A stretch of DNA of 64,000 bases, from contig JAOZFT010000020.1 in the NCBI GenBank assembly GCA_027492035.1, positions 75,071-139,070 on the forward strand, in the 5' to 3' direction. This document shows positions 1-64,000 of this stretch, piece after piece. A program made the position numbers and the translations under genes. The notes under the pieces are model-generated. The model searched no databases. It saw only the letters and a list, made by a program, of their open reading frames with translations, and was not told where the DNA came from. The first letter of the stretch is position 1, and every line of letters starts with the position of its first letter. The DNA comes from Thermoproteota archaeon (GTDB lineage: Archaea > Korarchaeota > JAOZGF01 > JAOZFZ01).

Positions 1-1
1 G

Positions 2-1315
2 AAGAAATTATTAGAGTTTGTAATAGAGGAAACTAAAAAAATTGATTCAAAGGTTAAAGTTATAGCTGGTACAGGAGGAAGCAGTACAAAAGAAGCTTTA
101 GAAATGACTAAATTCGCCGAAAAAAGGGGGGCTGACGCTGTATTGGTTTGCTCCCCCTACTATTTCAAAGTTTCAAATAGGAACCTGTATAACCACTACT
201 ACTGCATAGCCCAAGAAACAAGTATCCCAATCATAATTTATAACATTCCTCAACTTACAGGTAACAGCATAGACTGGAGAATAATTGAAGACTTAGCTCA
301 ACTAGACAATATTGTGGGTTTAAAGGACAGCAGTGGGAACATGTCTTACTTAATGACTTGTTTAGAAAAGGCAGGTGACAAAATAAATATTGTATGTGGC
401 TGGGATGAAATAGTTTTCCCAGCCTTAGCTGCAGGCGCAAGTGGAATGATACTTGCAAGTGCAAACATTCTGCCAGATATTTGGGTTGAAATCTATAACA
501 AAATGAAACAAAGCAAGTTAGAGGAAGCTAGAAAGCTTCAATTCAAAATACAAAAAATTCTGAGGTTAATTGTTAAAAGCGGTGCAGTTGGGGTTAAATC
601 TGCTTTAAAAATGATGGGTTTAAATGTTGGAAAAAGCCGCAACCCCTTAGCACTCGGTGGAGAACTGAGTTATGAAGACAAGGAAGAATTAAGGATTGAA
701 CTGGAGAAACTTGGAAAAATTGAAAAAGAAAAAGTTGAAATGGAAATTAAGCCAGGGGCTCCATTGGAAAAAAGGTTTGGTGCAATTGGTATTACTCCGA
801 AAAAAATTAAAGATTTCAGTTTAAAAATAGGTGAAGCCTTATCAGGTTCAGAACCTGAAGTAGCTCACATAGAGGTTTTAATAGGTGAAAAAAATGGTCC
901 AGTAGGAGAAGCATTCGCTAAGGCGAAAGCAGCCCCCTCCCCTGGACATGAGCCACTGATAGCTATTCTTGAGCCTAATTTGCCGGTTAAGCCAGCAACC
1001 TTAATAATACCCACCGTTAAAATTAAGAATTTAAGGTCTGCATCTCTTATTTACGGTGCAGCCCAGGCAGCTGTTGCTAAAGCTGTAGCAGACACTGTTA
1101 AAGAAGGTTACATACCTGAAGAAGAAGCAGATAATTTACTAATTCTGGCAAGTGTTTTCATTCATCCAGCAGCCGTTAACAGGCAGAGAATATACATTAA
1201 TAACTACAAAGCAATGAGACATGCGTTGAGACGCGCTATAGAAAACAGGCCAAACATAAGCGAAATACTAAATGACAAAGAAAAAGCCAAGCATCCCCTC
1301 AAGTATGAACCCTAA
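2..1315 (+). CDS. Class I aldolase (DHDPS/NAL family) fused to formaldehyde-activating enzyme; 5' end outside window
   Basis: One open frame enters from the left edge and runs to a stop at 1313-1315. The first part is the C-terminal two thirds of a DHDPS/N-acetylneuraminate lyase TIM barrel: a GTGGSST segment, the Tyr motif IIYNIPQLTG and the Schiff-base lysine in VGLKDSSG (codon 323-325). It ends near nt 720. After a linker, about nt 815-1315 encode a nearly full Fae domain, with AHIEVLIG carrying the expected catalytic His, LEPNLPVKPATL, AQAAVAKAVADTV and FIHP. Fae condenses formaldehyde with tetrahydromethanopterin to methylene-H4MPT. No stop lies between the parts. An internal ATG at 743 has no Shine-Dalgarno, so a fused product is expected. 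The aldolase substrate is unknown; KDG, 2-oxo-4-hydroxybutyrate or dipicolinate precursors are all possible. Confidence 0.88.
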   Translation, partial: KKLLEFVIEETKKIDSKVKVIAGTGGSSTKEALEMTKFAEKRGADAVLVCSPYYFKVSNRNLYNHYYCIAQETSIPIIIYNIPQLTGNSIDWRIIEDLAQLDNIVGLKDSSGNMSYLMTCLEKAGDKINIVCGWDEIVFPALAAGASGMILASANILPDIWVEIYNKMKQSKLEEARKLQFKIQKILRLIVKSGAVGVKSALKMMGLNVGKSRNPLALGGELSYEDKEELRIELEKLGKIEKEKVEMEIKPGAPLEKRFGAIGITPKKIKDFSLKIGEALSGSEPEVAHIEVLIGEKNGPVGEAFAKAKAAPSPGHEPLIAILEPNLPVKPATLIIPTVKIKNLRSASLIYGAAQAAVAKAVADTVKEGYIPEEEADNLLILASVFIHPAAVNRQRIYINNYKAMRHALRRAIENRPNISEILNDKEKAKHPLKYEP

Positions 1316-1345
1316 AACCTTCTTTCTTTTTTTATTCCTGGTTTC
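1316..1345 (+). terminator. T-rich terminator after the aldolase-Fae gene
   Basis: Directly after the stop codon the plus strand has C/T runs with seven consecutive T. This is the form of archaeal oligo-T terminators, which need no hairpin. The assignment rests on composition and position only. Confidence 0.4.
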
Positions 1346-1689
1346 TGTGTTGAAAAGTTTTAACTCACTTACTAAACTGTTCAGCGTCATCCTTAACATT
1401 CTAAAACAGAGTAAATACTTCGTGATTTATCGAAGAAATCAAAAAACTGTTTTGGTGAGGAAGTGAAGCTTTAAAACTATGATTTTGCGCCTTTTTTGGC
1501 AGTTAAGCCTTTGCTTGAAATTCTGGTTCTTCGCCCTCACTTGTTTTCTTATAAAGATACAAACTTCATCTCCACTTTTCATGTCAACAGAAAGGTGCGC
1601 AAGCTTGTCTTTATACTGTTACTAAATAAGGCCCCTGTATTTGTCAATTATACTTGTGTAGGTTTTGCCTATTCTGTTCTTTAATTGAA
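1346..1689. other. Intergenic gap between convergent genes
   Basis: The short open frames here show no family resemblance, no ribosome binding site and no coding-like composition. The gap separates two convergent genes. I see no RNA gene or repeat in it. Confidence 0.5.
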
Positions 1690-3228
1690 TTAACTTCTTT
1701 TGTTTTGGGCGAGGTGCTTTATTGTTTCATAAGTTTGGAATTCTGGCGCGAGTGAGTCGTAAATTTTAAATTTATCGAACGAAAGAATTTTTGCATCTAC
1801 ACCCATTGTGCCTCCGTGGATAGGGTAAACAAATGTAACTTCCTTACGTGTAAAGAAATTGTCAGCTAACGTTAAAAACATCCTTTGCTCCTCCTTACTT
1901 AAGTTTTGGCTAAATACTCCCAAGGGAGTTTTTGTTGTTGCAGCCCAATCTATAAACGCAAACACCGGAACGTTGCCTAACTTTTGTTTAACAATATCTA
2001 ATCTTTTGCTCCATTTCTCTTCATCAAGCTCCATTTTCTTTACTTCCTTAACTGAAGGGCTTAATGTGACAAAGTCAAGGTTTGGGGGAGAGTAAGGGTA
2101 CATTGCTGCACTTAACCAACTGCCAACATAAACATACTTACCTTTTAATTTTCCATAATCGTGGATTTCGTCCACAATTTTACAAGCTGCTTCGTAACTT
2201 TCCTTTACTGCAGAGTGGTTAATGTTTTTTGTGATCTTAAGAAGCAGATTTGCCTGAGCAAAAAGCATGTCAACCCATATAGCATCTGCACCTGCATCAA
2301 TTTGTTTCTCTGCCCAGCTTATGAGAAGCCTTTGAAACCTTGGGTTTGTTATGTCTGGAAAATACGCTGCAGCCTCTTCCGGGCTGTAAAGGCTGCAATC
2401 TAAATCTTTAGAAACCCATAATTGTTTTTTGCCGAATTCACATTGAAATTCCTCCTTTGATACATTAACTCCCCATTTTTGAGGGTCTAGAGCAAGATCC
2501 CATGTTTGGGGATACCCTATAATTTCTCCTGTTTCCGGGTTCCAAACAGCCCCTCTATGGATTATTTGCGCTGGAACTGCTCCGCAAATAATCACGTCAG
2601 GCATCTCCGCCTTTATTTCAGAAATTGTTTTTTCAAGTTTTTCGTAGCTGTAACCGCTGAATTCACATCTCCATCTTGCTTTCTGTGAAGAAAGTTCATT
2701 ACATTTATTTGGGCAGGGGTTCCACCTCCAAAAAGCCCTGAAAATAAAGTCCGTCCTTGTCTCTTTGAACAAGCTTATCATTTCCTCTGTGCTTCTGTCT
2801 ACAACTGCACCGTCAGTTATTCTCTCATACAGAGAAGCAACCCTAACTCTTCTTAATTTCTCCTTCGCTTTAACTTCTAATTCTTTGTAGCTTTGGTTTT
2901 GTTGAGTTTGAGGTAGTTTTTCAATTTTCAAAATCTCAACAGGTACCCACATTTGAATAGTGACTACGTCTTTCCTCACTTTTGCTTTGAAATTTATTCT
3001 TAAACCGTCTTCTCTAAATTCATCTGGTAAATTTAAGGGGTAATATTTTTCACCCTTATCTGTTACAACTCCGTAGAATCCTCCCTCTAAAGGAACATAT
3101 TTTACTGTACCAGTTAATTCAATGATTCCTTGCCCTCCCTGAAACGTGCAGCCCAGCAACAGTATCGTCAATAGAAAACCTATGGTAGCCAAAGCTCTGT
3201 TTTTTATTCCCCTCTCCTCCAAATTCAT
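1690..3228 (-). CDS. Lipoprotein with an N-terminal beta domain and a glycosidase-like barrel domain
   Basis: A 512-residue secreted protein. A basic N-terminus, hydrophobic stretch and lipobox LLLGC put the lipidated Cys at residue 27. Residues about 35-105 form a small beta-rich domain. From about residue 125 the sequence looks like an alpha/beta barrel of the kind seen in glycoside hydrolase-like proteins: FIFRAFWRWNPC, DVIICGAVPAQ, a repeated-strand pattern, GADAIWVDMLF with a possible acidic catalytic residue, and PVFAFIDWAA. Substrate and family are not recognised. It probably sits on the outer face of the membrane. The gene is alone, and a 16-bp palindrome lies just upstream of its start. 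Function unknown; a polysaccharide-acting role is an inference from fold-like features. Confidence 0.75.
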   Translation of the reverse strand: MNLEERGIKNRALATIGFLLTILLLGCTFQGGQGIIELTGTVKYVPLEGGFYGVVTDKGEKYYPLNLPDEFREDGLRINFKAKVRKDVVTIQMWVPVEILKIEKLPQTQQNQSYKELEVKAKEKLRRVRVASLYERITDGAVVDRSTEEMISLFKETRTDFIFRAFWRWNPCPNKCNELSSQKARWRCEFSGYSYEKLEKTISEIKAEMPDVIICGAVPAQIIHRGAVWNPETGEIIGYPQTWDLALDPQKWGVNVSKEEFQCEFGKKQLWVSKDLDCSLYSPEEAAAYFPDITNPRFQRLLISWAEKQIDAGADAIWVDMLFAQANLLLKITKNINHSAVKESYEAACKIVDEIHDYGKLKGKYVYVGSWLSAAMYPYSPPNLDFVTLSPSVKEVKKMELDEEKWSKRLDIVKQKLGNVPVFAFIDWAATTKTPLGVFSQNLSKEEQRMFLTLADNFFTRKEVTFVYPIHGGTMGVDAKILSFDKFKIYDSLAPEFQTYETIKHLAQNKRS

Positions 3229-3264
3229 TTAATGTTCTAGTGCTACGCCTTTAATCTCCCTCTT

Positions 3265-3280
3265 AAACCGCTAGCGGTTT
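3265..3280. promoter_or_regulatory. Perfect 16-bp palindrome upstream of the lipoprotein gene
   Basis: The sequence AAACCGCTAGCGGTTT reads the same on both strands and lies 37 bp upstream of the lipoprotein start. Its GC-rich centre stands out in A+T rich DNA. It has the size of a dimeric regulator operator. No regulator can be named. Confidence 0.4.
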
Positions 3281-3448
3281 TAAAGTTTTATGGATGAATC
3301 ATTCATTTAAGAAGAATCTTCTCAGAAAATAAACTTTCTCTCTTGAGGAAAATTTCCAAGCTTTGACGCGGGAAAAGGACTACAAAATTAGTAAAGCCTA
3401 AAAATTAGCTAGTTCTGGATTAACGACCTCAACTTGAAACCTTGTTTT

Positions 3449-4708
3449 TTAGTCTGTATTCACTCCCGTAGCATTTTTTAAGTTTTCTTTCAACTTAAAG
3501 GGGACCATACCCTTTCCCACTATTTCTTCCCTTAGTTTAAGCATCATTTCAGGCACATCTATTTCCATTGGGCAATGTTTCTTGCATCTTCCACATAATG
3601 TACATGTATACGCTATTGGAGCTGCTTTTTCCAGTCCTCCCAGTAAGAATCTGGTAAGAATAGCCCCTATGCCTCCCATGTAAACGTGGCCAAAATACCC
3701 TGAAACTAATGAATAAACTGGGCATTCATACAGGCATCCTCCACATCTGAGGCAGTAAAGTGCCTGTCTGTAGACGGGGTCTTTAGCCATTTCCTTTCTT
3801 CCATTATCGAGAAGCACTAGATGAAATTCTTTTGGCCCATGTGCACCGTAAACAATTTTTTTCTCTATGTCTCCTGTTTTGCTTGGGCCTGAGACAATGC
3901 TAACATAAGTTGGTGCTTTATAGTTTGCGTATCTTGTCACTACTTCAACAAGTAACATGGCGTCTGAAAGAGTTGGAATGACCTTCTCTATTCCTGCAAC
4001 CACGATGTGTTTTTCAGGTAAACCTGAGACAAGCCTTGCATTCCCTTCGTTTTCGATTATGAAGACAGACCCTGTTTCAGCTACAACTGCGTTAGCTCCT
4101 GTTAATCCCACATCTGCCTCTACAAATTTTTGTCTAAGGTAATTCCTTACTTCCTTAACAAGTATAGGGATTTCTGCCGGTAACTTTTTTCCTGTGATTT
4201 TTGAAAGCAGTTTTGCCACTTTCTCCCTTGGAATGTGGATGGCTGGTGAAAGTAAGTGCATAGGTTTACTTTTCAGCTGTTGAATTATGAACTCACCAAG
4301 ATCTGTTTCAAAAACTTTGCAACCTATTCTCTCTAGTTCACTGTTAATGTTTAGTTCCTCCATGGTTAAGCTTTTAGACTTAACAACAGTTTCAGCCCCT
4401 TTAACTACGCTTTTAACATATTCTAAAGCCTTATAAGCATTTTCAGCCATGTAAAAGTTTCCCTTAAGATCTTCAACAACGTCTCTCGTTTGCTTAATTA
4501 ATTCCTCAATTCTTAGAAGCGAATTCTTTTTTATTTTTCTGAGTTTAGAGGCTTTCCTTTCTACGTAAGGGTAAAGTTTGAAGGCTTCGTCTCTGTTTCT
4601 TCTATATGACTCAATAGCTCTTTCAAGAGCTGTTCTAAGTGAACTGTTGCGGGCGGCAGAGCCAAGCTTTCTTAAGTAGGAATTATAAATTTCATCGTTA
4701 ACAGACAA
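3449..4708 (-). CDS. lutB: LutB-like LUD-domain iron-sulfur protein
   Basis: A 419-residue protein with an N-terminal LUD domain and a C-terminal dicluster ferredoxin. The first cluster motif is CLRCGGCLYECP, followed by CTLCGRCKKHCP. This is the LutB/YkgF architecture, tied in bacteria to oxidation of lactate or other 2-hydroxy acids and in anaerobic archaea to CCG-type electron transfer. The start is TTG with AGGTG upstream. It lies 27 bp after the LutA-like gene on the same strand, so they form an operon. No separate LutC or flavoprotein dehydrogenase is visible, so the electron donor is unknown. Confidence 0.85.
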   Translation of the reverse strand: MSVNDEIYNSYLRKLGSAARNSSLRTALERAIESYRRNRDEAFKLYPYVERKASKLRKIKKNSLLRIEELIKQTRDVVEDLKGNFYMAENAYKALEYVKSVVKGAETVVKSKSLTMEELNINSELERIGCKVFETDLGEFIIQQLKSKPMHLLSPAIHIPREKVAKLLSKITGKKLPAEIPILVKEVRNYLRQKFVEADVGLTGANAVVAETGSVFIIENEGNARLVSGLPEKHIVVAGIEKVIPTLSDAMLLVEVVTRYANYKAPTYVSIVSGPSKTGDIEKKIVYGAHGPKEFHLVLLDNGRKEMAKDPVYRQALYCLRCGGCLYECPVYSLVSGYFGHVYMGGIGAILTRFLLGGLEKAAPIAYTCTLCGRCKKHCPMEIDVPEMMLKLREEIVGKGMVPFKLKENLKNATGVNTD

Positions 4709-4735
4709 AAATGGGCACCTCTTAATTAGAAAAAA

Positions 4736-5470
4736 TTAGGTGAGGAACCTAATTAAGAGACCGGAAACATTGGTTACTTTCATTTCCCTGTTCAAGAAGA
4801 TGTCGACAGCCCTCCTAATTGTTAAGATACATTGGGGACAAGCAGTAACAATAAGTTTCAGGTCTTTAGGGATTTCATCCTCAATTATAAGTTTCCTTGC
4901 GGCTATTTTAACTGAAAGAGTAGGGAAAAAAGAAGCTAGAAGTCCTCCTCCACCGCAACAAATAGATTTTTCCTTTGTATATTTAGGTTTGTAAAGCTTT
5001 ACATTTGGAATTAAAGAAATTATTTTTCTAGGTTCCTCGTAAACCTCCATGTGTCTACCAAGTTCGCAAGGGTCGTGGTACATTACTTTCTCTTCCTCTA
5101 AGTGTTTAAATTTAGGTTTAATTTTCCCCTTCTTAATCAGCCCCCAAAGAAACTGTGTAACATGAACTACACCAGGTTTAATTTTCAAACCTAACTTTGA
5201 CATGTAGAATTCTTTAAAGGCTCTTTGACAGGCGGGGCAAGGAGTAACAACTAAATTAAACCTATTCAGTGTTTCAATAATTTCTTTAGCGTTTTTCTTT
5301 GCTTTATTTCTGAAGCCACCTATTATTAAAGGGAATCCACAGCATAATTCCTCTTCCAAAGTGGTAACTTCAATATTTAGTTTGTTGAAGAGGGTAAAAA
5401 TGTTATTAAGGTCATTAGGCAAATTTTTTCTATAATTGCAGCCCTGCCATAAAAGAACCTTTTTAACCAA
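4736..5470 (-). CDS. lutA: LutA-like CCG-domain iron-sulfur protein
   Basis: A 244-residue protein with two cysteine-rich CCG repeats: ELCCGFPLIIGG with an upstream Cys near residue 10, and SICCGGGGLLAS followed by TACPQC. These motifs are shared by LutA/YkgE, glycolate oxidase GlcF and the HdrB/HdrD heterodisulfide reductase family, where they bind a noncubane 4Fe-4S cluster. It is the first gene of the pair with the LutB-like protein. The start is TTG. A role in hydroxy-acid oxidation or disulfide chemistry is plausible, but the substrate cannot be read from the sequence. Confidence 0.82.
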   Translation of the reverse strand: MVKKVLLWQGCNYRKNLPNDLNNIFTLFNKLNIEVTTLEEELCCGFPLIIGGFRNKAKKNAKEIIETLNRFNLVVTPCPACQRAFKEFYMSKLGLKIKPGVVHVTQFLWGLIKKGKIKPKFKHLEEEKVMYHDPCELGRHMEVYEEPRKIISLIPNVKLYKPKYTKEKSICCGGGGLLASFFPTLSVKIAARKLIIEDEIPKDLKLIVTACPQCILTIRRAVDIFLNREMKVTNVSGLLIRFLT

Positions 5471-5745
5471 GTTTTTTCAACCTTAAAGAAAATTATCTAG
5501 ACAACTTTGCTAAATTTTTCTTTCTGTTTAAAAATGTTAACAGTTCTAAAAAAGGAATCCTAAACTTAACACTGGACTCCTTTTAACTTCCTTTAGTTTC
5601 CTATATCTCCTCTACATTACTGTAAAATTGTTGAAAAGAAAGACACAGGTTGAAAAGGAGAAAAAAATAAAAAAATTGTTAGTTGCTGCAGTTTCCTTTG
5701 AAACCTTCGAAACTTCCCAGTACTTGAGAAGAGGGGGGTTCAAAG

Positions 5746-7116
5746 GTGACTGGCACTTTGTCACTGAAGGAAAAAATTCAACGGAAAAAAGCAGTGGTAG
5801 CTGTTTATGGATTAGGCTATGTTGGTTTGCCTCTACTTCTTCAAACAGCAAGTAAAGGGTTTAAAACTGTTGGAGTGGACATAAACAATAAGAAAGTGTT
5901 AAAACTTAAGAAAGGCGAAACTGAAGTTTTAACAAGCCAAGAAAAAAATGTTTTTAAGAAACTAATAGAGGAAGGATTGGTTGAGCTTACGAGTGACGGC
6001 AACTATGCTTCAGACAAAGCTGAAGTGCATATTATTTGCGTCCCTACACCTGTGGACGAAGTAGGAATCCCTGACTTAAAATTTGTTGTTGAAGCAGCTG
6101 AAACCATAAGCAAGGGTTTAAGGGAGGGTGAAATTGTTGTTTCTGAAAGTACAAGCTACCCTGGAACTGTAGACTATGTTATTCGCCCTGTACTTGAAAA
6201 AACAGGTTTAAAAGCAGGTGAAGATTTCTATTTAGCTTTTTCACCGGAAAGGATTTCTCCAGGCGACCCTTACAAGATATCTGAAATCCCCAAAGTTGTC
6301 GGTGGAGTGAACAAGGAAAGCACAGACCTATCCGCCCTCTTCTACCAGCAAATACTGGATGCCCCAGTGATTCCTGTTTCAGACGCTAAAACAGCTGAAA
6401 TGACTAAAATGCTGGAAAACATTTACAGAGTGGTTAACATTGCGTTAATCAATGAGCTTGCAGTGTTTGCAGAGAAACTAGGAATCGACATATGGGAGGT
6501 TATAAGGGCAGCTTCAACAAAACCTTTCGGTTTCCAGTCTTTTCATCCAGGCCCAGGAGTTGGAGGTCACTGCGTACCAGTTGATCCTTTATACTTCTCC
6601 TTCCTTGTAAGGAAGATGGGTAAAATTTCCCATTTCATAGAGTTAGCTACAGAAATAAACAACAAAATGCCTGAGCATGTGGTTGAACTGGTTGAGGCAG
6701 CTTTAAACAGCGTCAAAAAAAGCGTTAAAGGGTCTACCTTATCAATTTACGGTTTAACTTACAAAAAAGATGTCCCAGACCTAAGGAACACTCCTTCAAA
6801 AAAAATAATTAAGTTTTTGTTGGAATTAGGCGCAAAAATAAAGGTTTACGACCCTTACGTAAAAAAAGTAACATTGGGCAATGAAACATTTAAATCAGAA
6901 AAGAATGTTTTTGAATGTGCAAAAGGAAGCGACTGCCTAATTTTCTTAACCGACCACAAAATGTTTAAGTCAATTAACATCGAAGAATTAATTGAAAAAA
7001 TGAAGGAGAAAATAATTGTAGATGGAAGAAACATTTTCGACAGAGAAACATGTGAAAGAAAGGGAATACATTATTTCGCAATCGGGAAACCCATTAAAAA
7101 AAGGGGTAGGGTTTGA
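5746..7116 (+). CDS. wecC: UDP-N-acetyl-D-mannosamine/UDP-sugar dehydrogenase (WecC family)
   Basis: A 456-residue nucleotide-sugar dehydrogenase. It has the N-terminal NAD motif YGLGYVGLPL, the SPERISPGDP segment, the catalytic Cys in GPGVGGHCVPVDP and the C-terminal domain with GLTYKKDVPDLRNTP. It oxidises the C6 alcohol of a UDP-sugar to an acid, most likely UDP-ManNAc or UDP-GlcNAc, for surface glycans or N-glycosylation. The GTG start follows a GAGGGGGG purine run. No glycosyltransferases flank it; it stands alone and converges with the next gene with a 6 bp gap. Confidence 0.9.
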   Translation: MTGTLSLKEKIQRKKAVVAVYGLGYVGLPLLLQTASKGFKTVGVDINNKKVLKLKKGETEVLTSQEKNVFKKLIEEGLVELTSDGNYASDKAEVHIICVPTPVDEVGIPDLKFVVEAAETISKGLREGEIVVSESTSYPGTVDYVIRPVLEKTGLKAGEDFYLAFSPERISPGDPYKISEIPKVVGGVNKESTDLSALFYQQILDAPVIPVSDAKTAEMTKMLENIYRVVNIALINELAVFAEKLGIDIWEVIRAASTKPFGFQSFHPGPGVGGHCVPVDPLYFSFLVRKMGKISHFIELATEINNKMPEHVVELVEAALNSVKKSVKGSTLSIYGLTYKKDVPDLRNTPSKKIIKFLLELGAKIKVYDPYVKKVTLGNETFKSEKNVFECAKGSDCLIFLTDHKMFKSINIEELIEKMKEKIIVDGRNIFDRETCERKGIHYFAIGKPIKKRGRV

Positions 7117-7122
7117 TTCTGG

Positions 7123-7536
7123 TTAAACGTGCCATGTTTTAAAAACTCCTTCACCTTTCAGACAAACCCATCCTGTACCGTAGGCTAAAACTTTCGAAAC
7201 AGTGTGCGTAGTTTTTATGTGTACAATCAAGTTTTCACCTGTAACCTGTGCCATCCCTTCACCTTCATAAACCCAGAAGTTCCCTCTCTGAAAAACATTC
7301 CCTGAACCCTTTGTCACAATTTGAGGTTGATGCCCACCATAGTTTTCCACTTCAAGAATTCCTCCTCCCTGAATAAAAACAGTTCCTGAACCCTGTATCA
7401 CTGCTGTACCTATTCCTTTAGCTGCTAAAACTCCTTTCCCGCCAGTAAATAAAGCATTGACAGAACTCGTGGATAGCATCAAGGAAACAAGTAGGGCGAT
7501 AGCTGTTACACTTAAAAAAATTTTTCCTTTATTCAT
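7123..7536 (-). CDS. Small secreted glycine-patterned beta protein
   Basis: A 137-residue protein with a signal peptide (residues 1-28, ending near SSVNA) and a mature part built of short repeats in which a hydrophobic strand alternates with GxG or GSG turns, for example AVIQGSGTVFIQGGG and VCLKGEGVF. This spacing suggests stacked beta turns or a small beta-helix. I do not recognise a family. The gene has its own short upstream region and converges with the UDP-sugar dehydrogenase. It is probably exported; an envelope role is only an inference. Confidence 0.65.
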   Translation of the reverse strand: MNKGKIFLSVTAIALLVSLMLSTSSVNALFTGGKGVLAAKGIGTAVIQGSGTVFIQGGGILEVENYGGHQPQIVTKGSGNVFQRGNFWVYEGEGMAQVTGENLIVHIKTTHTVSKVLAYGTGWVCLKGEGVFKTWHV

Positions 7537-7706
7537 TCCTTTACATCCCTCACTAAAAGTTTTATTTTTTATGAAGGAAGCTGGTAAACCTTAAATAAAC
7601 TTTATGAAAGAAGAATATAGATGATTCATTCATTTCTTTACTTTTTCCCTTCCTCAACCATAATTTTATTCTCTTCTTTTAGTTTCTTTGCTGAGGGGGT
7701 TTAAAG

Positions 7707-8303
7707 TTGTTTGAAATATTCGGTTCAGGGAAACCTAAGAGACTATTTGTTGGTGGTTTACATGGAAAAGAGGGTTTAGTGACTCAAAAAGTTTTTTCAG
7801 AGTTGGTTAAGTCAAACTTCACCGTTAAGGAAGGGTGCTTAATTATACGTAACTTTTCATTAAAAACAAGGTATGTAAGCACTTTAGAAAGAGAGTTTTA
7901 CAATACTGAAACAGGGAAGAAGCTTCTTAAATTAATAAGAAGCATTAAACCAGAAATATATGTTGAATTCCATTCTTACCCATCGAAAAGTTACCCAAGT
8001 TTAACAAGTGAGGAAAGGAGGAAAACTAAGGGGGTTCCGCCCTTAATAGATTTAAGCAAAGGCTTATTGTTCGGTTCAGTTTCTCCGCTTATACGCAAAA
8101 CGGAATTTAAGAAAAGAGACTTTTGTGCATTACTGGAAATACCTAAAAAGTTCACTGGTTACAATGAAGTGATAAACCTTTGCAAAATATTCATTAAAGC
8201 TAGAAATAGAGAAGAAATAGTGGAGGAAATGGAGAAAATTTATCCGGAGCAAATGAAACAAGTTCAGAGAAATTACCTTGAATTCTACTCATTAAAAATT
8301 TAA
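7707..8303 (+). CDS. DUF2119-like putative metallo-carboxypeptidase/deacylase
   Basis: A 198-residue protein resembling the archaeal DUF2119 family. Near the N-terminus FVGGLHGKEG has the HxxE spacing of M14/AstE-type zinc ligands, and YVEFHSYPSKSYP could supply the third His ligand. The small size and the motif pair suggest a compact zinc amidohydrolase or deacylase. The start is TTG with AGGGGG upstream. Substrate unknown. The family match is from memory of motifs and has not been tested by search. Confidence 0.6.
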   Translation: MFEIFGSGKPKRLFVGGLHGKEGLVTQKVFSELVKSNFTVKEGCLIIRNFSLKTRYVSTLEREFYNTETGKKLLKLIRSIKPEIYVEFHSYPSKSYPSLTSEERRKTKGVPPLIDLSKGLLFGSVSPLIRKTEFKKRDFCALLEIPKKFTGYNEVINLCKIFIKARNREEIVEEMEKIYPEQMKQVQRNYLEFYSLKI

Positions 8304-8658
8304 ATTTTTTATTAAAGCAAGAAAAAGGAATTTCAGGATTTCTGATACAAGGAATCTGTCAAGATGAAACAGTTAAATTTTTTAATTTTAAGAAATAATT
8401 TATATATCGAAAGTGTAATATCAACTTTATTTGGGAATTGATTAAATAAGACAAAAATTAAAAAAGTATTTTTTTTCCTTGGTTGAAACATTTCTTCTTT
8501 AAGACTCTTTTTTTAGCTAAAAAAGCATTCTTCATTTAAAGACTCTTTTATTGACAGAATCCCTCCCAAATCTTTCGGAAACCTGATTTATGAAAACTAT
8601 TTAATTAAGTTCAAGTTTTTCCACATTTTTAGTGGGGGATGTTAGGTGGGTGAGTAGG
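8304..8658. other. Intergenic gap with a TATA-like element
   Basis: Very A+T rich. Around 8388-8408 there is an archaeal TATA-like stretch (AATTTATATATCG) with an A-rich element before it. It lies about 250 bp before the next start, so it could drive a long leader or an untranslated RNA. No coding or hairpin structure is evident. Confidence 0.35.
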
Positions 8659-10575
8659 TTGAAAGCTTTGATACTGGCTGCAGGTAAAGGGACAAGGCTT
8701 AGACCATACAGTGAAACCACACCTAAATCCCTGATGGAGCTTGTTCCTGGTTTAACCATTATTGAATTCATTATAGGTCAGTTAAGGAAAGTAGGTGTCA
8801 CAGATATAGTGGTAGTTACCAGAAGTGAACTTGTTGAAAAGTTCAGAAATAAGTTGGGGGACGAAGTAAGTTATGTTTCAGTGGATGGGGGAAAGGATTT
8901 CGGGAACTTGTACACTGTTGAAGAGGCTCTTAGAAAAGTTGAAGACGACCATGTTTTGCTTGTCATGTCGGATCACATATTTGAAAGGGAGCTTTTGAAC
9001 AAATTAGTTAATTGTGGAGACAGTAAACCAGTTATTCTTTGTTTAGACAGGAACCCTAAATGGATGGTTATTAATGAAGGACTTAGAGTAAAAATTAACG
9101 GTTCAGGAGTTGAAAAAGTTGGGAAAGATTTGCCGCCTTACCATGGAGTAGATACCGGTTTATTTCTATTAAGTAATGAAGCCTTCAATTTAGTTTTTGA
9201 AACAGTGAAAAAGCTTGGGTGCAGTTCTAAAATAGCGGATTTAGTTAACGCAGCTGCAGAAAACAGTAAAGTGGGTTATGTTGATGTAACAGGCCATTTA
9301 TGGATGGACATAGACACACCTAAAGACCTTTTAAAGGCACGGAAACTTTATTGGAAAATAAAAGGGAAGGATTTGGTTAAACCCAGCGATGGCCCTGTTT
9401 CTAAACGTTTAAACAGGCCTATTTCCACCAAAATTTCTCTTTTCCTGTACCAGAGGAACAGAGTTACTTCAAATCAAGTTTCCTTTTTAGCTTTTCTTCT
9501 GGGTTTAGCTTCAGCTTCTCTTTTTCTTTTGAACAACCTAGTGCTCGGCGGAATACTAACTTACATATCTTCAGTTTTTGATGGGGTGGATGGTGAACTT
9601 GCAAGGTTAAGGAGCGAAGAATCTTTTTTTGGAGGAGTCCTTGACAGTCTGCTTGACAGATTCGTTGATTTATCCTTGATATTATCGATAGGTATAAATT
9701 ACTTTAGAAACCCTTACCTAAGTCCTTCTTGGGTTGTTTTCCTGGTTTCCTTAGCATCGTTTGGTGTCATCCTGGTAAGTTACGTTTCAAAACTTTTTGG
9801 TTCGAAAGCTGCAAAATTAAGAAGTGGATTCCCTTGGGCTACAAGAGATGTTAGACTTTTTACTTTCACTATTGGGGGGCTAACCATGTTTCCCTTAATT
9901 CCTTTAGTTTTCTGTGCGTTTGCTCCTTTAATTTTCTCCGGTAAAGCCTTACTGACCCTCAGCAGAAAATCCAGCCCCGTTAAAGTAAAAAAGGGGAAAG
10001 TTGAAACTTTGAGACCTCCCCAGCCTCAAATCAAAGTAGTTGAAAACAAGGCTCCTAAGGAGTCACGGCGTCATTTAACAGATTTGTTTTCAAACATCGT
10101 TAAACTCACAGTTTCCTTAGCAGTGATCCGGATACTGCTCTACTCCTTTGGGGGAGTACCTATGATTAACATTTCTTTACTGGAAATAAAGGCTAGTCAC
10201 GTGTTAAACTTGATAAACCTTGTGGTGATTGTTTATTTTGGGTATGGGATACTTACCTCCCTGAAATTCTTTCTAGACATTGCTTCAGATATAGTAGTGA
10301 GTAAGTTAGAGGTGACCAAAACAGCTTACTCAAGGGCCACATTAGACATTCTTTACTTAATAGGTTTAGCGCTGATCTGGTTCGCTGTAAGTCCGTTACT
10401 GGAGAACGTTCCAGAAATAGGGGAATGGCTTAGAATGCCTTTAGGACTACTTATTTTGGCTGTCTTCACCTTAATACTTTATGATTTATCAAGAATATTT
10501 TACAGAAGCCTTAAAGGAGCTTTAAACAAGGTTATAGATGCAGTAACAGAAGCAATAGAAAAATGCACTAAATGA
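8659..10575 (+). CDS. Inositol-1-phosphate cytidylyltransferase / CDP-alcohol phosphatidyltransferase with an extra membrane domain
   Basis: Three parts. Residues 1-235 are a nucleotidyltransferase opening with LKALILAAGKGTRLRP and containing WMDIDTP. Residues about 245-450 are a membrane CDP-alcohol phosphatidyltransferase with the full signature DGx2ARx8Gx3Dx3D (D311, A315-R316, G325, D329, D333). This matches fused IPCT-DIPPS enzymes that make di-myo-inositol-phosphate, a solute of hyperthermophiles; a phospholipid product is the alternative. Residues about 455-638 add roughly four more membrane segments that the usual fusion lacks. I chose TTG 8659, nine bases after GGTGG, because it starts exactly at the conserved domain; GTG 8632 is the longer option. 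No inositol-phosphate synthase gene is nearby. Confidence 0.82.
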   Translation: MKALILAAGKGTRLRPYSETTPKSLMELVPGLTIIEFIIGQLRKVGVTDIVVVTRSELVEKFRNKLGDEVSYVSVDGGKDFGNLYTVEEALRKVEDDHVLLVMSDHIFERELLNKLVNCGDSKPVILCLDRNPKWMVINEGLRVKINGSGVEKVGKDLPPYHGVDTGLFLLSNEAFNLVFETVKKLGCSSKIADLVNAAAENSKVGYVDVTGHLWMDIDTPKDLLKARKLYWKIKGKDLVKPSDGPVSKRLNRPISTKISLFLYQRNRVTSNQVSFLAFLLGLASASLFLLNNLVLGGILTYISSVFDGVDGELARLRSEESFFGGVLDSLLDRFVDLSLILSIGINYFRNPYLSPSWVVFLVSLASFGVILVSYVSKLFGSKAAKLRSGFPWATRDVRLFTFTIGGLTMFPLIPLVFCAFAPLIFSGKALLTLSRKSSPVKVKKGKVETLRPPQPQIKVVENKAPKESRRHLTDLFSNIVKLTVSLAVIRILLYSFGGVPMINISLLEIKASHVLNLINLVVIVYFGYGILTSLKFFLDIASDIVVSKLEVTKTAYSRATLDILYLIGLALIWFAVSPLLENVPEIGEWLRMPLGLLILAVFTLILYDLSRIFYRSLKGALNKVIDAVTEAIEKCTK

Positions 10576-10719
10576 GTAAAGGATAACTCTTTACCAGTTT
10601 AATTATTCCATATTTTCATCCTGTCTCAAGAAGAAAATTCAATATTTTTAAATCAAAAACCAACAAAAAGATTAAATTTAAACTTATTTTCAAAAAAATG
10701 TTAAAAAAGGTGGTAAGTA

Positions 10720-11664
10720 TTGATTTCTAAGCTAAGGTTTAAAGGAAAAGATTTTCTCACTTTGATGGATTTTAGCAAAGAGGAAATTGATTTTGTGCTC
10801 AAAGTTTCAGAGGAACTGAAAAGTAAATATTTGAGAGGAGAAAAACATAACTATCTTGAGGGAAAAACCATTGCAATGATTTTTGAAAAACCTTCTACAA
10901 GGACAAGGTTTAGTTTCCAAGCTGCAATTGCCCATTTAGGTGCTCAAAGCTTTTATGCTATGCGTTCACAGATGCAACTTGCTAGAGGAGAACCTATAAA
11001 GGACACCGCGAGAGTTTTAGACAGGTACTGTGATGGTTTGGTGATAAGAACCTTTGGTCAAGAAGTAGTAGAGGAATATGCTGCATACATGAGCCACCCA
11101 GTAGTTAATGCTTTAACTGATTTAACGCACCCTTGTCAGGGACTGGCTGATCTTTTAACTATCAAAGAGAAAAAGGGTGATTTCAGCAAGTTAAAATTAG
11201 CTTATACCGGGGACATTTGGAATGTTGCACAAACTTTAATGGTTGCTGCTGCGATTTATGGGATGAAGGCATACTTTGCAAGACCTAAAGGCTATAACCC
11301 GGATAAAAGGATTTGGAAGTTTGTGCAGGAGAAAATGGAGGAAACTGAAGCTGAAGTAGTTTTAACCAGTGACTTAAGCGAAGCTGTCCAAGGAGCTGAC
11401 GTGGTTTATGCCAACACTTGGCACAGTATGGGAGGCCCCGAGAAAGAAAAAGAGAAAAGAATTAAGGACTTTAAACCTTACCAAATAAACAATGAAGTCT
11501 TAAAGGAAGCAAAGAAAGATGCAATATTTATGCATTGTTTACCGGGTTACAGAGGAGAGGAAATGACTGATGAAGTCATTGAAGGCCCCCACAGTGTAGT
11601 TTTCGACCAAGCAGAAAATAGAATGCATACAGAAAAGGCAGTCTTATCACTTTTTATCCCCTAA
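10720..11664 (+). CDS. argF: Ornithine carbamoyltransferase
   Basis: A 314-residue enzyme that makes citrulline from ornithine and carbamoyl phosphate in arginine synthesis. The carbamoyl-phosphate loop STRTR (59-63), HPCQ (137-140), the ornithine-binding loop NTWHSMGG and HCLP (272-275) are all present, and the length is normal. The TTG start follows AAGGTGG. It is a single gene with no other arg genes beside it, although an M20 deacylase that could belong to arginine or lysine metabolism lies 4 kb away. Confidence 0.95.
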   Translation: MISKLRFKGKDFLTLMDFSKEEIDFVLKVSEELKSKYLRGEKHNYLEGKTIAMIFEKPSTRTRFSFQAAIAHLGAQSFYAMRSQMQLARGEPIKDTARVLDRYCDGLVIRTFGQEVVEEYAAYMSHPVVNALTDLTHPCQGLADLLTIKEKKGDFSKLKLAYTGDIWNVAQTLMVAAAIYGMKAYFARPKGYNPDKRIWKFVQEKMEETEAEVVLTSDLSEAVQGADVVYANTWHSMGGPEKEKEKRIKDFKPYQINNEVLKEAKKDAIFMHCLPGYRGEEMTDEVIEGPHSVVFDQAENRMHTEKAVLSLFIP

Positions 11665-11806
11665 AATTCTTCGAAATTTTTCTGTTTTTCCGTGATAAAA
11701 ATAGAATTTTCCTTGATTCTTCCACCCCTCTTCTTTCTTCAACCTGAATCTCTCTAAACTTTTTAGTAAAGTTCTCAGTCTTTGCTAAGAACTAAATTAA
11801 AAGTTT

Positions 11807-13387
11807 TTAAAACAAGTCATAATCTTGCAAGTAGCTCCTACCTGTTTTTAAAGCTATTTCGGCTTTGTTAAGTTCCTTTCCAAGGTATGCAGCATGAGGA
11901 AGGAGGGTAACTAACCCTCTTTTAATTGCTTCCATATACACATCTACAGACTTTTCTCCCCTGATTATAACATCAGGTTTCTCCCTGTTCCGGAAACTGT
12001 AATGTTGCAAAACTATTTCCCTCCTTTCCCTGTCAACATTTATTTTAAAGAAACCTTTTGGGTCTATGGGTGTCTTATATTGTTTTTCAGCCTTTACAAC
12101 CTTAACTTCATTCTCTATTGCAGGGTTATACAGAAGTTCTTTACTTCTCTTTTCTTTAAAGAAAAGGAGATTTATGGCTAAGTCTTTAGGAAAGGTTCCC
12201 CTCTTTCTTGAAATATAAATCATTTTGGAAGCTTTAATTAATTCCTTCACTGCTCCTTTACATTTATTGCTTTGTTCAGTAGTTAAAACCAAGTTTATAC
12301 TTAATTCATTCATTATTGCTGCGAGGATAGCGTTTACACCTATTGAGTCAGCATCTATTGTTTCTGTTATGTTTCCAACTCCGCAAAAGAGCATTTTTTC
12401 CGGATGCTTCCTGTGAAAAGTTTTGAATGTGATTAATGAATCTGTTAAATTCGGCATGTTGACAGGGTTTAAGATTAAGTCGCAAAGGAAATTTTTCACT
12501 CCTTCCTCCCTTGCTTTTTCAATGTTTTCCTCCATAACTTCTATTTTTTCATTTATCTCCACAGGAAAAATCCCTTTTTTGTAATTATACGGTATTATTA
12601 CAGCAGGTGTTTCCCCTAAGTAACTGGCAACCTCTTCTATGTTTCCCCCTTCCAAACTCACCACTAAATCTATACCCTCCTCTACTGCAGCCTTTATTTC
12701 CTTAGAAGAAACTGTGTCAATACTTAAGGGTGCATTACAAACTTTTCTTAAAAAATTAATCAGCTCCTTTACTTTTTCAGGTTTCTCCATGCCTGAAACC
12801 ATGCCTATATCTATTATGTGGGATCCAGAGTTTAAGTAATGTTTAACTTTTCTAATTAACTCTTCCTTAGACAATAAGGGGGCGTCAACTATTTCTGCTG
12901 CCACCTTAAATGGAAGTCTTTGATCAATGACAACTTTACCCCCAATAACAAATGCTTTTTCCTTGTTCAGTAACTCTTTTTCAAGTTTCTTTATTTCATA
13001 AAGTTCAGAGGAGGCTTCTTCCTTCCTCTTTAAATGTAAAATTTCACAGGCTGGAGTTACAGTTGAAAACTTGATTTTCCCCTGTTTAAAAAGGTTAAGA
13101 ATTTCTCCTAAATCTGTTGATAATTTAGGTCCCTTAAAAACAGGTAAACCTAGTTTTTCCCCTATCTCCTTTGTGTCTCCCTTAATTAATCCTGGGACCA
13201 AAATTAAATCAAAACCACGCCCTCTTAAGTCCTCCTTCTCCAGTTGTTTAATAATGTTTTTTATGGGAATTAATGAAGCTACGTCAAAAGGCAGAGTTTT
13301 AATTTCATAATCTACCTCGCTCCTCTTTACACTTTCATGAACAGACTTCTCGGCCAGTTTACCTGTTACAAGCAACACCTTCAACAT
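11807..13387 (-). CDS. Dihydropteroate synthase-related protein (archaeal MJ0107-like)
   Basis: A 526-residue protein of the archaeal DHPS-related family. Residues about 1-130 form an archaea-specific N-terminal domain. The central part is the DHPS-like barrel: HYLNSGSHIIDIGMVSG, PLSIDTVSSKEIKAA, DLVVSLEGGN and FLCDLILNP. A C-terminal extension follows. Family members are widespread in archaea with methanopterin and are proposed to act in its synthesis, but the reaction is not firmly settled. It is the last gene of a same-strand set behind mptA and dmrX, 56 bp after dmrX. Start ATG with GAGGTAG upstream. Confidence 0.85.
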   Translation of the reverse strand: MLKVLLVTGKLAEKSVHESVKRSEVDYEIKTLPFDVASLIPIKNIIKQLEKEDLRGRGFDLILVPGLIKGDTKEIGEKLGLPVFKGPKLSTDLGEILNLFKQGKIKFSTVTPACEILHLKRKEEASSELYEIKKLEKELLNKEKAFVIGGKVVIDQRLPFKVAAEIVDAPLLSKEELIRKVKHYLNSGSHIIDIGMVSGMEKPEKVKELINFLRKVCNAPLSIDTVSSKEIKAAVEEGIDLVVSLEGGNIEEVASYLGETPAVIIPYNYKKGIFPVEINEKIEVMEENIEKAREEGVKNFLCDLILNPVNMPNLTDSLITFKTFHRKHPEKMLFCGVGNITETIDADSIGVNAILAAIMNELSINLVLTTEQSNKCKGAVKELIKASKMIYISRKRGTFPKDLAINLLFFKEKRSKELLYNPAIENEVKVVKAEKQYKTPIDPKGFFKINVDRERREIVLQHYSFRNREKPDVIIRGEKSVDVYMEAIKRGLVTLLPHAAYLGKELNKAEIALKTGRSYLQDYDLF

Positions 13388-13443
13388 TTTCTACCTCTTA
13401 TTGTTTGTTCTTTACCAATGCTTTCTAAACCTTGCCTAAGCCT

Positions 13444-14184
13444 TTACGTCTCCAGTATTTCATTGATTTTAGTTAGCAACCTGGTAGGTTCTTCAACAAC
13501 CACTACTCCCTTCATTTTTCTTAGTTTATTAACGTTTTCAACATCTACTTCTCTAGTTTCTATTTTTGCTTTCTCCCAACAAGCTACTGCTTGGAAGGGA
13601 CATGCTGAAACACATTTTTCGCAGCCTATACATTTCAAAAGATTTATTTTTGGGCCTTCCTTGGTTGATTCTATAGCCTCAACCGGACAGTTTGTTAAGG
13701 CCGTGCATTCCTTACAGTTTAAACATTTTTCGCGTTTGATTATGCAAGGAAGCGTAATTTCTGTTTCTCCCAGCTTTGAATCCACAGGTAAAACAATCAC
13801 TGGAACTTTGCCTTTCAAAGCTTGGGCGAAAGCATTTGTAACACATGTGTCAGCCACTCCATTAACCATTTTAGCGACGGAGTTTGCTGTAACAGGTGAA
13901 ACAGCAAAAACTTTGTATTTTCTTAGATTGAAACGGCCTGAAAAAACTCCACTAGCCCCATCTGTTTCTCTGCTTACCAATTCTTCGTAATAAAGGCCTG
14001 GGGAAATTTTCTTAATTTTATCTCTTAAACCGTACATTCTGAGAATCTCTAACCCTGCTTCACTAACGAAGGTAGTTACTTTTACACCGTACTTTTGTTT
14101 AATCCCCAACATTATTTGGTAGGTTTCGAAAAGAAAAGTTCCTGAACCTGTAACTCCCCAGGCAAGCTTCAATTCTTCCCTCAA
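13444..14184 (-). CDS. dmrX: Dihydromethanopterin reductase (acceptor)-like flavo-iron-sulfur protein
   Basis: About 246 residues. The N-terminal part is a flavoprotein-like domain (LAWGVTGSGTF, FAVSPVTANSVAKMVNG). The C-terminal part carries two 4Fe-4S motifs, CLNCKECTALTNCP and CIGCEKCVSACP. This is the DmrX/archaeoflavoprotein architecture, which reduces dihydromethanopterin to the tetrahydro form. I prefer TTG 14184, six bases after GGGGTG, giving the usual short N-terminus; TTG 14199 is the longer option. It lies between mptA and the DHPS-related gene, which supports the pterin assignment. Confidence 0.83.
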   Translation of the reverse strand: MREELKLAWGVTGSGTFLFETYQIMLGIKQKYGVKVTTFVSEAGLEILRMYGLRDKIKKISPGLYYEELVSRETDGASGVFSGRFNLRKYKVFAVSPVTANSVAKMVNGVADTCVTNAFAQALKGKVPVIVLPVDSKLGETEITLPCIIKREKCLNCKECTALTNCPVEAIESTKEGPKINLLKCIGCEKCVSACPFQAVACWEKAKIETREVDVENVNKLRKMKGVVVVEEPTRLLTKINEILET

Positions 14185-14350
14185 TACTTCACCCCTCAAA
14201 TTTTAAACCAACAAATGCTTTTAAGACCATTTTTAAATCCTTAAATGCTTCAATTGTTCTTCTAAAGGAATAAATAAGGGAGTTAAAAGTCATTACGGAA
14301 GTAGCTTATTTCAGGTTTTTAATGGTTTGAGAGATCACTTCCGAAAAAAA

Positions 14351-15289
14351 TTATTTTAACTCAAATTCCTTTCTCAACTGTTCTAAAGTAGCATGGTACT
14401 CAGCCACTAAGTTATGTTCATGAATGCTCTCTAAGTCTTCTTGAATAAGGGAAACTTCTGTTTCATCAGGTAAATTCGGGAATTTATCAATTACTCCCTT
14501 CGCCATGTACCTTATCACATCCTCAGCAAACCTTGCTTTCTTCACAGCTTGCTTAACAACTTCAATTTCATCTTTCTTCTTCAATAATTCAAAAGTTGGG
14601 GCACTCATTGCATTCCTTGCTATCTCGATCAGTGTGTAAGCATTAACAGAATAATTCCCTGGAACCTCAACCACTAACGTAGCGTAGCTTCGCTGCATGT
14701 GGGTTGCAATAAACAGTTTTTCAACAAGCTTCTTCACTTTTTCTTCATTCCCTATATCCCTCTTTAAAGAATCCATTGTCTCCAAGAGAATGCTTTTCTG
14801 GGCGCTGGGGCAAGCAGTTATCCCGCTTACTTTAACCCCTACAGCCTTCTTTATTTTTATTTTCTTTTTTATCCTTTCAGCTTTAGCAGATCCTAGAAGT
14901 ACAGCTCTTTCAAATGTCTCCTTCCCTGTTACAGGTGTTTCAGTAGGATAAACCACATCACCTTGTAAAATAACTTCCGCCTTTCTACAGTAAGGATGCT
15001 TCTGCAAAAGCTCCTTTGCCACTCTGCTGCAGAAAACTTCAATTTTCAATTTTTTCTTTGCATACCTTGAAAGAACCTCAACTATGGCTTCATAATTCCT
15101 TGAAGCATGGATTCCGCGGTAGTCAGGAACTAAGTCAATGAAAGCAGAGACAGAAGGGACAAAAGCTGCTGTTTTATGGTTTATGTCGATAGAAAAAACA
15201 GGCACTCTAATATTTTCAACACCAACCCTTTTAAGATAAATACGAAACAAAGGTTTCTCAACATTTACGTCTGAAATGAGGGAAGGCAA
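14351..15289 (-). CDS. mptA: GTP cyclohydrolase MptA
   Basis: A 312-residue member of the MptA/FolE2 family that opens GTP for methanopterin synthesis. Family segments include the start LISDVNVEKP, VFSIDINHKTAAFVPSVSAF, RGIHASRNYEA, KVSGITACPSAQ with the metal-linked Cys, and THMQRSYATLVVEV. The length is typical. The TTG start is supported by the conserved N-terminus. First gene of the mptA-dmrX-DHPS-like set, about 165 bp ahead of dmrX. The Fae domain elsewhere in the window needs the cofactor this pathway makes. Confidence 0.93.
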   Translation of the reverse strand: MPSLISDVNVEKPLFRIYLKRVGVENIRVPVFSIDINHKTAAFVPSVSAFIDLVPDYRGIHASRNYEAIVEVLSRYAKKKLKIEVFCSRVAKELLQKHPYCRKAEVILQGDVVYPTETPVTGKETFERAVLLGSAKAERIKKKIKIKKAVGVKVSGITACPSAQKSILLETMDSLKRDIGNEEKVKKLVEKLFIATHMQRSYATLVVEVPGNYSVNAYTLIEIARNAMSAPTFELLKKKDEIEVVKQAVKKARFAEDVIRYMAKGVIDKFPNLPDETEVSLIQEDLESIHEHNLVAEYHATLEQLRKEFELK

Positions 15290-15511
15290 CTTTAATCAAC
15301 TCTAATTTTTAAAAAGGATAAATAGTTCGGGAATTGAACCTTGAATCCAGTATGAATTCAATCTAAAACCCAAACCCTTCAAGCATCAAATTTAAATTTT
15401 TCCAAAAATGAACCGGAACTTCTTCAACATTTTTCAGTTAGGATAGAACTAGATACTAAAGGTAAAGAAATTTTTTAGGTTTTGACTGTAGATTTTTTTG
15501 GGGGGTTACTT

Positions 15512-16618
15512 ATGGAAAATGAAGCCGTAAAGTTTTTGATGGAAATCACCCGAGTTAAAAGTTTCTCTGGTGAAGAAGAGGAAGTGGCAGGTATTATCAG
15601 GGAGGAAATGGATGAATTAGGGTTTGAAAAAACAGGTGTGGATGAAGTAGGAAATGTTTGGGGCTTGATAAGGGGTAAAAGTGACAGTTACTTAATGTTT
15701 GAAGGACACATGGACACTGTTAAACCAGGTAGAGTTGAAAACTGGGTTTTTCCACCCTTCTCCGGAAAAGTGGTTGATGGAGAAATTTATGGAAGAGGGG
15801 CAGCTGATATGAAGGGATCAATTGCAGCCATGATTTATTCTGCTTCTGAAATAAAGGAACCGGAAAAAGGGTTGATCTGTGCTTTCGTGGTGCATGAGGA
15901 AGATCAGGAAGGCTTCGGCATCAGGCATTTTCTCAAAAATACAGGCATTAAACCTGAAATTGTGGTGTTAGGAGAACCGACAAACTTAAATATTGCGATA
16001 GGCCACAGGGGAAGAGCGGAAATTGTTGTGAAAATTAGAGGCAGGACCGGGCACTCAAGCATGCCCCATCTAGGTGAGAATGCCCTCTTAAAAACTTGTT
16101 CAAAGATTTTGAAACTTAAAAATATTCCTTTGCCTGAAAATAAGGAGTTAGGTTCTGCTTCAATAACTCCTGTCTCGGTTAATTGTTCACCCGGTGAAAT
16201 TCCAATAACTCCAGACTATTGCGAAATTTTACTTGATAGAAGAATAGTTCCAGGGGAAAGTAAACAATCCATTATAGATGAACTTGAAAACTTTCTCCAG
16301 GTAAAGGCTGAGGTAAGGAAGAAGATCATTAAATGTTACACAGGCTTCAAAGAAAAAGTTGACTGTTACTTTCCAGCTTTTTATATCCGGAGAAACGAAA
16401 TAAAAATGTTATCGAAAAAACTGGGTGCTAAACTAATTACTTGGAAATTTGGAACAGATGGTTCCTACACCGCAGGAGTTAAGGAAATTTTAACCTTTGG
16501 ATACGGACCAGGCGAAGAAGAAATGGCTCACGTCCCAAACGAAAAATTAAACCTTAAAAAATTCATGAAAAGTATTTCAGGGTACAAAAAAATTTTCTCT
16601 TTTCTTTCTACCCATTAG
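15512..16618 (+). CDS. M20-family deacylase/peptidase (ArgE/DapE/YgeY type)
   Basis: About 368 residues. Di-zinc signature: MFEGHMDTVKPG, GRGAADMKGSIAA, the catalytic acid in VHEEDQEG, GEPTNLNIAIGHRG and the dimerisation-domain start GRTGHSSMPHLGENA. The C-terminal His motif is in EEMAHVPNEKL. Members remove acyl groups or cleave small peptides; ArgE, DapE, LysK and YgeY cannot be separated here. ATG 15512 is preferred because GGGGGG lies at the right distance; the TTG 30 bases upstream adds unmatched residues. It may form a unit with the downstream deoxyhypusine synthase, 54 bp away. Confidence 0.85.
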   Translation: MENEAVKFLMEITRVKSFSGEEEEVAGIIREEMDELGFEKTGVDEVGNVWGLIRGKSDSYLMFEGHMDTVKPGRVENWVFPPFSGKVVDGEIYGRGAADMKGSIAAMIYSASEIKEPEKGLICAFVVHEEDQEGFGIRHFLKNTGIKPEIVVLGEPTNLNIAIGHRGRAEIVVKIRGRTGHSSMPHLGENALLKTCSKILKLKNIPLPENKELGSASITPVSVNCSPGEIPITPDYCEILLDRRIVPGESKQSIIDELENFLQVKAEVRKKIIKCYTGFKEKVDCYFPAFYIRRNEIKMLSKKLGAKLITWKFGTDGSYTAGVKEILTFGYGPGEEEMAHVPNEKLNLKKFMKSISGYKKIFSFLSTH

Positions 16619-16672
16619 CAAAACTAAAAAATTAAAATAATAGGGGGAGGAAATGTAAAGGAAGGTGTTTTT

Positions 16673-17617
16673 ATGGCTCAAAACATAGACTGGGCAGGAG
16701 ACGTCTTTATTTCTCATGCCGACGTAAAGAAAGGGATGTCTGTTTCAAGTTTTGTTAAAGAGTTGGGGAAATGTGGTTTCCAAGCTAGAAAAATAGCTAT
16801 GGCTGTTAAAGTACTTTCAGATATGGTGTCAGATAAGGAATGCACTAAGTTTTTAGCTTTAGCAGGAACAATGGTGCCTGGGGGAATGAGGAAAGTCATT
16901 TGTGAATTCTTAAGGGAGAAGTTTTTTGACGTAGTGGTTTCTACAGGTGCAAACCTTACACATGACCTTATTGAAGCTTTTGGTGAAAAACATAAATTCA
17001 TGGATTCTGAAGAAACAGATGTTGAACTCCAAGTGAAAGGAATCAACAGGATCTATAACGTGCTTTTACCTAACAGAGGATATGTTGCGTTAGAGAATGG
17101 GCTGCGTAAATTATTTCCTAAGCTTCCTCAAAAGGAAATGAGTTCTAGAGAATTCCTTTACGAGCTTGGGTTAAAAATAAGAGATAAAAACTCCATACTT
17201 AAAGTTGCAGCTGAAAAAAAAATCCCTGTTTTTGCACCTTCGCTTCCAGATTCAGTTCTAGGTTTCCAGGTTTGGATGTATTCACAGAACCATGACTTAA
17301 CAGTGAACACAACCATCGACCAAGGTGAAGTTCTAGACATTGTTTTTGAATCAGAGAAAACTGGTGCATTAGTAGTTGGGGGAGGTGTTCCAAAGCATTA
17401 CGTGGCAATGGCCGCCCAAATAGCTGACAAACCTTTAAAATATGCTGTACAAATTACTTTAGATAGACCTGAAGGTGGAGGTGTTTCAGGCGCTAAATTA
17501 GAGGAAGCTAAATCATGGAGAAAAGTTCATCCTAAAGCTGAAACTGTTGATTTAGTTTGCGACGCAACTATAGCCTTACCTTTAATTTTAGCAGCTCTAA
17601 AAGACAGGTTAAGGTAG
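16673..17617 (+). CDS. dys: Deoxyhypusine synthase
   Basis: A 314-residue enzyme that transfers the aminobutyl group of spermidine to a lysine of aIF5A. Conserved segments: FLALAGTMVPGGMRKV, VVSTGANLTHDL, VFAPSLPDSVLGFQ, ALVVGGGVPKHY and AVQITLDRPEGGGVSGA. The intermediate-forming lysine is K284 in SWRKVHP. ATG start with a purine run upstream. It follows the M20 gene on the same strand. Confidence 0.95.
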   Translation: MAQNIDWAGDVFISHADVKKGMSVSSFVKELGKCGFQARKIAMAVKVLSDMVSDKECTKFLALAGTMVPGGMRKVICEFLREKFFDVVVSTGANLTHDLIEAFGEKHKFMDSEETDVELQVKGINRIYNVLLPNRGYVALENGLRKLFPKLPQKEMSSREFLYELGLKIRDKNSILKVAAEKKIPVFAPSLPDSVLGFQVWMYSQNHDLTVNTTIDQGEVLDIVFESEKTGALVVGGGVPKHYVAMAAQIADKPLKYAVQITLDRPEGGGVSGAKLEEAKSWRKVHPKAETVDLVCDATIALPLILAALKDRLR

Positions 17618-17675
17618 ACCCCTTTCTGGTTAAGGGATATGTTTCAGGTATTAGGGAAAACATGGAGATAATAAA

Positions 17676-18450
17676 ATGGATTTATTATTTATCGCACCTA
17701 TGTTGCTCTTTTTCATAGCGTTTATTTTTTCTATGTTGGGCATGAGCGGATCTCAACTTTCTACTCCTATCCTGTTTTGGTTGGGAACGGATTTTAAAAC
17801 ACAAGTAATTCCGCTTGGGATGCTTTTAAATGTTGTTAACAGTGCATCTGCTGCTGGTAGATATGGGAAAAAGAAACTAATTGACTGGAAAGTTGCAGCG
17901 CTTTTTAGTTTCGTTATGATGCTGTTTGCTCCTCTCGATACATGGTTAAATATAAGTTTACCAACAAAACCAGTGATTTTAACCTTCGCAATATTCACTG
18001 CTGCAGCTGCGTTGTTAATGCTTAATAATTTGGAAACCGAGAAAAGAAAGGTCTTGGGAGTTTCTAGTAGTTCAATCCTTGGTTTCTTTGCTGGATTAAT
18101 AGGAAGAGGCGGAGGTAGCTTTGTTGTGCCTTTGTTATATATGGTAGGTTTAGGAGTGAAAACAGCAGCACTTCCGCCTTTGTAGTGACATGTTCAGGTG
18201 TTTTAAGTTTCGTTTCTCATATTTTCACTGCTGCACAGCCTAATTGGATTATATGGATCCTTTGCGCGTTTTCAGTTTTAATGGAGGGCAAGTAGGTTCC
18301 TATGTAATGGCTACAAAATTAAAACCGAAATATACGAAAAAAGTATTTGGAGCAGTGTTGCTTGGAGATGCAGCGATTCTTATTAATCCAAAATTTCTTA
18401 ATAAATTAGGCAACCAAGGTTTCCCTTTTAAGAAAATAATTCTTTTATAA
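17676..18450 (+). pseudogene. TauE/SafE (TSUP) membrane exporter, broken by two frameshifts
   Basis: The first frame (17676-18185) encodes a TSUP N-terminal half with hydrophobic segments and the repeat motif GLIGRGGGSFVVPLLYMVGL. It stops at 18183. The family sequence continues in another frame from about 18165 (TSAFVVTCSGVLSFVSHIF) to a TAG near 18285. It then resumes in a third frame (GGQVGSYVMATKLKPKY) to 18450. Each break fits loss of a single base. An intact TSUP gene lies at 60444-61283. This is either a recent pseudogene or two sequencing errors; the product would be an anion or organosulfonate exporter. Confidence 0.75.
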
Positions 18451-18862
18451 TGTTAAAAGCATATTTTTACAAAACATTTAGGGACTTCTAATGTTTTAGC
18501 TTCACTGCCCAATTTAACTTTTACTTAAGAAACGCAGCAACAAATAAATGAACTTTTTAAGCTTGTACTGCACACTTAAATCAAGTCTCCGCTTACTTTG
18601 TTTATTTTTGATACTTTGAAAAACAACAAAGTTTAACAAAATTTTTAAAGAAGAACATTTCTAAATTATTTTTTCTACTTAGAACACTTCCTAACTTTTT
18701 TCTGGCTTAAAAAATCTTTCACTTGAACCTTTAACCATTGGAAAAATTCATTTAAACTGAAGTTAACAACAGAAAACAATTCTCTTCGCAGCTGGAAAAT
18801 ATAGGAAGAGAAACTGTGAAACAAGTAAAATGTAAATAAATTAGAAGAGGTGATTTTTCACT
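18451..18862. other. Intergenic gap before the HD-domain gene
   Basis: A+T rich with many T and A runs. No plausible open frame, RNA-like GC island or repeat was found. The last 60 bases probably hold the promoter of the HD-domain gene. Confidence 0.4.
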
Positions 18863-19633
18863 GTGTTTAAGGTACCTATTAAAGAAAACGAGAAATTAAA
18901 AACTGTTGTTGACAGAATTAACAGCAACTCGAAAATTCAAACTCTCTGGAAAAGCGCAAACATTACAGCTATTGATAGACTTAACTTTACAGACCATGGG
19001 CCTACACATGCAAAGATTGTTTCAAACATTGCTTTAAGAATTTTTAGGATATTAAGCAAATACGGAATTGTTTCAAATATTGAAAAAGATTACGAATTAG
19101 CGAAGGAAGATGCTGAAATCGTCATTGTATTAGCTTCTGCTCTTCATGATATTGGAATGGCTGTACACAGAGTTAAACATTACTTTTTCAGTGTAGTTTT
19201 AGCTACTGACCTATTAAATGAAGTTCTTGAAGGAATTTACAGTGAAGAAGTGAAAACAATAATTTCGACAGAGGTTTTGCACGCAATTGTTTCTCATCAC
19301 CACGACATTCATCCTCTGACTTTGGAAGCGGGGATAGTGAGGGTTGCAGATGCTTTAGACATGGCTAAAGGAAGGGCAAGAATCCCTTTTGAAATAGGAA
19401 AAATAAGTATACATTCAGTTTCAGCATTATCTATTGAAGAAATAAAAATAGAAGAAGGTAAAGAGAAACCTGTAGAAATAAAAATTAAAATGAGCAATTC
19501 AAGCGGGATTTTTCAAGTGGATGAATTGTTAAAAAATAAAATCAGGAATTCAGGGCTTGAAAAATACTTACAAGTAAAGGCTGAAATAACAGCTGAAAAA
19601 GAAAAGAAAATAATTGATAAATTCACTCTTTAA
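18863..19633 (+). CDS. HD-domain phosphohydrolase
   Basis: A 256-residue protein with an HD metal site: a His-rich FTDHGPTHAKIV, ALHDIGMAVHR, VSHHHDIHPLTLE and RVADALDMAKGR. This arrangement is typical of archaeal COG3294-like HD proteins. The C-terminal 80 residues are a beta-rich tail of unknown role. The likely activity is hydrolysis of a phosphate ester or nucleotide; the substrate is unknown. GTG start after AGAAGAGGTG. Monocistronic. Confidence 0.8.
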   Translation: MFKVPIKENEKLKTVVDRINSNSKIQTLWKSANITAIDRLNFTDHGPTHAKIVSNIALRIFRILSKYGIVSNIEKDYELAKEDAEIVIVLASALHDIGMAVHRVKHYFFSVVLATDLLNEVLEGIYSEEVKTIISTEVLHAIVSHHHDIHPLTLEAGIVRVADALDMAKGRARIPFEIGKISIHSVSALSIEEIKIEEGKEKPVEIKIKMSNSSGIFQVDELLKNKIRNSGLEKYLQVKAEITAEKEKKIIDKFTL

Positions 19634-19893
19634 CCATGTACAACCAAATAAATTTTTGGAAGAAGGTTTGTGGAAAGTTTAAGTAATAACAGGAATATCT
19701 GCTTCCCTCATTGTTTCCCTATTTCAAAAAAGGCCTTTTTTGGGGAAGGTTAGTTATAGGACTTATGTTTGTGTTAAAAGTTCTTTGTCAAAGAAATGGG
19801 ATGTTTCTTGACACTTTTTCAAGTTTTGCCTCCCTTTATACCTTTTCTCACATGGATTAAGGAATGGTTAATGAAGGGGGATATTTTGCTGAG

Positions 19894-20934
19894 CTACTTG
19901 CTAATAGCCTCTTTCAGCGATTCAGGAAAAGGTTTTTTCAGAATTCCTTTTTCAGTAATTATCCCGGTCAATAGAGATGGGGGAGTAATGTCGAAAGCGT
20001 AATAAATAGCTTCAACTTTTTCGGGAGTTATTCTTTTCCCAAAAATTTCAGTTACTTCTTCGCTTGGCCTCTTTTCTATTTCCACATCCTTTATTTCCGA
20101 GCTTAGGTCTATAGTGCTTGTTGGAGCTACAGAATAGAAAGGTTTCTTGTTTTCTCTGCAGACTAAAGCTAAAGGGTAAGTTCCTATTTTATTTACAACG
20201 TATCCCTCCTTGGTTATTCTGTCAGCACCCACTAAAGCTAAATCAACTTTCTCTTTTTCTAAAATTATACCTATTGAGTTGTCAGTTATTACTTTAACGT
20301 TTATCCCCGCTTTTTGAAGCTCCCAAGCTGTTAACCTTGCTCCTTGAAGATACGGCCTTGTTTCCATAACTATAACATTTATTTCCTTTCCTTCTGACTT
20401 GGCAGTGTATATAGGTGATAAAACTGTACCGTAGTAGCTTGTGGCTAATGAACCTGCGTTACATACTGTTATTACTGTGTCTCCATCCCTAAGAATTTTG
20501 TTTCCATGTACACCAATCAATTTATTTGTTTCCTCATCTTCTAAAGTGATTTTTTTAGCCTCTTCAACAATTTTTTGCTTCATTTCCTCAACAGAAGAAC
20601 AATTTAAGGCTTGGTTATAGATCCTGTTTAAAGCCCAGAAAAGGTTTACGGCTGTGGGCCTTGTCTTCTCCAAAAACTTTTTGGCATTCTCCAATTCTTT
20701 CAAAGCATTTTTTAATTCATCTTCCTTGATTTGTAAAGCAGCTAAAGCTAAACCGTAAGCAGCAGCTACACCAAGTGCAGGGGCGCCTCTTATCTCCATT
20801 CTTTTTATAGCTTCACCCAACCTCCTATAATCTCTAGTTTCTATAAACTCAAGCTTCCAAGGCAGTTTTAACTGGTTAATCAATTTAACTTTACCGTCCA
20901 ACCACTCAATGGTTCTAGGAATTCCTAAATCCAT
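19894..20934 (-). CDS. mtnA: S-methyl-5-thioribose-1-phosphate isomerase (MtnA/aIF2B-like family)
   Basis: About 346 residues. Family motifs: RGAPALGVAAAYG, VCNAGSLATSYYGT, ETRPYLQGARLTAWEL, LVGADRI, NKIGTYPLAL and FDITPPSLLTGIITEKG. MtnA opens methylthioribose-1-phosphate to the ribulose form in methionine salvage; archaeal relatives also act on ribose-1,5-bisphosphate, but the Cys/Asp motifs here are MtnA-like. ATG 20934 is preferred: GGAGG lies nine bases upstream, and the longer TTG version would bury this site inside the gene. No other salvage genes are adjacent. Confidence 0.88.
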   Translation of the reverse strand: MDLGIPRTIEWLDGKVKLINQLKLPWKLEFIETRDYRRLGEAIKRMEIRGAPALGVAAAYGLALAALQIKEDELKNALKELENAKKFLEKTRPTAVNLFWALNRIYNQALNCSSVEEMKQKIVEEAKKITLEDEETNKLIGVHGNKILRDGDTVITVCNAGSLATSYYGTVLSPIYTAKSEGKEINVIVMETRPYLQGARLTAWELQKAGINVKVITDNSIGIILEKEKVDLALVGADRITKEGYVVNKIGTYPLALVCRENKKPFYSVAPTSTIDLSSEIKDVEIEKRPSEEVTEIFGKRITPEKVEAIYYAFDITPPSLLTGIITEKGILKKPFPESLKEAISK

Positions 20935-21273
20935 TCCTAAAAACCTCCAAAAATTTTTTGCCAACTCGAAACTTTCCCTTTTACAGTTCCTTCCTTCACA
21001 CCCTCCACAAAACCTGTGAGATTCTGAAAAATAAAAAAATCTGTAGATGGAAAACTTTTAAAAATGAATTTTTAAGTGGATGAAAAAGAAATCTTTAACA
21101 GTACATTAAATGTTAATTAAGAAACTGTTTAAAGTCAGATAAGAAGGAAGAACTTAGTTTAATGACTTAAGCAAATTTTTAGTAGAGTCCAGGCGCCATT
21201 TTTTAAAAAAGGTAATTCTTCTCTAAAGCCCCTATCCCCAGAGAATTTTTCCTGGTGAAAAGGTGAAAAATTT
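20935..21273. other. Divergent intergenic region
   Basis: Lies between the divergent mtnA and SDR genes. It should contain both promoters; A/T-rich TATA-like stretches occur around 21058-21080 and 21110-21130. Nothing coding is visible. Confidence 0.35.
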
Positions 21274-22257
21274 TTGAAAGTTTTAGTTACTGGTGCCTCA
21301 GGTTTCATAGGTCATTGCCTCAGTGAAAAATTGAGGCAAGAAGGCTACAATTTAGTTGCAGCGGTACGTAACGTAAAGAAACTTAAAGACATCAAGAACT
21401 TATTTTCAGAAGTTAGAGTTGTTGATTTCAGGAAAAAGGACACTATAAAAAATGTAACAAGGGATGTGGATTCTGTAATACATTTAGCTGCTCATTTCAA
21501 GTTTCACACTGAATGGCGTCTGCTTTACGAAACAAATTTTTTAGGCACTAAACACTTGGTTGAGGATGCTGCTAAGCATAAAGTGGAGAAATTTATTTAT
21601 ACAAGTTCAACTGAAGCCATTGGCCCAGTAGAAAACATACCTGCAACTGAAGACACACCATGCAACCCTTCCTACGACTATGGCAAATCAAAACTAATAA
21701 CTGAACAATACCTTAAAGAAAAAATGAAAGAGGGGTTCCCTGCAACAATTATTAGACCTACAGGAGTTTATGGACCCCGTGACAAATACGTCTCTTACCA
21801 AACAATTAAAGCAATAAACAATGGAAAACTGAGTTTCCTGCCCGGCAAAGGAGACAAATACATCCAATTCACTTACGTCGAAGACGTGGTTCAAGGTTTT
21901 GTCAAAGCTTTAGAAAATGAAAAAAGCACGGGAGAAACATACATAATTTCCAGTGACGATTACTACACTTACAAAGAGGCTTTTCAAGTGATTGCTTCAA
22001 TTTTAAAAGTTAAACCACCAGAAAAAACAATTCCTGTTTGGCTAGCTACATTTATTGTTGGAATAATAGAGTACATTAACAGGTTGAAAGGAGTTGAAGA
22101 TTTCGTTATGCACCGTTCCGTTGTCAGAGACATGCAAACAAACCGGGTTTACAGTAACGAAAAGGCAAAAAAGGAATTAGGTTACAAACCCCTTTACAAC
22201 CTTAGAAAGGGAATGCAGAAAACAATCCAATGGTACAGACAAAGAAACCTGCTTTAA
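21274..22257 (+). CDS. NAD-dependent epimerase/dehydratase (extended SDR)
   Basis: A 327-residue extended short-chain dehydrogenase. The N-terminal nucleotide motif is VTGASGFIGHCL, and the catalytic YDYGKSK holds Tyr and Lys, with TSSTEA supplying the Ser/Thr. The 3-beta-hydroxysteroid dehydrogenase/dihydroflavonol reductase branch is suggested by RPTGVYGPRD and QFTYVEDVVQGF. The substrate is a sugar nucleotide or an isoprenoid/sterol-like alcohol; this cannot be decided. The start is TTG after AAGGTG. Confidence 0.82.
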   Translation: MKVLVTGASGFIGHCLSEKLRQEGYNLVAAVRNVKKLKDIKNLFSEVRVVDFRKKDTIKNVTRDVDSVIHLAAHFKFHTEWRLLYETNFLGTKHLVEDAAKHKVEKFIYTSSTEAIGPVENIPATEDTPCNPSYDYGKSKLITEQYLKEKMKEGFPATIIRPTGVYGPRDKYVSYQTIKAINNGKLSFLPGKGDKYIQFTYVEDVVQGFVKALENEKSTGETYIISSDDYYTYKEAFQVIASILKVKPPEKTIPVWLATFIVGIIEYINRLKGVEDFVMHRSVVRDMQTNRVYSNEKAKKELGYKPLYNLRKGMQKTIQWYRQRNLL

Positions 22258-22487
22258 TCTATCTCCACAAAGATCAAAGCTTAACTATCCGAGGATTCAC
22301 AATGAATTTACGGCCAATAGAAAAGAGAAAATAAATTTTAAACATAATACGTCATAATTTGAGGTGGTTTTGTAGTGAATATGTTAAATGGTGAGTGAGA
22401 GAGAAATCCTAAAGACTTACATTTCTATGTCTTAACATATTGAAATAGTGAGTAGGTTGAAGGTAACTGGGTCAAATATAAATGTAA

Positions 22488-22625
22488 CAGTTAAAAAGGT
22501 TAGAAAGAAAAATTCTTAATTTACAGAATGTTTTGGAGACAGCTGAAGAACTAGGATTAATAAAGGTGCCAGATGGAAAAATGGTGCTAACAGAGGAGGG
22601 GAAAAAGTTTTTAAGTTTACATTGA
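22488..22625 (+). pseudogene. Fragment of a winged-helix-like protein
   Basis: An open stretch of about 45 codons with no start codon reads like the C-terminal half of a winged helix domain: LETAEELGLIKVPDGKMVLT, then EEGKKFLSLH and a stop. The helix-wing pattern is typical of archaeal transcription factors. The upstream half is not recognisable, so this is a remnant. Confidence 0.4.
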
Positions 22626-22718
22626 AAGGGTTTAGGATAAGATCGTGATTTAATGACCTTTATTGGACTGTTCATTTTAAATAGCTTGGCATTGATAAGA
22701 ATCTACTGACATAATCTA

Positions 22719-22930
22719 TTATTCATTTTTGTTTCTTATTACTATCCTAAAGAAGAGGTATGCATCCCTATCAGCTAAAACCCTGATTGTTTCCTTTATC
22801 AAACCTGGAACTTACTCTCTGGGGATTTTAAAGACTTCTTTCCTTTCCTCTAAATCTTCATGTTTTTCAGGTGTCTTGATTCAGCTCCACCTGGTTTTTC
22901 TTCATCTACTATTTTCAATTTCACTAATGT
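22719..22930 (-). pseudogene. Degraded small gene of unknown family
   Basis: Minus-strand coding-like fragments in two frames: KIVDEEKPGGAES, then PEKHEDLEERKEVFKIPRE, a stop, then VPGLIKETIRVLADRDAYLF to a final stop. One frameshift and one in-frame stop break it. The charged composition and continuity argue for a former protein of about 65-70 residues. I do not recognise it. Confidence 0.35.
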
Positions 22931-23436
22931 AGAATTATTTCTGGTCACTTATCAAACTATTTCCTGTTTAAAGGTGAACAACTCTGTTATAAACAAACTT
23001 TTCTTGCTCATTTAATTGTAGAGGTTACTTGAATCCTTATGGTTGTCTCAAGCTCTGGAAGAGTAATAACAGTTGTTGAAGTTGGAGAGTGAGGAGTTAG
23101 AGGGAGATGAGATTAAGGCTAGAAACATACATTCATGTTTGTTAGGGTTTTTGTTTATTTTTCTCGAGTAGAGGGGTGAAGCGATGGATTTTTCCAGGCA
23201 GGGGTTTGGTGAAGTGAGTTTATGGGTTTAATGTGTTGGGAGTTAATTATTTCGGTTTCCTTTTCGGTGCAGGTTAAAAACAGTTTTCTGGTCTTTCTGG
23301 CGGGGTTCAGTACCTTTTTTGTGGATGAATTTTTCAGGTTTAATTTTTGGAAGGATTGAAAATCCTTACCTTATTTACTGAAAATAAATAATTTTTAAAT
23401 AAGGGTGAAGACATCATTTAATTCGGGAAAACGGAA

Positions 23437-25275
23437 ATGTGTAAAGGATTAAATAAGAGACTTATCAGGATTCTCTATGTTGATGATGAAAAAGATTTTC
23501 TTGTCATTGCTAAGCGTTTCTTGGAGAAGAAGTGGGGAGGCAGGTTCCAAGTTACTTCAGCCTCTTCTGTTGAAGAAGCTTACGAAAAAATCAAGGAGAA
23601 AAGATTTGATGTAATAGTTGCCGATTATGTTATGCCTGGGAAAAGTGGTTTAGATTTTCTGAAAGAATTTAGGGAGAAAGACAAGTTAACCCCTTTCATT
23701 CTTTTCACTGGGAGAGGAGGGGAGGAAACTGTTATAAAAGCTTGGAGATTTGGTGCTGATGGGTATGTTAAAAAGGGAACTGATCTTGAAAACATGTTTT
23801 CTGAACTGGTTGACAACATTGAAAGAGCTCTTGAGAGAAATATTTTGCGTAAATATGTTGATAATGCAGATGTTATTTTAAGTATGATTGGTTCAGACTT
23901 TAAAGTATGGTTCATAAATAAGAGGGGCTGTGAAATTTTAGGCATTGAACCAGAGGAAATAGTGGGTAAAGACCCAACTCTATTTATCCCTGAACAATTT
24001 AGGGATGAAGTAGTGAATGTTTTTGAAAGGTTGTTGGCAGGGGAGGAAGATGAATCTCTGAAGTACAGAGAAAACCCTCTCTTTACAAAGGATGGTGAAG
24101 AGAAATGGTTTACTTGGCGTAACATCGTTTTAAGAGACTCTGAAGGCAGACCTATAGGGATACTAAGTTCAGGCAGGGAAATAACAGAATACAAAAAAGC
24201 ACAGCGTGAACTTAAGGAATTAATGGAGCAGTACAGACGCGTTTTTCAAGGTCTCAGGGATGAAATTTATATTGTGGACCAAAACGGCCAAATACTGGAA
24301 ACAAACGATAAAGCATGTTTGGAAACAGGTTTCACGGAAAAAGAATTGTTGGACATGAAGATTTGGGAAATAAATGAGGGAATGACTGAAAAAGATTGGT
24401 TAGCTTTGAAGAGGAAGATTGATGAAAAAGATAAGGATGGGTTTGTTTTTGAAACTAAACATAAAAGGAAGGATGGGTCAATTTATTGGGTGGAGGTAAG
24501 TAGTCAACCGATAATTTATAGAGGGAAGAAAGCTTATTTAGGAGTTAATAGGAACATTTCTGAAAGGAAGGAAGCAGAGGAAAGGTTGGAAGAATTTACT
24601 TACATGGTTTCACATGAATTAAACGCTCCTTTAAGAAGTATAGTGGCTTATGCAACTTTCCTTTTAGAGGATTATAGTGATAAACTGGATGAGCAGGGTA
24701 AGAAGTATCTTGAAAGGCTGAAAGAGAACTCTCTCCGTTTACAAGAAATGATTAAGGATTTGTTAACTTTATCTAGGGTTGGTAGGGGAGCTGTAGAGTT
24801 TGAAAAAGTGGATTTAAACCAGTTAGTTGATGAAGTGAGGGAGTCACTTGGAGAAAGTAGAGGTGAAGTTATTTACAGCAATTTGCCGACGATAGAGGCT
24901 TCAAGGGTTCAAATGAAACAGTTATTTCAGAACTTGATAGATAACGGTTTAAAATTTAATGAATCAAAAAAACCTGTCGTGAAAATAGAGTGCAAAGTAG
25001 AAGGGGAAATGTACCACTTCAAAGTAATAGATAACGGCATAGGAATAAGGAAAGAGAATCAGGAAAAGATTTTTAAACCATTTACTAGGTTGCATCCTTT
25101 AAAGTATAAAGGAACGGGTATAGGTCTCTCAATTTGTAAAAAGATAGTTGAAACACTTGGGGGAAAAATATGGGTTGAAAGTGAACCTAACAAGGGGTCT
25201 GTTTTCCATTTCACTCTACCTAAGAAGAAACATAGTGAAGGAACCCCTCCAAAACTTTTCATCAAAGAGTCTTGA
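23437..25275 (+). CDS. Hybrid sensor: REC-PAS-PAS-histidine kinase
   Basis: A 612-residue soluble signalling protein. Residues 9-130 are a receiver domain with the acidic pair D16-D17, phospho-acceptor D63 and lysine in GYVKKG. Two PAS domains follow (about 138-255 and 265-380). HisKA carries H393 in MVSHELNAPL. The ATPase domain has N503 in NLIDNGLKFN, DNGIGI and GTGIGLSI. There is no membrane segment, so it senses an internal signal through PAS. It is an orphan with no separate response regulator beside it. ATG start with no clear Shine-Dalgarno. Confidence 0.92.
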   Translation: MCKGLNKRLIRILYVDDEKDFLVIAKRFLEKKWGGRFQVTSASSVEEAYEKIKEKRFDVIVADYVMPGKSGLDFLKEFREKDKLTPFILFTGRGGEETVIKAWRFGADGYVKKGTDLENMFSELVDNIERALERNILRKYVDNADVILSMIGSDFKVWFINKRGCEILGIEPEEIVGKDPTLFIPEQFRDEVVNVFERLLAGEEDESLKYRENPLFTKDGEEKWFTWRNIVLRDSEGRPIGILSSGREITEYKKAQRELKELMEQYRRVFQGLRDEIYIVDQNGQILETNDKACLETGFTEKELLDMKIWEINEGMTEKDWLALKRKIDEKDKDGFVFETKHKRKDGSIYWVEVSSQPIIYRGKKAYLGVNRNISERKEAEERLEEFTYMVSHELNAPLRSIVAYATFLLEDYSDKLDEQGKKYLERLKENSLRLQEMIKDLLTLSRVGRGAVEFEKVDLNQLVDEVRESLGESRGEVIYSNLPTIEASRVQMKQLFQNLIDNGLKFNESKKPVVKIECKVEGEMYHFKVIDNGIGIRKENQEKIFKPFTRLHPLKYKGTGIGLSICKKIVETLGGKIWVESEPNKGSVFHFTLPKKKHSEGTPPKLFIKES

Positions 25276-25298
25276 ATTTATTCCTTACCTCTTATTTC

Positions 25299-27326
25299 CT
25301 AAACTTTTACGCTTGTGACCTTTAATAATTCCCTTCTTTGCTCAGCCATCTTTTTCCAAGCTTCGCTTGCAGGCTGAGAAGCTTTTTCAGGGAAAACATC
25401 CACTTTTGTTTCAAGTAAGATCGGGAAGGGGGCTGTTATTCCTAAACCGAAACCTAATGCTTCATGAGTAGCTAAACCTGAAAGGTAACGCTTCATGTAG
25501 TTTCCACCATACTCAGTATACCTTATTACAGCATCTTGATCATTTCCTGATTTTAACCTGAAACACAGCACAGTGTTACATTGCGATATAACTGAGTTAT
25601 GGACGAGAAAGTATCCTTCACCTGCCAAGTACCTGTTTGAGGTTGTTTGCAGGTCGTAAACTATTTTCACTCTTCTTTCATTTATTTTTTCAACCTCTGA
25701 AAAAGATACTTCACTATTTTTCAGCCTCAAAATTTTCATTCCCTTCTTCACATTTGAAGCAAGTGTTTCCTTTACTTGGTTTCTGGACAGTATGTAAAGT
25801 TTATGTTTCGGGGTGCATTCTATTCTGAAGCCATCTTTTGTTTCAATGTCTAAAACCAAGTTTTTCTCCTTCTTTTTCATTAAAGCCTGAACAACAGCCT
25901 CTTTTACAGCAAGTTCTTTGTTTATGTAGGGCAATGTTAATTGACGGCTTGGGAAAAGTATTTCTTCGTTACCAACTTTAACCCTTTCACTATACTGTTT
26001 AACTTCCTCAAACAATTCCTTAATTGGAACCAGTTTGTCTTGTAAAATTATTTCTGTATGTTCTGGTACACATTTTGAGACATACGCGGGTCTTTGGGTG
26101 ACAACTACAAAACCTATGTTGTAGCCTCCTGCTTGGCTGATTGCTTCAATAAAAACTTTATCTACTTTTGTTGCTGAGGGGGAGCCAAGTATGGGGGCTG
26201 TTTTTTCAGGTATAAAGTATTGGGCTTCTTCAACAACCAAAATAACAGCGAAATCTCCCTCTTTCCTTCTTTTGATGCCGTACCTAACTATTTTCTTTAT
26301 TATTTCACGTGTTGTAATGTATTGGTCGTCTAAATTTGAGTCTAGAGAGTAATCAATCACTACCACAGGTTCCTTGTAAATCATTTCAATAATGTCTAAT
26401 TCCTTCTCTTTCTTCTTTTTCAGGAACCCTCCCTTAACTTTTAAAGTCCACTCTAGGTAATCCAAGTCTTTTTCGCTGTTTCTTTTGCTCATTGAGTAAC
26501 TTAATTCACTAGCAACTGTTAAAAGGTTTTTAGGTGTTAACTCCATTTTCCTGTTTAAAACTTCAATCACTGAGTCCCTAACTAACTTACCTACAGAAGT
26601 GTTTTTGTTTAAGCCAAGCCTGTCAACTACCACGTACGGCTCTAAAACTTCGTTTTTTGGAAGAAAGCACCGGTAAGAAAAAACTTTAGCACCGAACCGG
26701 CTTAACACTCCATACTCTCCCCTTCTGTCTAACACAACAAACCTTGGGGGAGGGTCAAAAGTTTCCATTGAATTTTTTATCATGTTTACGACAAAACTGG
26801 ATTTTCCTGACCTGGTCATTCCAGCTATGAACAAGTGGCCTTTAGCCACAGCTCCCAGGTCCAAGTAAATAGGTATGTCGAAGGAAACGGTTTTCCCAAT
26901 AGGTAAGTAAACTCCGTCTTTGTTAAGGTTCCCTTTGCCAAGTAATTTATTTAATAACTCCTTTGAAGGCTCGTAAACTAAAGCCCAGGTGGAAGGCACT
27001 GTTTCAAGTGACCTAAACTTTTTGTTTTCGTTGTCGTAGTAACCTAAAGGTTCAGCTAAGGCTACAAAGTACTCTATGTGTTTTCCATGTATAAAATTTA
27101 TTCCTCTGCTTCCAGCTAAGGGTCCAGCTGACCCTATTTTCATTTCTGGGTTGTAGGGGTAAGAATCAAAAACCCTCAGCAAAACATAGCAGGGGTGAGT
27201 TAAGGAGTGTTTAAGGGGATGTTCAATTAAGTAGTAACCTCCAATTCTTACCTTCTTTCCTTTCAGAACCACAAAGTAAATTTCATCTATTGTGGAGCCT
27301 GAAAGGATTCTTCCGATCTGTTTCAT
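25299..27326 (-). CDS. herA: HerA DNA translocase/helicase containing a mini-intein
   Basis: A 675-codon precursor of the hexameric HerA ATPase, which works with NurA nuclease to resect DNA ends. The N-terminal HAS-barrel opens with IGRILSGST. Walker A is GMTRSGKS (169-176) and Walker B is VILVVEEAQYF (361-371). The conserved HerA segment QRPAYVSK / SVISQCNT is split by residues 419-577, an intein that must splice out to give about 516 residues. The C-terminus is normal. It overlaps the end of nurA by 44 bp and is translated after it. Confidence 0.93.
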   Translation of the reverse strand: MKQIGRILSGSTIDEIYFVVLKGKKVRIGGYYLIEHPLKHSLTHPCYVLLRVFDSYPYNPEMKIGSAGPLAGSRGINFIHGKHIEYFVALAEPLGYYDNENKKFRSLETVPSTWALVYEPSKELLNKLLGKGNLNKDGVYLPIGKTVSFDIPIYLDLGAVAKGHLFIAGMTRSGKSSFVVNMIKNSMETFDPPPRFVVLDRRGEYGVLSRFGAKVFSYRCFLPKNEVLEPYVVVDRLGLNKNTSVGKLVRDSVIEVLNRKMELTPKNLLTVASELSYSMSKRNSEKDLDYLEWTLKVKGGFLKKKKEKELDIIEMIYKEPVVVIDYSLDSNLDDQYITTREIIKKIVRYGIKRRKEGDFAVILVVEEAQYFIPEKTAPILGSPSATKVDKVFIEAISQAGGYNIGFVVVTQRPAYVSKCVPEHTEIILQDKLVPIKELFEEVKQYSERVKVGNEEILFPSRQLTLPYINKELAVKEAVVQALMKKKEKNLVLDIETKDGFRIECTPKHKLYILSRNQVKETLASNVKKGMKILRLKNSEVSFSEVEKINERRVKIVYDLQTTSNRYLAGEGYFLVHNSVISQCNTVLCFRLKSGNDQDAVIRYTEYGGNYMKRYLSGLATHEALGFGLGITAPFPILLETKVDVFPEKASQPASEAWKKMAEQRRELLKVTSVKV
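25596..26072 (-). mobile_element. Mini-intein inside HerA
   Basis: In-frame insertion of 159 residues. It begins with Cys419 (CVPEHTEIILQ), has a block B TPKHKL with its His, a block F YDLQTTSNRYLAGEG and ends FLVHN with Ser578 as the first downstream extein residue. It has no homing endonuclease, so it is a splicing-only mini-intein. It sits in the conserved SK/S(D)VxSQCNT motif of HerA next to the ATP-binding machinery, a typical site for inteins. Removing it restores an uninterrupted HerA match. Confidence 0.92.
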
Positions 27327-28488
27327 CTACATTTTCACCCCTCACTTTTTCACCGAAGTGCAAATCAAGCAAATCCAAGTCCTTAAGTGAAAAATTCCCT
27401 TCCTCTATTTCGTTAATCAATTCTGAATACAGGGATAAGTATCCCGTGGATACTGCTTCGTCTGTGAGTTTAGATAATGCATCTGCTTCATATATTGGAT
27501 AAGGTAGGCCAGTTAAAGGATCTGATACACCTATTAAAGACGAAACTATTTTATTGAAGCTTTTTAAGAGGTAACTGGGAAACTCAACTCTGTAAACTTT
27601 GTTCTCAACTGTTTTTATGTAGAAAGCGTAAATATTTGCGGCCCCTCTTTCCCCAACCGATTTACCTTTGTAAACATTGCTCATTAACCCTCTTACTTTG
27701 AAAGGGGGAGTGTACTCCCCTTTCTTTAAAACAGGGTTCAACAGGCTCACATCTGGTACAGCAACTCTGTGGAAACCTTTTGAAGTAAACGGAATCTCAG
27801 AAAGCAATTTCTTTGAGTAATGTGTACTTCTACATCTTTTGATGAAACCTATTAAGCCTATGTTTCTTTCTTCGCACTCTTTAATTAAGGAAACAGCTGA
27901 AGAAACTGTTTCCTTAAATAATTCAAGGTAATCAACTGAAGAATAAATTTTGTTTGGGTAATAAACATTGTTTATCAGTAAAGATCCGTCGAAGAAGAGA
28001 ATGTCAGGCTTACATTCCTCAATTAACTTTTTTGCTAATTTAAACTGAAAATAGAAACCCAATAAACCAGCCCTTAACTTAGGAAATTTTTCAGTAACCC
28101 ATATGTCATTGTTGAGGAATGTAATTACCAAGGGCTCTCTAATCAGCTTGAAATCTTTAAAAACAACACCTACAGCTTTTATTGAGGGAAGAAAACCTGA
28201 AACTAAATTTAAACCACTTACACCAGTATCAACACCTGCAAAAACCCCTTTAGAATTCTTTCTCTTAACTTTACCAACATTAACTCTCTCCTTCAAAACC
28301 TCAATTAAATACTTCCTTTGAGAGGCTAACTCCTTCAAACGCAACAAAATTTTCTGGTAATTGTTTACAGGTTCCTCAAGGCTGCTAAACAGTCCTGAAA
28401 CCTCAATTAAAGGTCTAACTCTGCGCTTAACAGAAGTCTCAAAATAGTTCTCGATCACTTCTTTACTTAACGCTGCTTGCGGAATCAT
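27283..28488 (-). CDS. nurA: NurA 5'-3' nuclease
   Basis: A 401-residue NurA nuclease, partner of HerA. RNase H-like fold motifs are present: FAGVDTGVSG with metal-binding D87, LFFDGSLL with D167 and the C-terminal EFPSYLL region. With HerA (and Mre11-Rad50, absent here) it makes 3' overhangs at broken ends. It is the first gene of the nurA-herA operon, with a 44 bp overlap that implies coupled translation. ATG start. A palindrome lies about 33 bp upstream. Confidence 0.87.
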   Translation of the reverse strand: MIPQAALSKEVIENYFETSVKRRVRPLIEVSGLFSSLEEPVNNYQKILLRLKELASQRKYLIEVLKERVNVGKVKRKNSKGVFAGVDTGVSGLNLVSGFLPSIKAVGVVFKDFKLIREPLVITFLNNDIWVTEKFPKLRAGLLGFYFQFKLAKKLIEECKPDILFFDGSLLINNVYYPNKIYSSVDYLELFKETVSSAVSLIKECEERNIGLIGFIKRCRSTHYSKKLLSEIPFTSKGFHRVAVPDVSLLNPVLKKGEYTPPFKVRGLMSNVYKGKSVGERGAANIYAFYIKTVENKVYRVEFPSYLLKSFNKIVSSLIGVSDPLTGLPYPIYEADALSKLTDEAVSTGYLSLYSELINEIEEGNFSLKDLDLLDLHFGEKVRGENVDETDRKNPFRLHNR

Positions 28489-28520
28489 GAAGAGTACACC
28501 AGAAAAGAAGCATATTTTTT

Positions 28521-28535
28521 CATATTTTAAATATG
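28521..28535. promoter_or_regulatory. Palindrome between nurA and the CARF regulator
   Basis: CATATTTTAAATATG is symmetric around its central base and lies 33 bp upstream of nurA on the divergent side. It contains a TATA-like core, so it may be the nurA TATA box, an operator, or both. Confidence 0.35.
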
Positions 28536-28722
28536 ACTTATTAATTGTAGAGAGGGAGTTGTTTAAATTGTTAAAAAAGAAGTATTTAAGCTTTTCTCAT
28601 TTTTACATGTTTTTTCCAAGAAAAATTTTTTACCAAGAAAAAAAAGATCTAGAAGAACATTTTTTTGCTTGAATGAAAAAGAAAAAACTTAATCAAGAAA
28701 AATTTTTAAGTATAAAAGAAAT

Positions 28723-28734
28723 AAATTTATATAT
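28723..28734 (+). promoter_or_regulatory. TATA box of the CARF-HTH gene
   Basis: AAATTTATATAT, preceded by purine-rich bases like a BRE. Archaeal transcription starts about 25 bases downstream of the TATA centre, near 28755, next to in-frame TTG codons at 28754 and 28766. That fits a leaderless message. Confidence 0.45.
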
Positions 28735-28753
28735 CCAAAAAATTTTCTGGATA

Positions 28754-29542
28754 TTGGCGAAGAAATTGACTAAGCAAGTGTACATGTTTCTTCAGGGGTT
28801 AGAGGAGGAGAGAATTTTAGAAGGTTTTAGGGCTTACCCTTCCAGGAAAGTAATAATTGTGAGAAACAGCAACGTTTCAGACTATAACAGGAAAGTAGAG
28901 ACTGTAATCGACAAGTTAGTGGCGAGGATAAAGGAGAAACTTAGATATGTTGTTTCAGATTTTGAGGAAGTTTATATAAATTTTTTTAATTTCATTGAAG
29001 CCTTTAAAGGGTTGGAAAGGGTTATATTCAGGGAAAAAGTGGAGGGAAGAGAAGTTTATGTCAACATTACAGGCGGAACTCGTTTAGTTGCTTCTGCTGC
29101 CCTTTTAGCATGTTTTTTACATGGCGCTAAACCTATTTATGTCTCCGCCAGTGAATACACAAGGATGGAAGTGATTGCTCAGAAGGCTGGGAAAGTTTTT
29201 GAAATACCTTCCATCCCTTTAGATATTCCCTCCGTTTCTTCTAAATCTAATGAAAAGAAAGCATTGATTCTGAAAACTTTATACTATGAAATGAAGGGGT
29301 ATTCACCTTCCTTGGAGAAGTTAGCTGAAAAAATGGGTGAGGCAGCAACTAAAAGAAACCTGGCCTGGATAAGTTATCACGTAAGGCAATTAGAGCAGAA
29401 AGGGCTGGTTCAAACAAGGTTTTTGGGCAGAAAGTTAGCTGTTAAATTAACCAGTGCAGGGGCTTTTTCAGCAATTGCAGCATTCCCCGATTCGCAACCG
29501 TACCGAACAAAGGAGAAACCGGAACTAAAAGTTCATATTTAG
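28754..29542 (+). CDS. CARF-domain HTH transcriptional regulator (Csa3/DUF6293-like)
   Basis: About 262 residues. The N-terminal Rossmann-like CARF domain ends with the ligand-loop motif VNITGGTRLVASAAL, here around residues 102-115. The C-terminal part (about 168-235) is a winged HTH with SPSLEKLAEKMGE, ISYHVRQLEQKGLV and a wing. CARF proteins bind cyclic oligoadenylates, and Csa3-type members regulate CRISPR genes, but no CRISPR array or cas gene is in the window. It is divergent from nurA-herA. The start is uncertain: ATG 28673 is open but lies upstream of the TATA box; TTG 28754 or 28766 fits the promoter. Confidence 0.8.
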   Translation: MAKKLTKQVYMFLQGLEEERILEGFRAYPSRKVIIVRNSNVSDYNRKVETVIDKLVARIKEKLRYVVSDFEEVYINFFNFIEAFKGLERVIFREKVEGREVYVNITGGTRLVASAALLACFLHGAKPIYVSASEYTRMEVIAQKAGKVFEIPSIPLDIPSVSSKSNEKKALILKTLYYEMKGYSPSLEKLAEKMGEAATKRNLAWISYHVRQLEQKGLVQTRFLGRKLAVKLTSAGAFSAIAAFPDSQPYRTKEKPELKVHI

Positions 29543-29555
29543 CTTCTAAAATTTT

Positions 29556-30860
29556 TTAAATGAAGTCGTATTTCTTGCTTTCCTCAACTTTTCCAGCGGC
29601 TTTGATAAGGTCCTCAAAGCTTATTTTCCATTCTCCATCTTTATAAATTTCATATAGTAACACATTGTTCCAGATTTTTTTGTGGGTGCCGAAATATATG
29701 TTACCTGCCTTAATTATTCCTGTTTCAGCCAGTTGATAAACGAAGTCATGAAAAACACTTAAGTCGTAAACTGGTAAGAAAATTAGGAAGAAAAGCCTGT
29801 TTTCATTTTTCACCTTGTCACAAACTGTTCTGTACGGTACTTCCTTTAAAGCATTCAGGAACTTAAGGAGGAAGTTTTCGTTTGAGAAAACAAAATTAAC
29901 CATTAGTAGCAAAGTTTGTTTTGCAGAGTAGGGGAAAATGTAAGGGTGGAACTTCCTTATAATCTTTTCCTCTAAATATGTTTTATACCTCTTAGATAAC
30001 CATGGAAGAAAATTTGTCGGTTCCTCCTTAAAGAGCCTTCCCATTTTTTCAGCTATGTCAACAAATTTTTCTCGTGCATTAAGTTCAAGTCTTGAAATAA
30101 AGAAGAGATCCTTTAGGTTGAATTTAAAAAGTTCTTTCTTTCCTTCATCTATTTTGAAAGGTTCAATTTCATCGATTTTCATAATTAGATCTAACCAGTT
30201 AAAAACGTTCCCACCTATTCTTGTACGTTCTTTCAGGTAATAATTTAAGTTTATGTCAGGGTAGATTGGTTGATGGAGAGTGTAAAAATCAAATTCTTCA
30301 ATAAAAGAGTTTTCTTTGAGGTATTTCAGGTACTTAATCAATTCATATTTCTTTTTTTCGGGGATACTGTACCTTACGTATCCTCCTCTACCGTTTAAGC
30401 CGTCGATTACAGCTAAAAGACGCCAGAAAGGGAGTGGTGTAAGCAGTTCTTCAGTAACGAGTTGTTTACTTAAATTTATTTTTGTTAAAACCCCCAAATG
30501 TTCTAGACCTAGTCTAGTTAAATCAAAAACAGCCTTGAAACCTACAAGTTTTTCACTGTCAAACCTCCTAACCCTATAATTAACTGTTTGTTGAGGTTTA
30601 CCAAGTTTCTCAGCCACAACCGTAAGGTTTCTAGGGCCTGATTTCAACATCTCCGAAATAATCTGTAAATCAAAAGAGTCAAGCTTATCATGAGTGCCGA
30701 AATAATGCTCTAATGTGTAAGGAGGAGCAATTACTTCGTAAGGAGGCAAATTAAGACACCATCTCCCTCTTTCTCCTAAATACTTTAAAAACACCTCTAC
30801 ACCAAATAAGGCATTAACCTTATATAAACTAAACAATTTTTGAATGATAAACTTTTCCAA
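29556..30860 (-). CDS. HTH protein with an Lrp-like N-terminal part, function unknown
   Basis: A 434-residue protein. Residues about 58-115 form an HTH resembling Lrp/AsnC or other winged domains (DLQIISEMLKSGPRNLTVVA, then KPQQTVNYRVRRF). The rest is a long conserved-looking region with a possible second HTH around 265-300 and no catalytic motif I recognise. Proteins of this size with an N-terminal HTH and a long effector part occur in uncultured archaea. The start is TTG. It converges with the CARF gene with a 13 bp gap. Confidence 0.6.
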   Translation of the reverse strand: MEKFIIQKLFSLYKVNALFGVEVFLKYLGERGRWCLNLPPYEVIAPPYTLEHYFGTHDKLDSFDLQIISEMLKSGPRNLTVVAEKLGKPQQTVNYRVRRFDSEKLVGFKAVFDLTRLGLEHLGVLTKINLSKQLVTEELLTPLPFWRLLAVIDGLNGRGGYVRYSIPEKKKYELIKYLKYLKENSFIEEFDFYTLHQPIYPDINLNYYLKERTRIGGNVFNWLDLIMKIDEIEPFKIDEGKKELFKFNLKDLFFISRLELNAREKFVDIAEKMGRLFKEEPTNFLPWLSKRYKTYLEEKIIRKFHPYIFPYSAKQTLLLMVNFVFSNENFLLKFLNALKEVPYRTVCDKVKNENRLFFLIFLPVYDLSVFHDFVYQLAETGIIKAGNIYFGTHKKIWNNVLLYEIYKDGEWKISFEDLIKAAGKVEESKKYDFI

Positions 30861-31070
30861 TTAATTCATTATAAGTAAACTTATTTTACATATTAGTATC
30901 TATTTCTTTTTAAATTCAATGATTTTATCACATGTTATGCAATCAATGTTGTAAAGTTTTGAGGTAACTGTTAAGGTAAAAGAAAAATTTCCACGAAGGC
31001 TTTTTCAGAGCATAGACTTTTTTGCTAAACCTTTTACTGGTTAATTTCTCCGTTCATGTAAGAATTATTT

Positions 31071-31943
31071 TTAACTTTCCCCTTCTACTTTCTCAATTAT
31101 TTTATCAACTATTTCATTGAAGCTTTTTGTGGCTTCTGAGTCAGGATCCTCTACAATGAATGGTACACCGGAGTCTGAACACTGAGATATTCTAGGGTCT
31201 AAAGGAATGCTTCCCAGGAACGGTACTTTAAGTTCTTCGGCTATCTTCCTTCCCCCACCTGAACCAAAAATGTCGTATTTAGAACCGCATTTCGGACAAA
31301 TGAACCCAGCCATGTTCTCTATTACGCCAATCACTGATAAATTCAGTCTCTTAGTGAACCCTATAGATCTTTTAACCACTACTTGGGAAACCTCAGAGGG
31401 AATTGTTACAATTATAACCCCATCTAACCCATGGATTAACTGAGCGATGCTGAGGGGCTCATCGCCAGTACCTGGCGGCAAATCTATCAATAAGTAATCC
31501 AGTGAGCCCCACACAATTTGTGAAAGAAGCTGTCGCAGCGCATTCATTTTCAGGGGGCCTCTCCAAATGAGAGGGGTTTCATCTTGGGGTAAAAGGAAAT
31601 CAAAAGAAACAATTTTCATGTTCAACGGCCCTATCACAGGAAAAATGCCTGTAGGACCTGAACTTAACATGTTCCCTCTCACCCCTAAAATTTTAGGAAT
31701 TGAAGGGCCATGGAAGTCTGCATCCAATATACCTATGAACCTGGCATGTGAAGCAAGTGCTGTTGCTAAATTGGCTGTCACTACGCTTTTACCTACGCCT
31801 CCCTTACCACTTAAAACAGCTATTTTATGTTTCACTTTAGCTAGTTTAGTTTTAATTTTTTCTTTTTCTTCAGTTATCGTTTTAATCTCCATAATTTTCT
31901 CTTTCCGCCCTGAATCTAGGCTACTTCCCTTTTCATGTTCCAT
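31071..31943 (-). CDS. mrp: Mrp/ApbC/NBP35-type Fe-S cluster carrier ATPase
   Basis: A 290-residue ParA-like ATPase. The deviant Walker A is SGKGGVGKS, followed by DADFHGPSIPKILG, LIDLPPGTGDEPLS and a C-terminal CPKCG pair that binds a bridging 4Fe-4S cluster between subunits. It loads Fe-S clusters onto target proteins, of which this window has many. ATG start with GAGGAAAT upstream. Monocistronic. Confidence 0.93.
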   Translation of the reverse strand: MEHEKGSSLDSGRKEKIMEIKTITEEKEKIKTKLAKVKHKIAVLSGKGGVGKSVVTANLATALASHARFIGILDADFHGPSIPKILGVRGNMLSSGPTGIFPVIGPLNMKIVSFDFLLPQDETPLIWRGPLKMNALRQLLSQIVWGSLDYLLIDLPPGTGDEPLSIAQLIHGLDGVIIVTIPSEVSQVVVKRSIGFTKRLNLSVIGVIENMAGFICPKCGSKYDIFGSGGGRKIAEELKVPFLGSIPLDPRISQCSDSGVPFIVEDPDSEATKSFNEIVDKIIEKVEGES

Positions 31944-32639
31944 ATTTCCTCACTTCTCTCCTTTTTAGGAATTGTTAAATATTAACTGTTTATAAGTTTA
32001 AAAAAGTAACCTTTTTTATCATGGAAATAAAAATTTATTTTTTGAAAACTTAAACGTTAAGTCCACTTCCTTATTAAAAACCATCACTTCACCTGATTCA
32101 TTGATGTTTCAACATAACTTTCACTGTTCTTTTTTCAAAAGTTTCAGCTGTTAACACTCCCCTACAGCCTAAAATGGATCAAGTATAAATTTTAGCAGAT
32201 ATCAAAGAAATCTTAAAGGTAAGAAATAGAGTCCAAATAAGACACAAGCCAACCGTAAATTCATAAGGGATAGCAAAGTCACAGTTGAATTTTAGAAAAA
32301 GCTGAAGCAATATAGGATAACAGGGATCATGTGGATAAGGATTGTTATTACCCATTTTTAAGACTTTACGTAAATGTCGAAAGAATAGAACTAAACAAAA
32401 GAAGGAGTAACTTATTAACAGGTACAGCAATGTTTCTAGCTGGAAACTTTTAAAATTTTCTTTTGTTTTTAAAAAGATAAAATATTTAAATATAGAGAAA
32501 AATGGGTTGGTGGCGAAAATCTTGAAGAAAACACCTGCAAGGTAACAAGGCAATATGTTTTTTGTTGAAGACATTCTGCTTCTTTAGAAAAATGAAGCTG
32601 AGTTTCTTCATAAGTTAAAAAACTTGTCAGGGGGTTGAA
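31944..32639. other. 700 bp gap between divergent genes
   Basis: The only long frame is on the minus strand (32179-32574, 131 codons). It is hydrophobic and Phe/Leu/Lys rich, as A+T rich noncoding DNA often is, and has only a weak AAAGAAG before its ATG. It could be a small membrane protein but nothing supports that beyond length. A TATA-like run sits near 32478-32490. Confidence 0.35.
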
Positions 32640-33542
32640 TTGGGTTACTTTTTTGATGAAGGATGGTTGAACAAAGAAATTCTGATGTTAAGTGTAGACG
32701 GTTGGGGTAGGGAGAAGTTTAATTCAGCTTTCATAATTAGGGGGGAGAGTGTTGCAGTTATTGAGCCGGGACACCGTGTATCGGCGGAAATTATTTTACA
32801 GGGATTAAAAAGGTTTGGAGTGCCTTTTAAGAGCGTGAAATACATATTTGTAACTCATAGGCATCTTGACCATTTAGCCGGCGGTCCCTTACTTCTTAAG
32901 AACCTCCCAAACAGTGTTTTAGCTGCGCACAAATATTCAATAGAAACATTAAAGAACCCATCCAAAATGAATGAGGCTGCTAAAAAAATTTTTGGTAAAT
33001 ATGCTGGGTTGATAGAGGAAGTTAATGATGAAAACAGACTTGTTGCTTTAAGTGAGGGTGACACGGTCAAATTTGGCGGAGGCTTAGAAATAGAGGCTTT
33101 AGCTACACCTGGCCACACTTCAGGCCATTTATCTTTCTATGAAAGAAAAAATAGGTTTGTTTTCACAGGTGATGCTGCAGGGATCCTCTGCAGCCCCAAC
33201 CCTGTTATTTTACCCACTGCTTTTCACCCCAGTTTCAAGTACTTAAATTATGTGAGTTCAATAAAGAAAATATTGAAGTATAAACCTGAAATAGTTGGTT
33301 TCGCTCATTACGGTGCAGTTGAGGGAAGTGATGCATTAAAAACTTTGGAAGTTAGTTTAAAAACCATTGAGGACTGGGTTAAAACAGCTAAGAAATGTTT
33401 AGGGGGAGAAATACATAAAAAATTAGTTGAAAAGATACGGAAGAGGTACAGCTTTTATTTGGAAGGGTTTCCGTTACCTGTAAAAAATTTCTTTTATGAA
33501 ATGTTCGCTGCAGGCTTAGAAGACGCTATAAAGAGATATTGA
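32640..33542 (+). CDS. Metallo-beta-lactamase fold hydrolase
   Basis: A 300-residue MBL protein with the full metal site: VTHRHLDHLAG (HxHxDH), ATPGHTSGH, TGDAAG and a final FAHYGA. A helical C-terminal part of about 80 residues follows. The family ranges from thioesterases to glyoxalase II-like enzymes; the substrate is not evident. The start is TTG, after a run of G bases in GTCAGGGGGTTGAAT. Confidence 0.85.
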   Translation: MGYFFDEGWLNKEILMLSVDGWGREKFNSAFIIRGESVAVIEPGHRVSAEIILQGLKRFGVPFKSVKYIFVTHRHLDHLAGGPLLLKNLPNSVLAAHKYSIETLKNPSKMNEAAKKIFGKYAGLIEEVNDENRLVALSEGDTVKFGGGLEIEALATPGHTSGHLSFYERKNRFVFTGDAAGILCSPNPVILPTAFHPSFKYLNYVSSIKKILKYKPEIVGFAHYGAVEGSDALKTLEVSLKTIEDWVKTAKKCLGGEIHKKLVEKIRKRYSFYLEGFPLPVKNFFYEMFAAGLEDAIKRY

Positions 33543-33668
33543 AGGCAGTTCTAAATTTATTCTTTCTTATTTTTGCGGAAAAAGGGAAAATGACTTGTTT
33601 TATGTTTAAACTGATGTGTTACGCCTTGCCTTTTTCCCCCATTAATTTTCTTCCCTTTTCCTGGAAAG

Positions 33669-33691
33669 GCAAAGCCCCATGTCGGGGTTGC
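33669..33691 (+). ncRNA. GC-rich hairpin in the leader of the PPC-domain gene
   Basis: GCAA and TTGC, and CCCC and GGGG, pair around the loop ATGTC with a two-base bulge. It lies 78 bases upstream of the next start in A+T rich DNA. It could be a leader structure or a structured RNA segment. No known class is recognised. Confidence 0.3.
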
Positions 33692-33768
33692 ACATTAATT
33701 TTTAAAAACTTCCTTTGTTTTCTAAGAAAGGGAGTAAAGGAAATAAGTAAATATTGCAGGTGGTTAAG

Positions 33769-34191
33769 GTGCAAAGTAAGGAAGAGCAAAACCTAATTTT
33801 TGTTAGGTTATTTCCGGGTGAAGATATTTATGAAGAGTTGGAAAAGGTTTGTAAGAAACATAATGTTGAAACAGCTGTTGTTTTATCTGGCTTGGGGCAA
33901 CTGAAACAGTTTGAACTTGGTTACTTCAAAGAAAAAGGAAATTATACGCCTCAAAAATTTGATGAACCCCATGAACTCCTTTCCTTAACAGGCAACGTTT
34001 CTAAACAAGACGGGGAATACGTTTTCCATCTGCATGCAGCTTTGGGCAACCAAGAAAAAAAGGTTGTTGGGGGACATTTAATCAGAGGCAGGGTAAGTGT
34101 AACGAATGAAATTGTGTTGTTGAAGACAAGTTTGAAAGTTAAGAGAAGAGTAACAGAAACTACAGGCTTAAACGAGTTGTTTCTTGAATAA
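33769..34191 (+). CDS. PPC/DUF296-domain protein
   Basis: About 140 residues spanning one PPC domain: FVRLFPGEDIYEELEKVCKK, VVLSGLGQLK, the His-containing FHLHAALGNQ and VVGGHLIRG. In prokaryotes these proteins form trimers and bind small ligands or DNA; the function is unclear. I favour GTG 33769 after GGTGG; TTG 33754 is the longest option. Confidence 0.75.
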   Translation: MQSKEEQNLIFVRLFPGEDIYEELEKVCKKHNVETAVVLSGLGQLKQFELGYFKEKGNYTPQKFDEPHELLSLTGNVSKQDGEYVFHLHAALGNQEKKVVGGHLIRGRVSVTNEIVLLKTSLKVKRRVTETTGLNELFLE

Positions 34192-34604
34192 CTTTATAAG
34201 AATACCTTCTGAACACCCTTTGTTAATAACCTACTCCAGTAGTAAATTTCTTAGTTTAAAAGCCAAACAGCTGAATCTTCTCAAAAGCTTTATAGCAACT
34301 AAATTCTCAACCAATTTATCAAAAATTTGGTTTACTCTAAAGCCTATAGTGGCTGTGACGTCGTTATTAACACAATAAGTTTTTGATGCGTATATAGGCT
34401 TCTTTTATCTTTAAAAAGGGAACATTTACAGAAGTAAAAGTGGAAGGATGTTTAGTTTTTGTTAAAGAGGAAATTAACATTAAATTATCTTTCCTCTTTA
34501 GTTAGGTAATGAAGTTAAATGTTTAGGTAAGGATAAATGGAAACCTATGTTTTGAAGCTTTTCTTTAAGGAGGAAATTAAAAGTTTTCTTCTAGAGTATG
34601 GCGG
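34192..34604. other. Gap between convergent genes
   Basis: Short coding-like shreds (such as TFTEVKVEGCLVFVKEE around 34420-34480) are interrupted by stops. No intact gene, RNA or repeat is evident. Confidence 0.35.
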
Positions 34605-37025
34605 TTAAAGGATTTTTTCGCAGACAGGATGGTTTCTTCCTTCATCAACTTTAACTTCTATTTCATCTGTAACCAAAGTCTCCTTTAAATCCTGTAAACA
34701 GTTTTTCATCATGTGGAAGTGTTTTTTAGGTGTGGAAATAATTACTTTTTTGAGTGGATGTTTAAGTTTAAGGTTGTTTTTTGCTTTGTATTTTCTGACG
34801 GTTGAAACTATGTCCATGATTCCTTTCCAAGTTTCTTCTAACTCTTTGTTTATTAGGGAAATGTCTTGTTCAGGCCACTTTTCTGCATGTACGCTGTCTT
34901 CTTTCTTCCCTGGCAAGTATTGATGGAGTTCTTCACTGAAAAAGGGAGTTATTGGCGCCATCATTTTGGTAAATGTTGAAATTGATTTTTGCAGGGTGTA
35001 AACTGCTGATTTTTTCAGTTGTTCCTTTTTTGAGTAAACTCTCCATTTGACGAGTTCGATGTAGTAGTCACAGAATTCTTCCCAAATGAATTTCCTTAGG
35101 ATCCGCAGCACATTATCAAACCTGTATTTTTCATATTCCCATGTCACTTGGGAAATTATGGTTTGTAATCTTGCAAGGAAACATTTATCTATGGTTTCAA
35201 GCTTATCTGCCCCTATTTCTCGTTGGTTTTTAAGGGTTTCAAGGTGAGGATGGACGAACCTGAATGCATTCCAGAATTTTTGGAGGAAATCGCTTGCGTA
35301 TTTTATGTCTTTCCATTTGAAGGGGAAGTCAGAGCCTATTGTGAAGGATAGCAAGGTTTGTCTAAGTGAGTCTGCACCGTACTTACCAACCACTTCCTCA
35401 GGCATTATGACATTGCCTAAACTGCTTGACATGGCTTTACCGTCTGGGCCGAAAATCATTCCGTTTATTAACAACTCCTTGAAAGGAAGTTTACCTGTCA
35501 AGGAAAGAGATCTGAAAATCGTGTAAAAGGCCCAGGTCCTTATGATTTCAGAACCCTGCTGCCTTAAAGTTGAGGGGTAAGTTTTCTCAAAAAGATCTCT
35601 TTTATCAGGCCAACCGCTAATCACTAACGGAGTTATTGAACTGTCAACCCAGCAGTCACAAACATCCGTCACCCCTTCTATCTCTTCTGAACCGCACCTT
35701 GGGCACTTATCAACAGGGGACGGTTGAACAGCAGGGTACACAGGCAAATCCTCTTTCCTAGCTGGAATCAAGTAATTGCATTTATTACACACCCAGAAGG
35801 GGATAGGTGTACCGAAAGTTCTTTGACGAGAAATCACCCAATCCCACTCTATACTGTCAACCCAACCGAAAAGTTTGTTCAATGATTCTTTAGGCACCCA
35901 CCTCATTTTAGAAGACTCTTCCTTTATTTTTTCCTTGTAAGGTTGAGTTTTTATGAAGAACTGCCACGTTAAAAGAAACTCGACAGGTTTTTGGCAAGTT
36001 GACCTTTCCTTATGAACCAAGACACTGTGTGGAATCCTCTCCCGCTTCAGAAGCAAATCCTCCTTCTCCAAATCCTTAACCATTTTTTCTCTAGCTTCAG
36101 GGATCCTCAATCCATCATATCTGCCACTATTAATCAATTCCCCCCGTTCATTAACAGCCTGAATTATAGGGAGGCTGTGCCTTTTAACCCACTTTATATC
36201 TTGCTCGTCTCCAAACGTGCAAATCATAACTACACCGCTTCCGAAGTCCATGTCCACTTCTTTATCTGTTAAAACAGGTACTTCACGTTTAAACAAGGGA
36301 ACTTCAGCTTTTTTACCATGTAAATGAATGTATCTTTCATCTTGAGGGTGGACAGCTACTGCCACACAGGCATGAAGAAGCTCAGGCCGAGTTGTTGCAA
36401 CGGTTACAGGCTCCCCCTCAACCTTAAAAACTATGTAGTTCAAGAAACCCTCTTCTTGAACATAGCCTATTTCAGCCTGCGCTAAAGCTGTTTTGCAGTA
36501 GGGACACCAATGAACAGGATGTTTCCCCCTGTAAAGCAAGCCCTTCTCAAACATTTCAATCAAAGAAAGTTGAACCTTCCTGTGGTAGCTGGGGTCCATT
36601 GTTTTATATTCAAAACTCCAGTCAGGTATGTAACCTAACCTATGCATGGCGTCTTTCATTTTCTTAATTGCTTTTGCTGTCCAATCCTTGCAGGCCTCCA
36701 AGAAAGAATCCATGTCTTTTGGTTTATACTCTCTCTCCACCTTTAATTCAGTAGGTAGCCCCTGTGTATCCCAGCCTTGGGGCAGTAGGACATTGAACCC
36801 TTTCATTCTTTTGTAACGGGCTACTGTATCGCTGATTATGCAGGCGTAGGACCTTCCTATGTGCAGTTCACCGCTTGTGAAGGGGGGTGGTGTATCAATC
36901 ACAAAAACTTCTTTGCTGTTTTCTCTTGAAAATTTGTAAAGGTCCATTTCCTTCCATTTTTCAACCCATTTAGGTTCCTCCTTAACAGGGTTGTAATGCT
37001 TCGGAAGCTTCTTCGCCTCAGTCAT
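34605..37025 (-). CDS. valS: Valyl-tRNA synthetase
   Basis: An 806-residue class I synthetase of archaeal type. The HIGH box is in TSGELHIGRSY (about 50-60), and the KMSKS box appears as GKAMSSSLGN. The editing domain is recognisable by TVATTRPELL and GSGVVMICTFGD. A zinc-ribbon-like pair, CNKCNYLIP and CPRCGSEEI, lies in the central part. The C-terminal anticodon-binding region includes KLKHPL. ATG start. Single gene. Confidence 0.96.
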   Translation of the reverse strand: MTEAKKLPKHYNPVKEEPKWVEKWKEMDLYKFSRENSKEVFVIDTPPPFTSGELHIGRSYACIISDTVARYKRMKGFNVLLPQGWDTQGLPTELKVEREYKPKDMDSFLEACKDWTAKAIKKMKDAMHRLGYIPDWSFEYKTMDPSYHRKVQLSLIEMFEKGLLYRGKHPVHWCPYCKTALAQAEIGYVQEEGFLNYIVFKVEGEPVTVATTRPELLHACVAVAVHPQDERYIHLHGKKAEVPLFKREVPVLTDKEVDMDFGSGVVMICTFGDEQDIKWVKRHSLPIIQAVNERGELINSGRYDGLRIPEAREKMVKDLEKEDLLLKRERIPHSVLVHKERSTCQKPVEFLLTWQFFIKTQPYKEKIKEESSKMRWVPKESLNKLFGWVDSIEWDWVISRQRTFGTPIPFWVCNKCNYLIPARKEDLPVYPAVQPSPVDKCPRCGSEEIEGVTDVCDCWVDSSITPLVISGWPDKRDLFEKTYPSTLRQQGSEIIRTWAFYTIFRSLSLTGKLPFKELLINGMIFGPDGKAMSSSLGNVIMPEEVVGKYGADSLRQTLLSFTIGSDFPFKWKDIKYASDFLQKFWNAFRFVHPHLETLKNQREIGADKLETIDKCFLARLQTIISQVTWEYEKYRFDNVLRILRKFIWEEFCDYYIELVKWRVYSKKEQLKKSAVYTLQKSISTFTKMMAPITPFFSEELHQYLPGKKEDSVHAEKWPEQDISLINKELEETWKGIMDIVSTVRKYKAKNNLKLKHPLKKVIISTPKKHFHMMKNCLQDLKETLVTDEIEVKVDEGRNHPVCEKIL

Positions 37026-37065
37026 AACGTTTCCCTTCTCCTAACCTTTCTTGAAAATACTTAAA

Positions 37066-37104
37066 TGTTTAAAGTCTAAACGTTTAAAAGTTTAAGGTTT
37101 AAAC
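37066..37104. repeat. Cluster of TTTAAA/GTTTAAAC-like repeats upstream of valS
   Basis: Within 39 bases there are five overlapping TTTAAA-type elements, including AAACGTTTAAAAGTTTAAGG and GTTTAAAC. They lie about 40 bp before the valS start, so promoter or operator duty is possible; the low-complexity composition limits confidence. Confidence 0.35.
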
Positions 37105-37478
37105 TCATGGATCCTTTATTCAGCACTTAACATTCAACCCTTGCTCAGCACTTGATCAATGCCTCAAATTTTTGTCTAACCCCTTTTATTTAAAAACATT
37201 CCCCTTTAATTTCAATCAAGAAATCGTCTTCCTCCATAATCTTTAGGTTCCTGCAACTTTTTGTAAAATAGGAAACAAGAATAATTTGAGTAATAAAGTA
37301 TTGTTGAAGGAGGGTTTTTCAAGGTTTTCTCAGTTTTCTTTGACGTGTGAGAAAGTGATGTAACTAATTTTTTGTGGCGGATTTGTGGCTTTGGTAAAGG
37401 TTAAATTTAAGTTTTAAAAGGTTTCTTGTTCGATAGAGGAGCTTTATGTAATAGTTTATGGAGTGGTGGAGGTGACGT
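37105..37478. other. Divergent intergenic region valS / MBL gene
   Basis: Noncoding. An imperfect repeat of CAGCACTT occurs at about 37120 and 37147. From 37320 on the DNA becomes G/T rich and leads into the GTG start of the MBL gene. No RNA gene is visible. Confidence 0.35.
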
Positions 37479-38345
37479 GTGGTGAAGGTGAAGGTTACTG
37501 CCTTGGTTGATTCTGTAACTCATTTTGAGGGGCCTGTTTTGGCTGAGAATGGTTTAGCTTTGTTTGTTGAGGCCGGTGGCACGGAGCCTATTGTTAAGGT
37601 TTTGTTTGACACTGGCATGACCGGTGATGTATTAATTAACAATGCTAGGGAGTTGGGTGTGGATTTGGGTTCAGTTGATGCTGTGGTTATTAGCCATAAC
37701 CATTATGATCATACTGGCGGCCTTGTTAAGGTTTTAAAGGAAATTAATCATGGAGTCCCAGTGTTAGCTCATCCTGATATTTTTAAGCCTAAATACGCTT
37801 TCATGCCTGATTCTGGAAGGAAAAAGTTGACGTACGTGGGCCCCTCTTTCCCAGGAAGGGAAGTAGAGGATGCAGGTGGTTTTTTAGTTTTAGCAAGGAA
37901 CTCTGTTGCTTTGAGTGAAGAGGTTTTAACAACAGGTGAAATTCCTCGAACCACTGACTTTGAATCTGTTAAAGGGTATTACACTGTTGAGGAAGGAAAT
38001 TTTGTTAAGGACCCTTTGGTTGACGACCAAGCTTTACTTATCAAGGTGTCAAAGGATGACTTGGTGGTTTTGTGTGGTTGCTGCCACACTGGAATAATTA
38101 ATACCTTAAGGTATTCTTTAAAGTTAACAAAGGCAAGGAGGGTTAAGGCTGTGATTGGCGGTTTCCACCTTATTGACGCAAGTAAGGAGAGGCTGGATAA
38201 GACTTTAAGGGAGTTAAGTGAAATAAAACCTGAAATTGTTGCGCCTATGCATTGTACAGGCTTTAAGGCGAAGGCTAGAATAGCTGGATTAATGCCTGAA
38301 GCGTTTAAAGAATTTTACGCCGGTGACTCGTTGGAAATCAAGTGA
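37479..38345 (+). CDS. COG1237 MBL protein (MJ0301-like, methanopterin pathway)
   Basis: A 288-residue MBL-fold protein with SHNHYDHTGG, GCCHTGIINT, GGFHLI and PMHCTG. This motif set defines COG1237, whose methanococcal member MJ0301 was linked to joining the pterin and ribofuranosyl-aminobenzene phosphate parts during methanopterin synthesis. The presence of MptA, DmrX and Fae in the same window supports that role here, but the family is broad and other hydrolase activities are possible. GTG start after GGAGGTG. Monocistronic. Confidence 0.8.
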   Translation: MVKVKVTALVDSVTHFEGPVLAENGLALFVEAGGTEPIVKVLFDTGMTGDVLINNARELGVDLGSVDAVVISHNHYDHTGGLVKVLKEINHGVPVLAHPDIFKPKYAFMPDSGRKKLTYVGPSFPGREVEDAGGFLVLARNSVALSEEVLTTGEIPRTTDFESVKGYYTVEEGNFVKDPLVDDQALLIKVSKDDLVVLCGCCHTGIINTLRYSLKLTKARRVKAVIGGFHLIDASKERLDKTLRELSEIKPEIVAPMHCTGFKAKARIAGLMPEAFKEFYAGDSLEIK

Positions 38346-38386
38346 AAGAGGTGGGTTGTAAGGAATTGCAGGAGGGGGTTATGATT

Positions 38387-39271
38387 TTAAGTTGCTTCTG
38401 CACTGAGTTTCTTCATTATTTTGTTTTTTAGTTTTTTTGCGTATTTGGGGTCCGTGAAAGCTTTTAAGCGCTGTACTGTCGTGTTGTAGCCGTCTATTTG
38501 TTCTTCTTCAAGTTCATTTTGGTTTTCAGCTATTCGGGGATCTATTTCACCTAATTTCTGGATCAGTAGCTCCCTTTCCTCTTTCGGCATTATTCTGCTG
38601 TCTGTCATTGCTGCAGCTCTAGCATAAATTCCTTCGTCAAGTAAGTATTTTAGGGCTTTGAAGGGTAATGTGTAGTATTTCCCTATTGCACCTGTTCTTT
38701 CAGTGAAGCCTTCAGGTGTTGCAGCTTTAAAGGAAACCCTTACGTAAATTTTTGAGGAGAATTCAGCTAAATCCTTCACATAATTTTTGTCAGCACCTAA
38801 GAGGATGCCATTTGTTTCAAGAATGAAGAGTGAGTATTTAGAGGCTGTGACGTGCTGCAGTAGGGAGAGTAAATGTTTTTTGCCAATGGTTGGTTCGCAG
38901 CCTGAAACTCTTAACTTGTCAATTTCAGGTATAACTTTCCTCCAATAACTTGAATAGGTGATTCCTCTCCTTGCTGCTTCGAACAGTTTTTCAGCTGCTT
39001 CTTTTGGAGAGTAAAATTTCCCAAACAGCTCCGGAAAGTCTCTTGACCAATTGCTCCAGCAATAGATGCATCGTAGGCAGCAGCCTACTGCATAACCTGT
39101 TGCTATTCCTCCATATACAGGTACTGAGTAGAAGGCGGTGTATTTTCTTTCTTGGCCGTTAACCCCTTCCCTAGTGACTATTTTCTCTGTTTTCTCAGCT
39201 AACTCTAAGGGGTTAAACGGTTTAAAACCTTGAGTCAGAAAACGCGTATATTCTCCATTCATTTGCTTCAA
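38387..39271 (-). CDS. Radical SAM protein
   Basis: A 294-residue radical SAM enzyme with the cluster motif CCLRCIYCW (Cx3Cx2C) near residues 63-71, then GCEPTIGKKH and ILETNGILLG, as in pyruvate formate-lyase activase-like enzymes. It has no SPASM-type C-terminal cysteines. The substrate is unknown. The start is TTG 39271 or ATG 39262. It converges with the COG1237 gene. Confidence 0.8.
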   Translation of the reverse strand: MKQMNGEYTRFLTQGFKPFNPLELAEKTEKIVTREGVNGQERKYTAFYSVPVYGGIATGYAVGCCLRCIYCWSNWSRDFPELFGKFYSPKEAAEKLFEAARRGITYSSYWRKVIPEIDKLRVSGCEPTIGKKHLLSLLQHVTASKYSLFILETNGILLGADKNYVKDLAEFSSKIYVRVSFKAATPEGFTERTGAIGKYYTLPFKALKYLLDEGIYARAAAMTDSRIMPKEERELLIQKLGEIDPRIAENQNELEEEQIDGYNTTVQRLKAFTDPKYAKKLKNKIMKKLSAEAT

Positions 39272-39704
39272 TTAAATAATTACACCCCTTTACACTTAAA
39301 AAAATGCTGTTAAATAAGGGATATAAAACTGCCACCTGGTTTCTAATTAAAAGGGGGTTCTTTGCATTTCATGTTTTTTTCGGATGGATTTGATTTGTCT
39401 TTATTTTGATTGCAACTGCTTAATTAATTTTTATTTTCCACTACCTTCCATTCGAGTTTAAACTATTTCAACAGAAATGGTTGCTGGTTCTATGTTCCTT
39501 AAATTGGTATTTTTGCATTACTTTTCTTTTTGTAGCTTTTTAAAGGTAACTAGATGCTTTTGCTACTTACGTAGTTCATTTTTTTGAAGGAACATCTTTT
39601 TCTTGAATTTTTAAGTTAAAGCAAAAAATTTTAAAAAAGGTTACTTCTTATTTTAACGGGGAATGTTTGAATTGTGGATTTATTGTTTTAGGCCGTGAAA
39701 GGAG
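39272..39704. other. Divergent intergenic gap
   Basis: T-rich, no sustained frame. A TATA-like AAAAAATTTTAAAAAAGG around 39622-39640 is probably the promoter of the Lrp-domain gene that follows. Confidence 0.35.
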
Positions 39705-39956
39705 TTGTTGGCTCTTATAATGATGAAGGTTTTGCCTGGGAAGGAGTTCTGGGTTATCAGTAGAGCATCGAAGCAGATAAAGGAGCAATTGGTGGAAATA
39801 GATGGAAAACCTTTCATTTACCTTTTCGCTGGCCCCTACGACGTTATAGCTTGCGTTAAAGCTGAAGACACTGCTCAACTTAAAAAAATAATTGATGAGG
39901 TACGTAAGATAAAGGGAGTAGTTGAAACCACGACACATGTTGCCATGGAAAGTTAA
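39705..39956 (+). CDS. Stand-alone Lrp/AsnC ligand-binding (RAM) domain protein
   Basis: An 83-residue single domain with the RAM pattern: a first strand around MMKVLPGKE, a helix, FIYLFAGPYDVIACVKAED and a final strand VETTTHVAM. It lacks the HTH of Lrp regulators. Such small proteins form rings and bind amino acids, either as enzyme subunits or as modulators of full-length Lrp proteins. The start is one of two adjacent TTG codons after GGAG. Confidence 0.75.
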   Translation: MLALIMMKVLPGKEFWVISRASKQIKEQLVEIDGKPFIYLFAGPYDVIACVKAEDTAQLKKIIDEVRKIKGVVETTTHVAMES

Positions 39957-40022
39957 AAACGGAGGGTGAATGTTTCTTCCTTAACTCTTTCCTTTTTTAT
40001 TTTTTAATTTTTCTCTTTCATT
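39957..40022 (+). terminator. T-rich terminator region after the RAM-domain gene
   Basis: Several T runs of 4-6 bases on the plus strand follow the stop codon closely, as in archaeal oligo-T terminators. Confidence 0.35.
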
Positions 40023-40401
40023 TTGAAGATTTTTGGTTACGATGTATTCCCACTGGGTTCATCTTTGGAGTTACTTTCTAAAGTGACCTTTTTTTCCTTA
40101 AGGTTTGTGTTACGTGAACTTTCAAGTATCTTTTTGCCGGTGTATTTTTTGGTTTCACTGTTTCTGTACTGAATAATTTAGGGATCAGGCAGGTTTCATC
40201 CTTCTTAGTTGTAGAACCATCTTACATGCCCCAGTTTATAATGCCAGTTTTTTAAAAAAAGGCTACATGTCATTAGAAATATAGTTGGAAGGATGAAAAT
40301 CTAAAAAATTTATATATGAAAACAAAAAAGAGACACCTGAATCGAAGCAGCAACTAAGGATTAACTTTGGGAGGATTTTTTTCTTTTTAGGTGTAAGTGA
40401 A
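40023..40401. other. Gap with the tlpA promoter
   Basis: Noncoding. AAATTTATATATG at about 40306-40318 is a good TATA box with A-rich bases before it, about 85 bp ahead of the tlpA start. The rest is T/G rich and shows nothing else. Confidence 0.45.
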
Positions 40402-40965
40402 GTGGGTAAAAAGAAGCTGCCCCAGCACAGGAAAAGTCGAGGTAAAACTGGAATTGGAGAAGAGTCGGGGAAAAATAGGGAAACCAAGTTATTAGTTGCA
40501 GTTTTAATGGTTTTGGCAGTTTCTTTTTTTGTTGTCTTCATTGTTTCAATCCGTTATCCAGAGAATAAACCTTCTTTCTCTCTTTATTCCTTGAAAGATG
40601 CTGAGTTTAGTGAGTTCAGGGGTAAGGTAGTGCTAGTTGATTGTTTTGCAACTTGGTGTGACCCTTGCAAAATAGAAGTTGGCCAACTTGTTAAAATAAG
40701 GTCACGATACAGCAAGTCTAAAGTGGTTCTTGTTTCTGTTGCAAGCAAGAGCGACGATGTGGATGAAATCGAGGCTTTTATGGAGGAGTTTGGTGTAACT
40801 TGGAAGGTGGCTAGAGATAATGTAGGTGTGTTTGACAAATATGATATCATTTATATCCCTACGATCTTGATTTTTGACAGGGAGGGTGTCTTGGTTTATA
40901 AGCACGTGGGGTTAACACCTGCCTCAGTTTTGTCTTCAGAAATAGATTCTTTGCTGGATAGTTGA
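40402..40965 (+). CDS. Membrane-anchored TlpA-like thioredoxin
   Basis: A 187-residue protein. A basic N-terminal tail is followed by a membrane anchor (about 29-50) and a TlpA/peroxiredoxin-like thioredoxin domain with ATWCDPCK (C86, C89) and the cis-Pro loop YIPT. It should act outside the membrane as a thiol-disulfide oxidoreductase. First gene of a three-gene cassette with a 45-residue CxxC protein and a NapH-like ferredoxin protein. GTG start after AGGTG. Confidence 0.87.
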   Translation: MGKKKLPQHRKSRGKTGIGEESGKNRETKLLVAVLMVLAVSFFVVFIVSIRYPENKPSFSLYSLKDAEFSEFRGKVVLVDCFATWCDPCKIEVGQLVKIRSRYSKSKVVLVSVASKSDDVDEIEAFMEEFGVTWKVARDNVGVFDKYDIIYIPTILIFDREGVLVYKHVGLTPASVLSSEIDSLLDS

Positions 40966-40987
40966 ATTAGTAAAGGGACTGATTGTT

Positions 40988-41125
40988 TTGAGCCGCATGT
41001 TTAAGTACAGGGTTATTTTATTGGTTTTGTTTGTTTTAATAACCCTATTAAGTTCAAGAGAGTACTTTAGAATCCTAAATGGTTTCGTTAAACTGATTTG
41101 TCCCTCCTGTATGGGGTTGGGTTAG
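40988..41125 (+). CDS. 45-residue membrane protein with a CPSC motif
   Basis: A small open frame between tlpA and the NapH-like gene. It starts at TTG 40988 (or ATG 40997). It encodes one hydrophobic segment (ILLVLFVLITLL), a linker and the C-terminal motif ICPSCMGLG, with two cysteines spaced like a thioredoxin active site, then stops 14 bp before the next gene. Its conserved position and Cys motif make a real gene likely. It could be a redox-active or metal-binding accessory of the cassette. Confidence 0.6.
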   Translation: MSRMFKYRVILLVLFVLITLLSSREYFRILNGFVKLICPSCMGLG

Positions 41126-41138
41126 GAGGGGTTTCATT

Positions 41139-41924
41139 GTGAAACTTGGTGTGAAAAGGAAGGTACTGCAAATTACAGCTTTAATTGTTTCGAATTTGGG
41201 TTTTTTCCGTATTTTAAAGACAGGACTTGTTTGTCCCTTTCTTTATTGCCATGGGTGTCCATTTGCTGTTTTTGGGTGTCCAGTAGGAGTTTTGCAACGT
41301 TTCATTGCAGAGGCTCATGTGCCTTTCTTCACTATAGGTTCATTGGGAGTTTATGGCTTGGTTTTTGGGAGGTTTTTTTGTGGGTGGGCTTGTCCTTTTG
41401 GTGCTTTACAGGATTTGCTTAAAGCCTTAAGGGGAAGGAAAACTTTAGAAACAAGGAGGGTGTGGTACACTAAGTTTATATTTCTTTTTATTGTTCTTGG
41501 GTTGGCGTGGTTTTTTTTAGATACTATTTTTTGCAAGTTTTGTCCTTCAGGTTCCCTTTTTGCTACATTACCAGCTCTTGTACCTCTTCGATTTTTCAAT
41601 AGAGGTTTTTCACCTTCAGGAATATTTCTTTATATACATGTGTTGACTCTTGTACTGACGTTGATTTCAGCCTTATTTATTAGCCATTTCTGGTGCCGTT
41701 ACCTTTGTCCTTTAGGTGCAGTAGTTGGCGGATTTAACAGAGTAAGTTTTTTGACTATAGGTTTGAGGAGTGAAAAATGTCATAAATGCAATGTTTGCCT
41801 CCAAGTCTGTGAAATGGGGATAAAGAGACTAAGTGATGTGGGGAATTCAACAGATTGTACCCTTTGTGGTAGATGCGTTGAAGCTTGCCCTGAAAAGGCG
41901 CTATATTTTATGATAAGAAAGTAA
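41139..41924 (+). CDS. NapH-like polytopic 4Fe-4S membrane protein
   Basis: A 261-residue membrane protein with about four helices. Cytoplasm-facing Cys motifs GWACPFGALQDL, CKFCPSG and RYLCPLGAV are those of NapH/MauN/CcoG-type proteins. A C-terminal dicluster ferredoxin follows (CHKCNVCLQVCE and CTLCGRCVEACP). An extra Cys cluster near residues 32-48 is unusual. It probably moves electrons from a cytoplasmic donor across the membrane, here to the TlpA-like thioredoxin. GTG start after GGAGGGG. Confidence 0.82.
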   Translation: MKLGVKRKVLQITALIVSNLGFFRILKTGLVCPFLYCHGCPFAVFGCPVGVLQRFIAEAHVPFFTIGSLGVYGLVFGRFFCGWACPFGALQDLLKALRGRKTLETRRVWYTKFIFLFIVLGLAWFFLDTIFCKFCPSGSLFATLPALVPLRFFNRGFSPSGIFLYIHVLTLVLTLISALFISHFWCRYLCPLGAVVGGFNRVSFLTIGLRSEKCHKCNVCLQVCEMGIKRLSDVGNSTDCTLCGRCVEACPEKALYFMIRK

Positions 41925-41942
41925 GTTTGTGGGTGTTTAAAC

Positions 41943-43193
41943 GTGAAACATCCGTCGAAACGAATAATTGGAAGTAAAGGGTCTGAGTTAAGTGGTAAAA
42001 AAATAATTTGCTGCATTACTGGCAGCGTTGCAGCTTTTAAATGTCCTGAAATAGTTAGGGAGTTGATGAGGCACGGAGCTGAAGTTTATGTTTTTATGAC
42101 GGAAGCTTCGACAAAAATAATTCATCCATACTTGATGGAGTGGGCTACAGGGAACCCTGTAGTCACAGAACTCACTGGCAGGATAGAACATGTTTCTTTC
42201 TTCAATGAAAAGCTAGGAAGTGTTGACTTAATTCTTGTTGCACCTGCTACAGCGAATACAATAAGTAAAGTAGCCTGTGGGATAAGTGACACTCCCGTGA
42301 CAGCTTTAATATCAGCTGCATTGGGTGCAAACGTTCCCGTTGTGATGGTGCCAGCTATGCATACTTTACTGTACAGAAACAAAATCTTTCAAAGGAACAT
42401 GGAGAAAGTTAGAGGGATGGGTGTGGAATTCATAAACCCTAGAATGGAGGAAGAAAAGGCTAAGATTGCTGAAACAGAAATTATTGTTGAGAAAGTTATT
42501 GGGAAGTTGTCGAAGAAAGATATGGAAAACTTGAATCTATTAATAACTGCCGGGCCGACTAGGGAAAAACTAGACTCTGTTAGATTTTTAACTAACCCCA
42601 GTTCTGGAAAAATGGGTTTAGCTTTAGCTGAAGAAGCTATAAACAGAGGAGCCTCTGTAACTCTTGTCTACGGCCCCGGGACGCAAAAACCTCCACCAAA
42701 CGTGAAAGTTGTGGAAGTAGTTACTACTGAAGAAATGCTTAACGCTGTAGTTTCAGAGTTAAACTCGAAAAGGTATCACTTAGTTATATTGGCGGCAGCC
42801 CCCTTGGACTTCAAGTTTGAAAAGGAGTTCAGCGGCAAAATCTCCTCTGAAACAGGTTTTCTGGAAGTTAAGCTTGTGCCTTCACCTAAAATTTGGAAGG
42901 AAATAAGGAAATATGGTAAAGACTGTTTCTTTATAGGGTTTAAAGCTGAATATAACGTTTCAAGGGAGAAGTTGATTGAGAAAGCATACAAACGATTGAA
43001 AGAGGCAGGAATGAATTTAATAATTGCCAATGATGTAGGAAGGAAAGGTATTGGTTTCTCTTCAAACTACAACGAAGTTTTCTTGATAGATGAGGAAGGG
43101 AGGGTTAAACATGTGCCTTTTAAACCTAAGAGGGAAGTAGCGAAGGAAATCCTTGATTTAGCTGTTGAAAAATTAAAACTTAAAAGGGGTTAA
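41943..43193 (+). CDS. coaBC: Bifunctional phosphopantothenoylcysteine decarboxylase / phosphopantothenate-cysteine ligase
   Basis: A 416-residue CoA-synthesis enzyme. The N-terminal flavin decarboxylase has CITGSVAAFKCPE, the catalytic His in EHVSF, LVAPATANTISK and PAMHTLL. The C-terminal ligase has ITAGPTREKLDSVRFLTN, SSGKMGLALAEEA and a KLVPSPKI segment. The N-terminal 20 residues before GKKIICCITG are extra. GTG start. It follows the NapH-like gene closely, but the functions look unrelated. Confidence 0.94.
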   Translation: MKHPSKRIIGSKGSELSGKKIICCITGSVAAFKCPEIVRELMRHGAEVYVFMTEASTKIIHPYLMEWATGNPVVTELTGRIEHVSFFNEKLGSVDLILVAPATANTISKVACGISDTPVTALISAALGANVPVVMVPAMHTLLYRNKIFQRNMEKVRGMGVEFINPRMEEEKAKIAETEIIVEKVIGKLSKKDMENLNLLITAGPTREKLDSVRFLTNPSSGKMGLALAEEAINRGASVTLVYGPGTQKPPPNVKVVEVVTTEEMLNAVVSELNSKRYHLVILAAAPLDFKFEKEFSGKISSETGFLEVKLVPSPKIWKEIRKYGKDCFFIGFKAEYNVSREKLIEKAYKRLKEAGMNLIIANDVGRKGIGFSSNYNEVFLIDEEGRVKHVPFKPKREVAKEILDLAVEKLKLKRG

Positions 43194-43230
43194 GTAAAAA
43201 AGTTAGAGAAGGAACAGTATGGGTAACAAT

Positions 43231-44040
43231 TCAGCTGGGAAATTTTAACAGTGCAGAATAAGTTTTAACGTTTCTCTCAGCCAACCTTTCTTCCCTATAC
43301 CTTCTCATTTTCTCAACATCTAAACTTTTAACGGTAACCCCTGGATGAACAGGCTTCATCACCACGGTAACCGGGTACACTATTTCTTTTTCTTCCTCCA
43401 CTTCAAGGTTGACAATTAAGCTTTTGCCGTTGTAGTTAGGTGGAAAAACGGAATTAACACCCACGAAAGGTATCCTGTTTTCCAAAGCTCTGGTTTTTAA
43501 GTATAAATGCCAAGGAGGTACTCCTTCCCTTTTTATCCTGGAGGGGTTGAAAATTAAATCAGCCCCCTTTAAAGCAAGGATTCTTGCAGTTTCAGGGAAA
43601 ACTAAATCATAACAAATCAAAATCCCTACTCTAAGGTTTCTAATTTTGAAAGTGTCCAGTTTTAGACCTGGAGTGAACAGTTTCTTTTCCTCTTTAAATA
43701 AATGGGTTTTAACTTGTTTAAAAATAACTGAACCATTGCTCCCCAAGACCGGACATGAAACAATTTTTCTCCCCATTACCTCCTCTACACATCCCCCTAA
43801 TAAAATAGAAGTACTGTACTCTTCCGCTAATAACCTGAATCTATCGATCAGTTGAGGCATTAGTTTAGCCAATTTGTCAACTGCTTTGTAAGGGTTTCTG
43901 CTTAACCATTGCTCTGGTAAACAAATAATTTCAGCGTTTAACTTAGCAGCTTTCTCCGTAAGCTTTAAACAATCTTCAATATTCTTGCGGATTTCCTGTG
44001 CAATAAATGTCTGGACGACTCCAACCTTAACATTATACAT
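43231..44040 (-). CDS. Carbon-nitrogen hydrolase (nitrilase superfamily)
   Basis: A 269-residue amidase with the Glu-Lys-Cys triad: CLPEQWL (Glu), KTHLFKEE (Lys) and LICYDLVFPE (Cys). Likely substrates are small omega-amides or N-carbamoyl amines; the subfamily is not clear. ATG start. It converges with coaBC, so they are not co-transcribed. Confidence 0.87.
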   Translation of the reverse strand: MYNVKVGVVQTFIAQEIRKNIEDCLKLTEKAAKLNAEIICLPEQWLSRNPYKAVDKLAKLMPQLIDRFRLLAEEYSTSILLGGCVEEVMGRKIVSCPVLGSNGSVIFKQVKTHLFKEEKKLFTPGLKLDTFKIRNLRVGILICYDLVFPETARILALKGADLIFNPSRIKREGVPPWHLYLKTRALENRIPFVGVNSVFPPNYNGKSLIVNLEVEEEKEIVYPVTVVMKPVHPGVTVKSLDVEKMRRYREERLAERNVKTYSALLKFPS

Positions 44041-44520
44041 TTCTTAAACCCCCAAAATTTTGGTTATCTTAAAAGGATTAGTTAAGGATTCTTAATTCAT
44101 TCCTGTTTTATTTATCTCTAATAGCCATTCATAGGAGCTTAAAAGTTATTTTCTCCCCTTTAATTTCCCTTTCTTCCTCCAGGTTCCATTATAGACCGTT
44201 ACCGAAAACATGTTTTTGAAATTTACTAATAACCCTATTTTCCTTCTATTAACTCAGGTATTGTTACAAGGCTTCTATTCAGCTGAATCTTTTTCCAAAT
44301 CTCTTTCTTCTCCATAAAAAAGATGAATTTTTTACCTGAATAATTTTAAGTGGGTATTGTTTTTCTGGAACAATTTTGCAATTTCCTTCCAAGGAAGGCC
44401 TGAGTTAGAAGAATTAGGAGAGTTGAGATAGGAAACTTTACAAACACTTAGTGTAGGGGGGTTAAGTTGAGGAGGAACAATTAAAGTAATTGAGAAAAAG
44501 GTTTGGGGGGTGTTTTGAAG
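44041..44520. other. Gap with a possible small relic
   Basis: On the minus strand 44146-44315, an ATG-initiated frame (MEKKEIWKKIQLNRSLVTIP) is continued after one frameshift by KIGLLVNFKNMFSVTVYNG to a stop. It may be a degraded protein of about 58 residues of unknown family. The rest is noncoding. Confidence 0.3.
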
Positions 44521-45867
44521 TTATTGAACTATTTTTGGAATTTTTATTTCTTCAGGCTCCCAATCCTTTAGTTGCCCTGCTAAAAATGCTTCATAAGCTG
44601 AGAGGTCAAGCAGTCCATGTCCACAGTTGTTAAAAACAATTACTTTCTCCTTACCTGTTTTTTTACATCTTAAGGCTTCATCTATTACGTATTTAACGAC
44701 GTGAGCTGTTTCGGGTGCAGTTATCATTCCTTCAGTTCTAGCTAGTATTTGGGCAGCTTCAAAAACTTCGGTTTGGTGGTAGGCTACAGATTTCATGTAT
44801 CCCTCCTTAATCAGTAGACAGAGTGAAGGCGCTTTCCCGTGGTATCTCAACCCTCCAGCGTGAATTGGGGGAGGGGCGTATCTGTGCCCTAAAGTATACA
44901 TTTTCAGTAAAGGTGTTTTTTCAGCTGTGTCCCCGTAATCGTATGTGTAAACTCCTCTAGTTGTCGAAGGAACTGCCTTAGGTTCAACAGCTACGAATTC
45001 AGTTTCTGTTTTACCTTTTAATCTATCCATCATGAAAGGATAACTGAATCCTGCGTAATTGGATCCTCCTCCTATACATCCAGCGACGATGTCGGGGTAT
45101 AGATCCATTTTTTCAAATTGTTTTATTGTTTCAAGGCCTACAATTGTTTGGTGAAGTAAGACATGGTTTAAAACAGAGCCTAGGCAGTAACGTGTGTCTT
45201 CATGTGTTAACGTATCCTCTAAAGCTTCACTTATAGCTATTCCGAGTGAACCATGGCTCTCAGAATTCTTCTTCAAAATTTTCCTCCCAAACTCTGTCCT
45301 TTCACTAGGGGAGGGAAAAACCTCGGCTCCCCAAACTTGCATCATTGTTTTCCTGTAGGGTTTCTGAAGATAACTTATTTTCACCATGTAGATAGTGCAT
45401 TTAAGGTCAAAGAATGCACTAGCCATGGCTAAGGCAGAGCCCCACTGCCCCGCTCCTGTTTCAGTTGTCACTCTCTCAATCCCCTGTTTCATGTTGTAGT
45501 ATGCTTGAGGAATGGCAGTGTTAGGTTTATGGCTGCCTGGTGGATTAACATATTCACACTTGTAGAAAATTTTCGCTGGCGTCTTAAGGAATTTTTCAAG
45601 CCTCCTAGCTCTCTTTAAAGGAGTTGGTCTCGGCATTAATTTATATGCTTCCAACACCTCCTCTGGAATTTTTATGAATCTTTGACTAGAAACTTCCTGT
45701 CTAATGAGTTCTTTGGCAAATATCCTTTCAAGTTTAGCTGGGTTAATTGGTTTCAGGTCTACAGGGTCTAAAGGAGGAGGTAAGGGTTCAGGTAAATCCG
45801 GTAAAATATTATACCAGGAAGTTGGCATTTCATCTTGCTCCAAAAAAACAGCATCTGGTATGGCCAT
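44521..45867 (-). CDS. trpB: Tryptophan synthase beta-like protein TrpB2
   Basis: A 448-residue PLP enzyme of the TrpB2 branch. The PLP lysine is in [10 protein letters not shown], with [12 protein letters not shown] and GGGSNYAGF in place. The long N-terminal extension and lack of a trpA partner are typical of TrpB2, which acts alone on indole or O-phosphoserine. No trp operon is nearby. ATG start with GGAGGTG upstream. Confidence 0.92.
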
Positions 45868-46515
45868 CTCTACACAACACCTCCAAATTTTTTAAGAAAC
45901 AGGTCTCGGGATAACGGAAATTTAAAGTAAAGAAACGAAGAATTAATGTTCTGTGTTTTTAGCCGGATTGAAGCCTTGATTTTACTGTTTAGTTTTGTAA
46001 GTTGGCCAAACGTTATCCCTCATTTCTTTCCAGCTCCTAAATCCTTTTTCGAAGCAGGTAGCTATAATGCTCAATCAAGGCATTATAGTCATATTTAAAT
46101 CTTATATGTTAATTTTTGTACTAAAAAGTCAAATATATAAAAAAAGAAAAATACAATAGGAGGAAAAATAAAAAAATGAAAGTAACGGAAAAATTTTTTA
46201 AAAGAAATGAAAAGAGAACAAAGTTTTTCCCCATACTAAGTAAATTTTTAGTAAACTTAATTTAACAACATTCATCCTTTACTTTAAACTATTCCTCCAC
46301 TCCTTTTCAATTTCCCCTTCTGATTATTATAATTAAGATGTTCTTAGTTAAAATAACCATTTCTCTTATTCTATACTAAAATGTACTTCTGTCTACTCTA
46401 CAAGCTGTTATTTTGGCAAATAGCCAGAAAGTCTAATTAAAACTTCGATAATTCCTTTATAATAAATCGACATGACCGCTAATTTTGTTTAGAGTATTCT
46501 CTCCATCCTATTGCC
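45868..46515. other. Gap with a possible 29-residue ORF
   Basis: A+T rich. At 46158-46265 there is AGGAGG followed by an ATG (46176) and 29 codons to a TAA; a TATA-like AAATATATAAAAAAAG lies upstream near 46130. It could be a tiny basic protein or chance. Nothing else is seen. Confidence 0.3.
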
Positions 46516-47094
46516 CTATTCTTTTTTTGAGGTTTTAAGATGTAGTTTAGCGGCTTCGCTCAATCTACCTCTACCATATTTCTTCGCAAATTCCATTGCA
46601 ACTTTTTCTACCTTTCCTGATGACCCTTTAGGAATGTGAAGTTTGTATTTCCTATTCAAGGTTTCTAGCTCTCTTAAAAACACATGCTTAGCAACAATGG
46701 AGGCGCTGCAACTGCATAAGTCTTGATTTGATCAAGTTCTCATCGCCAAATTAATTTGAGGTAACATAACTGCATTTTACTTCTGAAAGCATGTTCTCTA
46801 AAAGTTCCTTGCGTGTCTCTATGCTAGAAGTTGGTTTAAAGTTTTAATTTGTCCATAAAATTTATTATATTTTTGAGATTTATCTTTAACTATTTTTTAC
46901 TACCCCTTACCCCTAGCAAAGATAAAAAACGTAGTGTACTTTTATTTACATACACAAGCGGCTATGACCAGTGGACAAAATAGCCTCCCTTTCCTGCTTC
47001 ATCAAGTCTTGTTAGACCTCTCAAAAACAAATTTTGAAAAGAAGTTTGCTTTTAAAGGTGGGAGCAGCCTTAAAGACTCCTCCTTGTTGTCCAC
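46516..47094 (-). pseudogene. RNase HIII-like relic
   Basis: Minus-strand fragments in several frames match a type 2 RNase H. They are LDEAGKGGYF, then (frame change) LVIAACVCV, a stretch KELLENMLSEVK, then ELDQIKTYAVAA, a frame change, SIVAKHVFLRELETLNRKY and PKGSSGKVEKVAMEFAKKYG to a stop. The DEAGKGxYFGPLV order and the PKG(A/S)S..V spacing point to RNase HIII rather than HII. At least three frameshifts or stops are needed, so it is dead. Confidence 0.65.
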
Positions 47095-47591
47095 CTTAAC
47101 CCACCCCACTGTCTTTTTAATTTCCCCCTAAATCTTTTTTAGTTCTACCTCCAATATAAATGCTAGCAATGCTCTAAATAATGAGGAAGAAGAATTGTGC
47201 AGTTTATACCAAGTTGGAGATGGTGGAATGATTACTCCCCTTAGACTTCAACACCTTTTGAGTATATTCTCCATTCCGTTTTCAAGCATTTTATAAATAA
47301 CCTTTGGGTTTCAGTGCAGCACCAGCAATGAACGGCATTTCCTGAGATCTATGGCTTCATTCAAATAATTCCAACAAAAACCTTTAAAAGCCTTTACTGT
47401 TACAGGTGTCTTTTCTAACCTTCTTTGCTTATTTTTGTTCCAGTCTTTAAATATTGAAAAATTTATGTTTTAATTTCCTAATTATTTTATTCGTTCAAGT
47501 TGCTTCATCAATTATTCACAACACATTTTTTTAAATAAAAGTTTTTCTCAGCGTTTAATATAACGTAGTGGAACAGAGGGAGTCAGGGGCA
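47095..47591. other. Gap with unidentified coding shreds
   Basis: The minus strand around 47140-47380 gives protein-like pieces (GMPFIAGAALKPKG, VIIPPSPTWYKLH, SLFRALLAFILEVELKK) broken by stops. They look like remnants of a second gene upstream of the RNase HIII relic, which I cannot identify. The end holds the MFS gene promoter. Confidence 0.35.
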
Positions 47592-48806
47592 ATGCCGAAA
47601 GGAAGCAAGTTTTTAACTTTGTTTAGTTTAGAGTTTCTTGTTCTGTGGCTAGTTGTTTTTGCAGCTTTTTTCGCTGGTTCTTTGTGCAGCCCAACTGTTC
47701 CTTACTTGTTAAAGGAGTTTCTTACACAAGAAGCTGCTGTTGTAGCCATGATTGGGTATTTATCTTCCCTCCTCACCCTTGCAAGAACAGTAAATAATGT
47801 TCTAGGTGCTGTTTTAGCGGACAAAATTGAAAGGGGAGCTATTATCCTTATTTCTCTTGGCTTACTGCCCCTCTCCTTTTTATTGCTTTGGTTTGCAACC
47901 GACACCTGGTGGGTTTTGGCTTCATATCTTTTTTTTGGTTTCGTCTTCGGTCTTTCTATGCCTTCCTTTAATGCTATAGTCGCTGACTTAGCTAAGAAAA
48001 GTAACAGAGCCACTGTTTTCGCCGTGTTTAACCTTTCATGGATTATTGCTCAAATATTAGCCCCTGTAATTGGAGGTTTACTTTCAGATAACTTCTTTTT
48101 GCGTCTACCTTTCATTGCGGCCTTCTTTGTTTCAGTAATGACTTTTTTAACTTACACAGTTTACTTCAAGAAAATGCACAGAAACTTTCCTAACCTCTGG
48201 CTTAAGCCCTACAAAAACAAAGAATCAATTAATGAAGTGGGTTACAGTAACTATTTCAGAAAAAACTTGTATTTGCTGTGCAGTGCACAATTTTTTTCAG
48301 GTTTCAGCAACGGAGTCTTCTTGTTAGCTGTAACAGCTTTCCTAATGTACTCCCTAAAAGCTTCCCCCACCGGAATGGGTGTTTCTTTTTCATTAGGTTG
48401 GGGTGTAGCGACTGCTCTGGCACAAATCCCAGGAGGGAAGGTCAGTGACAAATTTGGCTTTAAAACAACTATCATATCTTTTATTTCAGCAGCGACACCT
48501 TTCTTCCTTTTACTCCCCTTATCCACCACCCTCCTCCAATTTACACTTGTGTTCACTCTTTTATGCTTCATCGGAAACCTTTCCACACCTGCTTTATCTG
48601 CATGGATTGCAAACTTGTTTTCAGCTAGAGAAAGGGGTAGAGGGTACGGTTTAACTTCTGCAGCTTGGGGAGTAGGGGCAGTGATTGGCCCCGCAACAGG
48701 AAGCATTGTTTGGACATTGTCGAAACCCAATTACTTAATTCCGTTCATAGCTGCTGCAGCTTTGCTTCTCTCTCAATTGCCATTAATTGCTTCAATAAGG
48801 GATTAA
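47592..48806 (+). CDS. MFS transporter
   Basis: About 404 residues with 12 predicted membrane helices. The loop 2-3 pattern is altered (NNVLGAVLADKIERG), and the loop 8-9 repeat PGGKVSDKFG is the typical MFS motif A. The substrate is unknown, drug or small-metabolite exporters being common in this shape. ATG 47592 has GAGGGAG upstream; GTG 47568 is the longest option. A 50-bp near copy of its 5' region lies at 52761. Confidence 0.85.
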   Translation: MPKGSKFLTLFSLEFLVLWLVVFAAFFAGSLCSPTVPYLLKEFLTQEAAVVAMIGYLSSLLTLARTVNNVLGAVLADKIERGAIILISLGLLPLSFLLLWFATDTWWVLASYLFFGFVFGLSMPSFNAIVADLAKKSNRATVFAVFNLSWIIAQILAPVIGGLLSDNFFLRLPFIAAFFVSVMTFLTYTVYFKKMHRNFPNLWLKPYKNKESINEVGYSNYFRKNLYLLCSAQFFSGFSNGVFLLAVTAFLMYSLKASPTGMGVSFSLGWGVATALAQIPGGKVSDKFGFKTTIISFISAATPFFLLLPLSTTLLQFTLVFTLLCFIGNLSTPALSAWIANLFSARERGRGYGLTSAAWGVGAVIGPATGSIVWTLSKPNYLIPFIAAAALLLSQLPLIASIRD

Positions 48807-48837
48807 TTTGAGAAGTTTTCAGTTCTTTTACAGCCCC

Positions 48838-49260
48838 CTATTTTATTTTCTCTAGAATTATGGCTGGACATATTCTTATAACTCCTTCAATACCTTCTAG
48901 TTTTTTCACAAACTTTGAGAGTTCTTCAGAGTTTCTGAACCAGCATTCAGCCATGATCATATGGTCTCCACTTGAAGAGTATAGACTCACCACTTCCTCC
49001 ATTTCCTTTAGTTCCTCGAGAACGGAGAGGTAATTCTCAGGTTTTGTATCTAAACCTATTAAAGAAACAATTTCGAAACCTATTTTTTTAGGATTTATTT
49101 CTATTGTATACCTCCTTATTACTCCTTCTTTCTCTAATTTCTTTATCCTTTTCCTCACTGCTGTTTCAGTAACTCCTAGTTTCTCTGCAATTTTAACCAA
49201 TGAAGTTCTCGAGTTTTCGCGAAGTATTTTGAGCAGTTGAAAGTTTGAAAATCGAACCAT
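48838..49260 (-). CDS. Lrp/AsnC-family transcriptional regulator
   Basis: A 140-residue regulator. The N-terminal HTH (LLKILRENSRTSLVKIAEKL, then ETAVRKRIKKLEKEGVIRRY) precedes a RAM domain. It is divergent from the peroxiredoxin gene with a 65 bp shared region, so control of itself and of that gene is likely. A minus-strand TATA-like element places transcription start close to the ATG. Confidence 0.92.
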   Translation of the reverse strand: MVRFSNFQLLKILRENSRTSLVKIAEKLGVTETAVRKRIKKLEKEGVIRRYTIEINPKKIGFEIVSLIGLDTKPENYLSVLEELKEMEEVVSLYSSSGDHMIMAECWFRNSEELSKFVKKLEGIEGVIRICPAIILEKIK

Positions 49261-49325
49261 AAATTTATAAATAACAAAACTTTATTTAAATTTAACGAAC
49301 TTTTTAATACGAGAGGGAGGAAAAA
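49261..49325. promoter_or_regulatory. Shared divergent promoter/operator of lrp and peroxiredoxin
   Basis: AAATTTATAAATAA and TTATTTAAATTT form an imperfect inverted repeat with a 5-base centre and contain TATA-like cores for both directions. GGGAGG before the peroxiredoxin start is the ribosome site. The symmetry fits an Lrp-type dimer site. Confidence 0.5.
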
Positions 49326-49973
49326 ATGGAAGCAACAAATAAGTTTCCTTTAATCGGTGATAAGGCTCCAAGTTTTGAAGCACAAACTACACGTGGAAAA
49401 ATAAAGTTCCCAGATGACTACAAAGGAAAATGGGTTGTACTTTTTTCTCATCCAGCAGACTTCACTCCTGTTTGCACAACAGAGTTTGTAGCGTTCCAGA
49501 AAAGATTTGAGGAATTCAAGAAATTAAACTGTGAATTAGTAGGGTTGAGTATAGACCAAGTTTTCAGCCACATAAAATGGGTTGAATGGATCAAGGAAAA
49601 CCTAAAAATTGAAATAAAGTTTCCGGTAATAGCGGATGACACGGGTAGAATTGCTCATTTATATGGAATGATTCACCCAGGTAAAGGAACCAACACTGTA
49701 AGAACAGTTTTTATTATTGATCCTGAAAACACGGTTAGGGCGATACTTTACTATCCGCAAGAATTAGGGAGAAACATGGATGAGATATTGAGAATGATTA
49801 AAGCTTTACAGATTTCAGATTCAAACAATGTGGCGATGCCTGCTAACTGGCCAAACAATGAACTAATAAAGGATGAAGTAATAATACCTCCTGCAAGCAC
49901 CGAGGAAGAGGCAAAAGAAAGAATTAAAAAATACAGTTGCTACGATTGGTGGCTTTGTCACAAAAAACTATAA
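49326..49973 (+). CDS. Archaeal Prx6-type peroxiredoxin
   Basis: A 215-residue thioredoxin-dependent peroxidase. The peroxidatic Cys is C50 in DFTPVC. The C-terminal C205 and C211 in YSCYDWWLC are those of crenarchaeal ApTPx-type enzymes and act in resolution. It reduces hydrogen peroxide and organic peroxides. ATG start with GGGAGG. It precedes FprA and desulfoferrodoxin on the same strand, about 95 bp ahead, forming an oxygen-defence set. Confidence 0.94.
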
Positions 49974-50068
49974 AATTTAATTAATAAGTATAGACTCCAC
50001 CCTTAAACTTTTTTTAAAAGTTTTTAAAAACGTTTATTGTTGACTGGGTTTAAAAGGAGGAGAGGTAG

Positions 50069-51250
50069 TTGTTAAAGGAAGTGAAGCCTGGAATTTATTT
50101 TGTGGGTGCAATAGATTGGGATAGGAGACTTTTTGACGAAGTCATTCCTTTACCTGATGGTACAAGTTATAACGCTTACCTTATAGAGGGAAGTGAAAAA
50201 ACAGCACTTATAGACACAGTGGACCCAACTAAGGAGGAGGAGTTCTTGTTAAACCTTAAAAAGTTAGGAGTTAAAAAAATAGACTATATAGTGTCTAATC
50301 ATGCTGAACAAGATCATTCGGGAGCAATCCCTGCCGCGTTAAAACGCTACCCGGAAGCTAAAGTAGTAACTAATCAAAGGTGTGCAAGTATGCTTATGGA
50401 TTTGCTTCCAGTTCCAGAGGATAAGTTTTTGATCGTGAGAGACAAAGAAACATTGTCACTGGGGAATAAAACATTAAAATTTATTTTAGCTCCTTGGGTT
50501 CATTGGCCAGAAACAATGCTTACTTATTTGAAAGAGGACAAGATACTTTTCACCTGCGACTTTTTCGGTTCACACTTGGCTACAAGTAATTTGTATGCTA
50601 GGGATGAAGCAAAAGTTTATGAGTCAGCTAAAAGGTATTATGCAGAAATAATGATGCCTTTCCGAATAAATATAAAGAAAAACATTGAGAAAATAAAGGA
50701 TTTAAAGATTGATATGATTGCACCAAGCCATGGACCAGTATATATCAACCCTAAATTCATTTTAAACGCTTACAAGGACTGGGTGTCTGATAAAGTGAAA
50801 AATGAAGTAATTATACCTTATGTTTCAATGCACGGAAGCACAGGAAAAATGGTTCATTATTTAACTGACCAACTTATGGAGAAGGGTTTAACTGTGAAAC
50901 CTTACAATTTAACCAACACAGATATAGGAGAACTCGCCATTTCACTTGTAGATGCAGCAACTATCGTAATTGCTTCACCCACTGTTTTGTTTGGCCTCCA
51001 CCCCAGTGTTTTATTTGCAACTTACCTTACAAACATTTTAAAACCTAAACTTAAATTTGCAGCAGTTATTGGTTCATATGGTTGGGGAGGAAGGATTGTT
51101 GACCAATTAAAGGCAACATTGAACAACTTAAAGGTTGAATTTCTGGGAACTGTTTTAGTGAGAGGAACCCCTAAAAAGGAAGACCTGGAAAAACTGGATG
51201 AGCTTGCAGAGGAGATAGTGAAGGCACATAATGAATTAAACTTGTTTTGA
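50069..51250 (+). CDS. fprA: Flavodiiron protein (FprA-type)
   Basis: A 393-residue protein. The N-terminal MBL-like diiron domain has [24 protein letters not shown] and PSHGP as ligands; the C-terminal flavodoxin domain has SMHGSTGKM for FMN. It reduces oxygen to water (or NO to nitrous oxide), with F420H2 or rubredoxin as donor. The TTG start follows GGAGGAG. It overlaps the candidate upstream start of the desulfoferrodoxin gene, so they are co-translated or nearly so. Confidence 0.94.
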
Positions 51251-51267
51251 GGAGGTGTTTTGAAAAT

Positions 51268-51648
51268 ATGGCTGAAAAATTGAAAGTGTACCGGTGCAAT
51301 ATTTGCGGAAACGTGGTTGAAGTCCTGCATTCAGGTGTAGGAGTTCTTGTTTGCTGCGGTAAACCGATGGATTCGTTGAAAGAGAAAACAAAAGGAGATG
51401 AAGGAAAAGAAAAACATGTACCAGTTATTGAAAGAACAGGGAGAACTGTTAAAGTAAAAATCGGTTCGATTCCTCACCCTATGGAAGAAAAACATTACAT
51501 CGAGTGGATAAGTATAACTGTCAACGGTAAAGTTTACAGGAAATTCCTGAACCCTGGAGATAAACCTGAAGCAGAATTTGAAGTTGAAACCGGCGAGGTT
51601 GAAGCTAAAGCTTACTGCAACATTCATGGACTGTGGTCATCTGCCTAA
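51268..51648 (+). CDS. dfx: Desulfoferrodoxin (two-iron superoxide reductase)
   Basis: About 126 residues. The desulforedoxin-type center I has all four cysteines (C10, C13, C29, C30). Center II is in [19 protein letters not shown] and the Cys-His pair YCNIHGLW. It reduces superoxide to peroxide, which the nearby peroxiredoxin could remove. ATG 51268 lies after GGAGG; TTG 51247 adds seven unmatched residues. Confidence 0.93.
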
Positions 51649-51757
51649 AATGTTTTTCAACAGCAAACCGAAAAATTTTCTCAGAAATAGAGAAGGTTAA
51701 GAAACCATAAACATTTAACTCTCCTTTCTTTTTTAGGCATTGATGTAGGGTTTAATA

Positions 51758-52032
51758 ATGGATTCGAACCATTACAACATTAAAACAAAAGTGCTTAAAG
51801 CTATTGAAGAGTTTAACCAGTACAGGTCCCCTGAAGCCAAGGCTGAACTTGTATTCTCTAAAAAAGGACTTAATTGAAGTTAACTTTTCTGGGTATTTCT
51901 GTTACACCTGTGGTTTCTACTATTATTTTTGACGATTTAAAATATGTATTTGAGGATTTCTCTCTAAAAGCCTCAATTGTGGAAGCGAAGGAAAGGGGAA
52001 GCGGAGTAATTGTTAAATTCAAAATTAAATAG
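51758..52032 (+). pseudogene. Small conserved archaeal protein with two frameshifts
   Basis: ATG 51758 opens a frame (YNIKTKVLKAIEEFNQYRSP, then EAKAELVFSKKG). The sequence continues one frame over as LIEVNFSGYFCYTCGFYYYF and then another as DDLKYVFEDFSLKASIVEAK to a TAG. Each break lies at a homopolymer (six A, five T) and fits one inserted base. Joined, it gives an archaeal protein of about 90 residues with a CxxC. It overlaps the start of ogg2, so the two are probably one operon. It may be a sequencing error rather than a dead gene. Confidence 0.6.
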
Positions 52033-52708
52033 AGAGAGAAGAAAAAAGGAGTTGAATTATACTGTACAGGAAATAAGTGAGCCTCAGAAGCTACTTAAGA
52101 AAATCGAGGAATTGAAAAGAAGCAAAATAAAAAATTTAGTCAAGGAAAGACTGGAAGAGTTTAAGTTAAACAGCAGAAAATCAAGTGATGAAATATTTAG
52201 TGAGCTTTGTTTCTGTATTTTAACAGCTAACTTCAACGCTGAAAAAACGATAAAAATTCAAACTGAAATCGGGAACGGTTTTTCAAACTTACCCTTGACA
52301 GATTTAATCAATAAATTGAGGCTTCTCAGTTACAGATACCCTGAAACAAGGGCTAAATATATACTAGAAGCTAGAAAACACAAAGACTTACTGAAAGAAA
52401 CAATAAAAAACTTCAAATGCAGCAATAAATTGAGGGAATGGTTAGTGAAAAACGTGAAAGGGTTAGGTTACAAAGAAGCCAGCCACTTCCTCCGGAACAT
52501 TGGATGTTTCAACTTCGCCATTATAGACTTCCATATAATCAATGTTTTAACTGAATACAAATTGATTAAGAAACCCAAGTCCCTCACAAAGAGAAAGTAT
52601 TTGGAAATTGAAAAAGTTTTGTCAAAAATAGCTAAGGAATTAAACCTGAAACTTGGTGAACTTGACCTTTACTTATGGTATCTAGAAACCGGAAAAATCC
52701 TAAAATAA
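52010..52708 (+). CDS. ogg: 8-oxoguanine DNA glycosylase/AP lyase, Ogg2 type
   Basis: A 232-residue HhH-GPD enzyme. The helix-hairpin-helix and catalytic Lys are in KGLGYKEASHFLRN, and the catalytic Asp is in FAIIDFHIIN. The small size and C-terminal motif match the archaeal Ogg2 family, which removes 8-oxoguanine. TTG start with GGAG upstream, inside the end of the preceding small gene. The location next to the oxygen-defence genes fits its role. Confidence 0.9.
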   Translation: MLNSKLNRERRKKELNYTVQEISEPQKLLKKIEELKRSKIKNLVKERLEEFKLNSRKSSDEIFSELCFCILTANFNAEKTIKIQTEIGNGFSNLPLTDLINKLRLLSYRYPETRAKYILEARKHKDLLKETIKNFKCSNKLREWLVKNVKGLGYKEASHFLRNIGCFNFAIIDFHIINVLTEYKLIKKPKSLTKRKYLEIEKVLSKIAKELNLKLGELDLYLWYLETGKILK

Positions 52709-53262
52709 ACAGGAAAGAATCAGAAAAATTCTGAGAGTTCATCCCCTCACCTCAAATATAGCAGCTTTTTTCACCAGTTCTTTGTGCAGCCCAACTGTTC
52801 CTTACCTGTTAAATAAGTTCAAGAAAAATAGATAACTATGTACCCGGAAGGATCTAAGCTGATATTAAACGAGGATGAGGTAAGAAGACACGTAGATACA
52901 TGTGAAGGAACATATAGTCCTATATATTACATAATTACTTTGTTAACAAAATATTTTTGACGATTATTAAAAGTTTTTGGCCGTGAAGCAAAAGTAAATA
53001 TCATAGATCCTGTGAAATCCCTAAAATATCCTCCAGAATTCTGAGGAGAAGCTATTACCCCTGAACATCCACTGTTTATAGGTTTATCTCGCTAAATCTA
53101 TCTGCCTACATTGTAAACCTATAGTAAACCTTTTTTGTTTACGATTCCGTAAACCATTGTAAATAACCGGCTTCACACTAAATGACTCCGACATAGACAT
53201 CTTAGGAACATTCTTACTTGTCTTACATTTAACCGCCATATTCAGTTAAGAACGAGCCTGAA
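52709..53262. other. Degraded region after ogg2
   Basis: No intact gene. It holds an MFS-derived fragment (52761-52810), a short frame with YPEGSKLILNEDEVRRHVD, and FGREAKVNIIDPVKSLK, all cut by stops, and several GTTTAC motifs near 53110-53160. It looks like an accumulation of relics, probably former accessory DNA linked to the HsdR relic. Confidence 0.45.
52761..52810 (+). repeat. 50-bp partial copy of the MFS gene
   Basis: This segment matches 47661-47710 at 46 of 50 positions without gaps; all four differences are transitions. The source codes for the first membrane helix of the MFS transporter. Similarity ends abruptly on the right, so it is a remnant of a paralogue or a small duplication. 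Confidence 0.6.
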
Positions 53263-53713
53263 TTATTCATGAACATATACCATGTAAGCTGCATACCGAG
53301 CTTTGTCGGGTGAGAACAGTTTCTCTTTCTTCAAACCAGAACTCCTTTGCAAATGCAAAAATTGTTTCCTAAATTTTCAAAATCTATAAGTTTGAAGTTC
53401 CTTTCTTTCTTTTTCAACATAAACTGTTCTCTTCTCCTTTAAATACTCAAGAAACTATCTGTTTCCATAAAAAATTTAAAGGAATAAGCTTTAACCTTCT
53501 CATAACATCTCCAACATTTTCATCTGCTATTACTCCTTTGTTTAATTCTTTGAGTTTCTTTTCAAGAACTAGAGGAGTGAAAAACTCTTTAATGTCAAAT
53601 CCTCTGAGCTTATCCAAGTCAACAGATGGAATATATTCCCAACCTATTACCTCTCCTGAACATCTTTTTTCCGTTATAAGCTTCATATCTCCACTAATTT
53701 CTTCTTTATTCAT
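53263..53713 (-). pseudogene. Type I restriction R-subunit (HsdR) N-terminal relic
   Basis: The 88-codon frame from ATG 53713 reads GWEYIPSVDLDKLRG, EFFTPLVLEKKLKELNKG and VGDVMRRLKLIPLN. After a frameshift at a T run it continues YGNR-stop-FLEYLKEKRTVYVEKERKE. This order (GWEyi, plLreaLkrLN, a-vi-kLrlip, GNeeFLkyLrGekkvyv-e-kre) is the N-terminus of HsdR-like restriction helicases. Further stops follow and no helicase domain is present. It is a dead fragment of a restriction system. Confidence 0.55.
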
Positions 53714-53938
53714 GTTTACAACTCTTTAAGCCTTATTTCACCACTCATCAATTTTAGTCAATCAAGGGAAAGCAATCAGTAAGGATGAAGTGTTTATGGT
53801 TAAAATCAAAATTTCTCACCCTTAACAAACCCTCTCTCTTTATTATTAAGTTTTTTTTACAGTAACCTTTAAATTCAGAAAGAAACTTCTCCACTCTTTA
53901 GAAAAATCCGTTCACTACTTTGAAGGGAGGGGGTAAAT
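53714..53938. other. Upstream region of tdh
   Basis: Noncoding and A+T rich. It ends with the strong ribosome binding run GGGAGGGGG five bases before the tdh start. Confidence 0.4.
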
Positions 53939-54970
53939 ATTAAGGCAATAGTGAAAGTTAAACCTGGAACTGGCGCTGAATTTTTAGATGTGGAAAAACC
54001 AGTTCCTAAACCTGATGAGGCCCTTATTAAAGTAGAGGCAACTTCTATTTGTGGAACAGATAAACACATTTACTTCTGGGATGAATGGGCGGAGACGCAC
54101 ATTAAAAGGTTCCCGCACATTTTCGGCCACGAATTCGCTGGGAGAATTGTGGAGGTTGGAAGTCAAGTAAAGAATTTCAAGGAAGGAGACTATGTTTCGG
54201 CAGAAACCCATATTTATTGCGGCCACTGCTACCAATGCTTAACAGGTAAACCTCACCTGTGCAAAAACCTGAAAATTCTTGGGATTCATGTGAACGGTTG
54301 TTTCGCAGAGTACTTGACAGTTCCTGAAAAAAATCTTTGGAGGAACAACCCTGAAATACCTCCAGAAGTGGCTTCAATCCAGGAACCATTAGGGAACGCG
54401 GTTCATACTGTACTGTCTGAAGACGTAAACGGTAAAACAGTTGCTGTTTTAGGCTGTGGACCAATAGGTTTAATGGCTATTGGAGTAGCTAAAGCCTTCG
54501 GTGCATCAAAGGTCTTCGCCACAGAAGTCTCTGATTACCGTTTAAAACTGGCTGAAAAAATGGGGGCAGACTTCACATTAAACCCTTTACATGAAGACGT
54601 TGTGAAGGAAGTTTTGGAAAAAACAAGCGGAGACGGTGTAGATGTTGTTTTAGAAATGTCAGGCAGCCCTGAAGCTTTAAAACAAGGGTTAAAAATATTG
54701 ACAGCCGGTGGAAGAATCTCTTTACTGGGTTTTCAGCCAAGAAAAGTTGAGCTAAACCTAACCCGTGACTTAATCCTTAAAGGAGTAAAGGTTTACGGTG
54801 TAACTGGTAGAAGAATCTTCAATACCTGGTTCAAGGGTTCCCGTTTATTAACCAGCGGTTTACTCGACTTAAAACCAATAATAACACATAAATTCCCTTT
54901 AAAAAAATACAGGAAGGGAATGGAGCTACTTAACAAAGGTGAAGCAGCAAAAATCATCCTCATCCCTTAA
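53939..54970 (+). CDS. tdh: L-threonine 3-dehydrogenase with an ATT start
   Basis: About 343 residues of zinc medium-chain dehydrogenase. The catalytic zinc site is in TSICGTDKH and GHEFAG; the structural zinc Cys set is in YCGHCYQCLTGKPHLC. NAD binding is at AVLGCGPIGLMA. It oxidises threonine to 2-amino-3-ketobutyrate. The usual Tdh start MKAIVK corresponds to ATT AAG GCA ATA GTG AAA at 53939-53956, five bases after GGGAGGGGG. The first standard start, GTG 53951, lies too far downstream and drops conserved residues. ATT is therefore the likely initiator. Confidence 0.9.
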   Translation: MKAIVKVKPGTGAEFLDVEKPVPKPDEALIKVEATSICGTDKHIYFWDEWAETHIKRFPHIFGHEFAGRIVEVGSQVKNFKEGDYVSAETHIYCGHCYQCLTGKPHLCKNLKILGIHVNGCFAEYLTVPEKNLWRNNPEIPPEVASIQEPLGNAVHTVLSEDVNGKTVAVLGCGPIGLMAIGVAKAFGASKVFATEVSDYRLKLAEKMGADFTLNPLHEDVVKEVLEKTSGDGVDVVLEMSGSPEALKQGLKILTAGGRISLLGFQPRKVELNLTRDLILKGVKVYGVTGRRIFNTWFKGSRLLTSGLLDLKPIITHKFPLKKYRKGMELLNKGEAAKIILIP

Positions 54971-55062
54971 CGTTCAGGAAAAAACCTAGATTATGTTGTT
55001 ATTAACAACCCTTCCCAAACTTTTTAAAAAAGGAAAAAAGCCTCTTTGTTCACCTGAAAAAA

Positions 55063-56514
55063 TCATGACAGGTTTCCTTGAGGTGCAGTTACGTTAAACG
55101 TCACATTCCCTGGAAGCATCGGATACGTTCCTTGTTGAACAGCTTCAATTAAGTCGTTGTCTGTAACTGTTCCGGAGCTGTCGCTATCAACCCAGTGAAC
55201 AACAACGTAGTGCTTATCACCTAAACCCATGTGTTGAAGCAAATACTTAGCTGCTGCAACAGTACCGAACCTTGTAACCCCCTCTAAGAAAACCATCGGC
55301 TTACCGTCCATAAACAACAAACCCAGAAATGCATAATCCTCTTTACCAAACATTCCCTTACTGAAACCATAGCTTTCATTACCCACAACAAGCCTTAACC
55401 CGCCACCCTCTCTTTCAAAAGAAACACCCATGTACTGATTGTACTTCTCTGAAACCTTGTTAACTAACGGGCCGCCTATAACCAAGAAAACAGTGCACTT
55501 CCTTGTAAAATTTAACACTTGTTCATCAGACATTTCATCAACAACCAAACCCTCCCTCAAAGCCTCAATTGTCTCCTTAAGCTCCTTAACAGCTGCACCA
55601 TCATTCATCAAACCCTTCAAACCATAAACTGCAACGTAACTTCCAGGTTTATCTAAACTGAAAAAGGTAACAGGGTAAACAGCCTCTATTGAACATTCAG
55701 GAGGTAGTATGGCACAGGGGCAAGGACTATGGGTTCCAAGATCACGAACATCAGTTATACGTAGAACCACAACCTCACGGTAGAAGCTTGGACCCGGCTG
55801 AGCGTAGGTGGTGAAAACATACAGCCAGGCGATTCCCCAGTGTGCGCCTAAATATAGATTTGAATTATGGTGGAAGGTAGGGTTTCCGTTCCGGTCATAC
55901 AAGTAATGATCAAGCTCGCAACCAAATCCATCAACCCACGCGAGGTCTGATGTTACTGTAAAATAAAAATTAGAGACTTCTGGTGGATATGTGAAACCTT
56001 TTTTGCTCCAAACAGGGAAGAGAAGGGTTTCATGGCTGCAGGTTATATTGTACTCTTTATATGGAACCCCAGGGCCATGGGCAGCAGTCCAACCTTCAAA
56101 CTCACCTTGCAGCGTCACCCTTGGACAAACACGGAAGCTGAATGTGTTTGAAGCTCCACTCCAGTCTCTTATTGTTACATGTCCCAGTCCCATCCCCCAA
56201 TTTCGCTCAACGGAGAAACTGTGACTACCTGATCCTCGGTTTATCCACCCGGTGCTTATCGTTCGCCCTGAAGGGGTTTCCACAGTTATTTGAACCCCAT
56301 TCACTCCGGCGGATCAGTAGATAACTAAACTATCTCCTAGGTGTAGGCATGATGAGGAAATGCTTGCTGTTAAGGAGTATGTTTTCTTTGTTGGGTGTAG
56401 GCTGAACAAAACAATTAGGGTTAGCACTAAAACCGTGAACCTTAACCTTTTACCTGAATGCAGAAACAACACCTGCAACACCTTTAAAAAAATATGTTGC
56501 TTAGAGTTAACCAA
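55063..56514 (-). pseudogene. Secreted or surface protein interrupted by an in-frame TGA
   Basis: One frame runs from a signal-peptide-like N-terminus (LRFTVLVLTLIVLFSL) through GDSLVIY, a TGA at 56314-56316, and on to a further 413 codons (NGVQITVETPSGRTIS). The text on both sides reads as one continuous beta-sandwich domain, so the TGA is a nonsense change, perhaps from GGA. Near the C-terminus DSDSSGTVTDNDL is a Ca-binding dockerin/EF-hand-like loop. It may be an envelope protein. The downstream GTG at 56304 would give a product without a signal peptide. Confidence 0.6.
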
Positions 56515-56617
56515 TCTAAATAAATAATAAAGGGTTTCAGGTAATTTTATTTAAATTTTTCTGTTTAAATACTTAAGCATTAATTCTTGCTTTTCTAAAA
56601 TTTTTTCAAGGAATTTC

Positions 56618-57706
56618 TTACTTTGTTTCATTTACGGCTTTGTTCATTTTTCTAAGGTATTGTATTGCGCATTTATAGGTTGGGAAGCTTCTTAAGCCGC
56701 ATTCAGGGCCTACATAAGGTATTTTTTCAGCTCCAAAGTATTTAGTTAAATTCTTTATTCTTTCCTTTATTGATTCTTCTTTTTCCAGGAAGGTTTCAGG
56801 TTTTGTTTCCCCCTTCCTTATTTTGTTCCATATGTTCCCCACTTCTTGCATAATTTCTGTTTTTTTCAGGTTCGGTTTTTCTTTTTTCAATTTGTTCATT
56901 ATTAGTTTGTCGAAGTCGGTTATGCAAATGCTCCCTTTAAGTTTTTTCTTTCTTTTCTCTAACTGTTCCTTCGTATAGAGTGATTTGTAAAGTGGGTCTT
57001 CCACGTGGGATTCAACAATGTTTAGTGAGTTGATTTCCCAGAAAAGTTTGTCTGACGTGCTGTGAAGGTGAATACCTGTTTCAACCCCTTTATCTTTGCA
57101 GTTTTTAAATATTTTCTCCCAGGCCTTCTTCAGTTTCTCCCTTCCCTTTGCACCGAAATCTATCAGTGGATCATCTATTAAGCCAAAGGTTGGTTCATCC
57201 AAGGTGAAAAATGTAACCTGGCCATATTTCTTCTTGAAAATGTTTTTTTCCGATATTTCCGCTAAAGTTTTCCCTAATTCCTGGATTAGGGATGGATTTC
57301 TATAAGAGAAAAGCTGAGATAAAGTGTAAGGTCCTGTTACACAAACTTTAACGTTGAAAAAACCTGTTTTTTCATATATTTCGCTTGAAAATTCTTTTAT
57401 GGCTTTAACTTCCGGTATTTCACTTACTCCAGGTTTAAGTGAAATTTTGCCTATGGACACGTATCCTTCCTTGATTTTTTCTACACCATCCATCATTTCA
57501 AGAAACATTTCGTTCATGTTTCTGAATTGGGGATAGTTTGGAATGTTGAGGCCTGTTTCGATTTTGTCGATGAAGGAGTCAACCGTTTTTTTGACGAAGT
57601 ATTCATGTTCCTTGTCTTCAACCATGTAAGATAAGGCTTCTTGGAGAAACCTGTCCCTCTTCCCTTCGAAAGGTAGGCTTCCCACGTCTAAAGTTTTTAT
57701 TTCCAT
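56618..57706 (-). CDS. MetE-like methyltransferase with an altered zinc site
   Basis: A 362-residue single-domain protein of the archaeal cobalamin-independent methionine synthase family. It begins VGSLPF, has LDEPTF in the barrel, E232 in IVESHVED and C336 in GPECGLRSF. The usual His-x-Cys zinc pair appears as H213-L-H215 (GIHLHSTS), a Cys to His change. The methyl donor in archaea is a corrinoid or methyl-H4MPT-derived group. Substrate may differ from homocysteine. ATG start. Followed by the lipoate ligase-like gene upstream with a 35 bp gap. Confidence 0.8.
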   Translation of the reverse strand: MEIKTLDVGSLPFEGKRDRFLQEALSYMVEDKEHEYFVKKTVDSFIDKIETGLNIPNYPQFRNMNEMFLEMMDGVEKIKEGYVSIGKISLKPGVSEIPEVKAIKEFSSEIYEKTGFFNVKVCVTGPYTLSQLFSYRNPSLIQELGKTLAEISEKNIFKKKYGQVTFFTLDEPTFGLIDDPLIDFGAKGREKLKKAWEKIFKNCKDKGVETGIHLHSTSDKLFWEINSLNIVESHVEDPLYKSLYTKEQLEKRKKKLKGSICITDFDKLIMNKLKKEKPNLKKTEIMQEVGNIWNKIRKGETKPETFLEKEESIKERIKNLTKYFGAEKIPYVGPECGLRSFPTYKCAIQYLRKMNKAVNETK

Positions 57707-57741
57707 TTAAGGTTCACCTTCAAAGGGTTATTTTTTGAATT

Positions 57742-58809
57742 TTAACCCTGTAATTTTCTCTTGGTTTTAATTATTGCTTCCACCAAATCTTTCGGTGTTG
57801 CACCGAAAATTTTTAAATCTGTTTCAGCCATAACTTTCTCTATTTTGTTTTTCAAGATTTTTTCTTGGATTAGGGTTCCTATTAATTCTTGTTCAAGCTT
57901 GGTTAGGGCACCTGTGTATGGTTGAGTGAAGAAGTCGCCTGAAATTGAGATTTCACTTATTTTATTTCCATGAATCTCCACAGTTACCCTAATAAGCTTC
58001 TCTGCTTTATGTGTCACTTCACAAACATAGATTCCTCCTCTGACTTTTATGCATCTTGTTTCTGCTGCTTCCTCAAAAAGTTTTTTGTGGGTTATCTTTT
58101 TCCTGAAAATCCATTCTTTACTTTCCCTTTCTTCCAGAAGAGTTCCAAAGTATTTCTTTTCTTTACTTGTTAAAGTTCCTGCTTCAAATTTTATGCCAAG
58201 TTCTTTTTCGAACCCTTCCACAAGTTTCTTCTTGACTTCTTCTCTTGGCGGTTTAAAACCCAATTCATTTTTTAATGAAGTGAGCCATTCATTCATCGAC
58301 TTAGCCAGTTTATTTCTGAATTTTTCATTTGGAACCTTTAATATTTGAGTCATTAATTCAGTTGGGGCTTCAAGTAAAATATCGCCAACTAAAACATTTG
58401 CGTTTTCAACAGTTAAGGCTCCATTAGCTGAGATTTTCTTGTTACGAGTTAAAACGTCATTTATTGGTTTATAAACAGCTTCTAAACCGTAGCTGTGGAT
58501 AACGTAGATCACAGGTTTAAGAAATTTCTCGTAAAATTTAGGGATGTTTTTGGGGCATTCAGGGTTTCCTCTGTTGATCATTATGAAGTAATCTTGTTCC
58601 CAAGGTCCGTCAAGAATTGCTCCACCACCAACTGACCTTCTAACGATGTCAAACCCTTTTTCTTTACAGTAACTTATGTTTATTTCTCTTTCAACTACTT
58701 GGTGGTAACCTATGTTTACAAATGGTTTTTCTGGGTGGTTCAGCAACAAAGTGTTTGGAGCTTCACCTCTGCCAACAGCTAAACCTATTGCTTCATATAG
58801 GTTAGTCAT
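57742..58809 (-). CDS. lplA: Lipoate-protein ligase A-like protein, 5' end unclear
   Basis: At least 355 residues. The catalytic fold has IVRRSVGGGAILDGPWEQ with the RRxSGGGAVxH-like loop (His replaced), VLVGDILL and the LplA C-terminal accessory domain (about 225-355). It attaches lipoate or octanoate, or is a biotin/lipoate-like paralogue. Coding continues upstream of ATG 58809: SWRLIDLGAVNGYQ fits the family N-terminus in the same frame up to 58896, yet there is no ATG, GTG or TTG there. A non-standard start or a frameshift is likely. Confidence 0.75.
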   Translation of the reverse strand: MTNLYEAIGLAVGRGEAPNTLLLNHPEKPFVNIGYHQVVEREINISYCKEKGFDIVRRSVGGGAILDGPWEQDYFIMINRGNPECPKNIPKFYEKFLKPVIYVIHSYGLEAVYKPINDVLTRNKKISANGALTVENANVLVGDILLEAPTELMTQILKVPNEKFRNKLAKSMNEWLTSLKNELGFKPPREEVKKKLVEGFEKELGIKFEAGTLTSKEKKYFGTLLEERESKEWIFRKKITHKKLFEEAAETRCIKVRGGIYVCEVTHKAEKLIRVTVEIHGNKISEISISGDFFTQPYTGALTKLEQELIGTLIQEKILKNKIEKVMAETDLKIFGATPKDLVEAIIKTKRKLQG

Positions 58810-59068
58810 TTGGTATCCGTTAACAGCCCCCAGGTCTATTAAGCGCCAAGAATCTTTTTCAGGTTTTACATTCCTTTTAACACGCTCCTGCCTCCCTTAA
58901 GGATTAAGTTAAACAAAAAAGGTTGTGTTTAATTTTGAAAAACATGTAATTGTTTAGTTGTATAAAAAAAGTTTGTGCAGCTTCATTTTTTTCTCTTTTT
59001 TGAGTTGATGCTTGTAAACAGCAACTCTTGCTCGGTTTTTCCTGTCTCTCAAGGTTCTTCTTCCCAAT
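58810..59068. other. Upstream of lplA, partly coding-like
   Basis: The first 87 bases read as the missing N-terminus of the lipoate ligase in frame, with GGGAGGCAGGAG near its 5' limit. The remainder is A+T rich noncoding DNA. Confidence 0.4.
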
Positions 59069-60235
59069 TTATTTCTCCGAAACTTTTCTTTTGAAGAATT
59101 CTTTCATTCTTTTCAATCCTTCAATTAACTCTTGATTTTTAAGTGCGTAGCAGATCCTTATGTTTCGGAAGCCTTCTTTTTCAAACATTGTACCTGGGGC
59201 TACAGCCACTTGGGCTTCTAGTATCAACTCTTTGGTTAATGTTTCAGAGTCTAAACCGTAATTGCTTATGTCGGGGTAAATAAAGAATCCCCCGTAAGGT
59301 TTTTGAAACTTTAATTTTTTAATTTCACCCAAAGTTTTCAAAGTTATTTTCCTTTTTTCGCTGCATTCTTTAACCATTTTCCTTAAATAAGGGAAGGGAT
59401 CTTCTAAAACTTTAATGCAAGCCTTTTGGACAAAAGTAGCTGGACCTGATACACTGTGTTGCTGGATGACATCCATGGCTTCAATTAATTCCTTTGAACC
59501 AGCTGCGTAACCTATTCGCCAACCTGTCATTGCGAAAATTTTAGAGAAACTTTCAATTAAAATTGTTCTCTCCCTTGCTTCTTCAAAGTTTAGGGGGGAA
59601 TAATGTTTCTTTCCTTCATAAACAAGGGGCCAATCAATTTCGTCTGAAAGAACGTAGAAGTTGTGGTCCACAGCTAAATCTACAATCAGTTTTAAATCTT
59701 CCTTGTTTAAAAGTCCACCCGTGGGGTTGTTGGGCGTGTTAACAACTAAAACCTTTGTTCTGCAAGTTACAGCTTCCTTAATTTTTTCTTCATCCAGCTT
59801 AAAGGGGGGGAGGGTAGGTACTTCCACAACTTCCCCGTTCAAAATCAATGGAATAGATTTGTAGGTAGGCCAGTAAGGTGACAAAAGAATCACTTGGTCT
59901 CCTGGTTCCAGTACAGCGGAGAAAAAGGAGAAAATGCCGAATTTTCCTCCAGGCACAATTATTATTTCGTTTTCAGGGTTGAAAAACAAGTTTCTAGCTT
60001 CTTTAATAAATTTCGAAACAGCTTCTCTTAACTCGTACAGTCCTCTAGTTGGGGCGTAATGGATAAATCCCTCATTTAAAGCTTTAACAGTGGCTGGTAT
60101 GGCTGTTTCAGGTGGGTTGAAGTACGGCTGAGCCACATCAAACCTTATAACTCCACCCTTTTCTTTCTCAACTTTCCTTATTAATTCATTAAAAGAAACA
60201 GGTGAAGCGGGTAGGTGTGAGAAGTTACGCACCAT
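59069..60235 (-). CDS. Class I/II aminotransferase (PLP)
   Basis: A 388-residue fold type I aminotransferase. The PLP lysine is K232 in SFSKIFAMTGWRIGY, and the substrate-carboxylate Arg is near the C-terminus (RNIRICYA). NTPNNPTGG and LSDEIDWPLVYEG hold the other PLP contacts. It is an aspartate/aromatic or other amino acid aminotransferase. ATG start with AAGGTG upstream. Confidence 0.9.
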   Translation of the reverse strand: MVRNFSHLPASPVSFNELIRKVEKEKGGVIRFDVAQPYFNPPETAIPATVKALNEGFIHYAPTRGLYELREAVSKFIKEARNLFFNPENEIIIVPGGKFGIFSFFSAVLEPGDQVILLSPYWPTYKSIPLILNGEVVEVPTLPPFKLDEEKIKEAVTCRTKVLVVNTPNNPTGGLLNKEDLKLIVDLAVDHNFYVLSDEIDWPLVYEGKKHYSPLNFEEARERTILIESFSKIFAMTGWRIGYAAGSKELIEAMDVIQQHSVSGPATFVQKACIKVLEDPFPYLRKMVKECSEKRKITLKTLGEIKKLKFQKPYGGFFIYPDISNYGLDSETLTKELILEAQVAVAPGTMFEKEGFRNIRICYALKNQELIEGLKRMKEFFKRKVSEK

Positions 60236-60443
60236 TCAGTAGCACCTTGAACACAAAAAATTTTAAAAACCTTTGTTTAAAAGGGCTTTTAAAAGGCAGT
60301 GTTAAGACAATGCCCTTTAATGTTAAAAAATTTCTTTGTTTTAAAAAGCTTTTTCAAGAAATTTCATGGAAGTTTGAGAGCTGCAGCAGAAAACTTTTTT
60401 AATTTACGAAAAACTTACGCTTCTGTTTTTATTGGTTACAGGT

Positions 60444-61283
60444 TTAGAGGGGTAGTTTCAGCCACGTAAATACACCCATCATTTTCAAAGCCATATACAC
60501 CATTACAGCTATAAATATGTATTTCAGGTTTTTACCAGATATTTTGTGTGCAGTAAAGGCTCCAACTTGGGCCATAGGCACACTTGTAGCTGCTAATAGA
60601 ATCCACTGTAACAAGTTAACGTACCCAATTGAGTAGGGTGGTAAAGAAACACTGCTTCTACCTATTGTGGCTAAACCGTAGTAGATATACGCCAAAACCC
60701 CTCCTATAGAGGTGAAAATCATTAAGGCAGTTGAGGTACCTACTGCTTGATGCATACGGAACTTCAGCGCTAAAACCATAACTGGAACCATTAACACCCC
60801 TCCCCCTATGCCTATTAATCCACAGGAAAAACCAAGAGGGGTAGCCCATAAAATGTACGGAAGCATGTTTTCAGGTGGTTTTTCCTCTACCTTGACAGGT
60901 TTAGCTGTTAGCATCCTGACGGCACCGGCCAGTATAGCTGCTCCAAAAGCTACCTTAAGAATTTGTCCAGGAAGTATTTGAGCAACATATGCCCCAATCC
61001 AGGAAGTTACAGCCCCTGTTACACCCATTGCGACACTTTGTCTCCATAATACAGTGCCTTTTTTGCTGTGTCTATAGGAGCCACTTATTGCAGTAGGTAA
61101 AACAACCGCTAAGTTTGTTCCGAATGCTGTCAATATAGCTACTTTGATGCTGAAACCTTCAGCCAGTAACACATAGTACTGTACAGGTATCATTATGAAA
61201 CATCCACCTACACCTAACAACCCAGACGCAAAACCTACACCTAACCCAGTTACGAGTAAGGCCGCAGCGTAAATCCAAAACAT
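60444..61283 (-). CDS. TauE/SafE (TSUP) anion exporter
   Basis: A 279-residue membrane protein with about eight helices. The two repeat motifs GLLGVGGCFIMIPVQYYVL and GLIGIGGGVLMVPVMVL are complete. It exports sulfite, sulfonates or related anions by family membership. ATG start with GGTG upstream. It is an intact relative of the frameshifted gene at 17676. Confidence 0.88.
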   Translation of the reverse strand: MFWIYAAALLVTGLGVGFASGLLGVGGCFIMIPVQYYVLLAEGFSIKVAILTAFGTNLAVVLPTAISGSYRHSKKGTVLWRQSVAMGVTGAVTSWIGAYVAQILPGQILKVAFGAAILAGAVRMLTAKPVKVEEKPPENMLPYILWATPLGFSCGLIGIGGGVLMVPVMVLALKFRMHQAVGTSTALMIFTSIGGVLAYIYYGLATIGRSSVSLPPYSIGYVNLLQWILLAATSVPMAQVGAFTAHKISGKNLKYIFIAVMVYMALKMMGVFTWLKLPL

Positions 61284-61413
61284 AGTAAAACACCTTTTAG
61301 TTTTTCTTTAAGGAAGAGTAACATAAAAATATTTAAAAATTTTTATATTTCTTTTTCAAGAAAAATCTAAAAAAAGTAACATTTTAAACTCAGCTGAAGC
61401 CTTAATGTAAACC

Positions 61414-61752
61414 ATGCCCCCGAAAAATTTGCTTGAGAAGGCTTTAGTCAGTTACTGTGGAATTTGTTGTTCACTTTGCCCACTTTACACCTTGAAACAA
61501 TGTCCCGGATGTGCTGAGTTGTTTAAGATGCATGGTAAATGTGAAATAGTGAAATGTGCACAATCCAGAAACGTTGATTTCTGTTTTACCTGTCCAGAAT
61601 TCCCTTGCAAATTGTTTGAGGAAGGATTTGACTTGAACTTTGATGAAATCCCTGAGTATGAAACAATTAAGCTTGGCACAGTTAAATGGAAACCTTACAG
61701 TGAAGAATTTATTCACTACATAAAAACGTTTAAATCTGAAAGAGAAAACTAG
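61414..61752 (+). CDS. DUF3795-type cysteine-rich protein
   Basis: A 112-residue protein with ten or more cysteines: SYCGICCSLCPLY, CPGCAELF, CEIVKCAQ, CFTCPEFPCKLF. The pattern matches DUF3795, thought to bind zinc or iron-sulfur. Function unknown. ATG start; no Shine-Dalgarno is obvious. Confidence 0.8.
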   Translation: MPPKNLLEKALVSYCGICCSLCPLYTLKQCPGCAELFKMHGKCEIVKCAQSRNVDFCFTCPEFPCKLFEEGFDLNFDEIPEYETIKLGTVKWKPYSEEFIHYIKTFKSEREN

Positions 61753-61882
61753 TACTGAACATTTTTCAAAGGTTCTGCAGCCGAAAAAGTTTGGGAATAA
61801 AAACTTGAAACCGGAAGATTTTGCACAGTAGGAACTATTTCAAAGGATTAATGTTCTTCAGTGTCTTGATTTTTTTGAAATT

Positions 61883-62782
61883 TTAAAGTAAGTAACTAAC
61901 CACCAGCAAAGCTTGAGTTACTAAAACCATGATGACATTTTGTTTTAAAGCTTCAGTTAATTTATTTAAGGAATTGTAGTGTTTTAAGGTTACACTGCAT
62001 GCCTTGTAAGCGAAAGGAACAGTTGCCAAGGACGCTAAAGCAGTTAATGGCATAAGTTTTGAAATAACAAATAAAATTATTGATATATACGAAACTGTCG
62101 TCAAGGCAGTGTAAAGTTTGCTGGCTTTTCTTCTTCCCAAAAGAATAACTAAGTGTCTCCTTCCAACTTTTTCGTCTGCTTCAGCATCTGGGAATTGGTT
62201 TAACAAGAGAAGATTTGCTGTAAGTATGCCTGGGGCTATTGATGCAGCTAGGGGTTTTAAAATGTTGAAGTAACCAGCCTGTATAATGTAAGTCCCTAAA
62301 ACCATTAATGGGCCAAAGTTTAAGCCGGCGATGAATTCACCTAAGCAGTGCTTGGCGAAGTAATTCGTGTAAAACACTGCTGAAACAGCAGCTACAGCTA
62401 TGATTGGTAAAAGCAGTAAACCTTTAAGGTAAATAAAATAAAGACCTATAGCTAAGCCTGAAATGAAACTTGCCATGCCCATTTTAAACGTTGTTTCGGG
62501 GGAGATTAGTTTAGAAGTTAGAAGCCCGCTTCCGCCGCTGAAAGGAGTTTTCCTTCCACTATTTACAATTTCAGAATCTAAACCGCTTTTGTAATCAAAG
62601 TAGTCATTAAGAACGTTTACGCTTACGTGGGCAAGTAGAACCCCTGTTAATGTTAAGATGAAGAAGAGGGGGTTGAAAAAACCTTGACTATAAGCTACTG
62701 CTGCACCTAAAGAAACTAAAATTGTAGTTAAGAGAAGAAAGGGAGGCCTGGTTTCCAAGAAAAGTATTTTAAGGTCAGTCAT
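61883..62782 (-). CDS. UbiA-family prenyltransferase
   Basis: About 299 residues with nine predicted helices. The first Asp-rich motif is NDYFDYKSGLDSE and the second is PDAEADEKVGRRHLV, the MenA-like branch. It prenylates an aromatic or quinone precursor, or makes an archaeal lipid. ATG 62782, nine bases after AGGTG, is preferred; GTG 62794 is the longest option. Confidence 0.88.
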   Translation of the reverse strand: MTDLKILFLETRPPFLLLTTILVSLGAAVAYSQGFFNPLFFILTLTGVLLAHVSVNVLNDYFDYKSGLDSEIVNSGRKTPFSGGSGLLTSKLISPETTFKMGMASFISGLAIGLYFIYLKGLLLLPIIAVAAVSAVFYTNYFAKHCLGEFIAGLNFGPLMVLGTYIIQAGYFNILKPLAASIAPGILTANLLLLNQFPDAEADEKVGRRHLVILLGRRKASKLYTALTTVSYISIILFVISKLMPLTALASLATVPFAYKACSVTLKHYNSLNKLTEALKQNVIMVLVTQALLVVSYLL

Positions 62783-62952
62783 AAAATTCTTCACCTTTTA
62801 ACAACATCCCTGCTGCTTTTATTAGGTTATGTTTAGAGACAGGGAACCTTTAAAAAGTTTATTTCTTTGAGTGAATCTTCTGTTAAATTGAAATAAAATG
62901 TTTAATAAAAGTTTGATGTATGTCCTGAACTCAGCCCTAACTTTTTAAGTTT

Positions 62953-63516
62953 TCAACTAAGGGATTTTAACAGTCTTTCCCCTAGTACCTTCCTTAGTTT
63001 TTCTAAGTTTTCGCGGTATTCAGGTTCTTTGAGAGGAGTACAAGCTGAAAGTTTAACTTCTCCGTTAAGTAAACTGGAGGCAAAGGCTGAACATGCTTGA
63101 TACCCACATTTCCCGCAATTTATTTTCGGTAAACAAGCATACACTTTCAACCAAGAAATTTTGGAGACCTTAAGGATTTCCTGTTCACTTGGTTTACCCT
63201 TGTTCAAGTATTCATTGTAAGCTTTAGAAATTACTTTCTTAATTTTTTCAAGTATTTCTTGAGCTTCATTAATGTCTTTAGTGTTCGTTACAGCTACTGT
63301 GCCGTCTGGATGTAAAGTGACGAGTCTGTCCCAAACTCTTAACGTAAGTTTGTTTTCACTTTTGAAGTAGTTGCTTTTACCTGGTGGAAACATTAAATAA
63401 ATTGTTGAAATTAAGTCACTGAATTCTTTGTCCGCTTTAGCTATGAACCTAATATATCCTGGGGTTGTGAAACATGGTAGAACCTTCACTATCCTGAATT
63501 CATTAATATATTTCAT
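62953..63516 (-). CDS. Archaeal Fe-S protein with a CODH/ACS-type 4Fe-4S motif
   Basis: About 187 residues. The C-terminal motif CGKCGYQACSAFA with a later Cys in ACTPL is the PF04060-type 4Fe-4S site also found in CODH/ACS corrinoid subunits and RnfB-like proteins. The N-terminal part is an alpha/beta domain of unknown role. ATG 63516 follows AGGTGTTG; TTG 63570 is the longer option. The partner is unknown. Confidence 0.75.
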   Translation of the reverse strand: MKYINEFRIVKVLPCFTTPGYIRFIAKADKEFSDLISTIYLMFPPGKSNYFKSENKLTLRVWDRLVTLHPDGTVAVTNTKDINEAQEILEKIKKVISKAYNEYLNKGKPSEQEILKVSKISWLKVYACLPKINCGKCGYQACSAFASSLLNGEVKLSACTPLKEPEYRENLEKLRKVLGERLLKSLS

Positions 63517-63829
63517 GATCAACACCTGTCTCTGGTTTAAAGGTGTTTCCAAAGAAAGGTAATGTATCAATAAATCTAAAATTTAAATTATGTTGATATT
63601 TATATCTGCTCTAAAGAGAGAGATGTTGAACAAATTTTAAACTATTTTCTCATTTGCGGAAATTACTTACATTAATCGTAATTGTTCATCGGCGTGTTTT
63701 ACGGATGAAAGCGATGCTTAAGAATCCTTAGAGATAGGGTAAACTTGAAGGAAGACCTAAGGGGGAGGATATAACAAAGGCGACATTTAAAAAAGGGGGT
63801 TTCGAGTGAGGTTTCTGTCCACTGAGAAG

Positions 63830-64000
63830 TTACTCTGTGGGTACATAACCCTTAGAGAATCCCCAAATTATTTCATCCTTAAGGGATTTCCGCACCCATT
63901 TATGTATCAAGTAAAGGAAAGGAATAACCAAGGAAACAACGAATAAACCAAAAATGCCACTGTTCCAGAAACCATGAATAACTATTGCAATCACTAAACC
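63830..64000 (-). CDS. C-terminus of a PrsW/CAAX-type membrane protein (cut by window edge)
   Basis: A minus-strand frame entering from the right edge, 56 codons: VIAIVIHGFWNSGIFGLF, a further helix and a basic tail ending YVPTE. The IHGFWNS motif in a membrane helix resembles the final His motif of PrsW-type intramembrane proteases. Most of the gene lies outside the window. Confidence 0.6.
   Translation of the reverse strand, partial: GLVIAIVIHGFWNSGIFGLFVVSLVIPFLYLIHKWVRKSLKDEIIWGFSKGYVPTE

Follow-up and report, generated by a model that had tools for sequence, protein, structure and literature searches.

Is the open reading frame at the left edge of this window (the whole 64,000-nucleotide stretch of archaeal DNA analysed here) a genuine fusion of an aldolase with formaldehyde-activating enzyme (Fae), and what might such a protein do? 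The frame is single and uninterrupted and contributes 437 residues inside the window, while the complete gene (G000:C21:74895-76385; G000 is the source genome, C21 the window's contig, and G and L numbers denote genomes and fetched loci, respectively) encodes 496 residues from a start 176 nt upstream of the window on the same contig. The protein consists of a full DHDPS/NAL-family aldolase (residues ~1-297), a linker (~298-334) that is 35-36 residues long in every row of the single-copy class, and a full Fae domain (Table 1). Pfam analysis of the in-window part placed both domains well above cut-off (DHDPS, PF00701, E 1.7e-58, profile positions 60-284 of 289; Fae, PF08714, E 1.5e-60, positions 1-158 of 159). 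The view of the initial annotation that the two domains are joined without a stop is thereby borne out, and its description of the Fae domain as nearly complete is corrected: the domain is complete. Contig C20 of G000 carries an unfused, stand-alone Fae gene and a second DapA-like gene, so the fusion supplements these and does not replace them.

Table 1. Features of the aldolase-Fae gene (window positions) and loci of a second candidate fusion in other genomes
Feature	Position	Strand	Basis or remark
Aldolase-Fae fusion gene, residues 60-496 and stop	2..1315	+	First 176 nt outside window
DHDPS/NAL-family class I aldolase domain, residues 60-297	2..715	+	PF00701; TIGR00674 243.8 bits (full protein)
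Leu144 at DapA substrate-arginine position (YNIPQLTG vs YNVPSRTG)	254..256	+	Alignment
Lys167, Schiff-base lysine in GLKDSSG	323..325	+	Sequence; 46/46 single-copy, 42/42 B, 35/37 A
Interdomain linker, about 35 residues	716..826	+	Length constant in single-copy class
Fae domain, residues 335-492	827..1300	+	PF08714; TIGR03126 203.1 bits, cut-off 118.05
His348, counterpart of M. extorquens Fae catalytic His (EVAHIE)	866..868	+	Alignment to 1y5y
Thr397-Val-Lys399 at canonical Lys-Val-Thr site of Fae	1013..1021	+	Alignment to 1y5y
SHMT-GcvT ORF loci	G395:C1:493775-495019, G398:C1:5093612-5094862, G403:C33:44000-45247		L169, L170, L171

The fusion is not an assembly artefact, as full-length homologues occur on dozens of contigs and both domains fall in clades apart from their unfused relatives. 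How many other genomes carry it, a question left by the initial annotation, was answered by a profile search of 394 archaeal genomes, which found full-length fusions in further families and gave 17 fusion genomes, and by a scan of GTDB species contigs, in which at least 79 fusion loci were retained, at least three of them duplicating genomes already fetched (identical tree rows). The genome of a sister genus (G001) encodes the same fusion at 68% identity without an internal stop, the next family of the order has it as a contig-edge fragment, and another family of the phylum (G017) has two tandem copies. Relatives were inspected for a split or stop at the counterpart of nt 720-815, and none was found; G001, G017 and dozens more contigs read through in frame. 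Among the matches listed, the fusion occurs in Bathyarchaeia, Loki-, Thor-, Heimdall-, Njord-, Baldr-, Borr- and Hermodarchaeota, Theionarchaea, Scotarchaeum, Thermoplasmatota and Chloroflexota. In a tree of Fae domains the fused copies are separated (100/92) from those that stand alone or belong to Fae-Hps, and in a tree of aldolase domains the fused domains form one clade (SH-aLRT 99). A single fusion event would be the simplest reading, with the reservation that these trees hold few unfused comparison rows (15 and 20).

The fusion seen in the window is a single-copy gene, and the paired form found in other genomes and the partner genes, none of them visible in the window, are both more informative and the most novel features of the family. 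A two-gene form is present in Thorarchaeota, Chloroflexota, Thermoplasmatota, Baldrarchaeum, Scotarchaeum, one Bathyarchaeon and G017. Among the matches listed, the order is B then A on the same strand in all 35 pairs with both types readable, the other five pairs having a truncated or atypical second gene, and the members of a pair mostly overlap or sit no more than 10 nt apart. The two copies have lost complementary parts of the Fae site. In the aligned rows every single-copy protein (46/46) and every A copy (37/37) has the Fae histidine, against only 2/42 B copies (L109 and L111, which resemble an intermediate stage). Conversely, the glutamate of the EPN turn and the Gln are each conserved in 42/42 B copies, whereas the EPN turn is mostly gone from A copies and the Gln is kept in 20/37; the single-copy class has both (EPN 46/46, Gln 45/46). 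A C-terminal His-Pro motif is present in 37/37 A copies and 1/42 B copies, and the single-copy class retains it too (46/46). Scores against TIGR03126 straddle its cut-off, with both copies of L063 just above it (B 126.4, A 122.3 bits) and others below (L067 A 113.6, P0004 A 101.8, P0005 B 88.3 and L067 B 63.6 bits). In the Fae tree the A copies form one clade (100/96) and the B copies another (100/99), which fits one duplication followed by complementary loss; in a quick aldolase tree the B copies do not form one clade.

In the Fae structure of Acharya et al. (2005), methylene-H4MPT reportedly sits in a cleft that neighbouring subunits form together. From the complementary loss we predict that A and B assemble into a heteromer and share its Fae site, to which A would lend one wall of the cleft and B the other. 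In the A copy of G375 (L066 11782-13254) the Schiff-base lysine is replaced by Asn (MNDSSAN), so the aldolase of this copy is probably inactive; the B copy keeps the lysine.

The fused Fae domain aligns gap-free over the whole M. extorquens Fae domain (1y5y), whose residues His17, Asp19, Leu48, Lys66, Thr68 and Gln83 we take to be numbered as in UniProt Q9FA38, with the register checked against the 1y5y sequence. Like stand-alone M. extorquens Fae (1y5y/1y60), the fusion has the histidine, the PN turn and the Gln. It differs in that its paired form divides the site between two genes and in that the canonical Lys-Val-Thr of the carrier site is replaced by Thr-Val-X, the Lys66 position being Thr in this protein, in 44/46 single-copy rows and in 37/37 A copies.

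Several observations bear on the carrier. The source genome contains mch, beta-RFAP synthase and mptA, and positions 11807-15289 of the window (minus strand) hold a compact H4MPT-type cluster. The pterin genes that had been noted in the window were upheld for MptA (TIGR00294) and the dihydropteroate-synthase-like protein (TIGR00284), both over cut-off, and less firmly for the DmrX-like flavoprotein, which sits at threshold (TIGR02700, 250.8 bits against 251.35). The mch gene was found in 12/12 fusion archaea tested of the G000-G294 set and in the Chloroflexota G396, G397 and G407, but was not found in 8/11 Chloroflexota with the paired form (G394, G395 and G401-G406) or in 2/2 such Thermoplasmatota (G398 and G408), genomes for which completeness was not reported. 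Beta-RFAP synthase did not exceed its cut-off in these mch-less Chloroflexota and Thermoplasmatota either, which is weaker evidence because it was also missed in G017 and G209, both of which have mch. H4MPT is thus the likely carrier in the source archaeon, yet it cannot be the general carrier for all fusions, since the pair persists in several Chloroflexota and Thermoplasmatota without mch; a carrier other than H4MPT, or a different role of the Fae domain, has to be allowed for. The earlier proposal that formaldehyde passes to H4MPT is accordingly plausible for the source archaeon, with its mch and beta-RFAP synthase, and does not extend to the whole family, in view of the mch-less hosts and the Lys-to-Thr change.

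Clustering of neighbouring genes identified two partner families no more than three genes away from the fusion, c0 (~428 aa) in at least 35 loci and c10 (~313 aa) in at least 14, with one or the other in at least 49 loci together. Across the 394 genomes, c10 (detected at >500 bits) was found only in G000, G001, G002, G017 and G139, the G000 gene lying on a different contig (C38:37885), and c0 was found in the fusion genomes G080, G100, G120, G191, G197, G209, G226, G243, G260, G277 and G294. Hence 16/17 fusion genomes have c10 or c0, and never both, a strong co-occurrence to which we nevertheless attach no probability because the host genomes are related; neither family was found in the remaining fusion genome, G375. 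Conversely, c0 occurs without a visible fusion in G327 and G360, and as a fragment in G114. Among further genomes reached through the fetched loci, c10 was detected in 11/17; of the remaining six, G400 and G410 have c0 adjoining the fusion.

Sequence searches of Pfam, NCBIfam and the PDB gave no match above cut-off for either family, and c10 shows a sub-threshold similarity to Peptidase_U32 (best E 7e-4). Structure models indicate that both are TIM barrels. Fold searches left CutC, class II aldolases and RuBisCO-like proteins tied for c10 (Z 14-16) and glutamate mutase E, BKACE/DUF849, class II aldolases and MTHFR tied for c0 (Z 11-13), so we give neither family a function. Invariant E-x-S and F-K-x-S-type motifs occur in both alignments and hhalign matches c10 to c0 (E 1.1e-4, probability 57%), which makes it likely, but does not prove, that the two are related. 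Distant c10 homologues in fusion-less genomes with methanogen-like gene content (L163, L164, L165 and L166) lie in a conserved operon with MmgE/PrpD, a fumarase-type hydratase and a citryl-CoA-lyase-like protein, company that hints at a role as a C-C lyase.

The sequences themselves show the domain composition, the conserved residues, one origin within the sampled set, the tandem pairs with their complementary losses and the co-occurring partner. Chemistry, direction, carrier and A/B heteromer are inferred from these, and we hold with moderate confidence that the fusion is a bifunctional one-carbon enzyme, acting as an A/B heteromer in the paired lineages and sharing a pathway with c10 or c0. 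The N-terminal class I aldolase, which keeps the catalytic set of the class (G[ST]TGE, YNIP and the Schiff-base lysine), would join formaldehyde to a 2-oxo acid or split it off again. Fae, at the C-terminus, would exchange that formaldehyde with a tetrahydropterin carrier as the methylene derivative, without release of free formaldehyde. The carrier would be H4MPT in the source archaeon and in the majority of its relatives among the archaea, the active unit of the paired lineages would be the heteromer with its composite Fae site, and the pathway would also need the second TIM-barrel protein, c10 or c0. A wider and more tentative proposal, which we would not yet expect to hold in full, is that the aldolase-Fae fusion, the split A/B form and c10/c0 together constitute one formaldehyde-transfer pathway of Asgard archaea, Bathyarchaeia, other archaea and Chloroflexota, with a two-chain Fae site of which each chain lacks half, and with another carrier, presumably tetrahydrofolate, where H4MPT is missing.

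Four other explanations were weighed. The aldolase might act on another 2-oxo-acid aldol (a 2-keto-3-deoxy sugar acid or an NAL-like substrate), with Fae serving as a guard against stray formaldehyde or in assembly. The absence of Lys66 from the fused Fae agrees with this, as does the GxDE motif (GWDE/GHDE), which resembles the NAL site more than that of DapA. The NanA models (PRK04147, 201.2 bits against a cut-off of 281; TIGR00683, 179.6 against 382) and the KDG aldolase model (153.1 against 390) all score well under their cut-offs with no clear winner. We nevertheless consider this explanation rather unlikely, because the Fae histidine never varies among the single-copy proteins or the A copies, and because the complementary loss in A and B argues for selection on a working two-chain Fae site.

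Running the same chemistry in the synthetic direction is a poorer prospect still. Here Fae would free formaldehyde from methylene-H4MPT, and the aldolase would then couple it with a 2-oxo acid, giving for instance 4-hydroxy-2-oxobutanoate on the way to homoserine. The hosts do carry H4MPT one-carbon genes, and homoserine dehydrogenase is absent from 15/27 fusion genomes, including all Thor- and Lokiarchaeota tested (family f42, comprising G080, G100, G191, G209, G226, G260, G277 and G375, together with G120, G243 and G294); but the enzyme is present in the other 12/27, the source genome among them, and its absence may simply mean auxotrophy. The HOB aldolase of the synthetic homoserine cycle is RhmA/YfaU, described as a class II aldolase (PMC8879981, PMC7918591). 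It differs from the fusion in class, family and fold and has no link to a pterin carrier. The initial annotation had supposed that some aldolases of the same fold as the fusion release formaldehyde from 4-hydroxy-2-oxobutyrate; the literature searched confirms this chemistry only for class II RhmA/YfaU.

That the protein is an ordinary lysine-pathway DapA (4-hydroxy-tetrahydrodipicolinate synthase) with an incidental Fae tail is very improbable, even though it resembles DapA/DHDPS (TIGR00674; 2yxg) in fold family, Schiff-base lysine, G[ST]TGE, Tyr and dapA score. The full protein passes the dapA cut-off of 206.15 bits, so databases will name the fusion DapA, and family models do not reveal which class of substrate it uses. 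The position of E. coli DapA Arg138, which we take to be the arginine that binds the carboxylate of aspartate-semialdehyde, is however Leu, Cys, Val, Ala or another non-Arg residue in all ~126 fusions among the matches listed, and is arginine in 6/6 sequences of the clade that holds M. jannaschii DapA (2yxg). DapB was not found in the source genome (93% complete), nor in 25/28 fusion genomes overall. A DapA identity was rejected on these two grounds, and it would also leave the A/B division of Fae unexplained. Finally, a substitute for PanB, making ketopantoate from ketoisovalerate and methylene-H4MPT, can be dismissed almost outright, since for all its compatible chemistry and a Chloroflexota copy near a panC-like gene recognised by eye (L127), PanB proper coexists with the fusion in 12/24 fusion genomes tested, including G001, every one of the 8 genomes of family f42 and the genome that carries L127 (G397).

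A second DapA-like aldolase of G000 (L005 8744-16628, C20), with the motif YNVPKFTG, also lacks the DapA arginine and adjoins 2-oxoacid:ferredoxin oxidoreductase and HdrA-like genes recognised by eye.

The nearest natural analogue of the bifunctional one-carbon enzyme that we favour is Fae-Hps (NF009833), which is likewise archaeal, has Fae covalently bound to a formaldehyde-handling aldolase-type TIM barrel and shares the presumed hand-over of formaldehyde. In Fae-Hps the Hps part is C-terminal and belongs to the OMP-decarboxylase superfamily, whereas the aldolase of the fusion is N-terminal and of the Schiff-base DHDPS/NAL family. NF009833 matches the fusion over its Fae part only (profile positions 2-161 of 392, 187.9 bits against 274) with no C-terminal Hps, and, as the Fae tree shows, the fused domains form a separate clade. 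The statement of the initial annotation that known Fae fusions pair Fae with hexulose-phosphate synthase agrees with the literature searched, in which Fae-Hps is the only Fae fusion named. No description of an aldolase-Fae fusion or of a split Fae was found in that literature, which had limited coverage of subscription journals, and the fusion is genuine and apparently undescribed. Its spread and its complementary copies point to an undescribed way of moving formaldehyde, and it offers a testable target for formaldehyde handling in Asgard archaea and Bathyarchaeia. If the proposal is right, a one-carbon step of a large group of environmentally important anaerobes has been hidden by annotation as DapA, two conserved families (c10 and c0) can be named as parts of the same pathway, and the A/B pair is an unusually clear example of an oligomeric active site divided between duplicated genes.

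Further genes were noted in the fusion genomes. Upstream of the window on C21 (L004 3402-12486), a tungstate ABC transporter is followed by a CooF-like ferredoxin and a CooS-type CO dehydrogenase, in a block that also encodes an NAD(P)H-oxidoreductase-like protein and a CooC-like ATPase, and a small ferredoxin also lies upstream on the contig; none of the tungstate transporter, CooF, CooS and small ferredoxin genes recurs consistently beside the fusion elsewhere. Lack of SHMT was ruled out as a reason for a new C1 source, as SHMT is present in 27/28 fusion genomes. In Chloroflexota and Thermoplasmatota, SHMT lies in an ORF of ~1060-1260 aa that runs into GcvT-like sequence recognised by eye, an SHMT-GcvT fusion (Table 1). 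In G001 (L039 1-1906), genes for an MttB-type methyltransferase-like protein and a corrinoid protein, again recognised by eye, suggest that this archaeon uses methylated amines.
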